Shown here: positions 1 through 64,000 of the stretch, in pieces
Position numbering within the stretch: position 1 is the stretch's first letter
How the letters are laid out: each line of letters begins with the position of its first letter
Assembly: GCF_023612255.1 (NCBI RefSeq)
Contig: NZ_CP063231.1
Span: 1,532,001-1,596,000, forward strand
Reading direction: 5' to 3'
DNA from: Luteibacter flocculans
GTDB lineage: Bacteria; Pseudomonadota; Gammaproteobacteria; Xanthomonadales; Rhodanobacteraceae
Length of the DNA: 64,000 nt
Translations under genes and position numbers: made by a program
The notes under the pieces: model-generated
The model's database searches: none
The model's input: only the letters and a program-made list of their open reading frames with translations
Told to the model about the DNA's origin: nothing

Positions 1-59
1 AAAAGTGATGCCAAGTCTACGTTGGGGACGACCCGCCACCTATCCAACGAGGAACCCGC

Positions 60-788
60 ATGACCCAGCAAGAACGCATCACCCTCATCACCGGTGCCAA
101 CAAGGGCATCGGCCTGGAAGTCGCTCGGCAGCTTGGCAAGGCAGGCCATCGCGTGTTGCTCGGCGCTCGCGACGCGGGCCGCGCGCAGGCCGCGGCCGAT
201 CGGCTGCGCGGCGAAGGTGTGGACGCGCGCATCGTCGCCATCGACCTCGACGACCCGGCATCGGTTGCGGCCGCCGTCGCCGACGTCGAGCGGCACGAAG
301 GCCGCCTCGACGTCCTGGTGAACAACGCCGCCGTCGTCGACCCTGCCGACGGCCCAGCCGGCACCGCCGACCCCGCCGCTGTCCGGCGCATCTTCGACAC
401 CAACTTCTTCGGCAGCATCGCGGTCACCCAGGGCTTTCTTCCGCTGCTCCGCAAGTCGGCCGCCGGCCGCATCATCAACGTGTCCAGCGGCCTGGGCTCG
501 ATCGCCCTGAACGCCGATCCGAAGTGGGAGTACGCGGCGGTGAAACTGCTCGGCTACAACGGCTCCAAGGCGGCGTTGAACCTTTTCACCGTCCTTCTCG
601 CGGCCGAGTTGGAAGGTGAAGGCATCCGGGTGCACGCGGTCAATCCGGGCTACACCGCTACCGATCTGAACGGCAACAGCGGCCATCAGACCGTCGCGGA
701 AGGTGCGCAAGAGATCGTCCGTCTGGCACGCCTGGACGGTGGCCCCACCGGCACCTTCACGAACAAGGACGGCCCGGATCCCTGGTAA
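60..788 (+). CDS. SDR family NAD(P)-dependent oxidoreductase
   Basis: This 242-residue protein is a classical short-chain dehydrogenase/reductase. The Rossmann glycine motif TGANKGIG lies near residues 11-18, followed by an NNAA motif near residue 93. The catalytic region has serines in INVSSGLGS and the tyrosine/lysine pair in YNGSK. The family performs NAD(P)-dependent oxidation or reduction of carbonyl and alcohol groups in the cytoplasm; the substrate cannot be read from sequence. The ATG at 60 is preceded by an AGGAA ribosome site, which decides the start. It stands alone and is followed by a REP cluster, so it is probably a single-gene unit. Confidence 0.9.
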   Translation: MTQQERITLITGANKGIGLEVARQLGKAGHRVLLGARDAGRAQAAADRLRGEGVDARIVAIDLDDPASVAAAVADVERHEGRLDVLVNNAAVVDPADGPAGTADPAAVRRIFDTNFFGSIAVTQGFLPLLRKSAAGRIINVSSGLGSIALNADPKWEYAAVKLLGYNGSKAALNLFTVLLAAELEGEGIRVHAVNPGYTATDLNGNSGHQTVAEGAQEIVRLARLDGGPTGTFTNKDGPDPW

Positions 789-841
789 GCGTTCAAGTGA
801 GCCAGCGTCTCGATCTCGCGGACGCGTGGCTCTTCGTTCTT

Positions 842-1060
842 GTGGGAGCCGCCATGGCGGCGAGGGGAAGCTTGCCAGTGGGAGCCACGCGCCGGTGGGA
901 GCCAGCCTGCTGGCGATGGGAGCTTGCCTCACGCTAAACCGCTTCGTTGGCTTTTCGCCACCAGGGTGGCTCCTACCTTTGCTTCGTAGGTATCGCGCCG
1001 CTATATGGCGGCTCCCGCCTTTGCTTCGTTGGTTTCCCCCCGCTGTGGCGACTCCTGCAC
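842..1060. repeat. REP/BIME cluster A
   Basis: This gene-free stretch of about 350 bases holds at least five copies of a short palindromic repeat in both orientations. Forward units at about 842-863 and 895-920 carry the form GTGGGAGCC followed by a palindromic core. Inverted units lie at about 955-977, 991-1018 and 1037-1059. The core varies (GCCATGGC, a GCCTGCTGGC form and a CTATATGG form) but stays largely self-complementary. Similar clusters recur at five other places in the window. These look like REP elements of the type mobilised by RAYT transposases. No open frame here looks real. Confidence 0.8.
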
Positions 1061-1144
1061 ATTGTCCTCGGCGCTTCGTTGGGGGCCGGAACTTGCCCCG
1101 GCGATCCTGGTCTCTCAACCAGCGACCGCTAGGGGACAGGTACG

Positions 1145-1795
1145 GTGCCGCCAGGGAAGAACACCACGATCACTCGGTTGCCATGGCGGCGCATTGTCGG
1201 GAACGGCGTGCTTTTCGGCGTTATCGCTTCGCTGCACCTGTTCCTTTTCGTCGTCCTCATAGCGATGCGTCCGCGCTTCTTGCCTGGCGACATGCCTTGG
1301 CACCGTGGCAACGACGTCGCGCTTGAGGTGCGATGGGTCGCGGTGCCTTCCGTTGCGCGTGCCTCGTCGCCCGCCAGGTCGGTGATGCCTCGCGGCCCGA
1401 GCCGACCCACGCATCGACCATCGATAAACCGCGGGACGAGCCTGTCGTCGGCCGCCTCCACGCCTCATCCTGCGGCAGCGTCCGTACCCATGGGAGACAC
1501 GTCCGTTCCTGGCGATTTGCCTCAGGCGGCAGCGGCGAACGACTTCGGAGACCCGTCGATTCGCCGTGCGCTCAATGATGATGCGTCCGGAGCCGCTCCC
1601 GCATTGCCCGGCGGAAGCGATGCGTCTCTGTCGCGGGCGTTTCGTGTAGCACAACCGCCGAGCCTCAAAGATCGAGTGAAGTCCGTCGGCAATTACATGA
1701 ATTGCAGCATCGTCGAAATGGCTCGCAATCGCCCGGGCCAATTGAACGTGGTGCGGATAGGCGAGGCATACAGCGCGCTTGGCTGCAAGAAATAA
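1145..1795 (+). CDS. Hypothetical membrane-anchored protein
   Basis: I do not recognise a family for this 216-residue protein. It has a short basic N-terminus, one hydrophobic segment at about residues 18-40 that would act as an inner-membrane anchor, a long low-complexity Pro/Ser/Ala-rich middle, and a short conserved-looking C-terminus with two cysteines (MNCS and LGCKK). That C-terminal part could sit in the periplasm and form a disulfide. The GTG start at 1145 is chosen because GGGGACAGG lies just upstream and no ATG precedes the hydrophobic segment. Its function is unknown. Confidence 0.6.
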   Translation: MPPGKNTTITRLPWRRIVGNGVLFGVIASLHLFLFVVLIAMRPRFLPGDMPWHRGNDVALEVRWVAVPSVARASSPARSVMPRGPSRPTHRPSINRGTSLSSAASTPHPAAASVPMGDTSVPGDLPQAAAANDFGDPSIRRALNDDASGAAPALPGGSDASLSRAFRVAQPPSLKDRVKSVGNYMNCSIVEMARNRPGQLNVVRIGEAYSALGCKK

Positions 1796-1852
1796 CGAGC
1801 GGCGCAGCGTTTCAAGTGGGAATAGAATGGGCGAGCAACACCGGAGGCGGAT

Positions 1853-2086
1853 ATGGCGAAGCAGCGAAGCTACTGGTTCGGACGCAAGCGCGTTGGCTGG
1901 GGTATCGGCCCGACTAGCTGGCAAGGTTGGGCAATCATGGCCGCCTACACCGCGCTCATGATCGCTTCAACGAAAGTCGGATTTCTCGTCGCGCACCCCA
2001 TGTGGGAGGGCGTGCTGGCGGTGTCGCTTACCTTCGCCTTGTTCGCGGTGATGTTCGTCACCTACGACCGGTCCGAACGCATGTGA
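1853..2086 (+). CDS. Small two-helix membrane protein, unknown function
   Basis: This 77-residue protein has an N-terminal basic and aromatic stretch followed by two hydrophobic segments, at about residues 25-44 and 50-69, and ends with a charged tail. It is therefore probably a small inner-membrane protein with two transmembrane helices. A good GGAGG ribosome site precedes the ATG. It lies 57 bases after the previous gene on the same strand and may be co-transcribed with it. No function can be assigned. Confidence 0.65.
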   Translation: MAKQRSYWFGRKRVGWGIGPTSWQGWAIMAAYTALMIASTKVGFLVAHPMWEGVLAVSLTFALFAVMFVTYDRSERM

Positions 2087-2104
2087 CGCATTGTGTTTGA
2101 GCGC

Positions 2105-2464
2105 TCAGGCTTGCGTATGGCCCGTGTCGCGCTCGATCCACGTGAGCACGAATGCTTCCAGCGACGTGCGTGGCGGAAGTTTCAGGCCGGCAGCATGGAC
2201 GAAGGCAGCGGATGCCTGGAGAAATGCCTGCTTCGCTTGCGCAGAGTCCCGTCGCGCTGACGCCTGTCGCTGGCGCATCTGCACAACATGCGTCGACGGC
2301 TGTCCAGGCCGGGCGAACTTCGCATACCGGCGCAATTCGTCAGCAGCCGTGGTGGTGTCACGCGCCGCACGATCCATGGCGGCTCGACATTCGCGCGCAT
2401 GAGCGAGGTGAGCCGAGGCTTCGGCGCTGAGGCTGGCGGACGGGGGGAGAGGAATGCCGCTCAT
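2105..2464 (-). CDS. Hypothetical protein, alpha-helical
   Basis: This 119-residue protein has no recognised domain. It is rich in Ala, Arg and Gln and is predicted by eye to be mostly helical (for example residues 10-55 and 60-95), with no signal peptide or membrane segment. The ATG at 2464 is preceded by AGGGG, about 11 bases upstream. It lies directly downstream of the tRNA-Leu terminator on the same strand, so it either has its own promoter or depends on read-through. It converges with the small membrane protein gene ending at 2086. Confidence 0.5.
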   Translation of the reverse strand: MSGIPLPPSASLSAEASAHLAHARECRAAMDRAARDTTTAADELRRYAKFARPGQPSTHVVQMRQRQASARRDSAQAKQAFLQASAAFVHAAGLKLPPRTSLEAFVLTWIERDTGHTQA

Positions 2465-2476
2465 GAATACTTAGCC

Positions 2477-2511
2477 CCTAAAACAACGAAGCCCCGCATC
2501 GCTGCGGGGCT
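2477..2511 (-). terminator. Rho-independent terminator of tRNA-Leu
   Basis: On the minus strand GCCCCGCA and TGCGGGGC pair around a short loop at about 2491-2510, and the hairpin is followed by a T-rich run (CTTCGTTGTTTT). It lies 12 bases downstream of the tRNA 3' end. Confidence 0.75.
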
Positions 2512-2522
2512 TGGTCTATAAT

Positions 2523-2607
<85 letters not shown>

Positions 2608-2646
2608 AGGTGTCTCGAAGCAGCGTCGCCGCCCCGTGAGCCGCGT

Positions 2647-2675
2647 AGATTAGGTAGGTCCGGGAAACTTGTCAA
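2647..2675 (-). promoter_or_regulatory. Sigma-70 promoter for tRNA-Leu
   Basis: On the minus strand a perfect TTGACA -35 box (2670-2675) and a TAATCT -10 box (2647-2652) are separated by exactly 17 bases. Transcription would start near 2640, about 33 bases before the mature tRNA. Confidence 0.75.
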
Positions 2676-2729
2676 CGATTTTGCACTCCGGATGTGAAAC
2701 TATTCGCATCCCCCTTCAAAGGTTTCTAC

Positions 2730-5480
2730 GTGACGAAGAAAAAGAAAGGTTCGGGCGCCGAACACGGCCCCCGTAAACCCAAGGCCAGCCGCCCCGGCAA
2801 GGCACTGGCCAAGTACGCCGACCGCATGCCGGCCGCGGTCGATCCGCATGCCGAACGCGAGGCGCAGCGCTACGACCAGCCCATCCCCAGCCGCGAGGCC
2901 ATCCTGGCCCTGCTGGAGGAGCGCGGCGAGTTGCTCATGGCGGAAGACATTGCCCGGGCGCTCCGCCTGTTCACCGATTACGAGATCAACGCCCTGGGCA
3001 AGCGCCTCGGGGCGATGATTCGCGATGGCCAGCTGCTGCGGAACCGCCGCGGTGGCTACGCGCCCGCGCAGAAGCTCAGCCTCATTCCGGGCCGGGTGAT
3101 CGCCAACGCGGAGGGCTACGGCTTCCTGCGGCCAGACGAAGGCGGCGACGATCTTTATCTCTCGCCGTCGCAGATGCGCAGCGTGCTGCACGGGGACCGT
3201 GTGCTTGCCAGCGTGGTCGGTATCGACCGTCGCGGCCGCCGTCAGGGCGCTATCGTGGAAGTGCTGGAGCGGCGTTCGCCGCGCCTCGTGGGCCGCGTGG
3301 TCGTCGAGAACGGCGTGACCCTGGTCGAGCCGGACGACCGCCGCCTGCACCAGAACATCATGATTCCCGCCGGCCGTGACGCTGGCGCGCGTTCGGGCGA
3401 GATCGTGGTCGCCGAGATCACCGATCCGCCGACGCCGCATCGCGGCCCGCTGGGCACCATTCGCGCGGTATTGGGCGAGCGCCTGGAACCGTCGCTGGTG
3501 GTCGAGATGGCGATTGCCAGCCACGACCTTCCGCACGAGTGGCCGGTGCCGGTCGTTCGCCAGGCCGAAGAAGTGGAGCCGAAGGTCACGTCCGACGAGC
3601 GCAAGGGCAGGGTGGATATCCGCAAGCTGCCGCTGGTGACGATCGACGGCGAGGACGCGCGCGACTTCGACGACGCGGTCTACGCCGAGGCGCTGAAAGG
3701 CGGCGGTTTCCGCTTGATCGTCGCGATTGCCGACGTGTCGCACTACGTGCCCGTGGGTACGCCGCTGGACGTGGAAGCCTACGACCGCAGCACCTCCACG
3801 TATTTCCCGGGCTTCGTCGTGCCGATGCTGCCCGAGACGCTGTCGAACGGCATCTGCTCGCTCAATCCCAAGGTCGATCGCCTGTGCATGGTCTGCGACA
3901 TGGAGATCGACGAGGAAGGCGAGGTCCAGCGCGCCAAGTTCTACGACGCGGTGATGTACTCGCATGCACGACTCACCTACAACAAGGTCTGGCAGGCGGT
4001 GGGTGAGCGCAACGCGGACGTGCGCCACGAAATCGCCGACGTGCTGCCGCAGGTGGAAACGCTGCATCGGCTGTACAAGGTGATGGCGAAGGCGCGCAAG
4101 CGTCGCGGCGCCATCGATTTCGAAACGCCCGAGGTGAAGTTCCGCCTCGCACCGTCGGGCGACGTGGTGTCCATGGGCGCCTCGGATCGCAACGACGCAC
4201 ACAAGCTGATCGAGGAATGCATGATCGCCGCGAACGTGCAGGCGGCCAAGTTCCTTTCCAAGCGCAAGGTTCCTGCGCTGTATCGCGTGCATGCGCCGCC
4301 GCCGGCCGAGAAGTACGAGGACCTCCTGCAGTTCCTGCGCGAGTTCAAGCTCAAGATGCCGCCGGCCGACGAAGTCACCCCAGCCGACTTCTCCGCGCTT
4401 TTGAAGAAAGTGCACGATCGTCCGGAAGCAGAACTGATCCAGTCGGTGTTGCTGCGCGCACAGAGCATGGCCGTGTATCACCCCGAGAATCAGGGGCACT
4501 TCGGCCTGGCGTTGGATGCGTACGCGCACTTCACGTCGCCCATTCGCCGTTACCCGGATCTGCTCGTTCACCGCGCCATTCGCTACGCCATTACCAAGGG
4601 CAAGCCTGCCGACTACACCTACAGCGAAAGCCAGATGGCTTCGATGGCCGTGCATTGCTCGCAGCGCGAACGTCGTGCCGAGGAAGCCGAGCGCGATGTC
4701 GACGAGCGCTTCAAGTGCGCGTGGATGGAGAAGCACGTCGGCGAAGAATTCGCCGGCACCATCACGGGCGTGACCTCGTTCGGCCTGTTCGTCGAACTGG
4801 CGGCGTCGCGTGTGTCGGGTCTCGTGCACGTGTCGCAGTTGCCCAACGATTACTACAAGTTCGATCCCACGCGTCACCTGCTCTCGGGCGAGCGCACTGG
4901 CGAAAGCTATCGCCTGGGCGACTACGTGAGCGTGCAGGTACTGCGCGCCAGCCTGGAAGATCGCAAGATCGACTTCCGTCTCGTGGCCCGTCTTGCCGCC
5001 TTGCCGAAGCCGCCTCCGCCGGTATCCACCTTGCCCCCGCGCGCGCCGCGTTCGGGTATGGCGGAAGCGGGCATGGCGATCGGTCGTGCGGCGAAGAAGG
5101 CCGTGGGTCGCATTTTCGGAAGTCGCACGAAGAAGGTGGCCGAGCCGGTCGAGGCACCGGTGCGGGTTACGCGTCCGGTTGCCGAGTCCGAGACCGCTGC
5201 TCCGTCGCAGCGGCGCGGTTCCGGCCGGCACGGTGGCCAGGCGGGCGGCTACGAGCAGCCGCGCGGCAAGGGCGGCGGAAAGGCTGCGGCCGAACCGTCG
5301 AGGCGCGGACGCGCCTCGAACGAAGATGCGCCGTCGCGAGGCCGTGGCCCCGCGAAGACCGCCCCGCGAAAGAACACCGTGACCGAGACGCCGGCCAAGA
5401 CGGCACCGGCCAAACGCACCGCCACCAAGTCGGCGACGAAGGGTGCGCCGCGTAAACCCAGGAGCAAGCCGCAGGCATGA
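2730..5480 (+). CDS. rnr: Ribonuclease R
   Basis: RNase R is a processive 3'-5' exoribonuclease that degrades structured RNA and takes part in rRNA quality control and trans-translation. Visible in order are an N-terminal winged-helix-like region after the PIPSREAIL motif, cold-shock domains, the RNB catalytic domain with GEDARDFDDAVY (metal-binding aspartates, about residues 305-320), a C-terminal S1 domain (GTITGVTSFGLFVEL), and a long Lys/Arg/Pro-rich tail of about 170 residues typical of xanthomonad-type homologues. I place the start at the GTG at 2730, preceded by AAAGG. An in-frame GTG at 2694 would add 12 residues but has a weak ribosome site. Its stop overlaps the rlmB start. Confidence 0.93.
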   Translation: MTKKKKGSGAEHGPRKPKASRPGKALAKYADRMPAAVDPHAEREAQRYDQPIPSREAILALLEERGELLMAEDIARALRLFTDYEINALGKRLGAMIRDGQLLRNRRGGYAPAQKLSLIPGRVIANAEGYGFLRPDEGGDDLYLSPSQMRSVLHGDRVLASVVGIDRRGRRQGAIVEVLERRSPRLVGRVVVENGVTLVEPDDRRLHQNIMIPAGRDAGARSGEIVVAEITDPPTPHRGPLGTIRAVLGERLEPSLVVEMAIASHDLPHEWPVPVVRQAEEVEPKVTSDERKGRVDIRKLPLVTIDGEDARDFDDAVYAEALKGGGFRLIVAIADVSHYVPVGTPLDVEAYDRSTSTYFPGFVVPMLPETLSNGICSLNPKVDRLCMVCDMEIDEEGEVQRAKFYDAVMYSHARLTYNKVWQAVGERNADVRHEIADVLPQVETLHRLYKVMAKARKRRGAIDFETPEVKFRLAPSGDVVSMGASDRNDAHKLIEECMIAANVQAAKFLSKRKVPALYRVHAPPPAEKYEDLLQFLREFKLKMPPADEVTPADFSALLKKVHDRPEAELIQSVLLRAQSMAVYHPENQGHFGLALDAYAHFTSPIRRYPDLLVHRAIRYAITKGKPADYTYSESQMASMAVHCSQRERRAEEAERDVDERFKCAWMEKHVGEEFAGTITGVTSFGLFVELAASRVSGLVHVSQLPNDYYKFDPTRHLLSGERTGESYRLGDYVSVQVLRASLEDRKIDFRLVARLAALPKPPPPVSTLPPRAPRSGMAEAGMAIGRAAKKAVGRIFGSRTKKVAEPVEAPVRVTRPVAESETAAPSQRRGSGRHGGQAGGYEQPRGKGGGKAAAEPSRRGRASNEDAPSRGRGPAKTAPRKNTVTETPAKTAPAKRTATKSATKGAPRKPRSKPQA

Positions 5481-6223
5481 GCGAGACGTGGATTGTCGGC
5501 ATCAATCCGGTCGAGGGTGCACTCGCCAACGATCCGGATCGTGTCCGTGAAGTATTGATAGAGCAGAACTCCAAGAACGCGCGCGTGAACGAGATCGCCG
5601 CGCAGGCCCGCAAGCTGGGCTTGCCGGTGAAACCGGTGGGCAAGGAGCAACTGGAGAAGCTCGGTGGCGAAGCACGCCACCAAGGCGTGATCGCACGCTA
5701 TGAAACACCGCCGCTGCGCAGTGAGAACGATCTTCCCGCGCTGCTCGATGCGGCGGGCAGTGACGCACTCGTGTTGGTGCTCGATGGTGTGACCGATCCG
5801 CACAACCTCGGTGCCTGCCTGCGCAGCGCTGCGGCAGCTAAGGTCACGGCGGTCGTCGTGCCGAAGGATCGCGCCGTGGGCATCACGCCTACCGTACGTC
5901 GTGCCTCGGCGGGCGGCGCCGATCTCGTTCCGGTGATTGCGGCGACGAATCTCGCTCGTGCGCTGCGTCTGCTCAAGGACGCTGGCGTGTGGATCACCGG
6001 ATTGGATGGCGATACCCAGCAGTCCATCTACGACATCGACCTCAAGGGGCCCATCGCGTTGGTGATGGGCAGCGAGGGCGATGGCATGCGCCGCTTGACC
6101 CGCGACACATGCGATTTCGTGGCGAAGATCCCGATGCCCGGCAACATGGAAAGCCTCAACGTGTCCGTGGCGACTGGTGTCGTTCTGTTCGAGGCGTTGC
6201 GTCAGCGAGGAGGAGCACGATGA
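5477..6223 (+). CDS. rlmB: 23S rRNA (guanosine-2251-2'-O)-methyltransferase RlmB
   Basis: RlmB is a SpoU/TrmH-class enzyme that methylates the ribose of G2251 in the peptidyl-transferase P loop of 23S rRNA, using S-adenosylmethionine. The 248-residue length fits the family. The N-terminal substrate-binding domain (GINPVEGAL onward) is followed by the knotted catalytic domain, with LDGVTDPHNLGACLRSA, LVMGSEGDGM and MESLNVSVA as SAM-binding motifs. The ATG overlaps the rnr stop as ATGA, and the rnr-rlmB pairing is conserved in many gammaproteobacteria, so the two are translationally coupled. Confidence 0.95.
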   Translation: MSETWIVGINPVEGALANDPDRVREVLIEQNSKNARVNEIAAQARKLGLPVKPVGKEQLEKLGGEARHQGVIARYETPPLRSENDLPALLDAAGSDALVLVLDGVTDPHNLGACLRSAAAAKVTAVVVPKDRAVGITPTVRRASAGGADLVPVIAATNLARALRLLKDAGVWITGLDGDTQQSIYDIDLKGPIALVMGSEGDGMRRLTRDTCDFVAKIPMPGNMESLNVSVATGVVLFEALRQRGGAR

Positions 6224-6492
6224 ACCTGTTCTGGCACGACTGGGCCGGTCTGATCGGCGTAACCCTGGTCTTGATCGCGTTCTTCCTTTTGCAGGCGCAT
6301 AAGCTTTCAGGGCAGGGGTATCCCTATCAGGTGATGAACCTGCTGGGCGCGTTTGGCATTCTTCTGTCGCTGATCTTCGGCACGTTCAACCTGTCGGCAT
6401 TCCTGCAGGAAATGGCTTGGTTTCTCATCAGCGTGTACGGCATCGTCCGTGGCGTACGGTTGCGCCGCGCGGCGACCGTCATCCCGCCCTGA
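6220..6492 (+). CDS. Small membrane protein (CBU_0592-like)
   Basis: This 90-residue protein is almost entirely hydrophobic, with three likely transmembrane segments at about residues 9-25, 38-58 and 62-80 and a short Arg-rich cytoplasmic tail. The pattern of a short tryptophan-containing N-terminus and LGAFGILLSL matches the small CBU_0592-type membrane proteins as I remember them; no biochemical role is known to me. The ATG at 6220 overlaps the rlmB stop as ATGA and is preceded by a strong GAGGAGGA ribosome site, so it belongs to the rnr-rlmB operon. Confidence 0.75.
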   Translation: MNLFWHDWAGLIGVTLVLIAFFLLQAHKLSGQGYPYQVMNLLGAFGILLSLIFGTFNLSAFLQEMAWFLISVYGIVRGVRLRRAATVIPP

Positions 6493-6529
6493 ACGGCGCG
6501 CCACCGATACGCCATCGATAAACTGACAC

Positions 6530-6554
6530 GCGGGCCGGCGCCATGCCGGCCCGC
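6530..6554 (+). other. GC-rich hairpin before the riboswitch
   Basis: The 9-base arms GCGGGCCGG and CCGGCCCGC flank a 7-base loop. It sits between the end of the rlmB operon and the guanidine-II element. It has no T-run, so it is either a weak terminator of the upstream operon or the 5' end of the riboswitch leader. Confidence 0.45.
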
Positions 6555-6555
6555 T

Positions 6556-6603
6556 CGGAAGGACGACCTTCCGTATGCCTTCTCTCCGCGGGGACGACCC
6601 CGC
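6556..6603 (+). promoter_or_regulatory. Guanidine-II riboswitch (mini-ykkC)
   Basis: Two hairpins both carry the ACGA loop that defines mini-ykkC RNAs. Hairpin 1 (6556-6573) is a perfect 7-base-pair stem, CGGAAGG-ACGA-CCTTCCG. Hairpin 2 (6588-6603) is a perfect 6-base-pair stem, GCGGGG-ACGA-CCCCGC. Both have the conserved GGACGACC core. The linker is 14 bases, and the GGAG ribosome site of the next gene (6610-6613) starts seven bases after hairpin 2. In known examples guanidinium docks the two loops together and exposes the ribosome site, turning on the exporter gene; that mechanism is taken from the family. Confidence 0.93.
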
Positions 6604-6620
6604 CCTGGCGGAGCCATGTC

Positions 6621-6935
6621 ATGTACTGGATGATTCTTTTTCTAGCCGGTCTTTTCGAGATCGGCTGGGCCGTCGGCCTGAAATACACCGAGGGATTCAC
6701 CCGCTGGTGGCCGAGCGTACTCACGGTGCTGGCTATGATCGTCAGCATCGTTCTGCTGGCTGTTGCCACCAAGAAGCTGCCGCTGGGCACTGCTTATGCG
6801 GTGTGGACCGGCATCGGTGCGGTGGGCGCGGTGACGCTCGGTATCGTGCTGTTCGGCGAATCGGCCCAGCCGTTGCGGCTGCTTTGCGTCGGGTTGATCG
6901 TGGCGGGCATCGTGGGCCTGAAGCTCACCGCCTGA
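6621..6935 (+). CDS. gdx: Guanidinium exporter (SMR family, SugE/Gdx type)
   Basis: This 104-residue protein has the four transmembrane helices of the small multidrug resistance family. Its N-terminus includes the conserved membrane glutamate in [15 protein letters not shown], followed by [14 protein letters not shown] and [11 protein letters not shown], very close to E. coli SugE. The Gdx subtype exports guanidinium in exchange for protons as a dual-topology dimer. The preceding guanidine-II riboswitch supports guanidinium rather than quaternary ammonium as the natural substrate. The start at 6621 is chosen because GGAG lies seven bases upstream and because the riboswitch must lie outside the coding region. 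Confidence 0.95.
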
Positions 6936-6996
6936 TTCAGCGGCGTCGAGCGAGTGGTGCGGCGAGCGCACGGTTGCGGGCATGTCGCCCACTTGC

Positions 6997-7070
6997 CTCG
7001 CCGCCATGGAGGCTCCTACAACGTTAGCGCGTGAGCCGCCATTTCATTGTGGGAGCCGCCATGGCGACGA
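6997..7070. repeat. REP/BIME cluster B
   Basis: An inverted REP unit (about 6997-7020, with GCCGCCATGG) and a forward unit (7049-7070, GGAGCCGCCATGGCG) sit tail to tail between the convergent genes gdx and phoU. They could form a hairpin that ends both transcripts; no other terminator is visible here. Confidence 0.75.
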
Positions 7071-7123
7071 GGCAATCTCGCGCAGGCAGTGATCCTCCGC
7101 CGCTGGAACGGTTCTACGACGGA

Positions 7124-7837
7124 CTACTTGCCGAAATCCGGGTTTGCAGTGGTGTCGCGCTTGGCGCGCGGCGCCACCAGCGGCTCACCGTGCACGACGA
7201 ACCACACGTTCTCCGCGATGTTCGTGGCGTGGTCGCCGATGCGCTCGATGTTCTTCGCCATGAACAGCAGGTGCGTGCACGGCGTGATATTGCGCGGATC
7301 TTCCATCATGTAGGTGAGGAGAGCGCGGAATACAACCGTATAGGCCTCGTCGAGGTCCGCATCGGACTTCCATACTTCGTACGCTGCCTCGGCATCCTGG
7401 TCGTTATAGGCCTTGAGCACGTTGCGAAGCTGGTCCGCCGCGAGTTCGGCGAGGTTGGCGAGACCACCGGCGGCGGTGATCGGCGCCACGCGGCTGAGCG
7501 GGATGGACCGCTTGGCGACGTTGGCGGCGTAGTCGCCGATGCGTTCGATGTCGGCGGCGATGCGCAACGCGGCGAACACGTTGCGCAGGTCGCCCGCGAT
7601 CGGAGCGCGCAGGGCCAGCAGACGAACCACGTCCTGGCTGATTTCCTGCTCCAGGGCGTCGATGGCGTCGTCGTTGTCGACCACGCGCTGGGCGGCGCGT
7701 TCGTCGCGGCGCTCCACGACGTCGATGGCGGCTTCGAGCTGCGCGACGGCGAGTTCGCCCATCCGGACGATCTCGCCGGTGAGGCGCTTCAGTTCGTCGT
7801 CGTAGCTCTTGATGATGTGCTGGTGCGTGTTGTTCAT
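7124..7837 (-). CDS. phoU: Phosphate signalling protein PhoU
   Basis: PhoU links the Pst phosphate transporter to the PhoR sensor kinase and represses the Pho regulon when phosphate is plentiful. The 237-residue protein has the two repeated three-helix PhoU domains, with metal-binding motifs of the ExxxD type in ADIERIGDYAANVAK and MAKNIERIGDHATNIAE. It is the last gene of pstSCAB-phoU, 22 bases after pstB. A GAGG ribosome site precedes its ATG. Confidence 0.96.
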   Translation of the reverse strand: MNNTHQHIIKSYDDELKRLTGEIVRMGELAVAQLEAAIDVVERRDERAAQRVVDNDDAIDALEQEISQDVVRLLALRAPIAGDLRNVFAALRIAADIERIGDYAANVAKRSIPLSRVAPITAAGGLANLAELAADQLRNVLKAYNDQDAEAAYEVWKSDADLDEAYTVVFRALLTYMMEDPRNITPCTHLLFMAKNIERIGDHATNIAENVWFVVHGEPLVAPRAKRDTTANPDFGK

Positions 7838-7859
7838 CGCTTGCCTCGGAATCGGGGGC

Positions 7860-8693
7860 TTAGCCGAAACGGCCGGTGATGTAGTCTTCCGTCTGCTTCT
7901 TGTCCGGCTTGGTGAAGATCTTTTCGGTCCGGTCGAACTCGATCAGCTCGCCCATGTACATGAAGGCGGTCATGTCCGAGCAGCGTGCGGCCTGCTGCAT
8001 GTTGTGGGTCACGATCACGATCGTGAAGTCCCGCTTCAGTTCTTCCACCAGTTGCTCGATGCGGCTGGTGGCGATGGGATCGAGCGCGGAGGTCGGTTCG
8101 TCGAGCAGCAGGACCTCAGGCCGCAGCGCAATGCCGCGGGCGATGCACAAGCGCTGCTGCTGGCCGCCGGACAGGCCTAGCGCGCTTTGCTTCAGCTTGT
8201 CCTTCACCTCGTCCCACAGGGCCGCGCTGCGCAGCGCTTGCTCGACGCGACTTTCCATGTCGGCGCGCGAGAGCTTCTCGTGATGGCGGATGCCGTAGGC
8301 CACGTTCTCGAAGATCGTCATCGGGAAGGGCACGGGCTTCTGGAACACCATGCCGACCTTGCTGCGCAGACGGTTCAGCGAGTACTTCGGATCGAGGATG
8401 TTCTCGCCGTCGAGCATGATCTCGCCGCTGGCGCGCAGGCCCGGGTAGATCGCATAGATGCGGTTGAAGATGCGCAGCAGGGTGGACTTGCCGCAACCGG
8501 ACGGACCGATGATCGCCGTGACCTGCTTCTCCGGAACGTCGAGCGAAATGTGCTTCAACGCATGGAAGTCGCCGTAGTGGAAGTTGACGTCGCGCGCGGT
8601 CATCTTCGCCGGCACCTGGCCAAGGTCCACGCCCGAGGCGTGGGGCGACGTGCCGAAGCCCGGCTTGGCGGCCACTTCGTTCATGTTAGTCAT
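7860..8693 (-). CDS. pstB: Phosphate ABC transporter ATP-binding protein PstB
   Basis: PstB is the ATPase subunit that powers high-affinity phosphate import. The 277-residue protein shows Walker [10 protein letters not shown], the signature LSGGQQQRL, Walker [12 protein letters not shown] and the switch histidine in [13 protein letters not shown]. It has an N-terminal extension of about 30 residues before the ABC domain compared with E. coli. Its start overlaps the pstA stop by eight bases, indicating coupled translation. Confidence 0.97.
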
Positions 8694-9555
8694 GGGACAC
8701 CTTGGAACGCGAGAAGATAAGGCGGGCGATAAGGCTGAGCGCCAGCACGAACATGGTAAGCACGAAGGCGCCGGCCCAGGCGAGCGTGTTGATGTCGGGA
8801 CTCGGATCCTTCGTGTACTCGTAGATCACCTGCGGCAGGCTCGGCATCTTGTCCAGCGGGTTGAAAGTCATGAAGTTGTTGCCGAACGCCGTGAATAGCA
8901 GCGGAGCGGTCTCGCCACTGATGCGCGCGAGGGCCAGCAGCACGCCGGTGACGATGCCCGAGCGTGCGGCACGGATCAGGATCTGCGTGGTGAGCTTCCA
9001 CTGCGGGACGCCGAGGGAGAGCGCGGCTTCGCGCAGGGTGCCGGGCACCAGGCGCAGCATCTCGTCGGTGGTACGCACGATAACGGGCAGGGCGATCAGG
9101 GCGAGCGCCACGCCGCCAGCGAGACCCGAGAAGGTGACTTCGCCGTGAGTGAGGTACTGCGACGGCAGCACCACGATCGTGTAGACGAACAAACCGAGCA
9201 CGATGGACGGAGCGGACAGCAGGATGTCGTTGAGGAAGCGGATCGTCGGGCCGAGGCGAGAACGGCGGGAATACTCCGCCAGCCATGTGCCGGCCGCGAC
9301 GCCGATCGGCGTGGCGATGAGGATGCCCAGCACATTGAGGATCAGGCTGCCCACCATGGCGTTGGCCAGGCCTCCCTCCTCACGGTAGGCGGTGATCTTG
9401 GTGAAGAGCTGCGGCCTTAGCGCGGCGATACCCTGGCTCAAGGTCTCCCAGAGAATCCAGGCAAGGAAGAGCAGGCCAACGCCCGTGGCCGCGATGCTCA
9501 GCGTCATGGCCAGAATGTTCTTGATCCGGCGCTTGGTGTAGAGCGAAGCAGACAT
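8686..9555 (-). CDS. pstA: Phosphate ABC transporter permease PstA
   Basis: PstA is one of the two membrane subunits of the Pst phosphate importer. The 289-residue protein has six predicted transmembrane helices and the cytoplasmic EAA-type loop in [19 protein letters not shown], which contacts PstB. The ATG at 9555 overlaps the pstC stop as TGATG. A longer upstream reading in the same frame runs inside pstC and is not credible. Confidence 0.95.
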
Positions 9556-10586
9556 CAGCGGCCCTCCTTGGTGGCGAGGCGGCGGAGCATGAGTCGCGCG
9601 ATGAGGAGCACGATGAACGTCACTACGAAGAGCAGGAAGGCCAGCGCCATCAGCGAGGAGCGCTGCAGCCCCTGCGCTTCGCCGAACTGGTTGGCGATGG
9701 TAGAAGCGATGGAGCTGCCGGTCTCGAGGAAGGAGAGCGAGAACTTGAAGGTGTTGCCGAGCACGAAGGCGACGGCCATCGTTTCGCCGAGCGCTCGGCC
9801 GAGACCGAGAAACACGCCGCCGATGACGGCAGTACGTGTGTAAGGCACCACGATGTCCCAGACCACTTCCCACGTGCTGGAGCCGAGCGCATAGGCCGAC
9901 TCCTTGAGACGCGTCGGCACCGTCTGGAACACCTCGCGCATCACGGAGGAGATGAAGGGGATGATCATCACGGCGAGCACGAGGCCCGCTGTGAGCACGC
10001 CGGCACCGAAGAAAGGGTATTCGCTGGAGAAGAACTTGGCGATCCCCGGCACGTGCTGGACCAGCCACGACACCTTGCCGTCGGGTGGATCGGCGCTGAA
10101 GTTGTTCATCAGCCACGGCTTGATGTGCTCCGCGACGAAGGGCGCGAAGATGAAGAGACCCCACATGCCGTAGATGATCGAGGGAATGCCGGCCAGCAGT
10201 TCGATGGCCGAGGCGACGGGACCGCGCAGCCATTGCGGTGCGATCTCAGTCAGAAAGAGGGCGATGCCGAAGCTGATCGGCACGGCGACCACGAGGGCGA
10301 TCAACGCGGTACCGACGGTCCCCATGATGGGTACCAGCGCACCGTACTGGTCGTTGCTCGGGTCCCAGGCGGCGCTGGTCAGGAAGCCCCAGCCGAATGT
10401 GCGGAACGCGTCCTGGCCGAGCCAGAGCGTCGAGCCCGCCGCACCGACGAGAGACAGAAGCACGAGAAGGGCGCAGACCTTCAGTACCGCACCGAAGACG
10501 CGATCGTTGCGCGAGTCCCGGGCATTGCGGGCCGCCTCGACGGATCGATCGGGGGCCGTCATGGCATTGCTGGCGGTGGCATGCAT
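9555..10586 (-). CDS. pstC: Phosphate ABC transporter permease PstC
   Basis: PstC pairs with PstA to form the phosphate channel. The 343-residue protein has a cytoplasmic N-terminus of about 35 residues, then six transmembrane helices with a periplasmic loop in the first half and the EAA loop LKESAYALGSSTWEVVWDI. It lies between pstS and pstA; the gap to pstS is about 115 bases. Confidence 0.95.
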   Translation of the reverse strand: MHATASNAMTAPDRSVEAARNARDSRNDRVFGAVLKVCALLVLLSLVGAAGSTLWLGQDAFRTFGWGFLTSAAWDPSNDQYGALVPIMGTVGTALIALVVAVPISFGIALFLTEIAPQWLRGPVASAIELLAGIPSIIYGMWGLFIFAPFVAEHIKPWLMNNFSADPPDGKVSWLVQHVPGIAKFFSSEYPFFGAGVLTAGLVLAVMIIPFISSVMREVFQTVPTRLKESAYALGSSTWEVVWDIVVPYTRTAVIGGVFLGLGRALGETMAVAFVLGNTFKFSLSFLETGSSIASTIANQFGEAQGLQRSSLMALAFLLFVVTFIVLLIARLMLRRLATKEGR

Positions 10587-10703
10587 GGTGGATGCGGTTT
10601 CCGAGGCCTGGGCAAACTGTGGGTCGCCGCTCCCTGCGGAACGGCGACCCCCTTTTACGACAGTCTGGACCGGAAGTATTTCACCGGCCGGACAGATCGG
10701 CGA

Positions 10704-11720
10704 TTACTTGAAATCGGAAGCCCAGTAAGCCTGGATCTTCTGCGTCAGGGCCGGCGGCAGCGCGACGTAGTCGAGCGAGGCGGCGTCGCCCTGACCCTTG
10801 TCGAACGCGTACTTGAAGAAGTCGAAAGCGACCTTCGTGTGCGACGCGTTCTTGGACTTCTTGTACATGATGATCCAGGTGGTGGCGGTGATCGGCCACG
10901 CCTGGTCGCCCGAAGCGTTCGTCATGATGAGGTTGAAGTCCTTGGCCGAGGCCCAGTCAGCCGTGGCGGCTGCGGCAGCGAAGGTCTCTGCGGTCGGCTC
11001 CACCCACTTGCCGGCGGCGTTCTGCATCTGCGCGTAGGAGATGCTGTTCTTCTTGGCGTAGGCGTACTCGACGTAGCCGATCGAGCCCGGGATCTGGCGG
11101 ACGTACTGCGAGACGCCCTCGTTGCCCTTGCCACCCACGCCGGTCGGCCAGTCGACGGCCGTGCCGAACTTCACCTTCGACGCCCATTCCGGGCTGACCT
11201 TCGACAGGTAGTTGGTGAAGTTGAACGAGGTGCCCGAGCCATCCGAACGATGCACGACGGTGACCTTGACGTCCGGGAGCTTGAGGCCCGGATTCGCGGC
11301 GGCGATGGCCGGGTCGCTCCAGCGGGCGATCTTGCCCATGAAGATATCGGCAAGCAGCGGACCCGTGAGCTTGAGCTCGCCGGCCTTGACGCCCTGGAGG
11401 TTCACGACCGGCACGATGCCGCCCACGACGCTCGGGAACTGACCGAGACCGAACTTGGTGAGGTCTTCGCTGCTCATCGGCGCGTCGGAGGCGCCGAAGT
11501 CGATGGTGCCCTCCTTGATCTGCGCGATACCCGCGCCCGAGCCCACGGACTGGTAGTTGATCTTGTTACCCGTCGTCTCGGCGTACTTCGCCGACCACTT
11601 GGACAGGACGGGATAGACGAAGCTCGAACCGGCACCGGTGATGTCGGTGGCCTGCGCGGCAGAGATGCCGAACAGCGAGGCAGCGACCAGCGCGGCAATG
11701 CGGAGTTTGCGTGTGAACAC
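10704..11720 (-). CDS. pstS: Phosphate-binding protein PstS
   Basis: PstS is the periplasmic phosphate receptor that delivers ligand to PstCAB. The 338-residue protein begins with a clear signal peptide (residues 1-24, ending ISAAQA). Phosphate-contacting motifs are visible in ITGAGSSFVYPVLSKW, GASDAPMSSEDL and HRSDGSGTSFNFTNYL. It is the first and presumably most abundant product of the operon, and the candidate Pho box about 90 bases upstream fits induction by phosphate starvation. Confidence 0.97.
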   Translation of the reverse strand: MFTRKLRIAALVAASLFGISAAQATDITGAGSSFVYPVLSKWSAKYAETTGNKINYQSVGSGAGIAQIKEGTIDFGASDAPMSSEDLTKFGLGQFPSVVGGIVPVVNLQGVKAGELKLTGPLLADIFMGKIARWSDPAIAAANPGLKLPDVKVTVVHRSDGSGTSFNFTNYLSKVSPEWASKVKFGTAVDWPTGVGGKGNEGVSQYVRQIPGSIGYVEYAYAKKNSISYAQMQNAAGKWVEPTAETFAAAAATADWASAKDFNLIMTNASGDQAWPITATTWIIMYKKSKNASHTKVAFDFFKYAFDKGQGDAASLDYVALPPALTQKIQAYWASDFK

Positions 11721-11808
11721 GGAGAAATCCTCGATGGATAGAGTGTCGGGCGAAGCCCGCCCGGGGCCGTATTCCAGCCCTGCCGTGTTGCAATGAGACG
11801 TACCGAAT

Positions 11809-11826
11809 GTTGCAGCGATATGACAC
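11809..11826 (-). promoter_or_regulatory. Candidate PhoB box upstream of pstS
   Basis: On the minus strand GTGTCAT-ATCG-CTGCAAC follows the 7-4-7 direct-repeat layout of a Pho box (CTGTCAT-N4-CTGTCAC), with one mismatch in the first half and two in the second. It lies about 90 bases upstream of pstS, where PhoB would act. Confidence 0.45.
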
Positions 11827-11846
11827 CCGCCTTTTTGGTGTCATAT
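11818..11846. repeat. Perfect inverted repeat upstream of pstS
   Basis: The arms ATATGACACC (11818-11827) and GGTGTCATAT (11837-11846) are exact reverse complements around a 9-base spacer. It overlaps the candidate Pho box and lies 20-50 bases past the end of rnt. With no T-run it is more likely an operator-like site than a terminator. Confidence 0.6.
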
Positions 11847-11866
11847 TCAGGAACTTACGAAAATGC

Positions 11867-12526
11867 TCAGGCGATCAGCGGTGCCGTCGTTTCACGCTCG
11901 GCAAGCTCCAGCCGACGCCAGCGGTTCACGATCTCGCAGAACAGCTGGGCGGTGCGCTCCGCGTCATAGATGGCCGAGTGGGCCTCGCGGGTGTCGAATT
12001 CCAGGCCCGCGGCAAGCACCGCCTTGCTGAGCACCGTCTGCCCATAGGCGAGGCCGCCGAGCGTGGCGGTATCGAAGCAACTGAACGGGTGGAACGGGTT
12101 GCGCTTGTGCCCCACGCGGCGCACCGCGGCATTAAGGAAAGCGAGGTCGAAGGCCGCATTGTGTCCGACCAGCACGGCGCGCTGGCAGCCGGCGACGCGC
12201 ACCGCTTCGCGGATGGCGTTGAAGACGTGATCCAGCGCCTGCCGCTCGGGCAGGGCGCCACGGAACGGGTGGTCGGGGTCGATGCCGGTCACTTCGAGCG
12301 AGCGCGGGTCGATGTTCGCCCCTGGAAAGGGCTCGACATTGGCGGCCACCACCGGCTGGGGCACCAGGAGCCCCGAGGGTTCCATGGCGATGGGAACCAC
12401 GGCGATCTCCAGCAGGGCGTCGCGTTCGGCGTCGAATCCGCCTGTCTCGACATCCACGATGACCGGCAGAAATCCCCTGAACCGCCCGGCCATGGTCGAT
12501 GCGGTGCTATTGCTCGTCGTATCCAT
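11867..12526 (-). CDS. rnt: Ribonuclease T
   Basis: RNase T trims the 3' ends of tRNA and other stable RNAs and belongs to the DEDD exonuclease superfamily. The 219-residue protein matches the family length. It shows Exo [20 protein letters not shown], Exo [12 protein letters not shown], Exo [14 protein letters not shown], and the RNase T-specific [12 protein letters not shown]. The start at 12526 follows the family pattern of a short tail before the [14 protein letters not shown] motif. It is transcribed toward pstS, but its role gives no reason to link it to phosphate uptake. Confidence 0.93.
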
Positions 12527-13011
12527 CCGCGAAGGATATCAGCCCGAACGGGCGGGGCGCGCCGGCTGGATGTCGTCTGTGTCGCCGATTTGTCACAAGC
12601 GGCGCATTGAACGGTGGTGGTCGACCGATTCTGGGCACCGCGGGCTCCTGGGAGGGCGACGCCGTGGATTGGGTCGCTTGCCGCACGCCACGTCGGGGCG
12701 GGTGGTCCGAGAGCCTGCCGACGCTCCAGGGCGTCGTGCAAGCCGGGGAGGGCCAAGCCATCGGCGATGAGCGAATCACGGGCGCCTCCATGTTCGTCTT
12801 TCGCAGTGTCGTTACGCGCATCTTGCGAATCGTCTCATGCGTTCATGGGCAAACGGACGTCCAAAAAATGAACGCATTGCATCGAACTCGCGAGGCCAGC
12901 GTGTCAAAAACCCGCGCCAGATCGCGATTTTTCCTATGAAGTGCGCCGAATGCTGAATTTGTTGCGACGCCGTACTTGCGTCCGTCACATGCGCTGCGTA
13001 GGTTCGGGTCC
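12527..13011. other. Gene-free interval between rnt and a secreted protein gene
   Basis: About 485 bases lie between two divergent genes. The open frames here have no ribosome site and no family-like composition. The only structure I see is an inverted repeat at 12837-12877. The right-hand 150 bases are the more AT-rich part and probably carry the promoter of the gene at 13012. Confidence 0.6.
12837..12877. repeat. Perfect 10-base inverted repeat, wide spacer
   Basis: ATGCGTTCAT (12837-12846) and ATGAACGCAT (12868-12877) are exact reverse complements separated by 21 bases that contain an A-run. It lies in the gene-free interval, about 135 bases upstream of the secreted protein gene. Confidence 0.5.
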
Positions 13012-13380
13012 ATGCGACATCACCCGACCACTTTCATTCGACGCATCGCGGGCACGTTCCTCGTGTTCCTCGCGCTCGTCGTTGCGTGGTCCGGCGTCTC
13101 GGCAATGCCCAGCGATGCTTCGGCGGGATCGGTCGTCAGTTACAACGTTGCCCATGTCTCCGACGACGACCGCCGTGCCAATGGCGGCGGTGCCGTGAAT
13201 CTCGACGAACAGGGCGCCGTTCCCAGCCTTGAAGACAATCAAGGCCTGGACGACACCTTCGATCTTCCGCCCGAGCACGCGGTCCGCGTGCCGCGGCTTT
13301 CGTCGGCCCGTCCGGCTGACATCCCTGTGTCGCGGCACGCACACGTGCCCGCCTTCGATCTGCGCCCTCCCATCGCCTGA
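13012..13380 (+). CDS. Small secreted protein, unknown function
   Basis: This 122-residue protein starts with a basic stretch and a hydrophobic core that form a convincing signal peptide, with likely cleavage after VSA near residue 32. The mature part is acidic then Arg/Pro-rich and has no recognised domain. The ATG at 13012 is preferred over an upstream one because the signal peptide then begins normally. It lies just upstream of the carbonic anhydrase and SulP genes, separated by about 120 bases containing a small hairpin. A link to that module is only positional. Confidence 0.6.
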   Translation: MRHHPTTFIRRIAGTFLVFLALVVAWSGVSAMPSDASAGSVVSYNVAHVSDDDRRANGGGAVNLDEQGAVPSLEDNQGLDDTFDLPPEHAVRVPRLSSARPADIPVSRHAHVPAFDLRPPIA

Positions 13381-13387
13381 TCGCTCC

Positions 13388-13406
13388 GACACGCGTTCCG
13401 CGTGTC
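13388..13406 (+). terminator. Small hairpin after the secreted protein gene
   Basis: GACACGCG and CGCGTGTC pair perfectly around a TTC loop, eight bases past the stop codon. The following bases (CATTTCG) are only weakly T-rich, so this may be a terminator, an attenuator or an RNA-stabilising hairpin. Confidence 0.4.
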
Positions 13407-13500
13407 CATTTCGCACTTATCCGTTTCTTGAAGCAGGCATCGCCGCCTGCCGCAGCGCCCCCGCGCTCGCTATCCCATGTCCCCCAACGAGGAATTCACT

Positions 13501-14196
13501 ATGGAACGTCTCATCCAGGGCTTCGACCGTTTTCGCCGCCACATGACCAATGAGCAGCGCGACCTGTTCGCACGCCTGGCGTCGGGCCAGACGCCGCACA
13601 CGATGTTCATCACCTGCGCCGATTCGCGCGTGATGCCGGAAATGATCTTCGAGGCCCAGCCAGGCGACCTGTTCGTCTATCGCAACGTCGGCAACATCGT
13701 GCCGCCGTACGCGCAGCATGTCAGTGGCGTCGTCGCAGCGATCGAGTACGCGGTCACGGCACTCAAGGTGCAGCACATCGTGATCTGCGGTCACTCCGAT
13801 TGCGGTGCCATGAAGGCGCTGCAGAATCCGGCGGCGCTCAAGGGCAAGCCTTCCGTCGAGCAGTGGCTCAAGCATGCCGATGTGGCGCGCTACGTGGTCG
13901 CTGAGAACCGTCCCACCATCCATGGTGAGGAAGGCCTCCGCTACCTGACCGAAGAGAACGTCGTCGGCCAGTTGGAGCACATGCGTACCTTGCCCGCGGT
14001 CGCGGCTGCCATGGCCAACGGTAGCCTGCGCATCCATGGCTGGATCTACGACATCGCCAAGACCGAGATCACGGCCTTCGATCCGAACGAGGGCCGGTTC
14101 CGTCCGCTGCTCGCGGGCGACACGAACCTGCCCGACGCCACCCCGCACGCGCGGTTCTCGACGCCGACGCCGACGCCAGTCGCGTCCGCCGCCTGA
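13501..14196 (+). CDS. Beta-class carbonic anhydrase
   Basis: This zinc enzyme interconverts CO2 and bicarbonate in the cytoplasm. In the 231-residue protein the zinc ligands and active-site dyad are all present: Cys39, Asp41 and Arg43 in CADSR, and His98 and Cys101 in HSDCG. The start at 13501 has AGGA just upstream; an earlier ATG at 13477 lacks a ribosome site. It is followed after 14 bases by a SulP transporter, a pairing that suggests joint bicarbonate uptake and hydration. The C-terminal tail after about residue 205 is Pro/Thr-rich and probably disordered. Confidence 0.95.
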   Translation: MERLIQGFDRFRRHMTNEQRDLFARLASGQTPHTMFITCADSRVMPEMIFEAQPGDLFVYRNVGNIVPPYAQHVSGVVAAIEYAVTALKVQHIVICGHSDCGAMKALQNPAALKGKPSVEQWLKHADVARYVVAENRPTIHGEEGLRYLTEENVVGQLEHMRTLPAVAAAMANGSLRIHGWIYDIAKTEITAFDPNEGRFRPLLAGDTNLPDATPHARFSTPTPTPVASAA

Positions 14197-14210
14197 TAAG
14201 GAACCGCTCC

Positions 14211-15728
14211 ATGCGCGCTTATTTCTCCCAGGGCCTCTTTGGCCGCGACCTCCTCGGATCGGTGGTCGTTTTTCTTGTCGCACTTCCGCTGTGCATGGGC
14301 ATTGCGATCGCCTCGGGCATGCCGCCCAGCGCGGGTCTGATCACGGGCATCATTGGTGGCATCGTCGTCGGCGCCATCGCCGGTTCACCGTTGCAGGTGA
14401 GCGGCCCGGCGGCGGGTCTCGCCGTGCTCGTGTTCGAACTGGTACGTGAGCACGGCGTCGCGGCCCTCGGGCCGGTCGTCTTGCTCGCGGGCCTGATCCA
14501 GGTCGTGGCAGGCCTGTGCAAGGTAGGTGTCTGGTTTCGCATGACATCGCCTGCGGTGGTTGCGGGCATGTTGTCCGGTATCGGCATCCTCATCGTGGCG
14601 TCGCAGTCGCACGTGCTGCTCGACGCCATTCCCAAGGCCCGCGGGCTGGAAAACTTCGCGGCTCTCCCCGCGGCGTTGTGGGAATCGGTGACGGGTGCGG
14701 CCGAAGGCCAGGCGCCTGCCGCGCTGATGATCGGCATCGGCACCATCGCGATCATGCTGGGCTGGGAGAAACTGCGTCCGGCGAAGTTGCGCTTCGTTCC
14801 CGGTGCATTGCTCGCCGTCGTCGCCATGACGGCGGTGGCGCAGTTGGCCGCGCTGGACGTGAAGCGGGTGGACGTGCCGTCCAACCTGTTCTCGGCCGTA
14901 AGTCTGCCGACGATGGGTAGCCTGTTCGGTCTGTTCGACGCCACCCTGCTGATCGCTGCCGCCACGTTCGCCTTCATTGCGAGTGCGGAAACCCTGCTTT
15001 CGGCGGCTGCCGTGGATCGCATGCACGATGGTGTGCGTACCAACTACGACCGCGAGCTGACTGCGCAAGGCGTTGGCAACCTCATCTGTGGCTTCCTCGG
15101 CGCACTGCCGATGACCGGCGTCATCGTTCGCAGCGCTGCGAATGTGCAGGCCGGTTCGGCGACGCGGATGGCCGCGATCATGCACGGCGGCTGGTTGCTC
15201 GGATTTGTCATGCTGCTGCCGTGGCTGATGCGCATGACGCCGGTCTCGTGCCTGGCCGGCATCCTCGTCTTTACCGGCGTGAAGATGGTCAATCCGAAGC
15301 AGATCAAGGATCTGGCGGCATACGGCAAGGGCACCGCGGCGGTGTACGTCGCGACCACGGTTGCCATCGTCGCTACGGACCTGCTGACCGGTGTGATCGT
15401 CGGCTTCGCTCTGTCGCTGCTGCGTCTGGCTCTGCTCTCGTCGAAGCTGAAGATGGACGTGACGCATCACGACGAGCCCGGTACGGCCACGTTGCACCTC
15501 GAAGGTTCCGCGACCTTCCTCAAGGTGCCGACGATGGCGCGTACGCTGGAGCGCATTCCGCCGAACACGCGGCTGTCGGTCATGATGGATCGCCTGCATC
15601 ACGTCGATCAGGCGTCGCTGGAGTTGTTGCGCGAGTGGGGCAGGAACGCCTCGAAGCGCGGCTGCGAATTGATCGTGGACTGGCACGAACTCGGTCGGCG
15701 CGTGGAAGGCGCGCGGCGCCCCGCCTAG
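14211..15728 (+). CDS. SulP family anion transporter
   Basis: SulP proteins are inner-membrane anion transporters or symporters for bicarbonate, sulfate or dicarboxylates. The 505-residue protein has the N-terminal LLGSVVVFLVALPLCMGIAIASGMPPSAGL motif region, many hydrophobic segments up to about residue 410, and a C-terminal STAS-like domain (about residues 420-500). An AAGGA ribosome site precedes the ATG. Because it sits 14 bases after a beta-carbonic anhydrase, bicarbonate is the most likely substrate; that is inferred from context and not from a substrate-specific residue. Confidence 0.88.
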   Translation: MRAYFSQGLFGRDLLGSVVVFLVALPLCMGIAIASGMPPSAGLITGIIGGIVVGAIAGSPLQVSGPAAGLAVLVFELVREHGVAALGPVVLLAGLIQVVAGLCKVGVWFRMTSPAVVAGMLSGIGILIVASQSHVLLDAIPKARGLENFAALPAALWESVTGAAEGQAPAALMIGIGTIAIMLGWEKLRPAKLRFVPGALLAVVAMTAVAQLAALDVKRVDVPSNLFSAVSLPTMGSLFGLFDATLLIAAATFAFIASAETLLSAAAVDRMHDGVRTNYDRELTAQGVGNLICGFLGALPMTGVIVRSAANVQAGSATRMAAIMHGGWLLGFVMLLPWLMRMTPVSCLAGILVFTGVKMVNPKQIKDLAAYGKGTAAVYVATTVAIVATDLLTGVIVGFALSLLRLALLSSKLKMDVTHHDEPGTATLHLEGSATFLKVPTMARTLERIPPNTRLSVMMDRLHHVDQASLELLREWGRNASKRGCELIVDWHELGRRVEGARRPA

Positions 15729-15743
15729 TGCAAGACGGCGCTA

Positions 15744-15780
15744 CGAGGGCGGCAACAGTGCGTTGCTCTTGCCGCTCTCG
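15744..15780. terminator. Hairpin between convergent genes
   Basis: CGAGGGCGGCAA pairs with TTGCCGCTCTCG over 12 positions with one G-T wobble and a 13-base loop. It lies between the converging sulP and nth genes and may end both transcripts, although there is no clear T-run. Confidence 0.45.
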
Positions 15781-15794
15781 TGGTGACCGGGATG

Positions 15795-16448
15795 TTATCG
15801 CTGCCGTGTTTCGTTTGGCTTCGTCTTGTGCTTGTACGCACACAGATCGACGATCGGGCAGATGGGGCAATCCGGCTTCCGTGCCTTGCAGATGTAACGT
15901 CCGTGCAGGATCAGCCAGTGATGCGCGTCCTGCACGAATTCTTTTGGAATGACCTTTTCCAGCTTGTCCTCGACCTTGCGCACATCGGCGCCCGGCGCCA
16001 GTCCCGTGCGATTGGCGACACGAAAGATGTGCGTATCGACGGCGATGGTCGGCTGGCCAAAGGCGGTGTTCAGCACCACGTTGGCGGTCTTGCGTCCGAC
16101 ACCCGGCAGTTCTTCCAGTGCCTCGCGCGTCGTCGGTACCTCACCGGCATAGCGCTCGACGAGGATCTGGCTCATGGCGATGAGGTTCTTCGCCTTGTTG
16201 TTGTAAAGGCCGATGGTGCTGATGTAGCTCTTGAGCTTATCCAGCCCAAGATCGAGGATCTTCTGCGGCGTATTCGCCACGGGGAAGAGCTTGCGAGTGG
16301 CCTTGTTCACACCGACATCGGTGGCCTGTGCGGACAGCGCCACGGCGGTCAGCAATTCGAACGGCGTGGTGTATTCCAGTTCCGTCTTCGGATGCGGATT
16401 CAGCTCGCGCAGACGGCTGAACATCTCGACCACGTTGGCCTTTTTCAC
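15795..16448 (-). CDS. nth: Endonuclease III
   Basis: Endonuclease III removes oxidised pyrimidines from DNA and cuts at abasic sites in base excision repair. The 217-residue protein has the helix-hairpin-helix motif [15 protein letters not shown] with the catalytic lysine, the catalytic aspartate in [12 protein letters not shown], and the C-terminal 4Fe-4S loop with cysteine spacing C-x6-C-x2-C-x5-C. Its GTG start overlaps the rsxB stop as GTGA, so the two are translationally coupled. Confidence 0.96.
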
Positions 16449-17053
16449 GGGGTGTCCTTCTTTCGGGCCTTTGCGCGCGCCAGCGCGTCGAGCACGGCGT
16501 TGCGTGCCGTGGGCGCGGCGACGTCCGCCTTGCGCGCCGCGAGCTGTTGCTCGCGCGTCTCCCGCTCCACGACCAGTCGCCGCTCACGGCGTTGGAAGCG
16601 CCAGCGCGCGGCGTCGGCGTGTGCGCGATCGTCCGCTTGCGCCAGTGGCATCGGGTCGAGCGTGATGCAGTCCACCGGGCAGGCGGGTACGCAGAGTTCG
16701 CATCCCGTGCAGAGATCGGCGACCACCGTATGCATGAGTTTCGAAGCGCCGACGATGGCATCCACCGGGCATACCTGGATGCACTTCGTGCAGCCGATGC
16801 AGTCGGCTTCCACGATGCGTGCGAGCGCGCGCGGCTTCTCGACGCCTCGGGTCGTATCCAGCGGCACGACGGGGCGGTCCAGCAGCGCGGCCAGACGAGC
16901 GATACCGGCAGTACCGCCCGGCGGACAACGGTCGATCGACGCCTCGCCCGCGGCGATGGCTTCGGCGTAAGGCCGACAGCCATGGAACCCGCATTGTTCG
17001 CACTGGGTTTGCGGCAGCAGGTCGTCGATACGGTCGGCGAGCGTCGGCGTCAT
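16445..17053 (-). CDS. rsxB: RnfB/RsxB-like iron-sulfur protein
   Basis: RsxB/RnfB is the ferredoxin-like subunit of a membrane electron-transfer complex that in E. coli keeps SoxR reduced. The 202-residue protein has an N-terminal Fe-S domain with CEQCGFHGC, then two 4Fe-4S motifs, [14 protein letters not shown] and [15 protein letters not shown]. Unlike E. coli RsxB it lacks the N-terminal membrane anchor, starting directly with the Fe-S domain, so it may be soluble. No other rnf/rsx gene is visible in the window. It lies between metG and nth in one operon. Confidence 0.88.
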
Positions 17054-17073
17054 GGCTGTCGGGCAGCGCGCTC

Positions 17074-19176
17074 TCAGCGAACGGTGGCGCCCGGTGCTGC
17101 GCCCTGGTCGGCGTCCAGCAGGAACAGATCGGCGCCGCCGTCACCCGCGGAGAGAATCATGCCTTCCGACACGCCGAAGCGCATTTTGCGCGGCGCGAGA
17201 TTGGCGATGAACACCACGTTGCGACCGACCAGCTTCTCCGGCTCGCCGTACGCAGCGCGAATGCCCGAGAAGATCTGGCGCGTGCCGAGCGGACCGGCAT
17301 CCAGTTCGAAACGCAGCAGCTTGTCCGAGCCGTCGACGAACTCGCAGGCCACGACCTTGCCGACGCGGAGGTCGAGCTTCGCAAAGTCGTCGATGGAAAT
17401 GGTGGCGGTTTCGGTGGCGGCAGCGTCGGTCATGGGCTTGGGTGCTTCTTTGGCTTTCTTGGAGGGTTTGGCATCCGCAGCGGCGGCCTTGGCCTGCTCT
17501 GCGGGTGTGAGGGATTCCTTCGAGGCATCGATCATCGCTTCGATACGCTTCGGGTCGAGGCGGCCGAACAGCGGAGAGAATGCGTTGACGGTATGCCCGA
17601 AAAGCTCGCGACGAGCGTCCGCGAAATCGACGATCGGGCCGCCCAGAAAATCCTCGGCCGCCGCAACCGCCTTCGGCAGGATCGGCTTCAGCAGGCCGCA
17701 GAGCAGGCGAAATGCCTGGATCGCGAACGAGCACACCTGTTGCAGTTCGTCGCGACGCGTTTCGTCCTTTGCGATCACCCACGGTGCCTTGGCGGCGATG
17801 TAACCGTTGACGGTGTCGGCCATGGCGACGAATCGGCGCGACACGTCCGCGAATTCGTCGGCTTCGTAGAGTGCTTCCACACCGTCGTACTGGCGCAGCA
17901 GTTCTGCCCACAGCGCCGCACCTTCATCGTCGAAACGATCGGCAAGCCTGCCTCCGAAGTGCGTATGCAGGAAGCCCGCGGTGCGGCTCGCGATGTTGGC
18001 CCACTTGCCGACGAGGTGCGAATTCACCCGCTCCTCGAACGACTTGAGATCGAGATCGACGTCTACCGGCTGCGGGCCGAGCATCGTGGCGAAGTAGTAG
18101 CGCAGCGCTTCGGGATCGAGGCCCGTATCCAGATAGGTGCGGGCCTGGATGAAGGTGCCGCGCGACTTCGACATCTTCGCGCCGTTCACGGTGAGATAGC
18201 CGTTCACGTGCAGTGCCGTGGGCGTGCGCATCTGCGCGCCGTGCAGCATGGCCGGCCAGAACAGCCCGTGGAAGTTGATGATGTCCTTGCCGAGGAAGTG
18301 GTGCATCTCGGCCGTGCTGTCCGCGCCCAGGAAGTCGTCGAAGCGCACGCCGTTGCGATCGCACAGCGCCTTGAACGAGGCGAGATAGCCGACGGGTGCG
18401 TCCAGCCACACGTAGAAGAACTTGCCCGGCGCGTCCGGGATGGGGAAGCCGAAATAGGGCGCGTCGCGTGAGATGTCCCAGTCGCGCAGGCCGTCGTCCA
18501 GCCACTCGGTGAGCTTCGCAGCCACACCGCTGTCCATGACCGGCTTGCCGCCGGTGAACTTGCCGCCGAACCAGTCGCGCAGCAGCGACTCGAACTTACC
18601 CAGCTCGAAGAAGTAGTGCTCCGAATCGCGCAGTACCGGCGTGGCGCCCGACATCACCGAATACGGTGCGATCAGGTCCGTGGGCGCATAGGTGGCGCCG
18701 CAGTTCTCGCAGTTGTCCCCGTATTGGTCGGGCGTGCCACAGTTGGGGCAGGTGCCCTTGATGTAGCGATCCGGGAGGAACATGTCCCGCTCGGGATCGA
18801 ACAACTGCTGGATGTCGCGCCGGGCGATGTAACCACCGTCGCGCAGACGCTGGTAGATCGCCGTCGCCAGCTCGCGGTTCTCCGGCGAATGGGTGGTGTG
18901 GTACTGGTCGTAGCTGAAATGGAAGTCGGTGAAGTCGGCTTCGTGGCTCGCGCGGATCTGCGCGATGTAGTCCTCGGGGGATTTACCGACCTTTTCCGCC
19001 GCCAACATGATCGGCGTGCCGTGTGCGTCTTCGCCGGCCACGTACCAGACCTCGTTGCCCTGCATGCGCTGCGCCCGCGCCCAGATGTCGGCCTGGATGT
19101 AGCCGAGCATGTGGCCCAGGTGCAGCGGGCCGTTGGCATAGGGGAGGGCGTTGGTGACGAGGATGCGGCGGGCCAT
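17074..19176 (-). CDS. metG: Methionyl-tRNA synthetase
   Basis: MetG charges tRNA-Met with methionine. The 700-residue protein is the long bacterial type. It has a HIGH-type motif in PLHLGHM near residue 18, zinc-knuckle cysteines in [18 protein letters not shown], the KMSKS loop in [11 protein letters not shown], and a C-terminal tRNA-binding EMAP-like domain that mediates dimerisation (about residues 595-700). It heads the metG-rsxB-nth unit; the gap to rsxB is 20 bases. Confidence 0.97.
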
Positions 19177-19278
19177 GATTCGCGCGGTCGGCTGTAGGAC
19201 CGGGGATTATGGCATGCGGGTGTAAGGGCGGGTCGGGCGAGAGGCCCCGCCGGTAGAGCGGCGGGCCAAAGACCCATT

Positions 19279-19396
19279 GTGGGAGCCGCCATGGCGGCGA
19301 GGGAATCTGCCTCACGGCTACACCGCTTCATTGGCTTCTCGCCGCCATGGCGGCTCCCACATTGTTGACGCTTCTCGCCGCTATAGCGGCTCCCAC
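19279..19396. repeat. REP/BIME cluster C
   Basis: A forward unit (19279-19300) and an inverted unit (19339-19360) are perfect 22-base reverse complements with a GCCGCCATGGCGGC core, separated by a spacer containing CTCACGGCTACACCGC. A third, inverted unit at 19375-19396 has the core GCCGCTATAGCGGC. The cluster fills the space between the metG start and the DUF2147 gene end. Confidence 0.85.
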
Positions 19397-19409
19397 AGTG
19401 TCGGAGCGA

Positions 19410-19856
19410 TTACTCGACGCGTTGCCATTCCTGGCTGCGGCCGAGCAGGGAGAAGCCGATGTAGCCGTGGACGTCCAGCGTCTTGCCGCTGTCATCGAGC
19501 TTGAGCGTGACCTTGTAGATCTTGCCCTTGGCCGGGTCGAGGATCTGGCCGCCGGACCACTCGTCGCCGTCCTTCTTCAGGCCCCACATGATGGTCATGC
19601 CCTCGATGGGCTTGTTCTTGCGCTCGCCATCGCATTCCGAGCACACCGGATGCGGGCCGTGGTCGGATTTCAGGACCTGGAGCACCTTGCCTTCCAGCAG
19701 GCCGCCGTGTTCGGTGATCTCGACGATGGACTTCACCTCGTGGGTCTTGTCGTCGATCGTCTTCCACTTGCCCACCGGACTGTCGGTGGCGGCAAAGGCG
19801 GGGAGGCTGCCCACGGCAAGGGCGAGGGCGAGAACAGTGCGGATCGGCGATTTCAT
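19410..19856 (-). CDS. DUF2147 domain secreted protein
   Basis: This 148-residue protein has a signal peptide (residues 1-23, ending PAFA) followed by a single DUF2147 domain beginning with SPVGKWKTIDDKTHEVKS and ending in GYIGFSLLGRSQEW, the family's characteristic start and end. The domain is a small lipocalin-like beta barrel expected in the periplasm; no reaction is known to me. The start at 19856 is chosen because it begins the signal peptide and follows a GGGGAG site. Confidence 0.85.
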   Translation of the reverse strand: MKSPIRTVLALALAVGSLPAFAATDSPVGKWKTIDDKTHEVKSIVEITEHGGLLEGKVLQVLKSDHGPHPVCSECDGERKNKPIEGMTIMWGLKKDGDEWSGGQILDPAKGKIYKVTLKLDDSGKTLDVHGYIGFSLLGRSQEWQRVE

Positions 19857-20016
19857 GGACGTGCGGACTCCCCATACGGTCAGGTACGGCCGGAGCCTGA
19901 CGAGCGGAGCGGCGCCCGTCAAGCTGCATCGCGCCAGATCGGTCGCTTTGCCTTCAGCCAGCGGGCATCGGGCGGCGCTGGCATAATGGGCGATCTTCGA
20001 TTTTCCTCACCTCCCC

Positions 20017-21102
20017 ATGTCCCAGGCCAGCGAAACCCTCGTGCGCGGCATTCTCGACCGCGTGCCCGATCCTCATTCCGGCCAGTCGCTCGGCGCGTCC
20101 GTCCGCGCCGTCGGCGTCGATAGCGACCGCGTGTCGGTGGATATCCAGCTTGGCTATCCCGCCATTGGCTACGTGGAGCGGGCTGCGGCCGAGGCGAAGG
20201 CGGCACTCGAAGCCGATCCGGCGATCACCGCTGCGGCCGTGTCCGTCAGCTGGCGCGTGCACGCCCACAAGGTGCAGGGCCAGCTTGCGCCGCTGCCGGG
20301 CGTGAAGAACATCATCGCCGTCGCCTCGGGCAAGGGCGGCGTCGGCAAGTCGACCGTCTCGGTGAACCTGGCCCTGGCCCTGGCCGCCGAGGGCGCCCGC
20401 GTGGGCATCCTCGACGCCGACATCTACGGCCCCAGCCAGCCGCGCATGCTCGGCCTGAGCGGCAAGCCGGTCTCGCCCGACGGCAAGAGCATCGAACCCA
20501 TGCGTGCCCATGGCATCCAGGCCATGTCCATCGGGGTGCTGATCGAAGAAGACACGCCGATGATCTGGCGCGGCCCGATGGTCACCCAGGCGCTGATGCA
20601 ACTGCTGACCGATACGCGCTGGGATGAGCTGGATTACCTCGTCATCGACCTGCCGCCCGGTACCGGCGACATCCAGCTCACGCTCTCCCAGAAGGTGCCG
20701 GTGTCGGGCGCGATCATCGTCACCACGCCGCAGGACATTGCGCTGCTGGATGCGCGCAAGGCGCTGGGCATGTTCCGCAAGGTGGAGGTGCCGGTCCTCG
20801 GCGTCGTGGAAAACATGGCCACCCACATCTGCTCCCACTGCGGCCACGAAGAACACGTGTTCGGGCAGGGCGGCGGAGCGCGCATGGCGGAGGAGGCCGG
20901 CATCGGCTACCTGGGCGACCTGCCGCTGGATATCCGTATCCGCGAGCAGTCCGACCTTGGCGCGCCCGTGGTCGCGGCGATGCCCGAATCCGACCTGGCC
21001 GGCCGGTATCGCGACATCGCGCGCCGCACGGCGGCAGCGTTGTCGCTGCAGGCCCGCAACAAGGCCATTTCGTTCCCGAAAATCGTTATCCAGAACACCT
21101 GA
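20017..21102 (+). CDS. apbC: Iron-sulfur cluster carrier protein ApbC/Mrp
   Basis: ApbC is a P-loop ATPase that carries and delivers iron-sulfur clusters. The 361-residue protein has an N-terminal DUF59/MIP18-like domain (about residues 1-85), then the deviant Walker A GKGGVGKST at about residue 107, ILDADIYGPSQPRM, DLPPGTGDIQLT, and the cluster-binding CSHC pair. The arrangement near metG matches that seen in many gammaproteobacteria. It is followed by dcd on the same strand. Confidence 0.95.
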   Translation: MSQASETLVRGILDRVPDPHSGQSLGASVRAVGVDSDRVSVDIQLGYPAIGYVERAAAEAKAALEADPAITAAAVSVSWRVHAHKVQGQLAPLPGVKNIIAVASGKGGVGKSTVSVNLALALAAEGARVGILDADIYGPSQPRMLGLSGKPVSPDGKSIEPMRAHGIQAMSIGVLIEEDTPMIWRGPMVTQALMQLLTDTRWDELDYLVIDLPPGTGDIQLTLSQKVPVSGAIIVTTPQDIALLDARKALGMFRKVEVPVLGVVENMATHICSHCGHEEHVFGQGGGARMAEEAGIGYLGDLPLDIRIREQSDLGAPVVAAMPESDLAGRYRDIARRTAAALSLQARNKAISFPKIVIQNT

Positions 21103-21168
21103 GTCGCCGCCGGTAGCGCGGCGAACGGCCTTCCTATACCTTTCCGGCTCCAGCGAGGGAGACAGTCA

Positions 21169-21735
21169 GTGAGCATCAAGTCCGACAAGTGGATCCGCCG
21201 CATGGCAGAGCAGCACGGCATGATCGAGCCGTTTGCGCCCGGCCAGGTCAAGGAGCGCGACGGTCACCGGTTGGTGTCGTACGGCACGTCCAGCTACGGC
21301 TACGACGTTCGCTGCGCCGACGAGTTCAAGGTGTTCACCAACATCAACTCGACCATCGTCGATCCGAAGGCGTTCGACGAGCGCAGCTTCGTCGACGTCA
21401 AGTCCGACGTGTGCATCATTCCGCCGAATTCGTTCGCGCTGGCGCGCACCGTGGAGTATTTCCGCATCCCGCGTCAGGTGCTCACCATCTGCCTCGGCAA
21501 GAGCACGTACGCCCGCTGCGGCATCATCGTCAACGTGACGCCGCTCGAGCCCGAGTGGGAAGGTCACGTGACGCTGGAGTTCTCGAACACCACGCCGCTG
21601 CCGGCCAAGATCTACGCCAACGAAGGCGTGGCGCAGATGCTCTTTCTCGAATCCGACGAGGAATGCGAGGTCTCGTACGCCGACCGCGGTGGCAAGTACC
21701 AGGGCCAGCGCGGCGTCACCCTGCCGAGCACCTGA
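21169..21735 (+). CDS. dcd: dCTP deaminase
   Basis: Dcd deaminates dCTP to dUTP, the main source of dTMP in many bacteria. The 188-residue trimeric enzyme shows family motifs in [43 protein letters not shown] and [31 protein letters not shown], including the catalytic glutamate in the last one. The GTG start has a strong GAGGGAGA site. It lies 66 bases after apbC. Confidence 0.96.
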
Positions 21736-21820
21736 ACGACCGCCGTGTCGCAGCCGCGCGCGACATTGCTGCGCGGTAGACTCGCCCATTCCACGCCTTA
21801 CCGATCCACGGAGACACCGC

Positions 21821-22312
21821 ATGATCCGACTTTCCACCCTGACGGGCCGCGCCGCTGCCGCGATCCTTCTCGCCAGCATGCTGGTGCTGTCCGGCTGCCA
21901 TTTCGGCGGCACCAAGAAAGATGCTGTGGCGACCGAGCAGGGCCAGTTCGACTACACCATCAAGGCGTACAAGAGCGGCCAGTTCCTCGTCGATGGCGCC
22001 GTGCTTTCGGCCGCCGATACCGGTAGCCACTTCGCCTACCTGAAGGACCAGGGCAAGCTGCCCAAGACGGTTCTCGTGCTGCCCAGCGACGAATCCAAGA
22101 TCCGCGACAACCATCTCGGCTTCCTCGCCCGCATGCAGCTCGATTACGGTTTCGCCGTCTATTACGACAAGAAGGGCGAGCTGGTCCGCCTGAACGCGGT
22201 CGAAGAGAAGGCCCGCCAGTTGGAAGACACGCCGCACAAGGCAGCACTTCCGGACCGCATGCAGGGCAAGGAAGCGTCCAGCGGCGCTTACGATCCGCAG
22301 ACGCAGCAGTAA
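21821..22312 (+). CDS. Putative lipoprotein, unknown function
   Basis: This 163-residue protein has a lipoprotein signal peptide with the lipobox LSGC (cysteine near residue 27). The rest is charged and soluble-looking and has no recognised domain; KDQGKLPKTVLVLPSDESKIR suggests an alpha/beta fold. The start at 21821 follows a GGAG site. It lies 85 bases after dcd and ends shortly before a strong hairpin. Its location would be the inner or outer membrane, facing the periplasm. Confidence 0.75.
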   Translation: MIRLSTLTGRAAAAILLASMLVLSGCHFGGTKKDAVATEQGQFDYTIKAYKSGQFLVDGAVLSAADTGSHFAYLKDQGKLPKTVLVLPSDESKIRDNHLGFLARMQLDYGFAVYYDKKGELVRLNAVEEKARQLEDTPHKAALPDRMQGKEASSGAYDPQTQQ

Positions 22313-22329
22313 GCCGCAGGGTCTTGCGA

Positions 22330-22361
22330 GGCTACGTGGCGCGCAACCGCGCCACGTAGCC
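22330..22361. terminator. Strong hairpin between convergent genes
   Basis: GGCTACGTGGCGCG and CGCGCCACGTAGCC form a perfect 14-base-pair stem with a CAAC loop. It lies between the lipoprotein gene and the HIT gene, which converge, and could end both transcripts, although there is no T-run. Confidence 0.6.
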
Positions 22362-22371
22362 GAGATATCGA

Positions 22372-22791
22372 TCAGGGCCGCACGCCCAGTGCGGCCTGCA
22401 GCGCCGCCACCCGGCGCTCCGCTTCACCCTCGGCATACGGCTCCGCCACACCGTGGCCCCATACCGGGCCCGGCCACGCCGCATCTCCCTCGACCCGAGC
22501 CACCACGTGCACGTGCAACTGCCGCACGATGTTGCCCAGTGCACCCAGGTTGAGCTTGTCGCAGGGCGCCACCGCTCGCAGGGCCGCGGCGGCGGTATCT
22601 ACTTCGCGCCACAACGCGGCACGGTCTTCGTCGGGCAGGTCGGCCACTTCGACCAGGCCGTCGCGCCTCGGCACGAGCACCAGCCACGCGTAGCGACGGT
22701 CCCGCATCAGCAGGACGCGGCATAGCGGCAGGTCGCCGACCGGAAGCGTGTCGGCGGTAAGGCGCGCATCCAATGCAAACGTATCGGTCAC
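22372..22791 (-). CDS. HIT family protein
   Basis: HIT proteins are small nucleotide hydrolases or transferases that use a histidine triad. The 139-residue protein has the QLHVHVVAR motif at about residues 91-99, which is the core of HxHxH; the final histidine is not conserved in this short stretch, as in several bacterial HIT proteins. NLGALGNIVRQLH and the CRVLLM opening also fit the family. Its GTG start overlaps the stop of the upstream hydrolase as GTGA. The substrate is unknown. Confidence 0.8.
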   Translation of the reverse strand: MTDTFALDARLTADTLPVGDLPLCRVLLMRDRRYAWLVLVPRRDGLVEVADLPDEDRAALWREVDTAAAALRAVAPCDKLNLGALGNIVRQLHVHVVARVEGDAAWPGPVWGHGVAEPYAEGEAERRVAALQAALGVRP

Positions 22792-23471
22792 GTCGCGGCG
22801 GAACCCAGCTCACGGGCGAAGAACGCCAGGGTGCGTTCCCATGCCAGATCCGCACTCGGTTGGTCATACGAGGCGCGCGCGTCGCAGTTGAAGCCGTGGT
22901 CGGCAGGGTAGACCCAGGTGTCCATTTCCGGCTTCAGTTCGCGGTGCTTTTCCACCATTTCCGGCGGGATCGAATGATCGCGCTCGCCGAAGTGAAAGAT
23001 CACGTTGGCCTTCGCCGGCTCGGTCAGGAACGGCACGTTGCGCGCGCCGTAATAGCTGGACGAAGGCAGCCCTTCGCGCAGCGCGGCCAACAGCGCCACC
23101 GTACCGCCCCAGCAGTACCCGACCGTACCGACCTTGACCCCGTACTGATCGGCGATCAACCGCGCAGCAATGGCGACGTCCTGAGTGGGACGGAGCAGGC
23201 CAAGCTCGCCGATCAGCTTCACGCCTTTCTGCATGCCGTCCTGGTCGTAGCCGAGTTCCACCCGCTTTTCGACCGGGTCGAACAGGGAGGGAGCGATGGC
23301 GACGTAACCCTCCTCGGCGAAACGATCCGCCACGCTGCGGATGTGCGCGTTCACGCCGAAGATCTCCTGAATCACCACGATGCCGCCCTTGGGCGTACCC
23401 GACGGTTCGGCGAGATAGGCGTCGACGCTTTCGGGAGGACGGGAGGTATCGAGGATCAGGGTACGACCCAT
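22788..23471 (-). CDS. Dienelactone hydrolase family protein
   Basis: This 227-residue alpha/beta hydrolase resembles carboxymethylenebutenolidase. It has the opening GGIVVIQEIFGVNAHIRSVADRFAEEGYVAIAPSLFD, the nucleophile cysteine in GYCWGG, the acid in HFGERDHSIP and the catalytic histidine in ADHGFNCD. The family hydrolyses dienelactones and other small esters in the cytoplasm; there are no aromatic-degradation genes nearby, so the substrate is open. The start at 23471 follows a GGAGA site. It is coupled to the HIT gene downstream. Confidence 0.9.
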   Translation of the reverse strand: MGRTLILDTSRPPESVDAYLAEPSGTPKGGIVVIQEIFGVNAHIRSVADRFAEEGYVAIAPSLFDPVEKRVELGYDQDGMQKGVKLIGELGLLRPTQDVAIAARLIADQYGVKVGTVGYCWGGTVALLAALREGLPSSSYYGARNVPFLTEPAKANVIFHFGERDHSIPPEMVEKHRELKPEMDTWVYPADHGFNCDARASYDQPSADLAWERTLAFFARELGSAAT

Positions 23472-23683
23472 GGCGCGGATCTCCGTAGGTGAGGGAAGGC
23501 GTAAGCGTAACCCGGTTGCCGTCGCCGAAACGTGCTTGGCGGCTCGCGTGGCCATTCGCACTAACGGTTGTAAGGTTGGGCGTCGACTCAGGGGCTCGTA
23601 AATGGGGTGGCCAGAAGGAACGATTCGTCAGCCCATTTCAGACATGCCAAAGCCGCGACCGGGAAGTCCACTATGAGGTGCTT

Positions 23684-24325
23684 ATGCGATCCAGCTATCT
23701 ATTCGCCTTGCACGTCGCCTGTCTGTGCTGTGCAGGCACGACCGCTGCTCAGCAGGCGCCCGTGGTTTCCCTCTCTGCACCTGTGGATATGGCGCTGGCC
23801 GAACGGGGCGTCATTTGCTTCTCGCTGTCGAATCCGTCGGACGAGCGCATCGCGGTCGTTTCCTTTGAAACACCCTTCGCCATCGCCGACGATCACTTGG
23901 CGAATGTGCAGTTCGAGGTGATCGACGCGAAAGGTCAGGAGCTCCGCTATCAAGGACGCCAAGTGAAATTCGTATCGCCGGACGCGTCTTCATTCGTGGT
24001 GATCGACCCGCATCAATCGATCACCACGCATGTCGATATCGCCGACGAATACGCGATCAAGGACGGAGGTCCTTATAAGGTGACCTACGATAAGACGCTT
24101 CGGATTTTGCGTGCTTCCGGCCTGGAGAGAATGAAGGATCTCGGGCCAGAAGATGAGATTCCACTGGAGCCAGTGCGTAGCAATACATTGACGGTTTGGA
24201 TCAACAGCGCCCTCATCAAGGCTGCGTCCACATCGCAGCTCGGTCGCCCACGCGAATATGCGCCCGTCAATCATGAAACGGCGCCTATGGCATGCTCACG
24301 CCCTGACTATCGGAGGGGCACATGA
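23684..24325 (+). CDS. Secreted protein resembling the N-terminal domain of M35 metallopeptidases
   Basis: This 213-residue protein has a signal peptide (residues 1-23, ending TTAAQ) and an all-beta domain. Its pattern of NPSDERIAVVSFETPF, the ending VDIADEYAIKDGGPYKVTYDKTL and a later SNTLTVWIN strand resembles residues 25-190 of the M35-type peptidase encoded at 54737-55921 (compare YDFSKGGRFKIRF and SNEIEVRVN). It has no HExxH motif, so it is not a peptidase itself. It could be a propeptide-like inhibitor or chaperone, or the remnant of a truncated gene. Its GC content appears lower than that of its neighbours. The stop overlaps the next start as ATGA. Confidence 0.65.
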   Translation: MRSSYLFALHVACLCCAGTTAAQQAPVVSLSAPVDMALAERGVICFSLSNPSDERIAVVSFETPFAIADDHLANVQFEVIDAKGQELRYQGRQVKFVSPDASSFVVIDPHQSITTHVDIADEYAIKDGGPYKVTYDKTLRILRASGLERMKDLGPEDEIPLEPVRSNTLTVWINSALIKAASTSQLGRPREYAPVNHETAPMACSRPDYRRGT

Positions 24326-25389
24326 AGACATGGTTTGTCATCGCAACTGTCTGTCTTGCGGTCGCAGGGCAGGGACGCGCCAGCGAGTTGCACGAGGCGC
24401 TGGACGCACATCTCAAGGCCAACGCCGTAGGCCATGGCATTCCGGCTCAGGCGGTACGCGTCACCCACAACGACCAGCTTGTCTACGAGGGCACGACGGG
24501 CACGACGCTGCTGGGTGGCGGAAAGCCCATCACTAGAGAAACGCCGTTTCCCATTTACTCGGTGAGCAAGCTGTTCACCAACACGCTGGTGTTGCAGCTC
24601 GCGGAAGAGGGCAAGATCGACCTGTCCGCACCCGCCTCGCGTTACGTTCCGGATCTGCCTGACGCATGGCGTGCCCTGCGTGTCGAGCAGTTCCTGAATC
24701 ATGTGACCGGATTGCCGGACTTCTTCGATTCGCAGCATATGGATCGGCCGTTCCCGCCCACGCTGCACGAGGCGCTTGTCGCGGTCAGCAAGATGCCCGT
24801 CACCTCGGCGCCGGATCAACAGACGCGCTATTCGGGCACGAACTATCTCGTGCTTGAGGCGATATTGCAGAACGTCACCAATAAGCCGTATCGCACGCTC
24901 GTCGAGGAACGGATCATTCGACCACTCGGCCTGCGTCATACGTCGCTGGAGCCATCGCATCCGCCCACTGGCATGGTCGCGAGTTATCGCGAGGCGAGCG
25001 GTCGCGCCGTCATCGATCCGCCGGTCAACTGGCCCGATTACGCCATCGCCCAGGGTTGCATCGTGTCGACGTTGGACGATCTGGCGACATTCATGTCCGC
25101 TGTCGCAAGCGGAAAGCTGGTCTCAAAAGCGGCGCTGATGAAGTACTGGCATCCGTATCGCTTTCCGAACGGCAACCAGGGTGGCTTCGCTTCCGGTTGG
25201 GAGTACGTCCAGAACGGTCGCTGGCACGAGCTGGGCCACGACGGCGGTACCAAGGTTCGCGTGCGGATTCTCTACGACGCCAACCTGGACGATCACTACG
25301 TCATCGTCTACCTGACCAACGGCAATCGTGACGACGTCTGGTCGCGGACGCTCGTTAACTCGGTGCAGGAGATTGCCGTGCCGCGTTGA
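24322..25389 (+). CDS. Serine hydrolase, class C beta-lactamase-like
   Basis: This 355-residue protein has a signal peptide (about residues 1-20) and the beta-lactamase/penicillin-binding fold. The catalytic SxxK is in YSVSKLF (near residue 80), the YxN motif is in YSGTNY, and a likely third motif is in GHDGGT. Such proteins may be D-aminopeptidases, esterases or peptidoglycan hydrolases; resistance to beta-lactams cannot be inferred. The ATG overlaps the preceding gene's stop by four bases, so the two secreted proteins are made together. Confidence 0.85.
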   Translation: MKTWFVIATVCLAVAGQGRASELHEALDAHLKANAVGHGIPAQAVRVTHNDQLVYEGTTGTTLLGGGKPITRETPFPIYSVSKLFTNTLVLQLAEEGKIDLSAPASRYVPDLPDAWRALRVEQFLNHVTGLPDFFDSQHMDRPFPPTLHEALVAVSKMPVTSAPDQQTRYSGTNYLVLEAILQNVTNKPYRTLVEERIIRPLGLRHTSLEPSHPPTGMVASYREASGRAVIDPPVNWPDYAIAQGCIVSTLDDLATFMSAVASGKLVSKAALMKYWHPYRFPNGNQGGFASGWEYVQNGRWHELGHDGGTKVRVRILYDANLDDHYVIVYLTNGNRDDVWSRTLVNSVQEIAVPR

Positions 25390-25411
25390 CCGTGCGGAGA
25401 CAAGGCTGATC

Positions 25412-25567
25412 GGTGGGAGCCGCTAGCAGCGAGTGAGGGGCTTTCTGGTGGGAGCCAGCCTGCTGGCGATGGGAGCTTGCCTCGCCGCCACACCGCTTCG
25501 TCGGCTTTTCGCCAGCAGGCTGGCTCCCACCGGTGCTTTGGCTTCTCGCCGCCATGGCGGCTCCCAC
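25412..25567. repeat. REP/BIME cluster D
   Basis: Four units are visible: forward at about 25412-25435 and 25447-25469 and inverted at 25509-25533 and 25546-25567. The core of the second is GCCAGCCTGCTGGC and of the third GCCAGCAGGCTGGC, so the pair forms an extended inverted repeat around the spacer. The cluster runs up to the rimO promoter. Confidence 0.85.
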
Positions 25568-25573
25568 AGGGGC

Positions 25574-25579
25574 TATAAT
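25574..25579 (+). promoter_or_regulatory. Likely -10 box of rimO
   Basis: A perfect TATAAT lies 38 bases upstream of the rimO start, directly after REP cluster D. The matching -35 position falls inside the last REP unit and is poor, so the promoter is only partly supported. Confidence 0.45.
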
Positions 25580-25611
25580 GCCCGGTTTCCCACCCCCGGT
25601 ACCCACGGCAT

Positions 25612-26934
25612 ATGTCCCAGGCCGCTCAGACCCAGAAGATCGGTTTCGTCAGCCTCGGCTGTCCGAAAGCCCTGGTCGATTCCGAACGCATCCTCACCCA
25701 GCTCAAGGTCGAGGGTTACGAGATCGTGCCGAGCTACGGCGCGGCGGATGCCGTGGTGGTCAACACCTGTGGCTTCATCGATTCCGCCGTGCAGGAGTCG
25801 CTGGATGCGATCGGCGAAGCGCTCCACGAGAACGGCAAGGTGATCGTCACCGGCTGTCTCGGCAAGCGTCAGGAGCTGATCCGCGAGAGCTATCCGGACG
25901 TGCTCGCCATCACCGGTCCGCAGGATTACGCCTCGGTGATGAGCGCTGTGCATCAGGCACTGCCGCCGACGCGTAACAAGTTCCTCGATCTTGTGCCCGA
26001 CACCGGTGTGAAGCTCACGCCGAAGCATTACGCGTATCTCAAGATTTCCGAAGGCTGCAATCACCGTTGCAGCTTCTGCATCATCCCGTCGATGCGTGGC
26101 GATCTCGTCAGCCGTCCGGTGGACCAGGTGCTGCTCGAAGCCGAGCGACTGGTGAAGGGCGGCGTGAAGGAACTGCTGGTGATCTCGCAGGACACCAGCG
26201 CTTACGGCGTGGACGTCCGCTACGCGGAACACGAGTGGCGCGGCAAGGCCTATCGCACGCGCATGACCGAACTCTGCCAAGGCCTGTCCGAGCTTGGCGT
26301 GTGGACGCGTCTGCACTACGTCTATCCGTATCCGCACGTGGACGAGGTCATGCCGTTGATGGCGGAGGGCAAGATCCTTCCGTATCTCGACATCCCGTTC
26401 CAGCACGCGAGCCCACGCATCCTCAAGCTGATGAAGCGCCCGGGCAATGTCGACAAGACGCTCGAGCGCATCCAGAACTGGCGTCGCCAGGTGCCCGATC
26501 TCACCATCCGCAGCACCTTCATCGTCGGTTTCCCCGGCGAGACCCACGCCGAATTCCAGGAATTGCTCGACTTCCTTCGCGAGGCCGAGCTCGACCGCGT
26601 GGGCGCGTTTGCCTATTCGCCGGTCGATGGCGCGAAAGCCAACGAGCTGCCCGGCCAGATCGACGAAGAGTTGAAGGAAGACCGCCTCGAACAGTTCATG
26701 GCGGTGCAGGCGGAGATTTCCGCGGCCAAGCTGCAGCGGAAGGTTGGCAAGACCATCAAGGTGCTCGTCGACGAAATCGATGCCGAGGGCGCTTGGGGTC
26801 GGTCCAGCGCCGACGCACCGGAAATCGACGGCGCGGTGCGTATCGACGACGGCCAGCTCCTGAAGCCCGGCCAGTTCGTGGACGTGCTGGTGGAAGAGGC
26901 CGACGCACACGACCTTTACGGCCGCCTGGCCTGA
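25612..26934 (+). CDS. rimO: Ribosomal protein S12 methylthiotransferase RimO
   Basis: RimO adds a methylthio group to the conserved aspartate of ribosomal protein S12. It is a radical-SAM enzyme with two iron-sulfur clusters. The 440-residue protein has the N-terminal UPF0004 domain with three cysteines ([19 protein letters not shown]), the radical-SAM motif CNHRCSFC near residue 150, and a C-terminal TRAM domain (about residues 370-440). The sequence [12 protein letters not shown] near the end is typical of RimO and distinguishes it from MiaB. Confidence 0.97.
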
Positions 26935-26938
26935 CCCC

Positions 26939-27727
26939 ATGCGTTATGTGGCACCGACGCGGGATGCGCTGGACAGGCGCGTTTTGGCGGTGCCACCGCT
27001 CTCGGACTGGTCCGCGTTCGCGGCCCTCATGGAAGGGCCAGATTGGCCTGACATCGACGCTTTGAACGCGCTCTGGCCCTCGCCGGGGGCGCAGCGTTTC
27101 GTCATGCAGGACAAGGCGCTGCTCGCCGATGGCCTGCATTACGAGGAGCGCATCGCACGATGCGGCGCCATCGCCACGCGTCCCGCCAATTGGCATGACC
27201 TGTTCAACGCCTTCGTGTGGCTGCGTCATGGCGCGATCAAGCGGGCGCTCAATGCGCGACAGATGGCGGAGATCGCCGTCATGGGGCCGCGCGAGCGATC
27301 CCGCGCGCAATATGCCCTGACGCACTTCGACGAAGCCGGACTGATCGTGACCTTGCGCGATCCGGCCATGCTCGATGCATGGAATGCGCACGACTGGCCA
27401 CGCCTGTTCTGGTCGCACCGCGAGGCATGGCTGCGTGGCGACGCACGCGTGGACGTGTTCGGTCACGCCTTGCTCGAACATGCACTGACGCCCGGCAAGC
27501 TGCTTGTCGGCAAGGCGCTGGTAGTGATGCGTGATGGCGATGCCGCAGCGATCTGCGCGGACGCGATTGCCTCGGGTGCCGTGCTCAACGACCCGCTGGA
27601 ACTGCGTCCGTTACCCGTCTCAGGCGTGCCTGGCTGGCACGCCGATGCCGTGCACGAGTCGTTCTACACGAGTGCGCCGTGCTTCCAGCCGTTGCGTACG
27701 GGGCGTGTCTATCCCGCAGCGCTCTAG
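26939..27727 (+). CDS. DUF3025 domain-containing protein
   Basis: This 262-residue protein matches the DUF3025 family. It has an N-terminal region starting at the PPLSDW motif, the hallmark NWHDLFNAFVWLRHGAIK near residue 82, FDEAGLIV, and a C-terminal LRPLPVSGVPGWH segment. No function is established for the family. It has no signal peptide. It follows rimO after four bases and is very likely in the same transcript. Confidence 0.85.
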   Translation: MRYVAPTRDALDRRVLAVPPLSDWSAFAALMEGPDWPDIDALNALWPSPGAQRFVMQDKALLADGLHYEERIARCGAIATRPANWHDLFNAFVWLRHGAIKRALNARQMAEIAVMGPRERSRAQYALTHFDEAGLIVTLRDPAMLDAWNAHDWPRLFWSHREAWLRGDARVDVFGHALLEHALTPGKLLVGKALVVMRDGDAAAICADAIASGAVLNDPLELRPLPVSGVPGWHADAVHESFYTSAPCFQPLRTGRVYPAAL

Positions 27728-27774
27728 CCGCACCATCTCGCCACTACACCCTGGTGGAAAAAAGCCAAAGCACC

Positions 27775-27896
27775 GGTGGGAGCCAGCCTGCTGGCGATAA
27801 GCCAACGAAGCGGTGTAGCGGTGAGGCAAGTCCCCATCGCCACTTAGGTGGCTCCTCCCACCAGCAAGCTCCGCTCGCCGCTATAGCGGCTCCTGC
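27775..27896. repeat. REP/BIME cluster E
   Basis: A forward unit (27775-27797, core GCCAGCCTGCTGGC) and two inverted units (27837-27862 and 27875-27896, core GCCGCTATAGCGGC) surround a spacer containing AAGCGGTGTAGCGGTGAGGC. The cluster fills the gap between two convergent genes. Confidence 0.8.
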
Positions 27897-27923
27897 AATC
27901 TCGCCGACGTTCGGATGCCTGCG

Positions 27924-28559
27924 CTAGACCAGCCCGTGATCGCGGGCGAAATCGCCGAGCAGGCTGTCGTGGTCCACGCCGAGCTTGCGCATTGCATCGC
28001 GCTTCTGCCGGCTGATGGTCTTCACCGATTTGCCTTCGCGGTCTGCGATCTGCTGCAGCGACATGCCGTTGACGAACAGTCGGATGACCTCCGTCTCGCG
28101 CGGCGACAGCGGTGCACCGGGCATCGCTTCGGAGACCTCGTCCGCCTCGTTGAGGATGTCCAGCAGCGTCTCGCTGAGGTAGGTCTCACCGTCCGCCACG
28201 GCGCGCGCTGCGGTTGCCAGCTCGTCCATGGGGGCGCGTTTGTCGACAATGCCGCGCACCCCGCGATTCAACATGGACTGCAGGGCGGCGGGGCGATTGA
28301 TCATCGTAAGGATGACCAGGGCGATCTTCGGATACTCCTTCGCGATGGTCTCGACGAGGGCGAAACCATCGTCCTGCCGATCGCTCGGCATGAGAAAATC
28401 CGTAATGACGACGTCGCAGGGACGCTCGGCGAGCATGGACAGCAACTCGTCCGCCGCCTTTGCCTCACCTACCACGTCGATGTGCGCATGGCGCAGCGCC
28501 AGCGCGCCGCCGACGAGAACCAGGGGGTGGTCGTCTGCCAGAATGACCTTGAGTGGCAT
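27924..28559 (-). CDS. LuxR-type response regulator, BvgA/EvgA-like
   Basis: This 211-residue transcription factor has a receiver domain (about residues 1-125; acidic ADDHP pocket, phospho-acceptor aspartate in VITDFLMPS, conserved lysine near VDKRAP) and a LuxR-type helix-turn-helix (SPRETEVIRLFVNGMSLQQIADREGKSV, about residues 148-205). It is divergent from the hybrid kinase starting at 28645, with only 85 bases between them. This arrangement makes it the probable output partner of that kinase. The shared promoter region may be autoregulated. Confidence 0.9.
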   Translation of the reverse strand: MPLKVILADDHPLVLVGGALALRHAHIDVVGEAKAADELLSMLAERPCDVVITDFLMPSDRQDDGFALVETIAKEYPKIALVILTMINRPAALQSMLNRGVRGIVDKRAPMDELATAARAVADGETYLSETLLDILNEADEVSEAMPGAPLSPRETEVIRLFVNGMSLQQIADREGKSVKTISRQKRDAMRKLGVDHDSLLGDFARDHGLV

Positions 28560-28644
28560 GCCTCTTGTTCTCCTTACTGCATTGCGGCACAGCGAACTTC
28601 GAACCGATTATGCCCACGAAGGTTCCCCTGACGAAGCCCACGAC

Positions 28645-31600
28645 GTGATCCGACACACATTATTGGTCATCCTGCTCCTGCTGGTCGCCCTGGCGCCACC
28701 GGCATGGGCGGCGTCGGAGACGTCCCTGTCGGCGGACGACGCGGCCTGGTTGCGCCACCACCCGGTCGTGGTCGTCGGCGCCTACCGCGAGGGCTACCCG
28801 CCGTTCGAGGAGTGGCGCGACGGCGAACTGGAAGGCCTGGGCCCCGACTACCTGCGCCGGATCGCCCCGGAGCTGGGCATCACCCTGCAGACGCGGCTCT
28901 TTGCCACGTGGCCGGAATTGCTCGCGGCGCTGGCGCGTGGCGAGATCGACGTGGCGACGTCGGTCACGCCGTTGGAGAAGGGCATGCCTGGCATCCGGGT
29001 GGGTGCCACCTACTTCGAGTCGCTGCCGTCGCTGGTGGAGCGGGGCGATGCGCCCATGGTGCACCGGCCGGGCGACCTGCACGGCAAGCGCCTGGCGGTT
29101 CACACGGGCTACTTCGACATCGACGCGCTGCGCCGCGAACTGCCTGACACCACCCTCGTGGAGACGGCCTCCACGGCCGACGCACTGGCCCGCGTGCGTA
29201 CGGGCGACGTCACGGCCTACATCGACAATCCCTATTCGGCGCGCGAGTTCGTTTCGCGCCTGGGGCTGGAGCGAGAACTGCGCGTGGGCGACCCGTTGGC
29301 GCTCCCGATCAGCGCCCTGGCGTTTGCCGTGCCCGCGGACCGGGCGCCGCTCGGTCGTGCGCTGGATCACGCCCTGGGCGAACTCACCGCGGCGGACCAC
29401 GGCAAGCTGCGCGCGCGCTGGGTGGGGCGGGATATCGCGCCACGCCCGCGGCAATCGGCGATTCCCCTGAGCGAGAAGGAAAAGGCCTGGCTTCAATCGC
29501 TGCCGACCCTGCGCCTGGGCGTGGACCCTAGCTATGCGCCCTTTAGCCTGCTGTCCGGGAAGGGGGAGGCGGAAGGTCTCGCCCTGGACTATGTGCGCGA
29601 GATCGCTGCCGAGTTGGGCTTGCGCCTGAGCCAGGTGCCCAGCGACGACTGGACGGGCACCGTGGAGAAGGTCCATCGCGGCGAGGTGGATCTCGTCGCC
29701 GCGATCAATCCGCAGAGCGCCACGTCGCCTCAGTTGGAGCCGAGCGTCCCGTACCTCGAGTTCCCGATCATGATCGTGACGCGCGAGGGCTCGCCCACCG
29801 TGGCCGGTCGCGACGATCTTGCCGGCAAGCGCGTGTTCGCCAACGTTACCCGCGAACCGATCCGTCGCTTGCTCGAAAGCATTCCCGGCGTGCAGACGAT
29901 TCCCGTGGGCACGGAAGTCGAAGGCATGCGACGGCTGGCTGCCGGGGAGGGCGATGCCTTCGTCGCCAACCTCGCCACGGCCGATTACTACATTCGCGAT
30001 ACGTTCCTGGGCCAGTTGAAGGTGGCGGCGCCCACCGGAGACAGCGAGGCGATCGCCGTCGGCGTAAGTCGCGATCTCGCGCCACTGCTGCCGTTGGTGA
30101 ATCGTGTGCTGGTCAATCTTTCCACGCATCGGCAGCAGGAGATCCGCAACACCTGGTTTGCCTCGCATTACGTGGTCGGTCCGACCTGGCGCGAGATCGC
30201 GCATCGCGTGCTGCCGTTCGTCGCCGTGCTGCTCGTGTCGCTCGTCGCCATCAGCTACGCCTACCTCAACCTGCGCCGCGAGACGCGTCGGCGCGAACGG
30301 ACGGAGCGACGTCTGGCCGAAGTCACCGCTCACGTCCCGGCCGTGGTGTACGAAGCCGTGCGCGACAGCGAAGGCGTATACGCCATGACCTACGTCGGCG
30401 GGGATCCGCAGACGATTCTCGGCTTGGAGCCGGGCGACCTGCTGTCGGGGGACGCGACCCTGCTGGCTGCCGTGGCGGATGAGGATCGCGGGAAGCTGCG
30501 CGCCGCCTTCGAACGTTCCGCGCGCGAGTTGGCGCCGCTGCACGTAACCGTGCGGGCACAGGTCGACGGCCGCGCACGCTATCTCAGTTCCGATGCCGTG
30601 CCGTTGGCGGCAGCCGATGGCAGCGTGCGCTGGAACGGTTACTGGGTGGACGTGACGGCGCAGGAACTCGCCGCGCGAGGCCTCGCTCGCGCGCGCGACG
30701 ATGCGGAAGCCGCCACGCGCGCCAAGAGCGACTTCCTCGCCACGATCAGCCACGAGATCCGCACGCCGATGAACGGCGTGATCGGCCTGCTCGACGTCCT
30801 CGAACGCACGCCGCTCGACGACGGGCAGCGGCGGATGGTGTCCACCATCGAGCATTCTGCCGAGGCGCTGCTGCACATTCTGGACGACGTGCTCGATTTC
30901 TCGAAGATCGAGGCGGGGCATCTTGCGCTCGATCCCCAACCGGCCGATCTCCGCGCCATCATCGAAGGCGCGGTGGCGGTGCTGCGCGCGCAGGCCGAGG
31001 CAAAGGGGCTGTCGCTGCACACGGAGATCGATGCCGCACTCGCGCCGGCCGTGGTCGTCGACGACGGTCGCCTGCGGCAGGTGGTGCTCAACCTGCTCGG
31101 CAACGCCATCAAGTTCACAGCCACGGGCGGCGTTCGCGTCGCGGTGCGCGTCGACGAACAACACGGCACCCGGCAACGCTTGCGCATCGTGGTCGCCGAT
31201 ACCGGCATCGGCATCCATGCCGCCAAACTGCGCCACGTCTTCGCGCCTTTCAGCCAGGCCGAGTCGTCCACGACGCGGCGTTTCGGTGGCACCGGGCTCG
31301 GCCTGACCATCTCGCGGCGTCTGGTCGAACGTATGGGTGGCCACATCGCCGTCGAAAGCGAGCCGGGCAAGGGCACCACGGTCAGTGTCACGCTTGAACT
31401 GCCCGTTGCCGCGGCATTGCCGCAGGTCGAGGCCGCTGCCGCCGTGGTGGAGACCGGGATGGCGGCACCCATGCGCGACGCACGCATCCTGCTGGCTGAA
31501 GATCATCCAGTGAACCAGGAACTGGTGCGCGTGCAGCTTGCGTTGCGTGGTTACGGCTGCGACGTCGTCGAAGACGGCGAGGCCGCGTTGGTGGCGCTCG

Positions 31601-32211
31601 CAAGGACGCACTACGACCTGTTGCTGGTGGACTGCCACATGCCGCGCATGGACGGCTACGAGGTTGCGCGTGAGGTGCGCAGGCGCGAGGTTGGCACGGG
31701 TCGGCATCTGCCGATCGTGGCGATGACGGCGGATGCGCGCCCCGATCAGCGCGAAGTCTGCCTGGCTGCCGGCATGGACGATCTGCTGCGCAAGCCGATC
31801 CGGTTGGAGGCCTTCCACGCGACCGTCGCGCGCTGGCTCTCACCGGACACGTCTACCGAACCGCTGCTCGACATGGAGCGCCTGCGTCGCGCCTTCGGTA
31901 GCGACGAGGCCGTGGCTGCCGTCATTCGCGCCGGTGCCGACACCACGCGCGGCGCGCTGGCCCGCTTGCCGGACGTCTTGCAGCGCGCGAGTGCGGGTGA
32001 CGTCGCCGATTGGATCCACCACGTGCTCGGCGGCGTGAACGTCTTCGGGTATTCGGCCGTGGGTGACCAGGGCGAGCGCATCGAGCAGGCCCTGCGCGAC
32101 GGCGCGGAGGTGGATCGCGTGGCGCTGGACGCCTTTGCCGCCGAGCTTGCGCGCTTCACGGATCGACTCGAACATGCGGCGCGGCGCTTGTCCGAGCCGA
32201 GCCGTTCGTAG
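28645..32211 (+). CDS. BvgS/EvgS-like hybrid sensor histidine kinase
   Basis: This 1188-residue multi-step phosphorelay kinase has a signal peptide, then two tandem periplasmic solute-binding domains of the SBP_bac_3 type (about residues 25-260 and 285-500), one transmembrane helix (about 522-543) and a PAS domain (550-680). HisKA follows with the phospho-acceptor His703 in SHEIRTP. HATPase_c has N, G1 and G2 boxes (NLLGNAIKF, ADTGIGI, FGGTGLGL). The receiver has Asp996 in LLVDCHMPRMDG, and a C-terminal HPt domain has a probable His1126. The GTG at 28645 is the first start compatible with the signal peptide; its ribosome site is weak. The family senses ligands or redox state; the signal here is unknown. 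Confidence 0.9.
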   Translation: MIRHTLLVILLLLVALAPPAWAASETSLSADDAAWLRHHPVVVVGAYREGYPPFEEWRDGELEGLGPDYLRRIAPELGITLQTRLFATWPELLAALARGEIDVATSVTPLEKGMPGIRVGATYFESLPSLVERGDAPMVHRPGDLHGKRLAVHTGYFDIDALRRELPDTTLVETASTADALARVRTGDVTAYIDNPYSAREFVSRLGLERELRVGDPLALPISALAFAVPADRAPLGRALDHALGELTAADHGKLRARWVGRDIAPRPRQSAIPLSEKEKAWLQSLPTLRLGVDPSYAPFSLLSGKGEAEGLALDYVREIAAELGLRLSQVPSDDWTGTVEKVHRGEVDLVAAINPQSATSPQLEPSVPYLEFPIMIVTREGSPTVAGRDDLAGKRVFANVTREPIRRLLESIPGVQTIPVGTEVEGMRRLAAGEGDAFVANLATADYYIRDTFLGQLKVAAPTGDSEAIAVGVSRDLAPLLPLVNRVLVNLSTHRQQEIRNTWFASHYVVGPTWREIAHRVLPFVAVLLVSLVAISYAYLNLRRETRRRERTERRLAEVTAHVPAVVYEAVRDSEGVYAMTYVGGDPQTILGLEPGDLLSGDATLLAAVADEDRGKLRAAFERSARELAPLHVTVRAQVDGRARYLSSDAVPLAAADGSVRWNGYWVDVTAQELAARGLARARDDAEAATRAKSDFLATISHEIRTPMNGVIGLLDVLERTPLDDGQRRMVSTIEHSAEALLHILDDVLDFSKIEAGHLALDPQPADLRAIIEGAVAVLRAQAEAKGLSLHTEIDAALAPAVVVDDGRLRQVVLNLLGNAIKFTATGGVRVAVRVDEQHGTRQRLRIVVADTGIGIHAAKLRHVFAPFSQAESSTTRRFGGTGLGLTISRRLVERMGGHIAVESEPGKGTTVSVTLELPVAAALPQVEAAAAVVETGMAAPMRDARILLAEDHPVNQELVRVQLALRGYGCDVVEDGEAALVALARTHYDLLLVDCHMPRMDGYEVAREVRRREVGTGRHLPIVAMTADARPDQREVCLAAGMDDLLRKPIRLEAFHATVARWLSPDTSTEPLLDMERLRRAFGSDEAVAAVIRAGADTTRGALARLPDVLQRASAGDVADWIHHVLGGVNVFGYSAVGDQGERIEQALRDGAEVDRVALDAFAAELARFTDRLEHAARRLSEPSRS

Positions 32212-32212
32212 G

Positions 32213-32713
32213 TCAGCCGTAGTCGACGCCGATCACGGCGAATCGCGTGCGGCCGCCCGGCAGCTCTGCCTCGAACTCGTCGTCGATGCGTTTCTTCAGT
32301 ACAGCGCGGGCAAGCGGCGAATCGATGCTGATCCAGCCGAGTCGTGCATCCGTTTCGTCCGGGCCCACGATGCGATAACGCACGGTCTCGCCGGAGTCCA
32401 CGTTTTCCAGTTCGATCGTGGCGCCGAAGAACACGGCATCGCGTTGCGACGGTGCCGCCTCCACCACTTTCAGGACCGGAATGCGCTTGCTGAGGTAACG
32501 CGCGCGGCGGTCGATCTCGCCGAGCTGCTTCTTTCGATAGGTGTACTCCGCATTCTCCGAGCGATCGCCTTCCGCGGCGGCAGCCGCGAGGGCCTTTACT
32601 ACCTCGGGACGCACGGTGTGCCACAGATGATCGAGCTCCGCCTTGAGCCGCTCGAAACCCTCGCGGGTGATGATGGCGGTGGACGAAGGCGAGGGTGGGC
32701 GCCAGCGGCTCAT
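32213..32713 (-). CDS. greB: Transcription elongation factor GreB
   Basis: GreB binds the secondary channel of RNA polymerase and stimulates cleavage of backtracked RNA. The 166-residue protein has the N-terminal coiled coil with the acidic tip [22 protein letters not shown], whose basic YRKKQL motif favours GreB over GreA, and the C-terminal FKBP-like globular domain ([21 protein letters not shown]). It is the last gene of a three-gene overlapping minus-strand unit. Confidence 0.95.
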
Positions 32714-33972
32714 GGGCTCACCTTCTGCGTCGCAGTCAATGTCGCGAGCAGCGCTTCGATCTCGCCGGTCAGCGGATGTCCCGGGTAATCGATGAGCAGC
32801 TGACGCGCCAGCGCGGCGGCCTGCGTGGTCTCGCCCAGTCGCTCATGCATGCGCACGGCGAGCAAACCGTAGTGTGGCGCGCCGATGTCTTGCGGCCATG
32901 TCTGCAGATAACCCGCGGCGAGATGCAGCGCGAGCCGCGTCATGCCGCCGTGTGCAGCGGTGTCGGCCAGAGGGCCGCAGGTCTGCGTGGCATCGGGAAG
33001 AAATGTCGGATCGACGTCGAGGCAATCCTGCACCACGCCAAGCGCGCGGCGCGTTTCGCGCCCCGTCACCAGTGCTGCTATCCAGATCTGTCCGTGCACC
33101 AGCAGCTCCGGCACACGACCCTGTGCGCGCAGCAGTTCGCGGTAGCGTGTGTGCATCGCGGCGGGTGCGAGGCCTTCGCGCAGTCGTTCGGTGAGGATGT
33201 CGGTTGCGCCAGGCATGTCATCGCGCGCCACGAGGTTCACATGCGCCAGCAGTGCCGAGTCGTCGTCGGGATCGGTTGCCTCGGCGAGCGTCATCGCTTC
33301 CGGCCGATAGCCCAGCGCTTCGTGGCGATGGTGGATGAGCGCGCCCATCAGGTGAAAGTTGTACACGGTCAGATAATTCGCGATCAGGTAATAGGCCACG
33401 GTACCGAAAAAGGTCGGGCCGCGATCCTGCATGGCGTACTGCGCGCCGGCTTGAAGCAGTCCGCTGGCAAGCATCATGACGAACAGCAGCAGATAGGCGT
33501 TGCCGAAGCGGCCGATGGCCGCGATCCACGTCGTCGGGTTCAACGCGGCGCCGACACCATCGAAGGTCAGCGACATCGTTATCACGGGAAGCACGAAAGC
33601 GAAGAGCAGCGACACCAGCAGGCCGGGAAAGCCGAAGAAGATCGGCGCGAGCACGCTCATCGCGTTGCCGACGAGTTGGATCATGATCAACGCGACGCTC
33701 GTCCGGTCCTCGCTATGCACGGCGAGTTCGGGCGGCTCCGCGTAACCATCGGCCGTGTGCCGCAGGCATTCGAACGAGTAGGTGTAGATCGCCACCCAGC
33801 CCAGACCGATCACGAGCAGCTTCAAACCCGTGATCGGCAGGAAGGCGATGCATTCGAACAGCGTGACCGCACCGATGGTGATCAGTGCGGCGCCATGCAG
33901 CGGATAGCGCCAGCCGGTGCGTACACGCTCGGCAAACGGTGTATCCGGATCGGCGAGGGCACGGTCCGTCAT
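32710..33972 (-). CDS. Integral membrane protein, unknown function
   Basis: This 420-residue protein has about six hydrophobic segments in its first 250 residues (for example [64 protein letters not shown]). The soluble C-terminal half is helical and TPR-like, with [16 protein letters not shown] and a final [20 protein letters not shown] helix. I do not recognise a named family. The ATG at 33972 lies one base after the stop of the upstream ATPase gene, and its own stop overlaps greB as ATGA, so the three genes are one transcript. Confidence 0.75.
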
Positions 33973-33973
33973 C

Positions 33974-35470
33974 TCAGCGCTTACCGCCGAAGATGCCGCC
34001 AAGGATGCCGCGTACGATCTGCTGACCCATCCGCGATCCCGCGGTACGCACCATCGACTTCGCCATCGTTTCCAGCATGCCCTGACGACGACCGGTGCCG
34101 AACACGGCATCGCGCACGGTGGCGCTCCAATCGGAGCCCTCCGCGCTCTTGTTACCCGCCTTTGCAGGCGGAGCATCGGCGGGAAGTTTCTCGCTGGCGC
34201 GTGCGGCCAGGCGTTCCGCAGCAGACTCGCGATTGATCGCGGTGTCGTACTTGCCGCCTACGGGTGAACGTGAGCGGACGTTCGCACGCTCTTCGGGCGT
34301 GATCGAACCGATGCGGCACTCTGGCGTGGATACCAGCACCTTCTGCACGGGCGACGGCACGCCACCGTCGCCAAGCGTGGACGCCAGTGCCTCGCCGGTA
34401 CCCAGGCTGCCGATCGTCTCCACGACGTCGAGCTTCGGATTGCGCGCGAAGGTCTCTGCCGCCGCCTTGACCGCTTTCTGGTCGCGCGGTGTGAACGCGC
34501 GAAGCGCGTGCTGCACGCGATTGCCCAACTGACCCAGAATCTCGCCCGGCACGTCGTCTGGATTTTGCGAGCAGAAATACACGCCCACGCCCTTGGAGCG
34601 GATGAGTCGGACCACCTGCTCGACGCGCTGGCGCAACGCAGGCGGTGCATCGTCGAACAGCAGATGCGCTTCGTCGAAGAAGAACACCATCTTTGGCACC
34701 TCGAGATCGCCCACCTCGGGCAATTGCTCGAACAGCTCGGACAGCAGCCAGAGCAGGAAGGTGGAGTACAGGCGTGGCTTCAGGATCAGCGTATCGGCGG
34801 CCAGCACGCTGATGACGCCCCGGCCGTTCATGTCCTGGCGCATGAGGTCGGCCAGTTCCAGCGCGGGCTCGCCGAAGAAAGCATCGGCGCCGTCCTGTTC
34901 CAGTTTCAGCAGGGCACGCTGGATCGCGGCCACGCTCTGCGCGCTGATCAAGCCGTAACGCGCGGAGATGTCCTTGGCGTGCTCGGCGGCGAAACTGAGC
35001 ATCGCGCGCAGGTCGTCGAGGTCCAGCAACAACAGGCCCTCGTCGTCCGCCACGCGGAAGATCACTTCCATCACGCCTTCCTGGGTGTCGTTGAGTTCCA
35101 GGATGCGCGAGAGCAGGGTGGGGCCCATTTCCGACACGGTCGCCCGGACCGGATGACCCGCCTTGCCGTAGATGTCCCAGAAGACCACCGGATTGGCTTG
35201 CGGCTTCCAGCCGGACAGGCCCAGGGTCTTGAGGCGCGCTGCCAGCTTCTCCGACGGCACTCCGGCCGCCTGGGACAGACCCGCGAGGTCCCCCTTGGCA
35301 TCGGCCAGGAAGCAGGGCACGCCGAGCCGGGAGAATCCCTCCGCCAGCAGCATCAGGCTCACCGACTTTCCGGTGCCGGTGGCGCCCGCGATCATCCCGT
35401 GGCGGTTGCCGTAGCGGCTGTCCAGTTCGACGGTCGCGTCGTCGTTCCGACCGATGAGGATCGTGGGCAT
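33974..35470 (-). CDS. YjgR/HerA-like ATPase (DUF853)
   Basis: This 498-residue P-loop ATPase of the HerA/FtsK superfamily closely resembles E. coli YjgR in length and motifs. Walker A is GATGTGKS near residue 31, Walker B is MVFFFDEAH, and the arginine-rich motif and VYFCSQNPDDVP follow. The C-terminal part is basic and Ala-rich, with TGRRQGMLETMAKSMVRTAGSRMGQQIVRGILGG. The activity of YjgR has not been defined to my knowledge; DNA translocation is inferred from family. The ATG at 35470 starts the conserved ILIGRNDDATVEL segment. Confidence 0.9.
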   Translation of the reverse strand: MPTILIGRNDDATVELDSRYGNRHGMIAGATGTGKSVSLMLLAEGFSRLGVPCFLADAKGDLAGLSQAAGVPSEKLAARLKTLGLSGWKPQANPVVFWDIYGKAGHPVRATVSEMGPTLLSRILELNDTQEGVMEVIFRVADDEGLLLLDLDDLRAMLSFAAEHAKDISARYGLISAQSVAAIQRALLKLEQDGADAFFGEPALELADLMRQDMNGRGVISVLAADTLILKPRLYSTFLLWLLSELFEQLPEVGDLEVPKMVFFFDEAHLLFDDAPPALRQRVEQVVRLIRSKGVGVYFCSQNPDDVPGEILGQLGNRVQHALRAFTPRDQKAVKAAAETFARNPKLDVVETIGSLGTGEALASTLGDGGVPSPVQKVLVSTPECRIGSITPEERANVRSRSPVGGKYDTAINRESAAERLAARASEKLPADAPPAKAGNKSAEGSDWSATVRDAVFGTGRRQGMLETMAKSMVRTAGSRMGQQIVRGILGGIFGGKR

Positions 35471-35605
35471 GGCGGCTTCCTTAAGAATGTCCTGAACAAG
35501 TCTACGCAAAGCAGCGTCGTCAGAGAGAATTTGTCGGCGAACAGCTTGAGTCCGCCCGGCCCGGGCGTTAACGTGGCCGGCATCGTCCGTCCCTCCGAGC
35601 AGTAC

Positions 35606-37129
35606 ATGTCCGTCCGCGTCCCGCGTTCCTTTCTGGTTGTTTCCCTTGCCATGTTGGCAGGCTGCGCTTCGAGCGGCGGCCCCCGTCCCGGCAAGGCGCC
35701 GCCCCAGGTCAACGCCTTGTACGACCGGATGAACCAGGCGAGTAAGGGCTACGAAGCATCGATCGAACAAGCCCGACGCGGCGACACCGCCGCTGCGGAG
35801 CAGAGCCGCAAGCAGTCCCTCGATCAATTGAAGGATGCCTCCGCCCGCTGTGCTCTGACCCCGGGCTGCGACCAGCAGCGGTTCGCCGCGGTATTCGACC
35901 GGCTGCTGCGCCTGAAGGACGGCAGCTTCATCGAGGGTGAGGATGCCGACGATACGGAGCAGGGCGCCGAAGTGGGCGCGCAGCCCGGCGATGCCGCCGG
36001 GTCCATCGTCGTCAATGCGCTGCCGCAGGCGCAGCGCAGCGTCACGATGCTCAAGGGCCAGCAGTTCTCGGACCTCATGGTGATGAACGGTCCGGTGAAG
36101 GCGGCGCTCGAAATGTGGCTGACCCAGCTGCGCCCGAACCTCATGGACGCCTACGTCAATTACCAGATGATGCGCTACAAGATGTGGCCGGCCTACAAGA
36201 AGGCCGACCTGCCGGAGGCGTTGCTGTTCGGGATCATGGCCAAGGAATCCGGCGGCAAGGTACACGCGGTGTCCCGCTCGGGTGCTTCCGGGCCGCTGCA
36301 GTTCATGTACGCGACCGGGCTGCGGTTCGGGCTGTCGAACGCCGATGGTTTCGACCAGCGCTTCGACCCCACCATGGCCGCGCAGGCCAATGCGGAATAC
36401 ATCGACGAGCAACTGGGCGCGTTCAACAACAATCTCGAACTCACGCTGGCGGCGTACAACGGCGGCGAAGGCCGCATGCGCCGCATTGCGGCTGCGAATC
36501 CCGGCGCGAGCTTCTACGACCCGCAGATCTACGGCCAGATGTCGGCGGAAACGCGCGACTACGTGCCGATGGTGCTCGCCGCTGCGTGGCTTTTCCTGCA
36601 TCCGGACAGCTATCACCTCACCTGGCCCAAGGTGGACGGCCAGCCTGGGCAGATCGTCCTGACGCGTTCGGCATCGCTCGCCGAACTGACCGTTTGCCTC
36701 GGTTCCGCGCGCGACATGCCGGATGGCTGGTTCCGCACCCTGCGCAACCTCAATCCCCGGCTCGATCCCCAGGTCACGTTGCCGGCGGGTACGCGCCTCG
36801 AGGTGCCCAAGCCGTTGGAGAAGGTCTACATGGCGGCATGCACGACCGGCCCGTGGCCGATCCTCGCCAGTGACCTGCACAACGCGGTGAAGATCGTGGC
36901 CCCGCCGCCGCCGGCCGCGACATCGGCGGCTCTGGTCAACACGTCACCGGCGGCATCGAAGCCGAGTCCCACTGCGTCGAAGAGCTACACCGTGCGCCGC
37001 GGCGACACGCTCAGCAGCATCGCACGCCGCAGCTCTTGTGCCGACGTGGAAGACATTGCCCGCATGAACGGGCTGAAGGGTCACCATCTGACGGTGGGGC
37101 AGGCCATTCGCCTGCCGGTGTGTCGCTGA
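35606..37129 (+). CDS. mltD: Membrane-bound lytic transglycosylase D-like, LysM
   Basis: MltD cleaves peptidoglycan glycan strands with formation of 1,6-anhydromuramic acid. The 507-residue protein has a lipoprotein signal peptide with lipobox LAGC (residues 16-19) and a helical region of about 200 residues. The SLT domain contains the catalytic glutamate in GIMAKESGG and the motif LAAYNGGEGRMRR. A Pro/Ala/Ser linker leads to one C-terminal LysM domain (SYTVRRGDTLSSIA). E. coli MltD has two LysM repeats; only one is obvious here, while the segment around ASLAELTVCLG may be a degenerate one. The ATG at 35606 begins the signal peptide. Confidence 0.92.
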   Translation: MSVRVPRSFLVVSLAMLAGCASSGGPRPGKAPPQVNALYDRMNQASKGYEASIEQARRGDTAAAEQSRKQSLDQLKDASARCALTPGCDQQRFAAVFDRLLRLKDGSFIEGEDADDTEQGAEVGAQPGDAAGSIVVNALPQAQRSVTMLKGQQFSDLMVMNGPVKAALEMWLTQLRPNLMDAYVNYQMMRYKMWPAYKKADLPEALLFGIMAKESGGKVHAVSRSGASGPLQFMYATGLRFGLSNADGFDQRFDPTMAAQANAEYIDEQLGAFNNNLELTLAAYNGGEGRMRRIAAANPGASFYDPQIYGQMSAETRDYVPMVLAAAWLFLHPDSYHLTWPKVDGQPGQIVLTRSASLAELTVCLGSARDMPDGWFRTLRNLNPRLDPQVTLPAGTRLEVPKPLEKVYMAACTTGPWPILASDLHNAVKIVAPPPPAATSAALVNTSPAASKPSPTASKSYTVRRGDTLSSIARRSSCADVEDIARMNGLKGHHLTVGQAIRLPVCR

Positions 37130-37154
37130 TCTCAGGCCGTAAACGGATCCTGGA

Positions 37155-37604
37155 TCAGGCGGCCGCGTGCGGCCGGTTCGCCCAGGACGCGGTGGCGCCG
37201 CCGGTACGCTCGGACGCCGACAACTCCTTGATCTGACGCATCAGTCGCAGGATCTGCCGATGCAGGTCTTCCATGCCGGGCCGGCGCGAGTCGAGCGTCT
37301 CGTGGTAGACCGCTGCGATCCACAGCGCCACGCCGCGCGTGGCGATGAGGGGATTCTCGGAGCGCGCCTTACCTAGCCCGATGTCGGGGCCGTGACCGTA
37401 GGTGCTGTAGCGTTCTTCGGGCGGGGTGCCGTAGAGATGCGGGAAATCGCATGCCGCTGCCTGTTCCATCTCGCGCCGGACCAGTTGCTGAAGGTCCGCG
37501 TGTGCCCGCACCGGAAGGGCGAGAACGACACGCTCGATGTCCGCGAGCTGCCTTCTCAGGCGGATTTCGCGATTGACGGCAATGAGATGGCTGACCAGAC
37601 GCAT
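37155..37604 (-). CDS. Hypothetical protein
   Basis: This 149-residue protein has no family I recognise. It is rich in charged and helical segments, with no signal peptide. HLYGTPPEERYSTYGHGPDIGLGKARSENP in the middle looks like a conserved loop, and the C-terminal helix MEDLHRQILRLMRQIKEL could form a coiled coil. A GGGGAAG site precedes the ATG. It lies downstream of psd on the same strand, with 144 bases between that contain a cluster of TGACG repeats. Confidence 0.6.
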   Translation of the reverse strand: MRLVSHLIAVNREIRLRRQLADIERVVLALPVRAHADLQQLVRREMEQAAACDFPHLYGTPPEERYSTYGHGPDIGLGKARSENPLIATRGVALWIAAVYHETLDSRRPGMEDLHRQILRLMRQIKELSASERTGGATASWANRPHAAA

Positions 37605-37716
37605 GGACGACTTCCCCTAGTACGGATGCTTCTCGCGGTCCCGACGCCCCTCCCCTTAAAGGGGGACCGGTCGGCGAAGAATACCCTGGGCATGGGTCGA
37701 ATGTAAGACGTTTTGG

Positions 37717-37752
37717 TCACATAGTGACGTCAGTCGTCACGTTTGTCGTCAC
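37717..37752. repeat. Clustered TGACG/CGTCA repeats
   Basis: On the minus strand GTGACGAC occurs twice with a 12-base period, followed by TGACGTCA and then GTGAC in inverted order. The array starts at the psd stop codon and lies about 110 bases upstream of the hypothetical gene starting at 37604. It looks like a set of binding sites for a DNA-binding protein. Confidence 0.45.
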
Positions 37753-38603
37753 GCACTCGGGGTGGTGCCCGTCCACGCGCCGAGCCGCTGGCCCACAACG
37801 ACCTGCTGCAAAGGCTGTAGTGGGTCGAGCGTGTAGCCCTCTGGCAGCAGCAGGATCACCGTGGAGCCCATGTTGAAGCGGGCCATTTCCGCGAAGCGCT
37901 CGAGGCGGATGCCGCGGCCGCGGCAATCCTGCCGGCGGATGGACGACGCGTAGGGCGGGATGGCGAGGCCGTCCCAGACCGTCGCCACGCTGGAGACCAG
38001 GATCGCCCCCACCATCACCGACACGAACGGACCATGCTCGCCTTCGAACCGGCAGACGAGCCGCTCGTTGCGCGCGAACAGGCGCGGAATGGCCTCCACG
38101 GCGAATGGCGCCACGCTGAAGATCCGGCCGGGCACGTGGGTGGTGTCGGTGAGTTCGCCCTGCAGGGGCATGTGCACGCGGTGGTAGTCGCGCGGCGACA
38201 GGTAGATGGTGACGAAGCTGCCGTTGCGGAACGGTGCCGCCGCCGCATCGTCGCCGAGCAATTCCGCCGCGGTGTATTCCTGGCCCTTGGCCTGGAAGAT
38301 CCGGCCATCGCGGATACGGCCGGACTGGCTGATCCGGCCGTCCGCTGGGCAAAGCACAGCCTGCGGATCGGGGTCGGCCCGGCGCGCGTCAGGCTTCAGC
38401 TTGCGGGTGAAGAACGCATTGAAGTGCTGGTAGGCAAACGGGTCCGGCTGCGCCGCCTGGCTCATGTCCACGTCGTAGCGCTGCACGATCTCCCGGATCA
38501 GGAAGTTCTTCCACGGCGCCCATTCCCAGCGGGTGGCCTGGTAGACGATGCGCGACAGGAAGCGATGCGGGAGGATGTATTGCAGCAGGACGTTGGCTTT
38601 CAT
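37749..38603 (-). CDS. psd: Phosphatidylserine decarboxylase proenzyme
   Basis: Psd makes phosphatidylethanolamine by decarboxylating phosphatidylserine at the inner membrane. The 284-residue proenzyme has the family motifs PADGRISQSG, FVTIYLSPRDYHRVHMP and, near the end, the self-cleavage site within NMGSTVILL, where the serine becomes the pyruvoyl group. Cleavage there gives the usual large beta and small alpha chains. The start at 38603 begins the conserved ANVLLQYILPHRFLSR segment. Confidence 0.96.
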   Translation of the reverse strand: MKANVLLQYILPHRFLSRIVYQATRWEWAPWKNFLIREIVQRYDVDMSQAAQPDPFAYQHFNAFFTRKLKPDARRADPDPQAVLCPADGRISQSGRIRDGRIFQAKGQEYTAAELLGDDAAAAPFRNGSFVTIYLSPRDYHRVHMPLQGELTDTTHVPGRIFSVAPFAVEAIPRLFARNERLVCRFEGEHGPFVSVMVGAILVSSVATVWDGLAIPPYASSIRRQDCRGRGIRLERFAEMARFNMGSTVILLLPEGYTLDPLQPLQQVVVGQRLGAWTGTTPSA

Positions 38604-38657
38604 GCGCCGGAGTATAGGCGACCGCGCCGAATCCACCACCTCCTAGGCTGGCGGAGT

Positions 38658-38740
38658 GTGGGAGCCGCTATAGCGGCGAGAAGCCAACGAATCGGTGTGG
38701 CCGTGTGAGGAGTTTCCCTCGCCGCTATAGCAGCTCCCAC
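38658..38740. repeat. REP/BIME cluster F
   Basis: A forward unit (38658-38679, core GCCGCTATAGCGGC) and a near-identical inverted unit (38719-38740, one mismatch) flank a spacer containing AAGCCAACGAATCGGTGTGG, the same spacer type as in clusters A, C, D and E. The remaining bases up to 38985 contain no convincing gene and probably hold the promoter of the next gene. Confidence 0.85.
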
Positions 38741-38985
38741 AAGGCGCCAAGCGCAGGGCGTGCTGCGGATCGGCAACCCGGTCGTCCCTATGAGCGTGTA
38801 CTGGCGGAAGACTGATCGCGCTCTGCAAACAAGCACTTGCGAACGACTTGGCAGCATTCGCGTGACGTATGCCGGGAATGCGCCATGGCAACGCTGGTGC
38901 CGTCGCCTGCGTCGGTCGGACAGTAGTTCCAGGTCCATCGGAATGGACCATCGTTCCATCTTCGCATCCATGGAAGGGATTAGGT

Positions 38986-40434
38986 ATGCATCGGCTACTC
39001 ATCTTGCTGTTCGCAGGGCTGATTGCGGCATGTGGGCCAACACGCAACGAAGTGCCGTCTGAGATGGGGCCGATCCGCTCGTCGAGTGCGTCGCATGTAT
39101 CCGGCGCGGCTTCGGCTGGCACGAAGGAACTGGAAGGCGAGAAGGCCGTCGCGGACTTGCGTCGGTGGTATCAGGACACGCGCTCGGATTGCGGCGGTTC
39201 CACCGCGCCGGCGTTCCTGTGCACGGGTTTGATGCTGCGCTCCACCACCAGCGGCAATTTCCTGCCCTGGAACCCCAATCCGTCTTCGACGGGTGTCTCG
39301 TTTTCCTGGTTGCGCGCCGATACCAACTTCGCGGACCTCGTGTTCAATTATACAAATGGGTTCATTTTCTATCCCAAGAACGAAGGCGTTGCAGGCACCG
39401 GGATCATTAACGTGCTCTGTGTGTTTCCCATGGATTCCGACACATCGTCGCGGGCAGACAACGGTTGCGGGGCGCATCCCGCAACAGGCGCATCGAGTCG
39501 GCCTTGCGAGGAGCAAGGGATCAACGATGGCGCGACCTGGTTCAGCCACTTCAACGCCTTGTCCGCAAGCAACAAGTACACCGGCCAGTGCGGTTGGAGC
39601 GTTCGCGCGGGGCAGCCGAATACCGCCAACCGCTTCACTGCGTTCGTGCAGGGCCGCAGCCGGATGCCATTGCCATGGTGGGCCATCCAGAACGAACTGC
39701 GCATAGCCTCCTGGGCGCAGAACAGCCAGGTGCCGATCCGCGCCTTTTTTTACGAGAGCGGCAGCGCAACAGGGCTTGCCAATGCGCGAAGCGACCAGCT
39801 TCGTTATCAAAACACCTTTGGTTCGTTTGCTCCGATCGTTCGTCTGACCTTGCCGTCGAGTCAGGGCGGTCAAGCCGCCTTTACCTACGCGACGGCAGAT
39901 CAGGCGGTACAGGATCCGGGCGGCGGTCCAGGGCCCGGGCCCGACCCGGGTCCCGGGCCAGTTCCCGGCCCGGACGAATATCTCATCACTTTCGAGCCCG
40001 CACCGATAGGCGCGCCGATCAATGGCGACCGCCCTTTCAGCGAAGTGACCAATGCAGGCGCCGTCACTGTCATCCTCAGCCGTTTGGGCATCAGCAGTCA
40101 GTCCGTTTCAGGGATGTACGGTCGCCATGTTGTCGTCAGCGCCTCGATGGTGGGATCGATTTACATATCAGGCCCGCTAGTAGGTGGAGTTCGCCAGCCT
40201 CCTCGCGAACTGAGCTTTACGGTCAGAGTGCCTGCGGGTGGCAAGCTCGGCATCTACTACATTTGCGCAGATCCCTCTTCTGACCATGAACTCTCCGTAG
40301 GCGGCGGCGAAGCGACCATTGCGTGCCCTGACGGAGCACGCATCGACAGGTTCTACCTTGAGTCGCCTCAAGGTACTTCCACCATCGACAACATCCGCGT
40401 GAAATATGAAGGCGCTCCCTATCCACCGCAGTGA
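38986..40434 (+). CDS. Halovibrin (HvnA)-like lipoprotein, predicted NAD-glycohydrolase type
   Basis: This 482-residue protein has a lipoprotein signal peptide with lipobox IAAC (cysteine at residue 16). Residues 45-300 carry patterns I recall from the halovibrin HvnA family, such as FLCTGLMLR, VSFSWLRADTNF, NGFIFYP and TFNALSA-type cysteine-rich segments; halovibrins of Vibrio fischeri are secreted NAD-glycohydrolases. A Gly/Pro repeat linker (about residues 312-328) joins it to a C-terminal beta domain of about 150 residues. The family call rests on memory of motifs and activity is an inference. The start at 38986 follows an AAGGG-type site. Confidence 0.6.
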   Translation: MHRLLILLFAGLIAACGPTRNEVPSEMGPIRSSSASHVSGAASAGTKELEGEKAVADLRRWYQDTRSDCGGSTAPAFLCTGLMLRSTTSGNFLPWNPNPSSTGVSFSWLRADTNFADLVFNYTNGFIFYPKNEGVAGTGIINVLCVFPMDSDTSSRADNGCGAHPATGASSRPCEEQGINDGATWFSHFNALSASNKYTGQCGWSVRAGQPNTANRFTAFVQGRSRMPLPWWAIQNELRIASWAQNSQVPIRAFFYESGSATGLANARSDQLRYQNTFGSFAPIVRLTLPSSQGGQAAFTYATADQAVQDPGGGPGPGPDPGPGPVPGPDEYLITFEPAPIGAPINGDRPFSEVTNAGAVTVILSRLGISSQSVSGMYGRHVVVSASMVGSIYISGPLVGGVRQPPRELSFTVRVPAGGKLGIYYICADPSSDHELSVGGGEATIACPDGARIDRFYLESPQGTSTIDNIRVKYEGAPYPPQ

Positions 40435-40554
40435 GTGGGGGGCGCAAGGTGTGGGACATGGATGCGTACACTGCGTAGCGGGGATTTCCAATCCAGCGGA
40501 GGACGGCTGGCTCATCCTCTTCCGCTGGATGCCAGGCGATGACGGAGTATTAGT

Positions 40555-40575
40555 TCGATAGGTCATCCCTATCGA
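40555..40575 (+). promoter_or_regulatory. OxyR-type operator upstream of catalase
   Basis: TCGATAG and CTATCGA are perfect inverted repeats separated by seven bases, giving the ATAG-N7-CTAT half of the OxyR consensus. It lies about 100 bases upstream of the catalase start. A second, degraded ATAG-N7-CTAT-like unit in register lies just upstream. OxyR control of a catalase gene is well established in gammaproteobacteria. Confidence 0.65.
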
Positions 40576-40676
40576 GGCGGTCGTAAATATGAATTTCCCA
40601 TATGACGCGCCATTGCTTACCGTTCTCGTCACGTCCTCCGCGTTCGCGCTCCTTCACTCCTTCAAGGGTAAGACCC

Positions 40677-42113
40677 ATGAGCAAGCTCACCACCGTTTTC
40701 GGCGCCCCCGTCGTCGACGACAACAACACGATGACCGCAGGGCCGCGCGGCCCTGCCTTGCTTCAGGACGTCTGGTTCCTGGAGAAGCTGGCTCACTTCG
40801 ACCGCGAGGTGATTCCCGAGCGGCGCATGCACGCCAAGGGTGCTGGCGCGTTCGGCACCTTCACCGTGACCAACGACATCACCCAGTACACCCGCGCGAA
40901 GATCTTCTCCGCCGTGGGCAAGAAGACAGAAATGGTGGCGCGCTTCTCCACGGTGGCTGGCGAGCGTGGCGCGGCAGATGCGGAGCGTGACATCCGCGGC
41001 TTTGCCTTGAAGTTCTATACCGAGGAAGGTAACTGGGATCTGGTGGGCAACAACACCCCGGTGTTCTTCATTCGCGATCCGCTGAAGTTCCCCGACCTCA
41101 ACCACGCCATCAAGCGCGATCCGCGCACGGGCCTGCGCAGTGCGAATAACAACTGGGACTACTGGACGCTGCTGCCCGAGGCGCTGCATCAGGTCACCAT
41201 CGTGATGAGCGAACGCGGTGTGCCGCGTTCCTATCGGCACATGCATGGCTTCGGCAGCCATACCTATAGCTTCATCAACGCCAACAACGAGCGCTTTTGG
41301 GTGAAGTTCACCTTCAAGACCCAGCAGGGCGTTCAGAACCTGACCGATGACGAAGCGGCAGCGGTGGTCGCGCACGATCGCGAAAGCAATCATCGCGATC
41401 TCTACGAGGCCATCGAGCGCGGTGAGTTCCCGCGTTGGACGTTGTACGTGCAGATCATGCCCGAGGCCGATGCGGCCAAGACCCCATACAACCCGTTCGA
41501 TCTGACCAAAGTGTGGCCGCATGGCGACTACCCGTTGATCGAGGTCGGCGTGATGGAACTCAACCGCAACCCGGAGAACTTCTTCCAGGACATCGAGCAG
41601 GCCGCGTTCGCCCCGGCGGTGATCGTGCCGGGCATCGGTTTCTCGCCGGACAAGATGCTGCAGGGCCGCCTGTTCTCGTACGGTGACACGCAGCGCTACC
41701 GCCTCGGCGTGAACTACGCGCAGATCCCTGTCAACGCGCCGCGCTGCCCGGTGCACAGCTATCACCGCGATGGCGCCATGCGCGTGGACGGCAACGGTGG
41801 CGGCTCCACGCCGTACGAACCGAACAGCTACGGCGCGCTGCAGGCCCAGCCGGACTACTCCGAACCGCCGCTGGATCTGGGCGATGCCGTCGCCAAGCGG
41901 TGGAACCATCGCGAAGACACCGACTACTTCTCTCAGCCGCGCAAACTGTTCGAGATGATGAATCCGGCACAGCGCGAGGCGTTGTTCGGCAATACGGCGC
42001 GCGCCATCAAGGGCGCATCGGAGCAGGTCGTTCAGCGGCACATCGCCAATTGCACCGCCTGCCATCCCGACTATGGAAAGGGTGTGGCCGAGGCGATCGC
42101 GAAGCTCGGTTGA
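40677..42113 (+). CDS. katA: Catalase (heme, clade 3 small-subunit type)
   Basis: This monofunctional catalase degrades hydrogen peroxide to water and oxygen. The 478-residue length fits the small-subunit type. The active-site histidine is in [14 protein letters not shown], the catalytic asparagine region is in [10 protein letters not shown], and the proximal heme tyrosine is in [14 protein letters not shown]. There is no signal peptide, so it is cytoplasmic. The ATG at 40677 follows AAGGGTAAG. The OxyR-like site upstream suggests induction by peroxide. The symbol is a general one; several catalase names are in use. Confidence 0.95.
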
Positions 42114-42119
42114 TCCACC

Positions 42120-42145
42120 GAGGCCCTCCCTGCGGGGAGGGCCTC
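42120..42145. terminator. Terminator hairpin after catalase
   Basis: GAGGCCCTCCC and GGGAGGGCCTC form a perfect 11-base-pair stem around TGCG, six bases after the catalase stop and 12 bases before the end of the convergent hydrolase gene. There is no long T-run, but the position and symmetry support a shared terminator. Confidence 0.65.
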
Positions 42146-42157
42146 GTCATAGGTCGA

Positions 42158-44107
42158 TCAGGGCGCCGGCACCACCGGTAGTTCGATATAGGTGCCGTTC
42201 TCGCCGTCCCTGATGATGGTCTGCGTGGCCTTGCGGTAATCGCCGGGCTTCGCATTGAAGATGTTGGGCACGAAGGTCTGCGGATTGCGGTCGTAGAGCG
42301 GGAACCAGCTCGACTGGATCTGCACCATCACCCGATGGCCCGGCTGGAACACGTGGTTCACCGTGGGCAGCGGAAAACGATAAGCCAGAGGCTTGTTCGC
42401 TACCAGCGCCGTCGGTTTGTCGTAGCCCTCGCGATAACGACCGCGGAAGATCTCCATCGCGATGGGCAACTGATAACCGCCCATCGACGGCTTTTCTTCG
42501 ACTTCGTCGGGATAGACATCGATCAGTTTCACGACCCAGTCGCTGTCCGTGCCGCTGGTGGAGGCGAGCAGGTGTACCAGCGGTTCGCCCGACACGCCCA
42601 TGGGTTTGTCGAGCACGGGCGAGACGTAGGTCAGCACATCGGTCCGCGTGGCGAACTGGCGCTGGTCGTCCACGAGCCATTCCGGCCAGGAATCCTCACG
42701 ATCGGCGACGCCATGCGACCACGACTGGATCGGCCGCACGCGGTACGGCACCGGCTTCGCGGGATCGGATACGTAGTCGTCTTCGCCCTTCGCAGGCGCC
42801 GTCGTGCCGAACGCGCCATCGGCCTCCACGAACCAGCGTTGCATGGTAGGCGTGCAGCCTTTGCGGCAGCCCGATGGCCAGGTGTCGAGCTGGCGCCAGG
42901 TGTTCTCGCCGGTGACGAACGCATTGACCGGGGCGATGCTCGCCTTCGGCGCATCGTCTTTCAGGTACTGAGCCAGGAACGGACGGAGGATCGTCTGTCG
43001 GAACGTGGTCCCCGTATCGCTACCGAGGTCGATCGCACCGATCGTGTCGCCTTTTTCCCAGGTCTTGGCGTGGCGCCACGGGCCGAGTACCAGCCACAAC
43101 TTCGTGTGCCCGGGATCGCGCGGTGCGAGCGCGCGGTACACGGCCATGTCGCCGTAGTTGTCTTCCTGGTCCCACAGGCTGTGCACGAGCATGGTCGGCA
43201 CGGTCATCGGCTCTTTCGCTGCGACCTTGTCGATTGCCTTGTCGGACCAGAAGCTGTCGTAGGCGGGATGGGCCAGCAGCTTCTGCCAGAAACCCAGCGC
43301 TTCCATGCCGTAGGCGCGACCGATGTCGCCGGCCGAGCCGCCGTGCAGGTAAAGGTCGTAATCGTCGCGGTAACCCGTGGTCCAGCCAACATCGCTCCCA
43401 CGCGAGTTCACCATGCCGTAGATGTAGGGAATCATCTGCTGGCGAAAAGCGCCGCGATGAAACCAGTCGTCACCCATCCAGCCGTCGATCATCGGATTGA
43501 TGGGCACGGCCACCTTGAGCGCGGGATGGGGGCGGATCGTGGCGATCATCGCCTCGAAGCCGTCATAGGAGATGCCGATGATGCCGACCTTGCCGTTGGA
43601 TTCCGGCACGTGCTTCACCAGCCAGTCCACCGTGTCGTAGATATCGGTCGACTCGTCGATAGGCGTCGGGTTGCCCGGCCCGATCGGTGGACGATTCATG
43701 ACGAAGTCGCCTTCGGAACCGTGTTTGCCGCGAATGTCCTGGATCACGCGGATGTAGCCATCCTTCACGATGATGTCCGCGGGATTGTCGTAGCCGCGCA
43801 GCATGGTGCCGAGATGCGGGCTGTCGTTGCGATGCCCCATGCCATCGGCGCCGTAAGGCGTGCGCGTGAGCAGGATGCCCGCATGCGTCACCCCTTTGGG
43901 CAGCACGATCACGGTGTGCAGCTTCACGCCGTCACGCATGGGTATCTCGACCGTGCGACGTTCGTAGTCGAAGCCCGCGTTCGTCGGCGTGAACTGGGCC
44001 GGGATTTCCGTCGGCAGGTCTTTGTAGTTGGTCTCGCCGCCGAGCGCCGGGGTCGCGAGGACCCCGGCTGCAAGCGCGACGATACCCAGTCGCAGTAGTG
44101 GATGCAT
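42158..44107 (-). CDS. CocE/NonD family hydrolase (X-Pro dipeptidyl-peptidase-like)
   Basis: This 649-residue protein has a signal peptide (residues 1-23, ending ATPALG). The alpha/beta hydrolase domain starts at TVEIPMRDGVKLHTVIVLPKG and carries the nucleophile serine in GISYDGF (near residue 170). The C-terminal jelly-roll PepX_C domain runs from about residue 430, and the ending NGTYIELPVVP is typical of it. Members hydrolyse esters, amides or X-Pro peptides; the substrate is not determined. The start at 44107 follows a GGGGAA site. It lies 10 bases after the TonB-dependent receptor gene, so the two are one transcript. Confidence 0.9.
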   Translation of the reverse strand: MHPLLRLGIVALAAGVLATPALGGETNYKDLPTEIPAQFTPTNAGFDYERRTVEIPMRDGVKLHTVIVLPKGVTHAGILLTRTPYGADGMGHRNDSPHLGTMLRGYDNPADIIVKDGYIRVIQDIRGKHGSEGDFVMNRPPIGPGNPTPIDESTDIYDTVDWLVKHVPESNGKVGIIGISYDGFEAMIATIRPHPALKVAVPINPMIDGWMGDDWFHRGAFRQQMIPYIYGMVNSRGSDVGWTTGYRDDYDLYLHGGSAGDIGRAYGMEALGFWQKLLAHPAYDSFWSDKAIDKVAAKEPMTVPTMLVHSLWDQEDNYGDMAVYRALAPRDPGHTKLWLVLGPWRHAKTWEKGDTIGAIDLGSDTGTTFRQTILRPFLAQYLKDDAPKASIAPVNAFVTGENTWRQLDTWPSGCRKGCTPTMQRWFVEADGAFGTTAPAKGEDDYVSDPAKPVPYRVRPIQSWSHGVADREDSWPEWLVDDQRQFATRTDVLTYVSPVLDKPMGVSGEPLVHLLASTSGTDSDWVVKLIDVYPDEVEEKPSMGGYQLPIAMEIFRGRYREGYDKPTALVANKPLAYRFPLPTVNHVFQPGHRVMVQIQSSWFPLYDRNPQTFVPNIFNAKPGDYRKATQTIIRDGENGTYIELPVVPAP

Positions 44108-44117
44108 GGGTTCCCCG

Positions 44118-47100
44118 TTAGAAGTCGTACGTGACACCGAAGCGGGCGTAACGCGGCTGCGTATAGCTGATGACCTGCTGGTAGCCATCGTTAACCGAGT
44201 TCTTGCTGCCCGACACGGGATTCGTCCGCTGCGACCGCTGCTGGTTGAGCAGGTTGAATACCGATGCAGTGAAAGCCAGCTTGCGATCGGCCCACAACGG
44301 ACGGTACTCGAGGTTCACGTCCACGAGTTCTTCCCACGGCTCGCGTCCCTTGGCGCCATACGCAGACGGCTGGCCGAAGCAGAAGTGATAGTAGCTGCCG
44401 TAGCCGGACGGATCGCTTTCTGCTTCGCCATAACGGCCCAGGCAGGACTTCGGCAGGCCGGACTGGATGAGCAGGTTGGCGGAGACCAGCCACTCGGGCG
44501 CGATCTGGTACGAGCCGTAGAGCTTCAGCTGATGCTTGCGGTCATTGGCGAGATAACCGTTGGCATAGTTCATCAGCGTGGCGTAGTCCCAGTCACGCGA
44601 CGCCGCGACGGAACCCTGGCCCACGTCCGAACGCACCTGGCCTTCCGTGTTGCCGTAGCTACGCGAGTACAGGTAATCGACCTTGCCCGACCATGTGCCG
44701 TCGAACGGGTGCGAGAGGTACAGATCCAGCCCGTAGTAGTTGCGCTTCAGATGGCTGAAACCGAAGTCCGCATTCGTCACTGTCACGTTGGTGTAGCCGC
44801 CGTTGGCGTTGGCGAGCTGGTAGACGTTCGCGCGACCCGGGTTGGACAGGTAGCAACTGCCGACGGTCACGGCGTCGATGTCGGCGCCCTGGGCGACGGC
44901 GGCGCGGGTGATCGCGCCGTTGTCGCAGACGTCGTCCAGCGCGTTGCGCAGTTTGCGCACCGTGGCCTTCGCACCGGCTACCCAGTCGGCATCGATCTGC
45001 TTGTCCAGGCCCAGGATGAACTCGTCCTGGTATTCCGACTTGATGTTCTTGGCGCTGACCGTCTTGGGATCGGGCGGCTGGCCGTATTCGCCGTTGGGAG
45101 ACACGGCGCCACCGGTGGCCGACTTAATAAAGGTCACGCCGGTCGGCAGGCCGGAAGCATCGATGCCGGTATAGGTGAAGTACTGGTTGGTCGCGAGCGA
45201 GCCGGCTGACGTGCGCAGGGCAACGGAAGCCGGCATGGCGAGGAAGTAGCGTCCCGCGTTGCCGTAGACCTTCATGCTGGAATCGCCGTTCACGTCCCAG
45301 CTGAAACCGAGGCGCGGCGCCCACTGTGGTTTGGTCAGCTTCAGATACGGCTGGCCTGCCGGGTTGTAGTTGGTGAACTGGTCGTTGCGCAGACCAAGGG
45401 AAAGCAGCAGTCGATCGGTGACCTGCCAGTCGTCCATGATGTATTGCGCACGCTGCTTCACGCGCACGGAGGCGAGCGTGTTGTAGTGACGGTAATAGCC
45501 GTAGTAGCCGGTTTCACCGCCGGGATAGTTGGCCGGCTTGTCCACGAACGGGCTGTCGCTGATGTTGAGGTTCTTGTCGCCCTTGGCATACCACAGCTCG
45601 TAGCCGTCGCCGCCGATCGTCGTGCCATCGTCGATGTCGTGCGAGTCCTGGTTATCGATGCCCGCGGTGATCGAGTGGCTGCCGATCTTGTAGTTGAGGT
45701 CGACGCGAAGGTTGCGGTTGGTGGACTCGTGATCGGGGTTGTCGATCGTGTCCAGCGTCTGCCCGTTGGTGATCGGCGTGCCGCCGTTGAGCGCGGGGTT
45801 CTGCTGGCTGACGTTGCCGATGAACGGCCCGGTGACGCCCGTGGCCGGCGGCTCGTTGTAGTAGGTGAGCTTCGACTTGCCGTAGAGCGCGGTCAGGGTC
45901 AGATCGTCGGTGATGTAGCTGGTGAACTTGGCGACATAGACCATGGCCTTGGTCTTGTACGTCGAATCGGTGCTGGCGAAATCGCCGACCGTGTTCGTGT
46001 CGTAGTCGTAGGTGTACTTGTTGCCATTGGACCGGTGGGTCTGGTTGACGCCCGTCAGCTCAAGGATGTTGCTGTCGTTGATGTTCCAGTCGAGCTTGCC
46101 GTACCACTTCGGATCCTTGTACGTGTACTTGGTGTCGTACGCATGGTTTACGTCGCCGATGCTGTTGCCCTTGCTGCGCTCCATTTCCACAGCGGCGAAC
46201 GCGTAGAGCTTGTCCTTGATCAACGGGCCGCCGGCATAGGCGCTGACCGTCGTGCTCCATTCGTGGTTGCGGTCGTTGCGCTGGTTGATCGAGCCCGGCG
46301 GTGCCGGATTGTCGTGACCATAAGTGATATTGCGGGCGCTGGCGCGCGCGAAGTCGGGTTCCCACAGTACCTGCGCACCGAAATGCCACTCGTTGGTGCC
46401 GCGCTTGCCGACCTGGCTGATGACGCCGCCGTCCGAGCGGCCGTACATCGCGGAGTAACCGCCGCTCAGCACTTCCTGCTGATCTACGGCGCCGTAGGGC
46501 AGGGTTACGCCACCGAAGCCGCTGAGCGGATCGGTCGTGTTCATGCCGTTGATGTAGTACGCGTTCTCCGAGACGGCCGAACCGGCAAAGCTCACCAGGC
46601 TGCCGCCGAAGGCATTCTTGAATCCGGTATAGCCCGGCGAGGCGCCCGGTGCGAGCAGGGCCACGGCCTCGGCCGAGCGCTGCAACGGCAGACGCGCCAT
46701 GTCGGCCGCCGTGATGACCGTGCTGGACGCCACGGTAGCGACGTCGATCTTCGGCACCTGGGTGGCCGACACGGTCACGCCTTCGAGCTGCTGGGCATTG
46801 CCGGCCCCCGTGTCGAACGACACGTCGGTGGCGGCACCCACGCGCAGGGTGATGTTGTCGCGTGTATCGACGACGTTGCCGCTGGACTTCAGCGAGACCT
46901 TGTACGTTGCCAGCGGCAGCGAATCGGCGACGTAGTGGCCGCGTGCGTCCACAGGTACTTCGCGAACGATGCCGTTGCTGCCTTCGATCAGCACGGTTTC
47001 ATTGGCGGCAATTGGCGCCTGGCCGGCGATACGGCCTGTGGTGGCCTGGCCGAAGGCAACGCCGGACAGTGACGCCGCGACCGCGGCGCATAAGACGGTA

Positions 47101-47126
47101 TGTCGGAGGGTGGGGCGGGGTTTCAT
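44118..47126 (-). CDS. TonB-dependent receptor
   Basis: This 1002-residue outer-membrane receptor uses TonB energy to import a large or scarce nutrient. It has a signal peptide (residues 1-26, ending VAFG), a carboxypeptidase-regulatory-like domain (about 28-110, with YVADSLPLATYKVSLK), a TonB box-like region and plug domain (about 115-260, VASSTVITAADMARLP), and a large beta-barrel ending in the C-terminal aromatic YARFGVTYDF. This Oar/CarbopepD_reg-plug type often transports oligosaccharides, peptides or phosphorylated compounds in xanthomonads. The co-transcribed CocE-type hydrolase suggests the ligand is an ester or peptide. Confidence 0.93.
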   Translation of the reverse strand: MKPRPTLRHTVLCAAVAASLSGVAFGQATTGRIAGQAPIAANETVLIEGSNGIVREVPVDARGHYVADSLPLATYKVSLKSSGNVVDTRDNITLRVGAATDVSFDTGAGNAQQLEGVTVSATQVPKIDVATVASSTVITAADMARLPLQRSAEAVALLAPGASPGYTGFKNAFGGSLVSFAGSAVSENAYYINGMNTTDPLSGFGGVTLPYGAVDQQEVLSGGYSAMYGRSDGGVISQVGKRGTNEWHFGAQVLWEPDFARASARNITYGHDNPAPPGSINQRNDRNHEWSTTVSAYAGGPLIKDKLYAFAAVEMERSKGNSIGDVNHAYDTKYTYKDPKWYGKLDWNINDSNILELTGVNQTHRSNGNKYTYDYDTNTVGDFASTDSTYKTKAMVYVAKFTSYITDDLTLTALYGKSKLTYYNEPPATGVTGPFIGNVSQQNPALNGGTPITNGQTLDTIDNPDHESTNRNLRVDLNYKIGSHSITAGIDNQDSHDIDDGTTIGGDGYELWYAKGDKNLNISDSPFVDKPANYPGGETGYYGYYRHYNTLASVRVKQRAQYIMDDWQVTDRLLLSLGLRNDQFTNYNPAGQPYLKLTKPQWAPRLGFSWDVNGDSSMKVYGNAGRYFLAMPASVALRTSAGSLATNQYFTYTGIDASGLPTGVTFIKSATGGAVSPNGEYGQPPDPKTVSAKNIKSEYQDEFILGLDKQIDADWVAGAKATVRKLRNALDDVCDNGAITRAAVAQGADIDAVTVGSCYLSNPGRANVYQLANANGGYTNVTVTNADFGFSHLKRNYYGLDLYLSHPFDGTWSGKVDYLYSRSYGNTEGQVRSDVGQGSVAASRDWDYATLMNYANGYLANDRKHQLKLYGSYQIAPEWLVSANLLIQSGLPKSCLGRYGEAESDPSGYGSYYHFCFGQPSAYGAKGREPWEELVDVNLEYRPLWADRKLAFTASVFNLLNQQRSQRTNPVSGSKNSVNDGYQQVISYTQPRYARFGVTYDF

Positions 47127-47164
47127 GGGATGCTCCGGGGAAAGGCGCTTGCGTGACAGAAGGT

Positions 47165-47180
47165 TTTGAATCGATCCAAA
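47165..47180. promoter_or_regulatory. Operator-like palindrome upstream of the TonB receptor
   Basis: TTTG-N-ATCGAT-N-CAAA is a 16-base palindrome with only the two N positions unpaired. It lies 39 bases upstream of the receptor ATG, where a repressor would block transcription. Confidence 0.45.
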
Positions 47181-47218
47181 TCAAATGCGTAATGCGGCCT
47201 TCCTGGCGCGGTGTTGTT

Positions 47219-47974
47219 TCAGGCGTAGGCGATGTCGCCGACGGCCTTACGAATGGCGGCGATGGCGCGGGATTTCTCCGCGCGGCGGTCGGTGACGAGC
47301 ACGTCGATACGGTCGGCAGGGCACCAGGCGACGCGACTGCGAACGCCGATCTTCGAATGGTCGGCCGCGATCACGATGCGGCGCGCATTGGCACACATCG
47401 CTCTTGCGACTTCGGCTTCCTCCATCTCGAAGCTGCTCGCGCCAGCCTTGGCGTCGATGCCGACCGGCGAAAGGATCGCGAGGTGCGGTTGGTAACGCGC
47501 AATCTCGGCGACCGTGGCGGCGCCCTGCGTGCAGCCCGTCTGCGCATTGAAGCGACCGCCGAGCAGATGCACGTCGTTGCCGCTTCGCGCGGCGAAGCGG
47601 GTGGCTACGTCCACGGCATTGGTAACGATGGTGAGGCCATTGCGTGTGGCGAGCGCTTCGGCGACGAGGTTCATGGTGCTGCCGGCGTCCATGAAAACGG
47701 TCTGCCCGCTTTCGACGAGGCTGGCGACCTTCTTCGCGATCGCGCGCTTCTCGCGCACCCGCGTGGCATGGCGCACGTCGATCGGCGGCTCGTCGCCCGT
47801 AAGCACCGCTCCGCCATGCACGCGACGGATTTCACCGCGTTCGGCCAGTTCGACGAGGTCGCGGCGAATCGTTTCGCGCGATACGCCCAGCTCCGTGACA
47901 ATGCGTTCCACGGACACCTGGCCGCTGGTGCGCAGCAGGTCGCGGATACGGGAATGCCTTTCTTCATGCCACAT
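47219..47974 (-). CDS. DeoR/GlpR family transcriptional regulator
   Basis: This 251-residue regulator has an N-terminal DeoR winged helix-turn-helix (RHSRIRDLLRTSGQVSVERIVTELGVSRETIRRDLVELAERGEIRRVHGGAV) and a C-terminal sensor domain with the sugar-phosphate-binding motif FMDAGST. DeoR repressors usually respond to phosphorylated sugars or alditols. It is the last gene of the ABC-importer operon, overlapping the permease gene by 11 bases, so it probably controls that operon and perhaps the divergent phosphatase genes. The ATG at 47974 begins the conserved helix-turn-helix. Confidence 0.92.
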   Translation of the reverse strand: MWHEERHSRIRDLLRTSGQVSVERIVTELGVSRETIRRDLVELAERGEIRRVHGGAVLTGDEPPIDVRHATRVREKRAIAKKVASLVESGQTVFMDAGSTMNLVAEALATRNGLTIVTNAVDVATRFAARSGNDVHLLGGRFNAQTGCTQGAATVAEIARYQPHLAILSPVGIDAKAGASSFEMEEAEVARAMCANARRIVIAADHSKIGVRSRVAWCPADRIDVLVTDRRAEKSRAIAAIRKAVGDIAYA

Positions 47975-49607
47975 GGCGTCGGTCCTTGAGTACGTGGAGG
48001 AGGAGGCGCATGGCGCCGAGCGCGAGTGCGCTGGCAAGCACGACGCACATCGCATACGCGGCCGCTTGCGCGAGAAAGCCGTTCTCGTCCAGGCGCATCA
48101 CCGTGACCGAGGCGAGGCCGAGTTCCGGGGTGACGAGAAAGATCACCCCCGACAGCGTCACCATGGCGCGCATGAACAGATAGAAGAAGGTAGAGATCGC
48201 GGCCGGTGCGGCGAACGGCCAGACCGCATCACGCAGCACATGCAAGGCCGTGCCGCCGGATGTCGCCACCGCGTCGTCCAGTGCCTGCGGTACCTGGCGC
48301 ATGCCGGTCTGCATCGTGAGGAAGGCCTGCGCGTGATAGTGGTACAGGCTGCATGCCGCTACGATCGCAACGCTGCCGTAGAGCCACCCGGATAGCGGCC
48401 CATGATTGAAGGCCAGCACGTAGCCCAGGCCGAGCACGAGGCCCGGCACGGCGGAAGGCAGCGACGCGATGAACTGCACGGGTTTTGCGACGAACGATGG
48501 TGTGCGACGCAGCCCTGCAGACAGGGCAAACACCAGCAACACGCCAGCACAGGCGGCCATCGTCGCCATGCCGATCGACGTGGCTACCGGGCCATAGCCA
48601 TCGGGCATGCCGCCCATGTAATTGGCAAGGGTCAGTGTGCGGTCGTATGGCCACAGCTTGACGACACTGACATACGCCACCGTGGCGACGACGCCCACCA
48701 TGGGCAGGAGCGTCGCCAATGCGATGCCACCCAGCGTCATGTCGCGCCAGGGATGCGCCGCGGGCACGAAGCTTCGCCCTGGGTTCGCATCGCCGGTGTC
48801 CTGTCGCCGTTTTGCCAGCCGTGCCAGCCACACCGAGAGCAGCGCGGGTGCCAGCAGTACCACACCGAGCGTCGCTCCCATGGCGAAATCCTGCTGGCCG
48901 ACCACTTCGCCGTAGATCTCCACGGCCAGCACGCGGTAGTTGCCGCCGATGACGACCGCGCTGCCGAAGTCGGTGAGCGTTTCTGTGAAGACGAGGAAAG
49001 CCGCCGCAAGCAGGGCGAAACGCACGCGGGGGATGGTCACATCAATGAACTGCCGCCACGGCGAGGCGCCCATGGAGGCGGCGGCGTCGTAATGGCGCGC
49101 CGGCGTGCGCACGAGCGCGGCGGATACGATGATGACGACCTGCGGTAGTCCATACAGCGTGTTCGCGATGAGCAGACCCCAGAAGCCATAGATGTCGGTA
49201 GGCAGGCCGGTCAACCGATGCACCAGTCCGTTGCGTCCGAGCAGGCAGACGAGGCCGAGTGCCAACACGAGCGAGGGTGCCAGCATCGGCAGGAGGAGGG
49301 CGCCGCGGATGAGCGCTTTTCCGGGGAGGCGCGAGCGATGCAGGGCCATCGCCAGACAAAGCCCCAACGACACCGTGCAGAGCGTGGTCGCGAGTCCGAT
49401 GACGAGGCTGTGCCATGCCGCCCGCGGCAAGCCGGGATCGTCGAACAGGCGAAAGTAATTCATCACCGTGAACGCGCCCTGCGCATCCGTGACGCTGCGC
49501 AGGAGCACGGTCGCCAGCGGATGCAGAAAGAACACGAGCAGGCACAGCAGTGGCACCGCCAGCAGGAGAATGCCTACGGCGTTGACGCGTTTCACGCGCA
49601 CACCCAT
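47964..49607 (-). CDS. ABC transporter permease, double domain, AEP/iron type
   Basis: This 547-residue protein contains two binding-protein-dependent permease domains in one chain, with about twelve transmembrane helices and two EAA-like cytoplasmic loops (DAAASMGASPWRQFIDVTIPRV in the first half; LDDAVATSGGTALHVLRDAVWP in the second). Its size matches the putative 2-aminoethylphosphonate permease group (PhnU2/AepW type) and the related Fe(III) FbpB group. Context favours a phosphorus compound. The start overlaps the ATPase stop by 16 bases and its stop overlaps the DeoR start. Confidence 0.85.
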   Translation of the reverse strand: MGVRVKRVNAVGILLLAVPLLCLLVFFLHPLATVLLRSVTDAQGAFTVMNYFRLFDDPGLPRAAWHSLVIGLATTLCTVSLGLCLAMALHRSRLPGKALIRGALLLPMLAPSLVLALGLVCLLGRNGLVHRLTGLPTDIYGFWGLLIANTLYGLPQVVIIVSAALVRTPARHYDAAASMGASPWRQFIDVTIPRVRFALLAAAFLVFTETLTDFGSAVVIGGNYRVLAVEIYGEVVGQQDFAMGATLGVVLLAPALLSVWLARLAKRRQDTGDANPGRSFVPAAHPWRDMTLGGIALATLLPMVGVVATVAYVSVVKLWPYDRTLTLANYMGGMPDGYGPVATSIGMATMAACAGVLLVFALSAGLRRTPSFVAKPVQFIASLPSAVPGLVLGLGYVLAFNHGPLSGWLYGSVAIVAACSLYHYHAQAFLTMQTGMRQVPQALDDAVATSGGTALHVLRDAVWPFAAPAAISTFFYLFMRAMVTLSGVIFLVTPELGLASVTVMRLDENGFLAQAAAYAMCVVLASALALGAMRLLLHVLKDRRHVA

Positions 49608-50593
49608 ACGCCGCGCAGGGCATCGACCGCGACGGATTCGCCGCGGTTCAAGACGCTGCGGCCGGATTGTTCCACCAGCAGCTTGCGGCCGCGCCAGGCG
49701 ATCGTGATGCGCGCGAGATTGCCGAGAAACACGCTGTCCTCCACCACGGCCTCGCCGCGCGGATCGCTCTCGATCGCGACATCCTCGGGGCGCAGGCAGA
49801 GTTCGTACGTGCTCTCGCTGCCGGGTGGGCGACGTTCCAGAAAGCCGGGCAACGCGTCGCGCACGAAGGCCGTCGGCAGGAGGTTGGCGCGCCCCACGAA
49901 CTCAGCCACGAAGCGGGACCGTGGACGTTCGTACAGATCGCGCGGGCTGCCCGTCTGTTCGATCCTGCCGTGATTCATGCAGACGATGGTGTCCGCCATC
50001 GCCAGCGCTTCCTCCTGGTCGTGCGTCACCATGATCGTCGGAATGCCGAGCGCGCGCTGAAGCTGGCGTATCTCGGTGCGCAACTGTCCGCGAATAGCGG
50101 GGTCGAGTGCGGAGAGCGGCTCGTCGAGGAGCAGCATCGCCGGTTCGGTGGCGAGTGCGCGGGCCAGCGCTACACGCTGCTGCTGGCCGCCGGAGAGTTC
50201 GTCCGGAAAGCGTGCGCCGAGACCGCCGAGCCCGACCCGTTCGAGCAGTTCGCTGCAACGTGCCGCGATCCGCGCGGGTGGATCGCGGCGCAGACGCATT
50301 GGGTAGCCGACGTTGGCGGCGGCGGTCATGTCGGGAAACAACGAATACGCCTGAAAGACCAGGCCCATGCGGCGCTCGCGAGCGGGCAGCGCGGTGATGT
50401 CGCGATCGCCGAGGATCACGCGCCCCGCGTCCGCCGCGGTCAGCCCGGCGACGATGCGCAGCAAGGTGGTCTTGCCGCAGCCGCTGGGGCCGAGCAGACA
50501 GACGAATTCGTTCTCGCGGGCATGGAATGACACGCCGTCGAGCACGGTATGTCCGCTCCACGCCTTGGCGATGTCGTCGATCCGCAGGTGCAT
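49592..50593 (-). CDS. ABC transporter ATP-binding protein
   Basis: This 333-residue ATPase of the CysA/PotA/Fbp type has Walker A GPSGCGKTT, signature [15 protein letters not shown], Walker B LLLDEPLSALD, the switch histidine in VTHDQEEALAMAD, and a C-terminal TOBE-like regulatory domain after about residue 235. The start at 50593 has a GGGGGAG site 12 bases upstream; a TTG six codons earlier is less likely. It is the second gene of the operon, 27 bases after the binding protein gene. Confidence 0.9.
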   Translation of the reverse strand: MHLRIDDIAKAWSGHTVLDGVSFHARENEFVCLLGPSGCGKTTLLRIVAGLTAADAGRVILGDRDITALPARERRMGLVFQAYSLFPDMTAAANVGYPMRLRRDPPARIAARCSELLERVGLGGLGARFPDELSGGQQQRVALARALATEPAMLLLDEPLSALDPAIRGQLRTEIRQLQRALGIPTIMVTHDQEEALAMADTIVCMNHGRIEQTGSPRDLYERPRSRFVAEFVGRANLLPTAFVRDALPGFLERRPPGSESTYELCLRPEDVAIESDPRGEAVVEDSVFLGNLARITIAWRGRKLLVEQSGRSVLNRGESVAVDALRGVWVCA

Positions 50594-50620
50594 GTCCCCA
50601 AACTCCCCCAAGGCCGCGCG

Positions 50621-51622
50621 CTAGCGCGTCAGCCGTTTGTATCTGGCAATGAGCGCCGCACGTTCGCGCGCCGCGGTGGCGAAATCGCGCGCGGGCAGCG
50701 TCGCGACGAGATCGGCAGGCAGGCCCTGCCGTTGTTGTTCTGCGCTCGGCGTGCTGCCGGGTGCGGCAACGATCTCCTTGAAGCCGCGGTACAACGCAGC
50801 GGCCTCGGGCGATGCCGTCCAATCGAGAAAGCGTCGGGCATCGTCTGCATGCGCTGCGCCCTTCATTAGCGCGGACGCTTCCAGTTCGTAACCCTTGCGT
50901 CCTTCCGGAATCACCATCGTCACCGGATAGCCCTGGCGGATGGATTGCATCGCCGAGAACGCGAACGAGATGCCGATCGGAAACTCACCGATGCGCGCGA
51001 GCTTGCACGGCGCCGATCCGGACAAGGTGACCTGGCCGACGTTGCGCGTGATGTCGCTTAGCAAGTCCATACCGCCGGCATTGCGGCCGGCGTCCGACAG
51101 CGACGAAATCAACATGTATCCCGTACCCGACGATGCCGGGTCCGGCATGGCTATCTGACCTTTGTACTGCGGCGAGGCGAGATCGCGCCAACTGCGCGGC
51201 ATGGGCAGGTGGCGCTCGTCCAATGCCTCACGGTTCACACACAGTGCGGCGAGATAGCCGGTGGGCGCGAACCAGAGATCGTCGGTGGCGCGGAACGCGG
51301 CCGGCATGCGATCGATGTTCGGGCCGCGCACCGGCGCAAGCAGCGCCGCAATATGCGGTTCGAGCATGTCGGTCACGGCCATGCCCCAGATCGCATCGTT
51401 GCGCGGTTCCGCCGACTCGGCGAGCAAGCGTGCGGCGAGGTCGCCGCTCGACAGGCGCAGCACGCGGATGTCCAGATCGGGCAGGGCTTTCTTTGCCGCG
51501 TCGAGATAGATGGCGATCTCGTCGCTTTCCAGCGCGGAATAGACGGTGACGGTACCGGCATGCGCCACGCCACAGGCGGCAAGCAGCGCGATGACGCTTC
51601 CGATGTGGCGGTATGGATGCAT
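50621..51622 (-). CDS. ABC transporter substrate-binding protein, AEP/iron type
   Basis: This 333-residue periplasmic binding protein has a signal peptide (about residues 1-22, ending GVAHAG). A type II fold then starts with TVTVYSALESDEIAIYLDAAKKALPDL. FAPTGYLAALCVNREAL, MPDPASSGTGYMLISSL and IPEGRKGYELEASALMKGA resemble the iron(III) and 2-aminoethylphosphonate-binding (PhnS2/AepX) proteins. The start at 51622 has an AGGG site and begins the signal peptide; a GTG four codons upstream is also possible. It heads the importer operon and is divergent from the phosphatase gene. Confidence 0.88.
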   Translation of the reverse strand: MHPYRHIGSVIALLAACGVAHAGTVTVYSALESDEIAIYLDAAKKALPDLDIRVLRLSSGDLAARLLAESAEPRNDAIWGMAVTDMLEPHIAALLAPVRGPNIDRMPAAFRATDDLWFAPTGYLAALCVNREALDERHLPMPRSWRDLASPQYKGQIAMPDPASSGTGYMLISSLSDAGRNAGGMDLLSDITRNVGQVTLSGSAPCKLARIGEFPIGISFAFSAMQSIRQGYPVTMVIPEGRKGYELEASALMKGAAHADDARRFLDWTASPEAAALYRGFKEIVAAPGSTPSAEQQRQGLPADLVATLPARDFATAARERAALIARYKRLTR

Positions 51623-51719
51623 GGCCGGGTTCACCCTGTGACGCGGTCGTCGAAGGCGCTACGCGGAAGGATCATGTGTCACCCACCCGTGTGGCGTTTT
51701 GGGTATATTTGCAAACCTG

Positions 51720-51734
51720 TGGCGTATACGTCCA
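51720..51734. promoter_or_regulatory. Operator-like palindrome in the divergent promoter region
   Basis: TGG-CGTATACG-TCCA has a perfect 8-base palindromic centre (51723-51730) with near-matching TGG/CCA flanks. It lies between the importer operon and the phosphatase-phospholipase operon and is a possible site for the DeoR regulator. Confidence 0.4.
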
Positions 51735-51751
51735 CCAGAGAATTTTCGTTT

Positions 51752-51769
51752 TTGTCATGCTTTCGACAC
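51752..51769 (+). promoter_or_regulatory. Candidate Pho box upstream of phosphatase-phospholipase operon
   Basis: TTGTCAT-GCTT-TCGACAC follows the 7-4-7 Pho box layout with one mismatch in the first half and three in the second. It lies 48 bases upstream of the phosphatase start. Confidence 0.35.
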
Positions 51770-51816
51770 GTGCCGACGCTAGTCGCGCGTGCTTTCCCCG
51801 CCCAGGAGTGTCGTTG

Positions 51817-52608
51817 ATGGAACCGTTGTCCGCCGCCGAGCGGAAGGAATTCGAGGACTTCGCCGTGGCTATTGCCAACAATGCGCGTGCATTGTCGTTA
51901 CCGCGGTTCCGTCGTCCTGTGGACGTGACGCTCAAGGGTGACATGAGCCCCGTGACAGCCGTGGACCGGGGTGTGGAATCGATGCTGCGCGAGCGCATCG
52001 AACTGGCCTGGCCCACCCACGGCCTGCTTGGCGAGGAGTACGGCGCAACGCGTATGGATGCGGAGTACGTCTGGTCGATCGACCCGATCGATGGCACGCG
52101 CAGCTTCATTTCGGGCTGGCCACTGTGGGGCACGCTGCTGGCGTTGCTGCGGCATGGCAAGCCCGTGCTGGGCGTGCTGGACATGCCCGTGCTCGACGAA
52201 CGCTGGATCGGGCACGCCGGCCGCAGCACGACGATGAACGGCGTTCCCTGCCGTACCCGTGCGTGCGAGACGCTGGCGACGGCCACGCTCTACACCACCA
52301 CGCCGGACATGTTCACGCCCGACGAGTGGGCGCGTTTCGACCGCACGAGCCGTGCCGCCTATACACGCCGTTTCGGTGGCGATTGCTACGGTTACGGCAT
52401 GCTGGCCGCCGGGCACATCGACGCCGTGATCGAGGCCAACCTCATGCCTTACGATTACCTGGCCATCGCACCGGTCGTGGAAGCGGCAGGTGGTGTGATG
52501 ACCGACTGGGAAGGTCGTGCGCTCGGTCTGGAGAGTGGCGGTCGCGTCGTCGCCGCTGCAACACCTGCGCTGCACGCCGCCATCATCGAATCGCTCGCCA
52601 GGGACTGA
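51817..52608 (+). CDS. Inositol monophosphatase family phosphatase
   Basis: This 263-residue metal-dependent phosphatase shows the family metal-binding motifs in order: LLGEEYG, then SIDPIDGTRSFISG, and the C-terminal metal site in MPYDYLAIAPVVEAAGG. Members dephosphorylate inositol phosphate, histidinol phosphate or nucleotide phosphates in the cytoplasm. The YGMLAAGHIDAVIEA segment resembles the histidinol-phosphatase (HisN) branch, but no histidine genes are nearby. The ATG at 51817 follows CCAGGAG. It is five bases upstream of the phospholipase gene and divergent from the ABC importer, which suggests it processes an imported phosphate ester. Confidence 0.88.
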   Translation: MEPLSAAERKEFEDFAVAIANNARALSLPRFRRPVDVTLKGDMSPVTAVDRGVESMLRERIELAWPTHGLLGEEYGATRMDAEYVWSIDPIDGTRSFISGWPLWGTLLALLRHGKPVLGVLDMPVLDERWIGHAGRSTTMNGVPCRTRACETLATATLYTTTPDMFTPDEWARFDRTSRAAYTRRFGGDCYGYGMLAAGHIDAVIEANLMPYDYLAIAPVVEAAGGVMTDWEGRALGLESGGRVVAAATPALHAAIIESLARD

Positions 52609-52613
52609 TCTGC

Positions 52614-54740
52614 ATGTTTTCCCGCGACCGTCGCCGATTTCTCCACGCTGCAGGCGCGACCGTCGCTGCCTCGCTGATTGCGCAAGGTTTCCCGGCGGCG
52701 ATAGCACGCGCGCTCGCCACCGGGCCCGACCGGCGCACGGGCACCATCGCAGATGTCGGTCACGTGGTGATCCTCATGCAGGAGAACCGTTCGTTCGATC
52801 ACTATTTCGGCACGCTGCGCGGCGTGCGTGGTTTTGCCGATCCGCGCGTGCTGGAACTCGGCAACGGCGATTCGGTGTGGAAGCAACCGGTGACGGCGGT
52901 GCGCAGCAAGGTCTGGAAGGCCCGCGGCATCGGCGACGACGTGGGCTGGGTGTATCCGTTCCATCTCGATACGCACGCCTGCGGCGATCACCACGAAGGC
53001 ACCGACCACGGCTGGAGCAGCGGCCATGGCGCGTGGAACCTCGGTCGCAACGATCGCTGGATCGAACAGAAGCAGGACGTGCTTACCATGGCGTACCTGC
53101 GCCGCGAGGACGCCGCATTCCATTACGCGCTGGCCGATGCCTTCACCATCTGCGATGCGTATCACGCCTCCGCACTGGCCGACACCGCCATCAACCGCAT
53201 TTACCTCTGGAGCGGCACAGCCGATCCTTCCGGGCGGCTAGGTTCCAAGGCCAACGGTCCTGGGACCGAGGAGCGCCCCGACGCCAATGGCTACACCTGG
53301 ACCACGTATCCGGAACGCTTGGAAAAAGCCGGCGTCACGTGGCGCGTCTATCAGGGCGGCACGGGCGATCCCGGTTCGCCGACCGACAACTACACCGACA
53401 ATTCGCTCGAATTCTTCGCGAAGTATCAGGTCAAGGAAGGCGCCGATCCACACGGACCGCTCGTGCGTAACGGCGTGTCGAACCACACGCTACGTGAGCT
53501 GCGCGACGACGTGCTGCATGATCGTCTTCCGCAGGTGACCTGGATCGTCGCACCGTACAAGTACAGCGAGCATCCCACCTCGTCGCCGGCCGATGGTGCG
53601 TTCTACATCCGCCGCGTGATCGAGGCTTTGACGGCGAATCCGAAGGTCTGGAGTCGCACGGTTCTGTTCCTGAACTACGACGAGAACGACGGTTTCTTCG
53701 ATCACGTTGTGCCGCCAGCACCGCCGCTCGAAAGCGGGGAAGACGCGGAAGGCATGGTGTCCGATGACCTCCTGGCCGGGCTGGGCGACGAGATCATGGA
53801 CCTCGACGCGCATCCAAGGATTTCATCGCCGCTCGTGCCGGGCAGCGATCCGCTTGGCGAACAGCCGGTCGGCCTCGGCAATCGTGTGCCGATGATCGTG
53901 GTTTCCCCGTGGACGCGTGGCGGCTGGGTCTGCTCGGAAACCTTCGACCACACGTCGGTGCTGCGCTTTCTTGAAAAGCGCTTCGGCGTCGAGGAACCGA
54001 ATATCAGCACGTGGCGTCGCTCGATCTGCGGCGACCTCACGAGCGCGTTCGATTTTGCCGGCACGGCAGACTCGCGCATGCCGACGCTTAGGGTGCCGGC
54101 CGGATCGACGCGCAAGGCGGCGATCATGGTGCCGCAGCCGCAGACCATGCCTGTGCAAGAGAAGGGCACGCGCTCATCGCGAGCGCTCGCTTATGCGTGG
54201 ACGCTGGAGCATCGGCTGGATGCCGACAGCAGCCGCATTGCCTTCGTCAATCACGGCCAGCTCGGCGCAGCGTTCTTCGTCTATGACGGACTCCATCGCG
54301 ACGCACCGCCGCGCCGCTACGCCGTGAGCGCCGGCAAGCGCATCGAAGACCGCTGGCCGTTGGCGAAAGCGGGCGATGGCTACGATCGTCGTATCCACGG
54401 GCCGAACGGTTACTACGCCCACCTGCGCGGGTTTGCAGATGACGGACTGGAAGCGATCGTGGTGGGGCAGTCCCGCAAGCGCGGCGTTGAAGTGCGTCTC
54501 AGCAATCGAAGCGCGATACGTGTGACGGCGCGAATCATGGATGCGTACGGCAACATGGCGGCTCGCGACGTCGATCTCTCCGCAGGACAAACACTGACAG
54601 TGCCGCTCGACCTGTCCCGCAGTGCGGGCTGGTACGACATCGCCATCACCACGTCCAGTGCGCCACGTTACCTGCGCCGCTTTGCCGGCCACCATGAGGA
54701 CGGCAAAGCGGCAACAAGCGACCCCGGCTTATCGGCCTAG
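52614..54740 (+). CDS. Phospholipase C, phosphocholine-specific type
   Basis: This 708-residue enzyme belongs to the phosphoesterase family of non-hemolytic phospholipases C, which release phosphorylated head groups from phospholipids outside the cytoplasm. It has a Tat signal peptide with RDRRRFLHAAGA at the start, the active-site motif VILMQENRSFDHYFGTLRG near residue 58, FLNYDENDGFFDHV and HTSVLRFLEKRFGV. The C-terminal region has two DUF756-like beta domains (about residues 510-700). The start at 52614 places the twin arginines next to the N-terminus. It follows the phosphatase gene after five bases and ends by overlapping the convergent M35 peptidase gene by four bases. Confidence 0.93.
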   Translation: MFSRDRRRFLHAAGATVAASLIAQGFPAAIARALATGPDRRTGTIADVGHVVILMQENRSFDHYFGTLRGVRGFADPRVLELGNGDSVWKQPVTAVRSKVWKARGIGDDVGWVYPFHLDTHACGDHHEGTDHGWSSGHGAWNLGRNDRWIEQKQDVLTMAYLRREDAAFHYALADAFTICDAYHASALADTAINRIYLWSGTADPSGRLGSKANGPGTEERPDANGYTWTTYPERLEKAGVTWRVYQGGTGDPGSPTDNYTDNSLEFFAKYQVKEGADPHGPLVRNGVSNHTLRELRDDVLHDRLPQVTWIVAPYKYSEHPTSSPADGAFYIRRVIEALTANPKVWSRTVLFLNYDENDGFFDHVVPPAPPLESGEDAEGMVSDDLLAGLGDEIMDLDAHPRISSPLVPGSDPLGEQPVGLGNRVPMIVVSPWTRGGWVCSETFDHTSVLRFLEKRFGVEEPNISTWRRSICGDLTSAFDFAGTADSRMPTLRVPAGSTRKAAIMVPQPQTMPVQEKGTRSSRALAYAWTLEHRLDADSSRIAFVNHGQLGAAFFVYDGLHRDAPPRRYAVSAGKRIEDRWPLAKAGDGYDRRIHGPNGYYAHLRGFADDGLEAIVVGQSRKRGVEVRLSNRSAIRVTARIMDAYGNMAARDVDLSAGQTLTVPLDLSRSAGWYDIAITTSSAPRYLRRFAGHHEDGKAATSDPGLSA

Positions 54741-55921
54741 TCGTTGTAAGGAGTGGTGTCCATCATGAAGAACTCTACGTTGTCTGCATTTCGCACGGCC
54801 TTCCAGCGATCGTCTCTCGCCAGGTCTTCGGCGTTTAGCTTGCCGTAGACGTAGTCGCTACGACCGTCGCTGTCTCGATCGTAAAAGTGGCTCACCTCAT
54901 GGATGATTACGCTAGTCCTGCTAACCCAGGGATCGTTGACGGGAAGGCGAAAAAAACCTGGACAGAAGTGAATCAGATAAGGGCTGTGGTCTTCAGCATG
55001 TGCCATGACCTCGGACGGAAATCCATCGCAGCCACATCGAGGAGTTATCTTGCTTCCCCCTGTCAGGGTTAGCCGAGACATCGTGGCGCCCAGGGCTGAT
55101 TTCAGATTGCCGCTATCGCTCTCGTACCAACCCGATTGATCGGGAAGAGGCGCATCCTCGGGCGGTCTGCCGAACCAACGTTCAAAGCGCGGCTTAGCGT
55201 TGTAACGATATGAGAAATTTCCCTCGGGGTCTTTGATGACCTGATAGACGGATAATATGAAGCCATACCCGGATTGCGACGCGTTTGCAGCACTCGGTAG
55301 GGTTTCATTGATCTTTTCCATATCTTCAGTCGAGCATATGTCTGACACGGATGGGGAAGGACCCATGTAAGCAGACGGGGTGTTGACACGTACCTCGATC
55401 TCATTGCTTTGCACGAAGGTCTGGCTGGTTCGAACGAATGCCCGACGCTCTTCTTCCGGCGCTGCCCGTGCATCTGGCTCCCGATCCAGCGAAGCGAAAA
55501 ACCGTATCTTGAAGCGGCCACCCTTGCTGAAATCGTATTCGCGACCCAGGTTGACTTCCTTATGCACCGATTCGCCGGGTGGTACGACAACAAAGTGACT
55601 GAGACGGACGGGACCCCAATAGCCCGGGCCGGACCCTTTGTAAGGAAGCACATCGCCCGTTTCGTTAGTGATGACAAACTCATTGCCCGGAAGGCCGTCA
55701 TCCGTTCTGCCGAAGGGTGTCGACGGCTTATGGAGAAAGACTGGCGCATCGCCCCGGTTGATGAAGGTGACATCGACGCGTACAGGTTCACTACCGATGG
55801 CTCGGGTCGTTTCGCGGATAACGGCCTCGATGCGGCCTTCTGCATGTGCCTGTGTCCAGGCGAGGCTGGCGAAGAGCGCACATAGTGCGGCTCTCTTTTT
55901 GCGTTTCGTTCGATAAAGCAT
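54737..55921 (-). CDS. M35 family metalloendopeptidase, secreted
   Basis: This 394-residue protein has a strong basic start and signal peptide (about residues 1-27, ending TQAHA). An N-terminal beta-sandwich domain (about 28-195) is followed by a C-terminal zinc peptidase domain with HEVSH and the downstream aspartate-tyrosine region GRSDYVYG, the pattern of deuterolysin and lysine-specific M35 enzymes. Cysteines such as CGC and the pair in CSTEDM/HFCPG probably form disulfides. A GGAAGGA site precedes the start at 55921. GC content appears lower than in its neighbours, which suggests acquisition by transfer. The N-terminal domain resembles the stand-alone protein at 23684. Confidence 0.88.
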   Translation of the reverse strand: MLYRTKRKKRAALCALFASLAWTQAHAEGRIEAVIRETTRAIGSEPVRVDVTFINRGDAPVFLHKPSTPFGRTDDGLPGNEFVITNETGDVLPYKGSGPGYWGPVRLSHFVVVPPGESVHKEVNLGREYDFSKGGRFKIRFFASLDREPDARAAPEEERRAFVRTSQTFVQSNEIEVRVNTPSAYMGPSPSVSDICSTEDMEKINETLPSAANASQSGYGFILSVYQVIKDPEGNFSYRYNAKPRFERWFGRPPEDAPLPDQSGWYESDSGNLKSALGATMSRLTLTGGSKITPRCGCDGFPSEVMAHAEDHSPYLIHFCPGFFRLPVNDPWVSRTSVIIHEVSHFYDRDSDGRSDYVYGKLNAEDLARDDRWKAVRNADNVEFFMMDTTPYND

Positions 55922-56122
55922 GCGTTCCTTCCGTTGATTGGATCCATGTCCGCCGCTGAAGCGAGAGGACACGTGGGAAGGTAGCGACCGGACGGCGTTG
56001 AAGGAATCTACGGGAGTTGAAGATGTGGTGCGATAAGCAGTTCCGGACTTTGGGCGGAATTCTCATGACACCGGTTTTGCACTGCGCTACGTGCGCGCAC
56101 GCGAACGTCGTAGACCTCGGCG

Positions 56123-57601
56123 TTAACGCATCGCCTCCGCCGCCTTCTCGCCGCGCAATGCACCCGCACGACCCGGTGCCTGCACGAGTGACTGCTTGAA
56201 TGCGGCCAGTGCAGGTCCGGGTTGCTTCTGTGCAAGAAGCAGTTCGCCCAGTTGTTCGCGCGCCGGGACGATCGGGCCTGGCGTCACGGGACGTTTTTCG
56301 ACGCGATCTTCGCGTTCGGCGGCATCGGTCATCAGTGCGACGGCGCTCGATGCGTTGCCGTCTGCCTGTGCGGACCAAGCTTTCACTTCGGACGCGAGAA
56401 CGCCCGTCTGCGCGGACCAGTAGTCGTCGCCGGAGGCCTTGAGTTCGGCTTCGATCTGATCGAGGCGCTTTGCTTGTGCACGTGCTTCGTCAGGATGACC
56501 ACTGCGCGCGAGGCCGAGACCCTTGGCCCATACCGCGATGGCGACCACCGAGGGTGGCGCGCCGGTTGGCGGCGCGATCGAGGCGGCATCGGTCCAATGC
56601 CCTTGTTCGACGATTTCGCGTATTGGCATCGCGGTGGCGGCGTATGCCACGGCGAAATCATCCATGTCCAGGTTGCGCATGCGCTTCAGGTCGGCGATGA
56701 CGGCCTTGGCGTCGGCGTCGCGGCCGGTCTGCATGTACGCATAGACGAGATAGTCCATGGCGTGCAGTTGCCCCATGGTGTCGCCGTGATCGCGGGCGGC
56801 TTTTTCGGAGGCGAGGTTGGAGCGGATCGAATCGTCCCAGAGTCCCAGTCGCGTGAAAATGTGCGAGGGCATGTGCAGGGCATGCGGTGCTGACGGTGCG
56901 ATGTCCGCATATTTGCGCGCGGCGGGAAGGCCCAGCTGAGCCAGCTCGGCGCTGTCGCAGGCGTGAATGAGGTAATGGGCGATACCCGGATGGTCGGGGT
57001 GGGCGCGGAACAGAGGATCGAGAATCGCGATCGCCTGTTTCTGCTTCGCGTGCGTCTTGTCGGCCATCGAGGCGTCCGACAGCAGCGCGACCGCGTAGAA
57101 CACCTGTGCCTCGACATCGTTCGGATTGTCGCGAGCCACGGCCGCCATGGCCGTTTCGTAGGCGAGCGTGCGCTGGCCGGGTTTCACATTACCGTCCTGG
57201 TAGAGCTGGCCCAGGGCATGGATGTATGCCTGCTCCCGAGGAGACGACGTCGGCAGTCGGGCGGCCGTGCGGGCCTCCGCCTGGCCGCGGGCGAAGGTGT
57301 CGGGCGGCAGCGAAGGCGCCCACACCGGATGGAAGAAGACCATCGCCAGGCCCCAATGGGCCATGGCGCACGACGGATCCTTCGCCACGATGTCCTCGAA
57401 CGCCTTCTGGGCGGGGCCATAAGCAAAGGAGTGGATGAGGGCGACGCCGCGGTCGAACGGCTTCTGCACGGAGGGGCTGCACGAGATCGGGAAGGAGACG
57501 TCGCCCAGCTTTTCGGGGATGCCGTGGTCGTGCATCTCCTGGGCATGGGCGGCGGATGCCATCAGCAGCGAGATGGCGAGAGCGCGCAGGAAACCTGTCA
57601 T
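56123..57601 (-). CDS. TPR repeat-containing secreted protein
   Basis: This 492-residue protein has a signal peptide (residues 1-20, ending SAAHAQ) and then repeated helix pairs of TPR/SEL1-like type, such as KAFEDIVAKDPSCAMAHWGLAMVFF, and a motif HPDHPGIAHYLIHACD, and a final repeat in QKQPGPALAAFKQSLVQAPGR. The conserved HPDHPGIAHYLIHA-HMPSHIF pattern marks a recognised but functionally undefined family of proteins often annotated simply as TPR. It is divergent from prmB. The start at 57601 begins the signal peptide. Confidence 0.85.
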   Translation of the reverse strand: MTGFLRALAISLLMASAAHAQEMHDHGIPEKLGDVSFPISCSPSVQKPFDRGVALIHSFAYGPAQKAFEDIVAKDPSCAMAHWGLAMVFFHPVWAPSLPPDTFARGQAEARTAARLPTSSPREQAYIHALGQLYQDGNVKPGQRTLAYETAMAAVARDNPNDVEAQVFYAVALLSDASMADKTHAKQKQAIAILDPLFRAHPDHPGIAHYLIHACDSAELAQLGLPAARKYADIAPSAPHALHMPSHIFTRLGLWDDSIRSNLASEKAARDHGDTMGQLHAMDYLVYAYMQTGRDADAKAVIADLKRMRNLDMDDFAVAYAATAMPIREIVEQGHWTDAASIAPPTGAPPSVVAIAVWAKGLGLARSGHPDEARAQAKRLDQIEAELKASGDDYWSAQTGVLASEVKAWSAQADGNASSAVALMTDAAEREDRVEKRPVTPGPIVPAREQLGELLLAQKQPGPALAAFKQSLVQAPGRAGALRGEKAAEAMR

Positions 57602-57811
57602 GCCTGACTCCGTGGTGTGGGCGACGCAGGCCCGCGGAAAGGTCGGAATGTACGCCTGACAGGCGCGGGTGCCCATCGGCAGGACGGCCGATGCCCCTTG
57701 CCCGATCCGCGAGCGGTACATCGGACGACAGCGCCCCGCGGCGCGGGCCATGCCGAAGGTGGGTGCCCGGACGGCTATACTCAGGGGCCAGCCTCATCGA
57801 CATACCTCTCC

Positions 57812-58732
57812 GTGACCAGCGAACTGTCCTCCATCATCGATTTCATCCGCTACGGCGCCAGCCGCTTCTCGGCCGCCGGCCTGACCTTCGGGCACAGCCA
57901 CGACAATCCGATCGACGAGGCCACGCACCTGGTCCTGGCGGCCCTGCATCTGCCGCCGGACCTGCCGCCTGCCTACGGCGCTGGCAAGCTCGTGGCCGAA
58001 GAGCGCGAGGCCATCCTTGCCCTGATCGAAAAGCGGATCGAGGAGCGCGTGCCGGTGGCGTACCTGGTCGGCGAGACCTGGTTCGCGGGCCTGAAGTTCA
58101 AGAGCGATCGCCGCGCCCTGGTGCCGCGCTCGCCCATCGCGGAACTGATCGAGAGCGGCTTTACGCCCTGGCTGGACGACCGCCACGTGGAACGCGCGCT
58201 GGACCTTTGCACGGGCTCGGGTTGCATCGGTATCGCCATGGCCGAGTACAACCCGGACTGGCAGGTCGATCTGGTCGACGTCAGTGACGACGCGCTGTCG
58301 CTCGCTAACGAGAACATCGTCTTCCAACATGTGGAAGATCGCGTGCGGGCGGTCAAGTCCGATCTCTTTGCCGGCGTGCAGGGCGAGGTCTACGACCTCA
58401 TCGTCTCGAACCCGCCTTATGTGACGCATGCCGAATATGCCGCCATGCCGGCCGAATACAGCCATGAACCGGTCCTCGGTCTGACCTCCGGAGATGATGG
58501 ACTGGACATCACCTTGCGCATCCTCGACGAGGCCGCCGATCACCTCAGTGAGGATGGCCTGCTGATCGTGGAAGTGGGCGACAGCGAGCGTGCGCTGGTG
58601 GAACTGCTGCCCCGCGTGCCCTTCGTGTGGCTCGAGTTCAAGGTGGGCCCGATGGGCATTTTCGCGCTGGAGCGGCGCGACCTCGTCGAACACGCCGCGG
58701 ACATCGCCGCCCTTCGCGCCGCACGAAACTGA
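57812..58732 (+). CDS. prmB: Ribosomal protein L3 N5-glutamine methyltransferase PrmB
   Basis: PrmB methylates a glutamine of ribosomal protein L3. The 306-residue protein has an N-terminal helical domain (about residues 1-95), then a SAM-dependent methyltransferase domain with LDLCTGSGCIGIAMA and the catalytic NPPY motif in LIVSNPPYVTHAEY. The segment PRSPIAELIESGF is typical of PrmB and separates it from PrmC. The GTG at 57812 is the natural start because the conserved TSELSSIIDFIRYGASRF follows it. It heads the block prmB-aroC-dehydrogenase-asd. Confidence 0.94.
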   Translation: MTSELSSIIDFIRYGASRFSAAGLTFGHSHDNPIDEATHLVLAALHLPPDLPPAYGAGKLVAEEREAILALIEKRIEERVPVAYLVGETWFAGLKFKSDRRALVPRSPIAELIESGFTPWLDDRHVERALDLCTGSGCIGIAMAEYNPDWQVDLVDVSDDALSLANENIVFQHVEDRVRAVKSDLFAGVQGEVYDLIVSNPPYVTHAEYAAMPAEYSHEPVLGLTSGDDGLDITLRILDEAADHLSEDGLLIVEVGDSERALVELLPRVPFVWLEFKVGPMGIFALERRDLVEHAADIAALRAARN

Positions 58733-58747
58733 CCCATCGGAAGCACC

Positions 58748-59857
58748 GTGTCCTCCAATACGTTCGGCAAGCTCCTCTCCGTCACTACCTTCGGCGAAAG
58801 CCACGGCCCGGCGATCGGGTGCGTGGTGGACGGTTGCCCGCCCGGGCTGGCGCTCGACGCGGCAGAATTCCGCGCCGACCTGGAACGCCGTGCTACCGGT
58901 CGCTCGCGGCACACCTCCCAGCGCAGGGAGGCCGACGAGATCGAGATCCTCTCCGGCGTGTACGAGGGCGTGACCACGGGTACGCCCATTGCCTTGCTGA
59001 TCCGTAACACGGACGCGCGCTCCAAGGACTACGGCAACATTCTCGACACCTTCCGCCCCGGCCACGCCGATTACACGTACGCGCAGAAGTACGGTATTCG
59101 CGATCCACGCGGCGGCGGACGTTCCTCGGCGCGCGAAACCACAATGCGCGTGGCGGCCGGTGTCATCGCCAAGAAATGGCTCGCGCAGCGCCATGGCGTG
59201 TCCGTGCGCGGCCACGTGGCCCAGATCGGCGAACTCGTGCCGCGCGGCTTCGACGCCCATGCCATCGAGGACAATCCGTTCTTCTGGCCGGACGCGGCGC
59301 AGGTGCCGGAGCTGGAGTCGTACATGGATGCCTTGCGCAAGTCGGGCGATTCGGTCGGCGCGAAGGTCACCGTGATCGCCGACGGCGTGCCGGCCGGGTG
59401 GGGCGAGCCGATCTACGGCAAGCTCGACGGCGAACTCGCCGCGGCCATGATGTCCATCAACGCGGTGAAGGGCGTCGAGATCGGTGACGGATTTGCCGCG
59501 GTGGCGCAGCGTGGTACGCAGCACCGCGACGAGATGACCGCCGACGGATTTCTCTCCAACCACGCAGGCGGCATTCTCGGTGGCATCGCCTCCGGCCAGC
59601 CCATCGTGGTGTCGATGGCGTTCAAGCCCACTTCCAGCATCCTCGTGCCCGGACGCAGCGTCGATCGGGCCGGCCAGCCCACCGAGGTGGTGACCAAGGG
59701 GCGCCACGATCCCTGCGTCGGTATTCGTGCGGTGCCGATCGCCGAGGCCATGCTCGCGCTCGTGCTGATGGACCAGGCCCTGCGCCACCGCGCGCAGTGC
59801 GGCGACGTCGGCACCGTGCCCCCGCATATTCCCGGCGCGGTCCGGAGCGAGTCATGA
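58748..59857 (+). CDS. aroC: Chorismate synthase
   Basis: AroC makes chorismate from EPSP using reduced FMN, the last step of the shikimate pathway. The 369-residue length is typical. Signature motifs are [19 protein letters not shown] near the start, the arginine-rich [21 protein letters not shown], and [16 protein letters not shown], and [14 protein letters not shown] and KPTSSI in the C-terminal half. It follows prmB after 15 bases and its stop overlaps the next gene as ATGA. Confidence 0.97.
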
Positions 59858-60852
59858 GCAAGCCCCGCGTCTGGGTATCCCGGCCTTTCTTTCCGGACAT
59901 CGTCGATCGCTTGCGGCCCTTCTTCGAGGTGGACGCAGAGAGCGAAGAACAGCGCTTCTCGTCGGCCGACCTCGCGACACGGCTGGCCGATGCCGACGCC
60001 GCCATCGTGGGGCTCGCCGAGCGCATCGACGTCGCGGCGATCCGCCAGGCCAAGCGGCTGCGCTTCGTGGCGAACCTCGGCGTGGGCTACAACAACCTGG
60101 ACATCGAGGCGCTCTCCGCGGCCGGGATCGGCGCGTCGAATACGCCCGATGTCCTCAACGAAACCGTGGCCGACTACGCCTGGGCGTTGATGCTCGCGGC
60201 AGCGCGCCGCGTGGGCGAGGCTGAGCGCTGGCTACGGGCGGGGCAGTGGCATGGCTCCCGTTTCGAAGGCTGGCTGGGTACCGACGTGCACGGCAAGACC
60301 ATCGGCATCCTGGGCATGGGCCGTATCGGCCAGGCCATCGCGCGGCGCGCGGCGGGTTTTCGCGCCAGGGTGATCTATCACAATCGCTCGCGCCTTCCCG
60401 CGGCGGTCGAGCAGGCCTGCGCCGCCACCTATGTGGACAAGGCGCAGCTCCTGACGGAGGCGGATCACCTCATCCTGGTCGTTCCGTATACGCCGGAGAG
60501 CCACCACGCGATCGGCGAGGCCGAACTGCAGGCGATGAAGCGCTCCGCGACGCTGGTGAACGTGGCCCGTGGCGGCGTCGTCGACGATGTTGCCTTGGCC
60601 CGGGCGCTGGCGCGAGGGACGATTGCCGCGGCGGCGCTCGACGTGTTCGAAGGCGAGCCCGCGCTGCATCCCAGCCTGCTCGCTTTGGACAATATCGTGC
60701 TCAGTCCGCACATCGCGAGCGCGAGCCGCGACACACGTCGCGATATGGCGGCGCTGGCTGTGGACAATGTGCTGGCGGCGTTCGGGCATGGTCCCCACGC
60801 CGGCCGGCCGCCCACGATCCTCAATCCGGGTGTGCTGGCCGACGCCAGCTGA
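59854..60852 (+). CDS. D-isomer-specific 2-hydroxyacid dehydrogenase
   Basis: This 332-residue NAD(P)-dependent enzyme has the Rossmann motif [19 protein letters not shown] and the catalytic set: arginine in [10 protein letters not shown], glutamate in [12 protein letters not shown], and histidine in SPHIASAS. It resembles glyoxylate/hydroxypyruvate reductase (GhrB) and D-glycerate dehydrogenase more than the longer PdxB or SerA. The ATG overlaps the aroC stop. Its place between aroC and asd hints at a role in amino acid or serine-related metabolism, but that is unproven. Confidence 0.9.
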
Positions 60853-60883
60853 CCTGTTTTCCCACGCCTGACAAAAGCGAAGC

Positions 60884-61912
60884 ATGAGCAAGAAGACGAG
60901 TTACAAGGTAGCCATGGTGGGTGCGACCGGCGCGGTCGGTGAAACCCTCCTGTCGATCCTCGCCGAGCGGGACTTCCCCGTGAGCGAGCTGGTGCCCCTG
61001 GCGAGCGAGCGCTCGGCGGGCGGTACGATCGATTTCAACGGAAAACCGGTCGTCGTCCAGGATCTTGCCAAATACGACTTCGACGGCGTGGACATCGCCT
61101 TCTTTTCCGCAGGCGGCTCGGTCAGCCGGGAGCACGCGCCGCGTGCGGCCGCTGCGGGTGCCGTGGTGATCGACAACACCTCGGAGTTTCGCTACCAGGA
61201 CGACATTCCGCTGGTGGTGTCCGAGGTCAACCCGCACGCCATTGCCGACTACACCGTGCGCGGCATCATCGCCAATCCGAACTGCTCCACGATGCAGATG
61301 CTGGTCGCGCTGGCGCCGATCCATCGTGAAGCGGGTATCGAGCGCATCAACGTTGCCACCTATCAGTCCGTGTCCGGCGCGGGGCGCAGCGGCATGGAGG
61401 AACTGGGCAAGCAGACCGCCCAGATGCTCAATTTCCAGGAAGTGGAAACGGTCAAGTTCCCGAAGCAGATCGCGTTCAACGTGATCCCGCACATCGACGA
61501 ATTCCAGGCCAACGGCTACACCAAGGAAGAAATGAAGATGGTCTGGGAGACCCGGAAGATCCTCGAAGACCCATCCATCCAGGTGAACCCGACGGCCGTT
61601 CGCGTCCCCGTGTTCTACGGGCATGCCGAAGCCGTGCACATCGAGACGCGCGACAAGATCAGTGCCGAGCGCGCGCGCGAACTGCTCGAGCAGGCGCCGG
61701 GCATCGTCGTGCAGGACGAGCGCAAGGCGGGCGGGTATCCCACGCCGGTCGGCGACGCGGCAGGCAAGGACCCGGTCTTCGTCGGTCGCATCCGTGACGA
61801 CATCTCGCACGAACGTGGCCTCGATCTGTGGATCGTTGCGGACAACATCCGCAAGGGTGCGGCGCTGAATGCCGTGCAGATCGCCGAGATCCTGATCGAG
61901 GACTACCTGTAA
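60884..61912 (+). CDS. asd: Aspartate-semialdehyde dehydrogenase
   Basis: Asd reduces aspartyl phosphate to aspartate semialdehyde, the branch point to lysine, diaminopimelate, threonine and methionine. The 342-residue protein has the NADP-binding GATGAVGETLL, the catalytic Cys134 in NPNCSTMQM, SVSGAGRSGMEEL and the substrate arginine/histidine region near VRVPVFYGHAEAV. It lies 31 bases after the dehydrogenase gene and its TAA overlaps the next start as TAATG. Confidence 0.97.
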   Translation: MSKKTSYKVAMVGATGAVGETLLSILAERDFPVSELVPLASERSAGGTIDFNGKPVVVQDLAKYDFDGVDIAFFSAGGSVSREHAPRAAAAGAVVIDNTSEFRYQDDIPLVVSEVNPHAIADYTVRGIIANPNCSTMQMLVALAPIHREAGIERINVATYQSVSGAGRSGMEELGKQTAQMLNFQEVETVKFPKQIAFNVIPHIDEFQANGYTKEEMKMVWETRKILEDPSIQVNPTAVRVPVFYGHAEAVHIETRDKISAERARELLEQAPGIVVQDERKAGGYPTPVGDAAGKDPVFVGRIRDDISHERGLDLWIVADNIRKGAALNAVQIAEILIEDYL

Positions 61913-62202
61913 TGACCGCACGCGTCGTGCTTGCCGGTCTGCTCGCGTTGTCGGCGCCCCTGGCGTCGGCGGCGACACCGCCGCCGCAAGCCGCCGCGGC
62001 ACCCGCGGACCCGGCCGCCACGCAGGCCCAGTTGCAGGCGTTGCGCGGCCAAGTGAAGCGGCAGGACACCGAGGTCACCCAACTTAAGTCGAAGGTTGAG
62101 ACGCTGGAGACCGCGTCGCAGGCCGCCCAGCGCGAGCTGGAAGAACGCGATCGGAAGATCGCCGAGCTGCGTCGACAGTTGGAGGCAGGGCAGGGCCACT
62201 AG
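61912..62202 (+). CDS. Small secreted coiled-coil protein
   Basis: This 96-residue protein has a signal peptide (residues 1-22, ending ASAA), a short Pro/Ala spacer, then a single coiled coil of about 60 residues (QAQLQALRGQ to AELRRQLEAG) with clear heptads. It resembles the coiled-coil part of FimV-like proteins, and it sits between asd and fimV, directly coupled to asd (TAATG). It could help assemble a periplasmic complex, but no function is known. Confidence 0.7.
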   Translation: MTARVVLAGLLALSAPLASAATPPPQAAAAPADPAATQAQLQALRGQVKRQDTEVTQLKSKVETLETASQAAQRELEERDRKIAELRRQLEAGQGH

Positions 62203-62382
62203 GGGTGGACCGACATGTAAGGGGGGCGTGTACGGGCCTCGCGAACGACTTAACGTTGTCGCGTAACTATCCGTAGTCGCTATTGTTAGTTGTTGCTGGG
62301 GTGCACTACAGTGGCGCCTTCGCGGCCGACCGCCCGATAGAGGCGCGCCGCCGGCATGGATTTAGTTCGGGGGAAAGCAGTA

Positions 62383-64000
62383 ATGAACCGTACGTTGAAG
62401 CTTTCGATCATGCTGGCGCTGGCGACATGGGGCAGCCAGGCCCTGGCCCAGAATCTGGGTCCGGTCCAGATGCGCTCGACCATGGACCAACCGCTGATGG
62501 CGGACATTCCGCTGACCGGCGTGTCGGGCAATCTCGACAACGTCCATGTGGCGCTGGCCTCGGAAGAAGCCTTCGCCCGCGCGGGCCTGAACCGTTCCGC
62601 CCTTCCGGTGCCGCTGAGCTTTGCGGTAGCCAAGAATGCGGCAGGCCAGCCGGTGGTCCGCGTGACCTCCGCCGCGCCGGTGCGCGATACCTATCTCGAT
62701 TTCCTGGTGGAAGTCTCCTCCGGCAGCAACAAGGTCGTGCGCGAAGTGACCATGCTGCTCGACCCGCCGGGCACCCCGGTGGGCGCCGCGGCGGCATCTA
62801 CACCGGCAGCGCCCGCCGCACGTCCATCGCGCACCTCCGAGGTGCCTGCGCGCGTGCCGACCGCTGAAGCGTCGAAGCCGGCACGTGCCGAGCCTGCATC
62901 GCGTGCCGAAGCGGTCCCGCACGCGGAGCCGGCACCGCATGCCACGGCAACACAGGGCGGTACCTATGGCCCCGTGCAGCGCGGCCAGACCCTGTCCACC
63001 ATCGCCCGCCAGCACGCCGGCGGCGCGGACATGAACCAGATGCTCGTCGCGCTGCAGAAGGCCAACCCCGATGCCTTCTACCGCGGCAACATGAATGCCT
63101 TGAAGACGGGTGCCATCCTGCGCATCCCGTCGTCCGACGAGATCCAGGCGCAAAGCGGCGCCGCCGCACTGGCCGAAGTGCGCCGGCAGAACGAGAGCTG
63201 GCGTGCGGGCACGGCGCGTGCGCCTTCGGTCGTCGCCGACGGCGCATCCACCGGAGCCGCGCAGAACGATGCGAAGGGCCCCGCGCCCAAGAGCGACCGC
63301 CTCGCCATCGTGCCGGCCAAGGAGGGCGGTGACGCTGCGTCCACGCGCGCCGGCACCAAGGGCGGCACGGGCGACACGCAGATCGCCGGTCTGCGCCAGG
63401 AACTGGCCACGTCGAAGGAAAGCGTCGCGTCCCTCAAGCAGGAAGGTGCAGAGCTGAAGTCGCGTATCGGCGAGCTTGAAGACCTGAATGCGAAGAACCA
63501 GCGTCTGCTGAGCCTCAAGGATTCCGAAATCGCCGAGCTTCAGCGCAAGCTGGCCGACGCGCAGAAGCAGGGCAGCAAACCCGCTGCCGCACCAGCCGCT
63601 GCTGCTACGGTGGCTTCCGCGACGCAGCCAGCCGCCGCGGCACCCGCACCGGTCGCGACGCCTGCACCCGCTGCCGCCGGCACGGCCGGACAGACTTCTG
63701 CTGCAACGACCGCTCCCGCACCGGGCGCTACGGTTGCCATCTCGCCACTCAAGGAACCGGCCGCAACGCCGCCGTCCGCCGCGACCCCGCCGGCTCCCGC
63801 TGCCGCGGCTCCAAAGCCCGTGGCGCCGACCCCGTCGCCCGCGCCGGTCGAGGAAGACCCGTGGTACATGCAGCCGTGGGCCTGGGGTGGCGGTGCGATT
63901 GTCATCCTGCTGTTGCTTGTCGCCGCCGTGTTCGGTCGGCGGAAGCCGAAGGCCGCGCCGGCTGTCGCGAGCAGCTCGCTGGCGGACCGCTTCGGTCAGG
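62383..64000 (+). CDS. fimV: FimV-like peptidoglycan-binding protein, 3' partial
   Basis: FimV is an inner-membrane protein with a periplasmic LysM domain that organises type IV pili, twitching and polar assembly. Only the first 539 codons lie in the window; the gene runs off the right end without a stop. Visible are a signal peptide (residues 1-22), the FimV N-terminal beta domain (MRSTMDQPLMADIPLTGVSG), a LysM-like segment (VQRGQTLSTIARQH, about residues 204-250), a coiled coil with LKSRIGELEDLN (about 340-395), an Ala/Pro-rich stretch and a transmembrane helix (WGGGAIVILLLLVAAVFG). The asd-fimV order is typical of xanthomonads. Confidence 0.93.
   Translation, partial: MNRTLKLSIMLALATWGSQALAQNLGPVQMRSTMDQPLMADIPLTGVSGNLDNVHVALASEEAFARAGLNRSALPVPLSFAVAKNAAGQPVVRVTSAAPVRDTYLDFLVEVSSGSNKVVREVTMLLDPPGTPVGAAAASTPAAPAARPSRTSEVPARVPTAEASKPARAEPASRAEAVPHAEPAPHATATQGGTYGPVQRGQTLSTIARQHAGGADMNQMLVALQKANPDAFYRGNMNALKTGAILRIPSSDEIQAQSGAAALAEVRRQNESWRAGTARAPSVVADGASTGAAQNDAKGPAPKSDRLAIVPAKEGGDAASTRAGTKGGTGDTQIAGLRQELATSKESVASLKQEGAELKSRIGELEDLNAKNQRLLSLKDSEIAELQRKLADAQKQGSKPAAAPAAAATVASATQPAAAAPAPVATPAPAAAGTAGQTSAATTAPAPGATVAISPLKEPAATPPSAATPPAPAAAAPKPVAPTPSPAPVEEDPWYMQPWAWGGGAIVILLLLVAAVFGRRKPKAAPAVASSSLADRFGQ

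Follow-up and report, generated by a model that had tools for sequence, protein, structure and literature searches.

The combination of a guanidine riboswitch and a Gdx pump is well established (PMC12186494). In the published model of the Guanidine-II class, the linker between the P1 and P2 hairpins holds an anti-Shine-Dalgarno sequence, and the RNA acts as a translational ON switch (PMC9300104, PMC9094411, PMC12186494). The length of this linker ranges from 7 to 40 nt (PMC7544219). Whether P1 and P2 dock with each other in a single molecule has been questioned (PMC9300104), and such intramolecular docking is supported by smFRET (PMC9094411). Among the pumps, the structure 6WK5 is that of Gdx-Clo, and W16 is conserved in Gdx proteins, whereas Qac proteins have Gly or Ala at this place (PMC7695847). 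Gdx proteins also give resistance to some quaternary ammonium compounds (PMC12186494), and E. coli Gdx exports Cs+ with low affinity (PMC13064478).

We analyzed a 64,000-nt stretch of the Luteibacter flocculans genome, referred to here as the window. An initial annotation had proposed that it contains two ACGA-loop hairpins with GGACGACC cores, a 14-nt linker, and a Shine-Dalgarno (SD) site, and we found all of these in the sequence (Table 1). The SD, which had been placed seven bases past hairpin 2, follows it by six or seven bases, depending on the P2 end chosen. The Rfam model RF01068 (Guanidine-II), named in the same annotation as the way to check the element, matched the window at 6555-6602 (+) with 46.9 bits, well over the curated cut-off of 32, and the match covered all 48 model positions (1-48). 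The E-value was 3.7e-6 when the 64 kb of the window were searched with 4227 families. When RF01068 was run over the complete genome, a single contig of 4,299,254 bases, it gave one match (E 5.8e-8). Guanidine-I (RF00442) had no match anywhere in the host genome, and the search for guanidine classes besides I and II covered the window. The region 6525-6640 also folds better than expected by chance (z -3.75), with 1 of 200 shuffles equally good. Thus, the sequence features expected of a mini-ykkC element are present, namely, the RF01068 score, ACGR loops, an anti-SD linker within the range of 7 to 40 nt (14 nt here), and association with a small multidrug resistance (SMR) gene. We concluded that the core finding of a riboswitch and a pump is correct and mostly ordinary: the locus adds one more instance of a pairing that is well known.

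Table 1. Features of the gdx leader and gene in the window
Feature	Positions	Strand	Description
Putative -10 box TAAACT of the gdx promoter	6519-6524	+	Aligned with TANAAT-like hexamers of other Luteibacter leaders
P0	6530-6554	+	10-bp hairpin, GCGGGCCGGC / loop GCCAU / GCCGGCCCGC; one base 5' of P1
P1 hairpin of Guanidine-II	6556-6573	+	7 bp, ACGA loop 6563-6566; RF01068 match
P1-P2 linker	6574-6587	+	14 nt by sequence; RF01068 consensus linker likewise 14
Anti-Shine-Dalgarno CTCCGC	6584-6589	+	Exact complement of 6608-6613; last two bases are the first two of P2
P2 hairpin of Guanidine-II	6588-6603	+	6 bp, ACGA loop 6594-6597; RF01068 match
Shine-Dalgarno region GCGGAG	6608-6613	+	GGAG at 6610-6613; 7 nt 5' of the start codon; from sequence
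gdx (sugE-type), predicted guanidinium exporter, SMR family	6621-6935	+	104-aa ORF; PF00893, NF008512

The gene behind the switch starts at codon 6621-6623. We found that its product matches the SMR family PF00893 with 102.2 bits (cut-off 23.7) and that the host genome has no other PF00893 match. The NCBIfam model for SugE, NF008512, scored 143.7 bits (cut-off 126). The name of this model, "quaternary ammonium compound efflux SMR transporter SugE," bears out the remark in the initial annotation that such genes are usually labeled quaternary ammonium resistance. That name, together with the resistance to quaternary ammonium compounds and the Cs+ export reported for Gdx proteins, could be read to mean that a Qac-type drug exporter stands here by chance behind a guanidine switch, so that the substrate prediction is wrong. 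We consider this very improbable. The SugE model is over its cut-off, whereas the 20 further SMR models listed for this protein, EmrE and Qac among them, are all under theirs. Among solved structures, 6wk5 is the nearest (E 1e-31), closely followed by 8vxu (4.2e-31), which is almost identical to it; EmrE comes next at 1.5e-11, some 20 orders of magnitude behind Gdx-Clo. W16 is present, as are the other Gdx residues E13, S42, Y59, and W62. The SugE model, the nearest structure, and W16 thus agree with the earlier assignment to the Gdx type, and guanidinium export is the best substrate prediction for this protein. For Luteibacter, the pairing of switch and gene thus replaces a label that misleads, quaternary ammonium efflux, with one that can be tested, guanidinium export.

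We then compared the locus across 149 genomes, that is, the window's own and those of relatives. RF01068 matched in 48 of them at E <= 0.001, and 47 of these matches were over the cut-off. An SMR coding sequence, located by tblastn, lies 3' of the aptamer at 47 of the 48 loci and begins 63 to 126 nt past the aptamer start. These 47 gdx loci include one whose RF01068 score, 30.2 bits, is under the cut-off of 32 (G100). At the remaining locus (L040 in G131), three RF01068 matches overlap in 30-base tandem repeats, and no SMR match was found in 1.9 kb; we rejected it as a switch, and the family model apparently gave a false positive here. The upstream side holds rlmB at 37 of the 47 gdx loci, and phoU lies on the downstream side at 36 of them; for 18 of the 48 loci, the sequence covered was 600 bases upstream plus about 1.2 kb downstream of the aptamer. 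The kept rlmB/phoU neighborhood speaks for a vertically inherited chromosomal gene. A gene for a small CBU_0592-family membrane protein (NF047864, 97.8 bits) occupies 6220-6492 in the window and overlaps the rlmB stop codon by ATGA. Of the 47 gdx loci, 36 carry such a gene in the interval from rlmB to the switch. On the minus strand, phoU (identified by TIGR02135) and pst-type phosphate transport genes, the latter named from their translations alone, occupy 7124-11720 and run towards gdx.

Within Luteibacter, RF01068 matched in 22 of 23 genomes. In the 23rd (G015), it missed the switch even at E <= 1. We found that this genome nonetheless has P0, P1, P2, and gdx, with a linker of 67 bases (L078 1414-1480, minus strand). 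A piece of this linker, AAGAGCGCTTCTACA, has 16 matches in the genome at no more than one mismatch, versus 2 for a reversed-pattern control. This recurrence suggests that a dispersed repeat may have inserted into the linker.

We aligned the 22 Luteibacter leaders (alignment A1) and scored the helices for compensating changes. P1 shows both-sided changes in six of eight pairs. P2 is paired in 98.5% of cells, and four of its six pairs are invariant. Taken jointly, P1 and P2 have a covariation score of 0.329 and 35 double-change cells, versus 8.5 in shuffles. On a tree, parsimony assigns 33 changes to P1, of which 26 lead from one paired state to another and 22 are both-sided.

The initial annotation mentioned neither the hairpin P0 nor the exact complementarity of the linker and the SD. 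A partition function calculation on the window leader gives a probability of 1.0 for pairing between the SD core and the linker, and this value is still 0.97 with both aptamer hairpins enforced. The outer two pairs of P2 occupy 6588-6589, so a full P2 and a full six-pair SD helix are mutually exclusive by two pairs. CTCCGC and GCGGAG are both exact in 15 of the 22 Luteibacter leaders. Across the 22 leaders, the linker-SD helix is paired in 92.2% of cells, with covariation absent. The predicted SD core-linker pairing exceeds a probability of 0.5 in 8 of the 22 when they fold freely and in 5 when the aptamer hairpins are enforced; several leaders are predicted to pair the SD core better with bases that follow the SD on its 3' side.

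We consider it very probable that this riboswitch is a translational ON switch for gdx, with P0 standing ahead of P1. Ligand binding, docking, the direction of control, and transport are taken here from published work on relatives. According to this model, without guanidinium the linker CUCCGC (6584-6589) would pair with the SD GCGGAG (6608-6613) and block ribosome entry. Guanidinium bound at the ACGA loops would cause P1 and P2 to dock, P2 would take 6588-6589 into its full stem, and the docked geometry would draw the linker off and free the SD. Gdx would then be made and would move guanidinium out in exchange for protons. P0, the conserved extra hairpin before P1 near the predicted mRNA 5' end, would probably stabilize the leader or stack on P1.

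Alternatively, Rho-dependent termination within the leader might be the main means of controlling gdx, and SD exposure would then play a lesser part. This is what work on E. coli sugE would favor: the predominant 3' end there lies 76 nt past the transcription start site, readthrough is significant with bicyclomycin, and the activity of a sugE fusion rises more than 2-fold in a rho mutant (PMC7815308). Given this premature termination in E. coli, control may not be purely translational here either. Nevertheless, anti-SD and SD are exactly complementary in the window leader and are predicted to pair, and we think it unlikely that Rho is the main route.

P0 is the part of the leader that may be new. 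P0 lies between the putative -10 box and P1, near the predicted mRNA 5' end. None of the Rfam families matched 6530-6554 over its cut-off, the best being CC0196 (16.8 bits, cut-off 35, E 0.078). In the window, P0 folds with a z of -5.1, and in 20 of the 22 genus loci it is in the best 5% of shuffles (L010 and L026 miss). We scored nine homologous P0 pairs in A1. They are paired in 95.9% of cells, show both-sided changes in seven of the nine pairs, and have 24 double-change cells versus 4.8 in shuffles. The covariation score is 0.483, compared with a maximum of 0.145 when the partners are slid. In 7 of the 22 leaders, the outermost of the nine pairs is unpaired. We also placed the changes on a tree built from rlmB, phoU, and smr, using one parsimony reconstruction. 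Of 31 changes in P0 pairs, 27 went from paired to paired and 14 were both-sided, while a control with P0 slid by one column gave 0 double changes between paired states. The loop reads GCAAN in 20 of the 22 leaders; that of the window is GCCAU, and that of L010 is altered. In G015, the loop is GCAAU. The one-base spacing between P0 and P1 is ungapped in 22 of 22 rows.

To search for P0 elsewhere, we built a model of the -10 box plus P0 (R1) from 21 of the 22 leaders, whose own matches are by construction; L010, with its altered P0, was omitted. A further alignment, A3, was not used for the model because four of its other-genus rows looked misaligned in the lower stem. With R1, 22 of the 23 Luteibacter genomes gave a match with an E-value no higher than 8e-7, always at the gdx leader. 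The 22 genomes include G015, which lies outside the R1 alignment. In the genome with the altered P0 (G012, locus L010), R1 gave only a weak match, on another contig than gdx. In the 149 genomes, we found no match away from gdx at E <1e-6, and the other matches listed range from E 2.4e-4 to 0.01. We could therefore reject the idea that P0 is a repeat scattered through the genome, as 22 of the 23 Luteibacter genomes have one match at E <1e-6, at gdx.

The sequence ahead of P0 has promoter-like features. A -10-like hexamer lies 3 to 14 nt before P0 in 21 of the 22 loci, versus 0 of 22 in a control interval 43 to 54 nt before P0. A consensus promoter with a -35 box was not found at 6450-7150. In Luteibacter relatives (for example, L003 and L007), the hexamers GGTCAG and GGTTAC lie five bases apart, ten bases before the -10 and about 60 before P1. 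The pattern GGTYAS-N5-GGTYAS-N10-TANNNT has 17 matches in the 23 genomes, and all 17 are at gdx; a reversed-pattern control gave 2. Both hexamers occur once in each of the 17, and either can come first; L010 and L022, which are sisters on the tree, differ in this order. The window's own genome has no match to the pattern. This direct repeat is possibly an activator site.

Could P0 lie outside the RNA leader altogether, as a DNA operator or as a transcription terminator belonging to the preceding gene? It is intergenic and a strong, G+C-rich inverted repeat, and, judged by eye, some other genera have inverted repeats around the upstream stop codon. The position of P0 3' of a -10-like box in 21 of the 22 loci speaks against this explanation, as does the finding that R1 detects gdx leaders alone at E <1e-6 in 149 genomes. 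We also found no terminator-like site with a T-run at 6450-7150. The compensating stem changes and the near-fixed loop would not be expected of an operator with fixed half-sites. A terminator or operator is thus distinctly unlikely. Instead, these data suggest that P0 is a lineage-specific, covarying third hairpin and that the leader is a variant of the known Guanidine-II kind.

We next looked for P0 outside Luteibacter. Of 25 gdx loci from other genera, seven have a hairpin at the P0 place that ranks within the best 5% of shuffles (L021, L023, L036, L039, L041, L044, and L045), and five of the seven have GCAAN loops by eye. R1 found four of them (14.4 to 18.4 bits, E 0.008 to 0.11 in 56 kb) and missed L023, L039, and L044. 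We also took the best 80 of at least 571 named Gdx-like loci. Among these 80, the Luteibacter locus was the sole convincing R1 match, and the other match scored 14.3 bits. Of the 44 non-Luteibacter named loci, 3 had an upstream hairpin that ranked within the best 5% of shuffles, as expected by chance, and we rejected P0 as a general feature of Guanidine-II. The idea that P1 is the 5'-terminal hairpin elsewhere fared no better, with a -10-like box 3 to 14 nt before P1 in 2 of the 44 non-Luteibacter loci versus 3 of the 44 in the control. Together, the R1 and shuffle results suggest that P0 is proper to Luteibacter, with a weaker form in certain further genera of the same family.

The place of P0 suggests what its role might be. 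If TAAACT/TANAAT is the -10 box, P0 begins at about the expected start of RNA polymerase. We favor the view that it acts as a 5'-end stabilizer, as a coaxial stack on P1, or as both. A GNRA-like loop is stable in itself. The near-fixed loop appears to ask for more than a stem, and it may be self-stable or bound by something. Several other roles were considered and rejected. As a fold insulator, P0 makes little difference in silico: with and without it, the mean pairing is 0.77 and 0.79 for P1, 0.51 and 0.53 for P2, and 0.25 and 0.24 for the anti-SD, and the unpaired share of the SD is 0.13 and 0.15. Single leaders, L006 and L029, do shift when P0 is removed. Compensation between the loop GCAA and a UUGC near the SD was dismissed by eye, since the loop is fixed and the other side varies. 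P0 also contains an ATG (6543) that is in frame with gdx and could begin an upstream ORF; this reading was likewise set aside by eye, as the ATG of relatives hinges on the variable loop base.

It is possible, and we offer it only tentatively, that Luteibacter has a three-hairpin form of Guanidine-II, in which P0 stacks on P1 and the GCAAN loop contacts an RNA receptor or a protein, tuning docking, leader stability, or Rho access. If so, P0-P1-P2 would be the regulatory unit in Luteibacter, in place of the two-hairpin aptamer known from the class. Two studies of the linked aptamer used P1-linker-P2 constructs (PMC9300104, PMC9094411). If P0 works with the aptamer, these leaders would offer a natural test of how 5' context affects the P1-P2 docking that has been questioned in print. 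In the open-access literature, we found no report of a hairpin upstream of a guanidine riboswitch, nor of guanidine-II in Luteibacter or in work on riboswitches of Xanthomonadales; two 2017 papers, on class validation and structure, lie outside this scope.

The locus can be set beside three known systems. The Guanidine-I riboswitch has a fold that differs from that of Guanidine-II. It shares the ligand and often the kind of gene it controls (RF00442; PMC12186494). The pump is like Gdx-Clo and E. coli Gdx (SugE) in its length of 104 aa and in having the same E13, W16, S42, Y59, and W62, and it aligns with Gdx-Clo without gaps over residues 1 to 103 (E 1e-31), with no notable sequence difference. 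The closest relative of the leader is the E. coli sugE/gdx Guanidine-II element, with which it shares two ACGR-loop hairpins with GGACGACC cores, a short anti-SD linker, and an SMR gene directly 3'. In contrast to the E. coli element, the Luteibacter leader has an extra hairpin, P0, before P1, with a GCAAN loop in most cases, and this hairpin falls outside the 48-position Rfam model of Guanidine-II.
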